Of a DNA stretch of 5,382 bases, positions 1 to 5,382 are shown one piece after another. Position 1 is the first letter of the stretch; the number at the start of each line of letters is the position of its first letter. The notes under the pieces are model-generated. The model saw only the letters and a program-made list of their open reading frames with translations, was not told the DNA's origin and ran no database searches. The DNA is from Candidatus Heimdallarchaeota archaeon (GTDB taxonomy: Archaea > Asgardarchaeota > Heimdallarchaeia > Heimdallarchaeales > Kariarchaeaceae): NCBI GenBank assembly GCA_021399405.1, contig JAAFKL010000294.1:1-5382 (forward strand), read 5' to 3'. Made by a program: the position numbers and the translations under genes.

Positions 1-63
1 AGGATCACCAATGGAGTTATTCCAAAGGCCCTTAACCACCTAGAAAAATTTGTACTTAACTGA
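1..63 (+). CDS. 3' end of a gene that begins outside the window (last 20 codons)
   Basis: Frame 1 is open from the first base to a TGA at 61-63 and encodes a tail ending KALNHLEKFVLN. The same 20 residues occur again at 3541-3603. The two DNA copies differ at six positions, and each difference is silent (AGG/AGA, CTA/CTG, TTT/TTC, CTT/TTG counted as two, TGA/TAA). Silent-only divergence shows that this frame has been selected as protein. With the extra upstream residues visible in the second copy (GDVTNQVQLKE), the tail faintly resembles the C-terminal helix of NADPH-dependent FMN reductase-like flavoproteins, which often carry a D-G-x-(L/V)-T/D stretch followed by a long helix. That family guess is weak. 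Whether this copy is full length cannot be seen. Confidence 0.6.
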   Translation, partial: RITNGVIPKALNHLEKFVLN

Positions 64-266
64 GACAAGATTTCTTACCCTACCTATAAACCACCCCGGG
101 TTAATAATTGATTAGCCTAATAAAATGCAAAATTCTGGGAAAGACATATTATATTCATGATGTGTAGATCGATCTGATCAATTGAAACAGTTACTTGATG
201 AACTAGCTGGCATATTTCTAATTTCATAATAGCACATTTTTAAAATATAAATATAAATTGCAATAA
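64..266 (+). promoter_or_regulatory. Control region upstream of the two-gene operon
   Basis: This stretch of about 200 bases has no convincing reading frame. It contains a perfect 10-bp palindrome, AGATCGATCT at 166-175, followed at once by TGATCA (175-180), so three GATC sites fall within 13 bases. An imperfect palindrome with a 4-base loop follows (188-196 pairing with 201-209, eight of nine pairs including one G-U). Both lie 30-75 bases upstream of the TATA box, where an archaeal activator or repressor could bind. No regulator can be named. It also forms the junction just after the stop codon of the gene end at 1-63, where similarity to the second copy stops abruptly. Confidence 0.35.
237..256 (+). 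promoter_or_regulatory. TATA box for a leaderless transcript of the operon
   Basis: The run TTTTTAAAATATAAATATAA lies with its 5' part about 26 bases before the ATG at 267, the spacing expected of an archaeal TATA box if transcription starts at or next to the start codon. No Shine-Dalgarno motif lies between it and the ATG, which supports leaderless initiation and helps choose the ATG at 267. Confidence 0.6.
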
Positions 267-716
267 ATGAGGAGAAGAGAGCCACCTCAGGAAGAATTCA
301 TAGCTTTTTTCCCCAAAGATTCTATTAATGATAAAATATTTATTGGATATTTGATGAGTGACCTTTCGAATAAATACCCATCAGGTTTTCATAGTGTGAG
401 TTTGAAAGACGTTGCTGAGGTATTGGATGAGGGTGAATACCTGAAGTACATGAAATCTGCAACGGAAGCGGAGACTACTAAATATAGTACTCTTTTAGAA
501 TTGGAGAGAGAGGGATATGATTTACCTATAATGGATTACATGATGGAGGATCGTGAATTTTACAGACTTAGGATATCAGAGGGTTATATCTGTATCAAAG
601 TGAATTTTATTAGAAAAGGAAGTGATATAGTAGGAATAGGTGTCGGAGATCGGAAACGTGAGGTTATTTATCCCGAACCAAACCACATAGTCAAGTATTT
701 AGAGGTGTTGGATTGA
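267..716 (+). CDS. Uncharacterised 149-residue protein, first gene of the LRR-SWIM operon
   Basis: I do not recognise this protein. It appears soluble: there is no signal peptide or membrane segment. The N-terminus is short and basic (MRRREPPQ), the middle (about residues 48-95) is charged, Glu-rich and probably helical, and the C-terminal third (about 96-149) alternates hydrophobic and polar residues as beta strands do (YICIKVNF, DIVGIGVG). The ATG at 267 is chosen because a TATA box sits at leaderless spacing and there is no ribosome binding site. Its stop codon overlaps the TTG start of the next gene (TTGA at 713-716), so the two are probably co-transcribed and translationally coupled, often a sign that products act together. 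A small accessory or regulatory partner of the LRR-SWIM protein is an inference from position only. No catalytic motif is evident. Confidence 0.8.
   Translation: MRRREPPQEEFIAFFPKDSINDKIFIGYLMSDLSNKYPSGFHSVSLKDVAEVLDEGEYLKYMKSATEAETTKYSTLLELEREGYDLPIMDYMMEDREFYRLRISEGYICIKVNFIRKGSDIVGIGVGDRKREVIYPEPNHIVKYLEVLD
702..707 (+). promoter_or_regulatory. Ribosome binding site deciding the TTG start at 713
   Basis: GAGGTG lies inside the end of the upstream gene, five bases before the TTG at 713. It is the only Shine-Dalgarno-like motif near the start of the large frame, and it supports a TTG start overlapping the preceding stop codon over a later ATG. Confidence 0.6.
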
Positions 717-2614
717 TTAGGAAAATAAAATTGAATGAAATACCCCATGATACTGATGATGAGAGGATAATGGCATTACGATTAGAGTTGAAATTATTGC
801 GGGTGAATGAAAATCAAATAATTTTCGAGTACTATGGTGATGAAATCGAGAAATTGGAAGTTGTGAGAAAGGTATCCATAATTCCGAGCAGCATATATCA
901 ATTTACCACTCTTAGAGAACTCAAAATATCATGTAAATCTATTGTCATCAATGATACCATTGAAAATCTCAAAAAATTGAACTTTCTGTCCCTTAGAACT
1001 GATAAATTTGGAGGAATTTCTGCAAATGTATCTAGATTACCCCTAACATATTTTTCATTGAAAACTGAAATTACTGAGGGTATAAAGAAATCATTAGAGG
1101 ATATTTTCAATGATGAATTGATACAATCAATTAGAAAAAACGAGATTGCCTATTCTCAGAGAATGAATGGTGTAAAAGAAAATAAATCCGCGAGATTTCC
1201 CCTTTTATATTGTGAAGGGCAGGAATTTATCAATGGGATGATAAAATCTGGACTGAATATTAGTTTGATCATAGAACCCAAAAAATCAAGTGATCCCCAA
1301 ATTAATGTAGTAAATTCAATCAAAACGAGACGTAAGATTAAATCAAATGTCTTTGTTACTGAAAATTATAGGATTACTGAACTGTACATTAAAGATAAAG
1401 GAGTTCCAGAAGGGATAGAAGGTCTTCAACATCTAAAAATACTGGATTTATCCAATCAGGGTTTAAAAGAAATACCTGACTTCATTTGCAAATTGAACTC
1501 ACTTCAAACACTTGTACTCACTACAAACCATTTGAAATGTTTTCATAATATTAGTAAATTAAAAATCAATACATTTGATATATCAGATAATCAACTGACA
1601 GATATTCCAGAGGAGATCTCTAAACTGAAATATCTGAAGAAACTAGTGTTGAGGAGAAATAAAATTATAAGTTTTGAGAGTTGTAATGTCCTAAATGGAT
1701 TGAGTTCTCTATCATTTCTTTCTCTAGCAGAAAATGGCTTGAAGGTTCTGAACAATCCACTCCAAAACAACTCTATAAAGTCCCTAGATCTGAGTGACAA
1801 TATTATCAAGAGGTTGCCAAGTAGGTACTTGCATACGAAAAATGGTTTGGAATTTCTTTTTTTAGATGGTAATCCTATTGAGATTATTGAGTATGACAAA
1901 AATAAGCCAAGCTCATTAAAGAGAATAGATGTGGATTCTAGCCTTCTTAAAGGAAAGATGAAAGATATATTTGTTGAGCTTGATCGTTCTGTGAGAGTGG
2001 TGGTAATTGATAAAATTACCAGTAAAAAAAACATGTCACTGCAATCTTTCACTTCTGAACCTGTAAAGAATCTGGTAAGTAGAACAAATGCATATGTACC
2101 ACGATGGGTCTCTAAAAAGGAATTGCATCGAGTAATGAAAGAGCGTCGTCTACCCACCTCACCCTCTTCAAGAAATTACTACAGAATTCGTGATAGGGTG
2201 TTGGATGAACTTCTTGAACCGAAATATCCCAGAAAACAATACCGGATTACCAAAAAAACTGATAAACAGCAAAATATAGGAATGAAAAACACATGGCAGG
2301 TAAAAGGTAGTAAGGATAATATCTATACTGTCACATTGACGGGAGAAAAATGGCTATGTACCTGTCCTAGTTTCAAATTCAGAAAACAGAATTGTAAACA
2401 CATCAAGAGAAAAATCAATGAGGTTGAGGAATCTAAAATTACTTTGCGTAGCGAATATCAGGTGGAAAAACAGGAAATATCAACAAAAGTTGAAAATCAC
2501 TCAAAATCACTCAAAGTTGATAAAGAAGGAGATTCAACTCCTGTGGATGATAATAACACACATAAAATTGCTCGAAAGAGAATTAAAAGAACTACTCTTG
2601 ATGATTTCTTCTAA
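713..2614 (+). CDS. Leucine-rich repeat protein with SWIM zinc finger and C-terminal PIP-like peptide
   Basis: A 633-residue protein, probably cytoplasmic, with no signal peptide or membrane segment. Domains in order: a divergent LRR-like stretch (about 56-120); a mixed spacer (130-218); a clear LRR array (about 220-410) with the LxxLxLxxNxL pattern in about seven units, for example LKILDLSNQGLKEIP at 241-255 and SIKSLDLSDN at 354-363; a basic helical linker (about 440-515); a SWIM zinc finger of CxCx(n)CxH form with ligands C549, C551, C561 and H563; a charged low-complexity tail (570-620); and the last residues RTTLDDFF (626-633) after a basic RKRIK run. The tail fits the PCNA-interacting motif Qxx(h)xx(a)(a) except that Arg replaces Gln. 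LRRs are protein-binding scaffolds, and SWIM fingers are predicted to bind DNA or protein. The reading that it is a DNA- or clamp-associated recognition protein is inferred. No nuclease, NTPase or TIR domain is visible. TTG start, coupled to the gene before. Confidence 0.88.
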   Translation: MIRKIKLNEIPHDTDDERIMALRLELKLLRVNENQIIFEYYGDEIEKLEVVRKVSIIPSSIYQFTTLRELKISCKSIVINDTIENLKKLNFLSLRTDKFGGISANVSRLPLTYFSLKTEITEGIKKSLEDIFNDELIQSIRKNEIAYSQRMNGVKENKSARFPLLYCEGQEFINGMIKSGLNISLIIEPKKSSDPQINVVNSIKTRRKIKSNVFVTENYRITELYIKDKGVPEGIEGLQHLKILDLSNQGLKEIPDFICKLNSLQTLVLTTNHLKCFHNISKLKINTFDISDNQLTDIPEEISKLKYLKKLVLRRNKIISFESCNVLNGLSSLSFLSLAENGLKVLNNPLQNNSIKSLDLSDNIIKRLPSRYLHTKNGLEFLFLDGNPIEIIEYDKNKPSSLKRIDVDSSLLKGKMKDIFVELDRSVRVVVIDKITSKKNMSLQSFTSEPVKNLVSRTNAYVPRWVSKKELHRVMKERRLPTSPSSRNYYRIRDRVLDELLEPKYPRKQYRITKKTDKQQNIGMKNTWQVKGSKDNIYTVTLTGEKWLCTCPSFKFRKQNCKHIKRKINEVEESKITLRSEYQVEKQEISTKVENHSKSLKVDKEGDSTPVDDNNTHKIARKRIKRTTLDDFF

Positions 2615-2656
2615 TCGTGAGAAGGGAATGAATCTGTTAACTGGTTTACTTCCCAA

Positions 2657-2679
2657 GATAGTATAGAAATAATACTATC
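2657..2679 (+). terminator. Hairpin after the operon, possible terminator
   Basis: GATAGTAT (2657-2664) and ATACTATC (2672-2679) form a perfect 8-bp stem with a 7-base loop, 43 bases after the operon's last stop codon. The stem is AT-rich and no T-run follows, so it could equally be an mRNA 3' end structure or a regulatory palindrome for the small frame downstream. Confidence 0.3.
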
Positions 2680-2680
2680 A

Positions 2681-2705
2681 GAGGTTAATTTAATCGGAGG
2701 TTAAT
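2681..2705 (+). promoter_or_regulatory. Repeated GAGGTTAAT containing a strong ribosome binding site
   Basis: GAGGTTAAT occurs at 2681-2689 and again at 2697-2705, a 16-base period. The second copy is part of GGAGGT (2696-2701), the best Shine-Dalgarno match in the window, six bases before a TTG at 2708. The repeat could be a regulatory site or the result of a small duplication. Confidence 0.35.
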
Positions 2706-2707
2706 CA

Positions 2708-2854
2708 TTGTTGGGTGAAAAATTACTAACTAAAGCCTATTTATTGATAATTGGATGTTTGAAGGAAAAAATTATTAGTTCGATACTCGATGATGATTTA
2801 AGTAGAATTAAGTTGGTTTTAAGAAATAATGTAACTGTAAACTGCGGACGATGA
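2708..2854 (+). CDS. Possible 48-residue protein, or first-CBS remnant of a broken gene
   Basis: A short frame opens with TTG at 2708 (or the adjacent TTG at 2711) behind a perfect GGAGGT and ends with TGA at 2852-2854. The product starts MLGEKLLTKAYLLIIGCLK and has a hydrophobic centre too short and too Lys-flanked to be a sure membrane segment. Its end reads DDDLSRIKLVLRNNV. This loosely recalls the SRIPVY...NI(D)NIVG stretch in the first CBS domain of CorC/TlyC proteins, whose C-terminal stub lies just downstream. It may therefore be part of that decayed gene, missing about a hundred bases between the two pieces, rather than a real small gene. Evidence for translation is only the ribosome binding site. 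Confidence 0.3.
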   Translation: MLGEKLLTKAYLLIIGCLKEKIISSILDDDLSRIKLVLRNNVTVNCGR

Positions 2855-2885
2855 AATAATTTACAAAATCTGTCAACTAACTTGA

Positions 2886-3104
2886 GTATCTAAGCAAGAT
2901 AGAAAACATATAGCAATGGTTGTAGACGAGTTTGGATTTAAAGGATTGATTACTGTTGAGGATGTTCTGGAAACACTTCTTGGAATTGAAATCATCGATG
3001 AGGACGATGAGATCGAGGATATGTAGGTATTAGCTCGTCAAGTCTGGGAAAATAGAATGAAGAGACTTGGCCTTGATCTGAATGAAAGCAAAGAAGAACA
3101 GTGA
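2886..3104 (+). pseudogene. Broken C-terminal CBS domain of a CorC/TlyC-type (DUF21-CBS) protein
   Basis: The frame from 2886 encodes RKHIAMVVDEFGFKGLITVE followed by DVLETLLG and an acidic DEDDEIEDM. This is the hallmark second CBS domain of the CNNM/CorC/TlyC family (H-x-A-x-V-V-D-E-x-G...G-x-(V/I)-T-x-E-D-V-x-E-x-(L/I)-x-G). These membrane proteins, about 350-450 residues long, are linked to Mg2+/Co2+ efflux; the DUF21 membrane part, most of the first CBS domain and any start codon are missing. A TGA at 2883-2885 closes the frame upstream. An in-frame TAG at 3024-3026 falls after IEDM, and the frame then continues with LARQVWENRMKRLGL, the usual family tail, to TGA at 3102-3104. The TAG is one base from CAG (Gln). 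With the truncation, this is best read as a relic. I see nothing in 3105-3285 after it. Confidence 0.75.
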
Positions 3105-3285
3105 TTTGAACAAGTTAATTGCATTAGAACTGAGATGAAATTTATAGAATTATTTATTTTTTATTAATATTTGGTCGTTACAAAGTCAGGTATTCTTGTA
3201 TTTGTGGATTATATTCATGATACGTATTTTGCATCTATCTATGTCTCACATTGAAGCATTACAATTATCATCATCGAACTTTTTG

Positions 3286-3531
3286 TTAAATTTCCGTACC
3301 ATCGTGAAGTCTTGATTGGAATTTTTTAGTATGTAATATGATTAATGGTTTTTTATTATCTAAACCAAGCTCTCGAAGATTCATAGCCATTAAATGGTTA
3401 GAATCTCCAACTTTTAATTGCATCTTTCTACCAAGACTGAATTTCGGCCATCCACGAACGATAACCTCGGTTCTGATTTTCTTGTTGTTTAGAATTGAAT
3501 ATATAACGGAGACGTGACCAACCAGGTCCAG
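3286..3531 (-). pseudogene. Unrecognised minus-strand gene fragment
   Basis: On the minus strand a frame is open from just inside a stop at 3532-3534 to TAA at 3286-3288. It encodes protein-like sequence including EVIVRGWPKFSLGRKMQLKV and ending LHTKKFQSRLHDGTEI. There is no good start codon in the 5' part: the first ATG is internal (in GRKMQL), and no TATA box or ribosome binding site fits. The 5' end overlaps the plus-strand fragment at 3499-3603, and both cannot be ancestral coding there, so the true remnant probably starts near 3490. The family is unknown to me; the alternating hydrophobic pattern suggests a small beta-rich domain. It could also be a chance open frame, but it is long for such AT-rich DNA. 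Confidence 0.35.
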
Positions 3532-3603
3532 CTAAAAGAGAGAATCACCAATGGAGTTATTCCAAAGGCCCTTAACCACCTGGAAAAATTCGTATTGAAC
3601 TAA
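3499..3603 (+). pseudogene. Truncated second copy of the gene end found at 1-63
   Basis: The frame ends at TAA (3601-3603) with the same 20 residues as the gene end at the window start. It adds upstream residues NGDVTNQVQLKE before a TGA at 3496-3498 cuts it off. No start codon or body of the gene precedes it, so this is a 3' stub and not a whole gene. Similarity to the first copy stops exactly at the stop codon; the flanking sequence after it is unrelated. It may be the displaced original 3' end left by an integration or duplication. Its natural convergent neighbour is the hydrolase gene, with a long inverted repeat between the two stop codons. Confidence 0.6.
3541..3603 (+). repeat. 63-bp direct repeat of positions 1-63
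   Basis: This sequence matches 1-63 at 57 of 63 positions, with an uninterrupted identical core of 38 bases (4-41 and 3544-3581). The two copies are in the same orientation and 3540 bases apart, enclosing the LRR-SWIM operon and the graveyard. The arrangement looks like attachment-site duplication at the 3' end of a protein gene, or the edge of a larger segmental duplication whose left part lies before the window. Confidence 0.8.
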
Positions 3604-3641
3604 ATTTAGTGGAATAAACTAAAAATATTGAATTGATAAAT

Positions 3642-3695
3642 ATTCTCCCCACAATTTCATAAAAATGTGATATTCTCTACTAATGTGGGGTGAAT
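3642..3695. terminator. Long inverted repeat between convergent gene ends, likely bidirectional terminator
   Basis: ATTCTCCCCACA (3642-3653) pairs with TGTGGGGTGAAT (3684-3695) at 11 of 12 positions, with a single T-T mismatch and a 30-base AT-rich loop. It is the only G+C-rich stem in the neighbourhood. It begins three bases after the hydrolase stop codon when read on the minus strand, and 39 bases after the plus-strand stub at 3601-3603. T-runs lie in the loop on the minus strand (CATTTTTATG) and beyond it. A terminator shared by convergent genes is the simplest reading; a small inverted-repeat element is an alternative. Confidence 0.5.
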
Positions 3696-3697
3696 TA

Positions 3698-4609
3698 TTA
3701 AGTATCTATCTTTGAAAGAAATTCATTTATTACACGAAACACAGTTTCTCTATCCATAATTTGCAATCCATGTCCTATGCCCTCCAATTTCACATGAGTT
3801 GCATTAGGCATAAGTGACATCATTTTTTCCACATCATCATCTGTAACCAGACCTCCAAGACTGGTATCAGCCTGAATTATCAGTGTTGGGCATTTAATTC
3901 TGGGTAAGAAATCATCAAGTATTATTTCATATCCTTCAGTTAATTTTTCCAGGTAATTGGAACTAAACCAACCATCAACTACATTTTGATCTACTCGATA
4001 CCAACACTCAGCCATTGTGAGAAAAATCTTTTCATCTTCCATATCACCTCCCAGTAGTGCCTTCATAGAGATTGGATCATCAAGAGTTGGCCAATCTACC
4101 ATCATATTCTCACTTTCTTTGATATATTCCTCAAAAGAATTAACCTTGGCACGTAATTCGCCAGATAATTTCAAAAAGAGTTTCATTTGCTCATTTCTGA
4201 TCGAATTCCATCTCTCTTGTGAAGTATAGGCGTGAAAAGGTGAATCTCCCAGTATAAGTGCTCTGACACTTTCAGGTTGTTCAGCTGCAAATATTGATCC
4301 TATGACACCTCCCATTGACCATCCAAATAGCACCAAGGGCTCATCAATTCTTTCACCAACAAATGATACAGTGTCCTTAAGATGATCCTCGAATTTATCC
4401 CAGGTTCCAGTCCACTCTGATTTTCCCCTTCCTCTGAGATCATAGGCAAATACACTCCAGCTTTCTAATAAGTCGGGAAGTATGGGATTGATTGTTTGCC
4501 AGATATTTCCTGCTCCATGAAGATAGAGAAAAGGTGGATTTGCATTCTTATTTTCATAATAATTGAGGATAACTTCACCTGTATTGTGTTTTTTATCCAT
4601 GTATTCCAT
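3698..4609 (-). CDS. Alpha/beta hydrolase fold protein
   Basis: A 303-residue cytoplasmic protein of normal length for the family. It has the HG motif of the oxyanion-hole region (LYLHGAGN, about 28-35), the DLRGRGKS turn after strand 4 (57-64), and the nucleophile elbow GWSMGG (96-101) with Ser98. The likely catalytic acid is Asp248 in LIIQAD and the catalytic His is His280 in GIGHG, so the Ser-Asp-His triad is complete. A helical cap domain fills about 125-230. Proteins of this type are esterases, lactonases, C-C hydrolases or haloperoxidase-like enzymes; the substrate cannot be read from sequence. ATG 4609 is chosen because a TATA-like box stands at leaderless spacing; the ATG four codons in (MDKK) is a less likely start. 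It is divergent from the DUF423 gene and convergent with the stub at 3499-3603. Confidence 0.9.
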   Translation of the reverse strand: MEYMDKKHNTGEVILNYYENKNANPPFLYLHGAGNIWQTINPILPDLLESWSVFAYDLRGRGKSEWTGTWDKFEDHLKDTVSFVGERIDEPLVLFGWSMGGVIGSIFAAEQPESVRALILGDSPFHAYTSQERWNSIRNEQMKLFLKLSGELRAKVNSFEEYIKESENMMVDWPTLDDPISMKALLGGDMEDEKIFLTMAECWYRVDQNVVDGWFSSNYLEKLTEGYEIILDDFLPRIKCPTLIIQADTSLGGLVTDDDVEKMMSLMPNATHVKLEGIGHGLQIMDRETVFRVINEFLSKIDT

Positions 4610-4625
4610 AATAAAATGAATTTGA

Positions 4626-4637
4626 TATATTATTTAA
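4626..4637 (-). promoter_or_regulatory. TATA box for the hydrolase gene
   Basis: Read on the minus strand, TTAAATAATATA lies 17-28 bases before the ATG at 4609, with no ribosome binding site between. This suits a leaderless archaeal transcript. Confidence 0.55.
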
Positions 4638-4764
4638 GTCTATAATGAATCAATGCTCAAATTGTCATTAATGAAGTTTTAACACAAGACTTTATTGATA
4701 TCAAGTATTTAATAACTATTTTGCACTTTCCAAACAGGTATGCAAATGGTCAGAGAATAAATCA

Positions 4765-4782
4765 TATTCCTAATTCGGAATA
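4765..4782. promoter_or_regulatory. 18-bp palindrome, candidate operator in the divergent control region
   Basis: TATTCCTAATTCGGAATA is symmetric at 16 of 18 positions, with only the seventh base and its partner failing. It lies about 28 bases upstream of the TATA box for the DUF423 gene and about 155 bases from the hydrolase start. That position suits a dimeric helix-turn-helix regulator acting on the DUF423 promoter. No regulator gene is in the window. Confidence 0.35.
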
Positions 4783-4810
4783 ATGAAATATTTTCATCAA
4801 TACTAACTTT

Positions 4811-4822
4811 CTTAAAAAATAT
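4811..4822 (+). promoter_or_regulatory. TATA box for the DUF423 gene
   Basis: CTTAAAAAATAT ends 15 bases before the ATG at 4838, with its centre about 22 bases upstream. No ribosome binding site is present in the gap, so a leaderless or nearly leaderless transcript is likely. Confidence 0.5.
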
Positions 4823-4837
4823 CCAGAGATTAAAATC

Positions 4838-5227
4838 ATGAAAGAATACAAAATCAAAGATTGGATCTTCATAGCTGCGATTCTAGGTGGAATATCAGTT
4901 GCACTTGGTGCATTTGGTTCACATCTGCTTGAGGGTATACTGGACACCAAGGATTATGATATCTTCAGAACTGGTGTCAGATATCAGATGTGGCATACCT
5001 TGGCCATATTCATAACTGCTGTACTACAAAAGAATTTCAATCTGAAAAGATTTAATCAGATTCAGTGGTCTTTCCTGCTGGGCATCATATTCTTCAGCGG
5101 TAGTCTGTACATACTTGTTCTTACACAACTAAGATGGTTTGGTGCCATCACTCCCATCGGTGGGGTTGCGTTTGTATTGGGTTGGGGTTTACTGGCAATG
5201 TCTGCAAAGAAATTAGATACAGAGTAA
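4838..5227 (+). CDS. DUF423 family small integral membrane protein
   Basis: A 129-residue protein with four predicted membrane helices at about 9-27, 48-65, 78-96 and 100-122. The family signature is clear: ALGAFGSHLL (22-31), a loop with F43, G46, Y49 and MWH (51-53) entering helix 2, FFSGSLY (85-91), and FGAITPIGG (101-109) entering helix 4. Length is typical of the family (about 120-130). DUF423 proteins, such as YgdD of Escherichia coli, are widespread in bacteria and present in some archaea; their function is not established. The gene stands alone behind its own TATA box and is divergent from the hydrolase gene. The ATG at 4838 gives a short charged N-terminus (MKEYKIKDW) before helix 1, as is usual in the family. 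Confidence 0.93.
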   Translation: MKEYKIKDWIFIAAILGGISVALGAFGSHLLEGILDTKDYDIFRTGVRYQMWHTLAIFITAVLQKNFNLKRFNQIQWSFLLGIIFFSGSLYILVLTQLRWFGAITPIGGVAFVLGWGLLAMSAKKLDTE

Positions 5228-5265
5228 TTTAATAATTATCTTATTTGACTGCTAATCACATAATC

Positions 5266-5270
5266 TTTTT
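5266..5270 (+). terminator. T-run after the DUF423 gene, possible terminator
   Basis: A run of five Ts stands 39 bases after the stop codon, preceded by AT-rich sequence with TAATTTAATAATTA (5225-5238), which can fold weakly. Archaeal termination often needs only a T-rich run. The evidence is thin. Confidence 0.25.
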
Positions 5271-5295
5271 ACTGTCTTTCCAATACTCTTGAAGT

Positions 5296-5382
5296 ATGTT
5301 CAGAATTATCAAAAACATAACGAGGACAATTTTCAGAAAGAAGGTGGGATTTGTTCATTTTGTACTCAAGGGTAAAATTGCC
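5296..5382 (+). CDS. 5' end of a gene running off the window (29 codons)
   Basis: An ATG at 5296 opens a frame that stays open to the last base: a basic, amphipathic N-terminus (MFRIIKNITRTIFRKK) followed by a strand-like VGFVHFVLKGKIA. The strand ending in G-x-I recalls the start of the catalytic domain in SppA/ClpP-fold signal peptide peptidases, which often open with a hydrophobic strand and a (L/K)xGxI turn. With only 29 residues this is a weak guess. No strong TATA box or ribosome binding site precedes it. Confidence 0.4.
   Translation, partial: MFRIIKNITRTIFRKKVGFVHFVLKGKIA

Follow-up and report, generated by a model that had tools for sequence, protein, structure and literature searches.

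The window analysed here, a stretch of 5,382 nucleotides, carries a gene for a protein in which an LRR array is followed by a SWIM zinc finger and, at its very end, by a peptide that resembles a PIP. Whether this peptide ties an LRR protein to an archaeal clamp is the question that the locus raises. According to the available part of PMC4929162, the PCNA interactome of archaea has been mapped only poorly outside the core enzymes. If the tail binds, the protein would be a PCNA client that lacks a visible enzyme domain, and LRR proteins, mostly known as receptors and scaffolds, would be tied to the archaeal clamp.

Domain parts of the LRR-SWIM protein

The original prediction had described an LRR array, four SWIM ligands and RTTLDDFF as the final eight residues of one protein. 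All of these are borne out, and Pfam together with the sequence supports the order LRR, SWIM, PIP-like C-terminal peptide (Table 1). The same protein is entered in the protein database with 627 residues, its start lying six residues later than the TTG used here. Pfam matches over the cut-offs (LRR_8, E 1e-15; LRR_14, 4.7e-13; LRR_4, 8.9e-12) make the main LRR block a confident assignment, and an AlphaFold model built on an alignment of eight sequences, with pLDDT taken in ten-residue blocks, gives this arc block values of 59-92. With the model as query, the best 50 Foldseek matches listed are all LRR proteins; both the repeats and the solenoid fold of an LRR protein are thus found. NCBIfam also returned names of type III LRR effectors (XopAE and others), which we set aside as generic LRR similarity, XopAE scoring 50.3 bits against a cut-off of 600. 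A role like that of LRR1 of CUL2 was likewise rejected, the similarity being that of LRRs in general. Toward the N-terminus, a degenerate LRR-like block has sequence matches at residues 51 and 89 and strands modelled at moderate confidence (block pLDDT 57-79), and some 100 residues without a clear fold lie between it and the main arc. The model falls below a pLDDT of 50 at residues 120-219 and 411-633, and below 40 in the SWIM part and tail.

The SWIM finger combines a profile match (PF04434, E 9.3e-6, 25.5 bits against a cut-off of 19.6) with the ligands C549, C551, C561 and H563, spaced CxCx9CxH and located exactly where they had been placed. The finger itself is common, since the profile matched in 10 of 14 control genomes (three archaeal).

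Table 1. Features of the window, with positions counted from its first nucleotide
Feature	Positions	Strand	Extent or remark	Basis
TATA-like box TTAAAAT	240..246	+	begins 27 bases 5' of the start of the 149-aa ORF	
149-aa orphan ORF	267..716	+	four-base overlap with LRR-SWIM gene	
Shine-Dalgarno-like GAGGTG	702..707	+	five bases 5' of the TTG start of the LRR-SWIM gene	
LRR-SWIM-PIP-like protein gene	713..2614	+	633 aa, TTG start at 713	ORF list, Pfam
Degenerate N-terminal LRR-like block	851..1072	+	residues ~47-120	model strands, LRR-like matches
Main LRR arc	1400..1942	+	residues ~230-410	Pfam, pLDDT, Foldseek
SWIM zinc finger	2324..2404	+	residues 538-564	Pfam PF04434, ligands
Charged linker	2411..2587	+	residues 567-625, the last five being basic RKRIK (621-625)	sequence; pLDDT <40
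PIP-like tail RTTLDDFF	2588..2611	+	residues 626-633, then stop	sequence
CNNM/CorC-type gene remnant	2886-3104	+	43 aa: CorC E 1.8e-7, CBS E 0.0015	
Alpha/beta hydrolase gene	3698-4609	-		Pfam
DUF423 membrane protein gene	4838-5227	+		Pfam, E 4.2e-29

The C-terminal peptide and known PIPs

The C-terminus of the protein reads RKRIKRTTLDDFF. Its last eight residues are flush with the stop codon and carry the anchors of a PIP, with an aliphatic residue at position 4 (L629) and aromatic residues at positions 7 and 8 (F632, F633), whereas the canonical Gln of position 1 is replaced by R626. A basic stretch, RKRIK, directly adjoins the tail, on its N-side only. Among 200,000 random tails with the residues of this protein, 0.1055% ended in [LIM]xx[FYW][FYW], in agreement with the product of the residue frequencies (0.102%), this pattern having been picked after the tail had been seen. 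Taken as a pattern, TLDDFF is still rarer than the strict spacing, but it too was chosen after the fact. The strict spacing recurs once elsewhere in the protein, at residues 34-41, and of the window's four genes that were read, the LRR-SWIM gene alone has a PIP-like end. A looser PIP pattern also matched four of five alpha/beta hydrolases compared (the window's own is not among the matches), and relaxed forms of the motif therefore carry no weight.

The original prediction had named the Arg in place of Gln as its weak point. Gln is indeed absent, yet the objection proves smaller than feared: in the available portion of PMC6881253, 34% of curated PCNA-binding motifs have no Gln, and position 1 is described as the most promiscuous of the motif, admitting charged residues. 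In Sulfolobus Dpo4, as given in the accessible text of PMC3504372, the PIP likewise does without Gln, and its backbone there is very similar. Arg at position 1 is nevertheless not neutral, since exchanging the Gln of p21 for Ala cost 50-fold in affinity (PMC6881253, in part). That survey also reports a 60-fold gain when the FEN1 motif was given the basic flanks of p21, and in the archaeal species that it covers PIPs sit at the very C-terminus.

Compared with known motifs, RTTLDDFF shares five of eight residues with the archaeal consensus PIP peptide QSTLDSFF (T3, L4, D5, F7 and F8) and five of eight, at positions 4-8, with QGRLDDFF of human FEN1 (PMC6881253, in part), a protein whose body is unrelated to the LRR-SWIM protein; from both motifs the tail differs in its Arg at position 1. 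A figure legend of PMC4929162 gives KTTQSTLDSFFK as the consensus peptide whose structure was solved on PCNA of A. fulgidus.

Relatives and comparable systems

Residues 420-633, used as a query against the protein database, drew 720 candidates, of which the window's own protein was the sole match. The whole protein, at E up to 1e-10 and with scoring confined to the 7,995 candidates that shared most words, retrieved itself and 19 others. Both searches covered lengths between 0.55 and 1.75 times that of the query, a range outside which short stand-alone SWIM proteins fall. The 19 relatives have LRR domains and align over 14-54% of the query, with similarity restricted to the LRR part; they are not orthologues, and in none of them (0/19) is there a SWIM domain listed by Pfam, a CxC...CxH pattern or an end resembling a PIP. 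Neither the genome contigs nor the viral contigs yielded a relative of the protein, and a scan of plasmids found no homologue. At E up to 5, the part from SWIM finger to tail matched six phage records (best E 7e-4) and seven plasmid records (best E 0.4), all partially. Against PDB sequences this part gave three matches, all at chance level, and the 30-residue tail gave none.

Known proteins resemble the LRR-SWIM protein in one part or another. NreA and NucS are described in the available part of PMC4929162 as archaeal non-core PCNA-binding proteins with a C-terminal PIP; NreA needs this PIP to act in repair in Haloferax volcanii, and many Nre proteins also carry a Cys4 metal-binding domain. 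What is shared with them is a C-terminal PIP-like peptide on a protein that does not belong to the core replication set; in contrast to them, the LRR-SWIM protein has neither an Nre nor a nuclease domain, but an LRR arc, a SWIM finger and Arg for Gln. SWIM proteins of the SWS1/Shu2 type, which partner RAD51 paralogues (PMC6316741, in part), have the family pattern CxC...CxHxxA. The zinc-ligand pattern CxC...CxH is common to both, whereas the Ala of the family is replaced here by Arg566, and the LRR arc and tail are additional. With ordinary LRR proteins (SHOC2, Leptospira LIC proteins, LRRC8, LRR1 of CUL2) the protein has the arc in common, but not the finger or the PIP-like end, neither of which occurs in the 19 LRR relatives. 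No archaeal LRR-SWIM or SWIM-PIP protein was found by title in the literature searched, which consisted mostly of sources other than subscription journals. The combination of LRR, SWIM and PIP-like tail was not met in the databases and literature searched, and is represented by one protein on one contig.

Host and alternative readings

A TTAAAWW box lies at -27 of the 149-aa ORF, at -28 of the hydrolase gene and at -26 of the DUF423 gene, that is, upstream of 3/3 genes with their own upstream region, and in all three any Shine-Dalgarno match is three bases long at most. GAGGTG, by contrast, precedes the LRR-SWIM gene, whose first bases overlap the gene before it. TATA-led leaderless first genes and Shine-Dalgarno-led internal genes are an archaeal habit. 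When the three upstream regions were shuffled 20,000 times, with only base composition preserved and a box pattern chosen after looking, a box fell at -24 to -30 in 2.7%, 4.1% and 2.9% of cases for the individual genes, and no shuffle gave one in all three together. TAnnTTTG, a promoter element of Bacteroidetes, occurs in none of the three upstream regions; these A+T-rich stretches do contain sigma-70-like -10 hexamers that carry one mismatch. The promoter and start contexts are suggestive of an archaeal host, in keeping with the archaeal origin that had been assumed for the protein.

We give an even chance to the reading, by analogy with NucS and NreA as non-core archaeal proteins with C-terminal PIPs, that the LRR-SWIM protein is an archaeal PCNA-recruited adaptor. 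RTTLDDFF, carried on a charged flexible linker with the basic stretch beside it, would dock on the host's PCNA at its hydrophobic pocket. DNA or a repair protein would be bound by the SWIM finger, and the LRR arc would hold a partner protein, which would thereby be delivered to DNA that carries the clamp, during repair or replication. That RTTLDDFF binds PCNA is a fair guess and a reasonable prediction, while the roles proposed for finger and arc are those suggested by their domain classes. This adaptor reading draws support from strict spacing flush with the stop (about 0.1% by chance), from the agreement with two known PIPs at five of eight residues, from the terminal position and the N-side basic flank, and further from a SWIM finger over its cut-off beside the tail and archaeal-style promoters at 3/3 genes. 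Counting against it are Arg at position 1, the lack of any homologue found for the SWIM part or tail, and the surroundings, in that the ORFs and Pfam matches reveal no replication or repair gene elsewhere in the window. More tentatively, the protein may be a clamp-guided LRR receptor that would ride PCNA by its C-terminal PIP, read or hold a partner on the LRR arc and touch DNA or a recombinase with its SWIM finger; if so, it would represent a kind of clamp adaptor absent from the literature searched.

The tail could instead be fortuitous or serve something else, in which case the protein would be a scaffold of LRRs whose SWIM finger binds nucleic acid or protein, unconnected with the clamp. 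We regard this as possible, though somewhat short of probable: the case concerns a single sequence, scanning many proteins can bring up a one-in-1000 tail, the search with the SWIM half and tail gave no relative, and the SWIM pattern and PIP-like end are missing from all 19 LRR relatives, although these are not orthologues. Yet every hydrophobic anchor fits, the end position is exact and the flank is basic. A bacterial host would void the clamp idea altogether, as the tail could then not be a PIP for PCNA. This is very unlikely, since the TTAAAWW boxes at -26 to -28, the want of a Shine-Dalgarno match in 3/3 genes and the absence of TAnnTTTG all speak against it. Its grounds are that none of the searches brought up a taxon-assigned close relative from archaea, and the plasmid-record matches, which are mainly bacterial for the DUF423 protein (33 records; 37-47% identical among the 20 of them listed) and mostly bacterial, with a few haloarchaeal, for the hydrolase (107 records), together with the protein search made with the hydrolase at E up to 1e-20, in which relatives stood at 63%, 50% and 35% and the only taxon-assigned match was a Terriglobales protein at 31%; all taxon-assigned matches, however, are remote.

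LRR arcs act as sensors in immune proteins, and the protein would be a defence sensor if its arc recognised an invader protein while being kept at replicating DNA by the clamp tail or the SWIM finger. Some encouragement for this comes from the upstream 149-aa ORF, which is probably co-transcribed with the LRR-SWIM gene as a possible operon partner. Residues 50-147 of its product match phrog_10997, of unknown function, weakly (E 3.6e-4), and PADLOC gives a weak SspC match (E 0.0036, 13.4 bits). The LRR-SWIM protein, on the other hand, has no effector domain and belongs to no PADLOC family, and no defence gene lies nearby, which makes the defence reading a distant one. The 149-aa product itself has no Pfam or NCBIfam family, reached a Lactococcus phage protein at E 2 only, found no relative among viral contigs and was modelled poorly (mean pLDDT 45.8).

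Apart from the adaptor reading, which we continue to favour, several minor features of the window deserve mention. No tRNA or Rfam match was found in it. The nearest relatives of the hydrolase (63% and 50%) are metagenome proteins from short contigs, and no relative was found among genome contigs. The listed plasmid-record matches of the DUF423 protein are bacterial, on a contig that carries archaeal-style promoters. The CorC-like remnant has an in-frame stop within its reading frame, and the surrounding gene is missing. Finally, a direct repeat of 61 bases, 92% identical, occupies positions 1-61 and 3541-3601 of the forward strand, the contig start falling inside one copy. Because both copies encode the same peptide end and stop, and their five differences are all synonymous, the repeat looks to be the 3' end of a coding gene that was duplicated.
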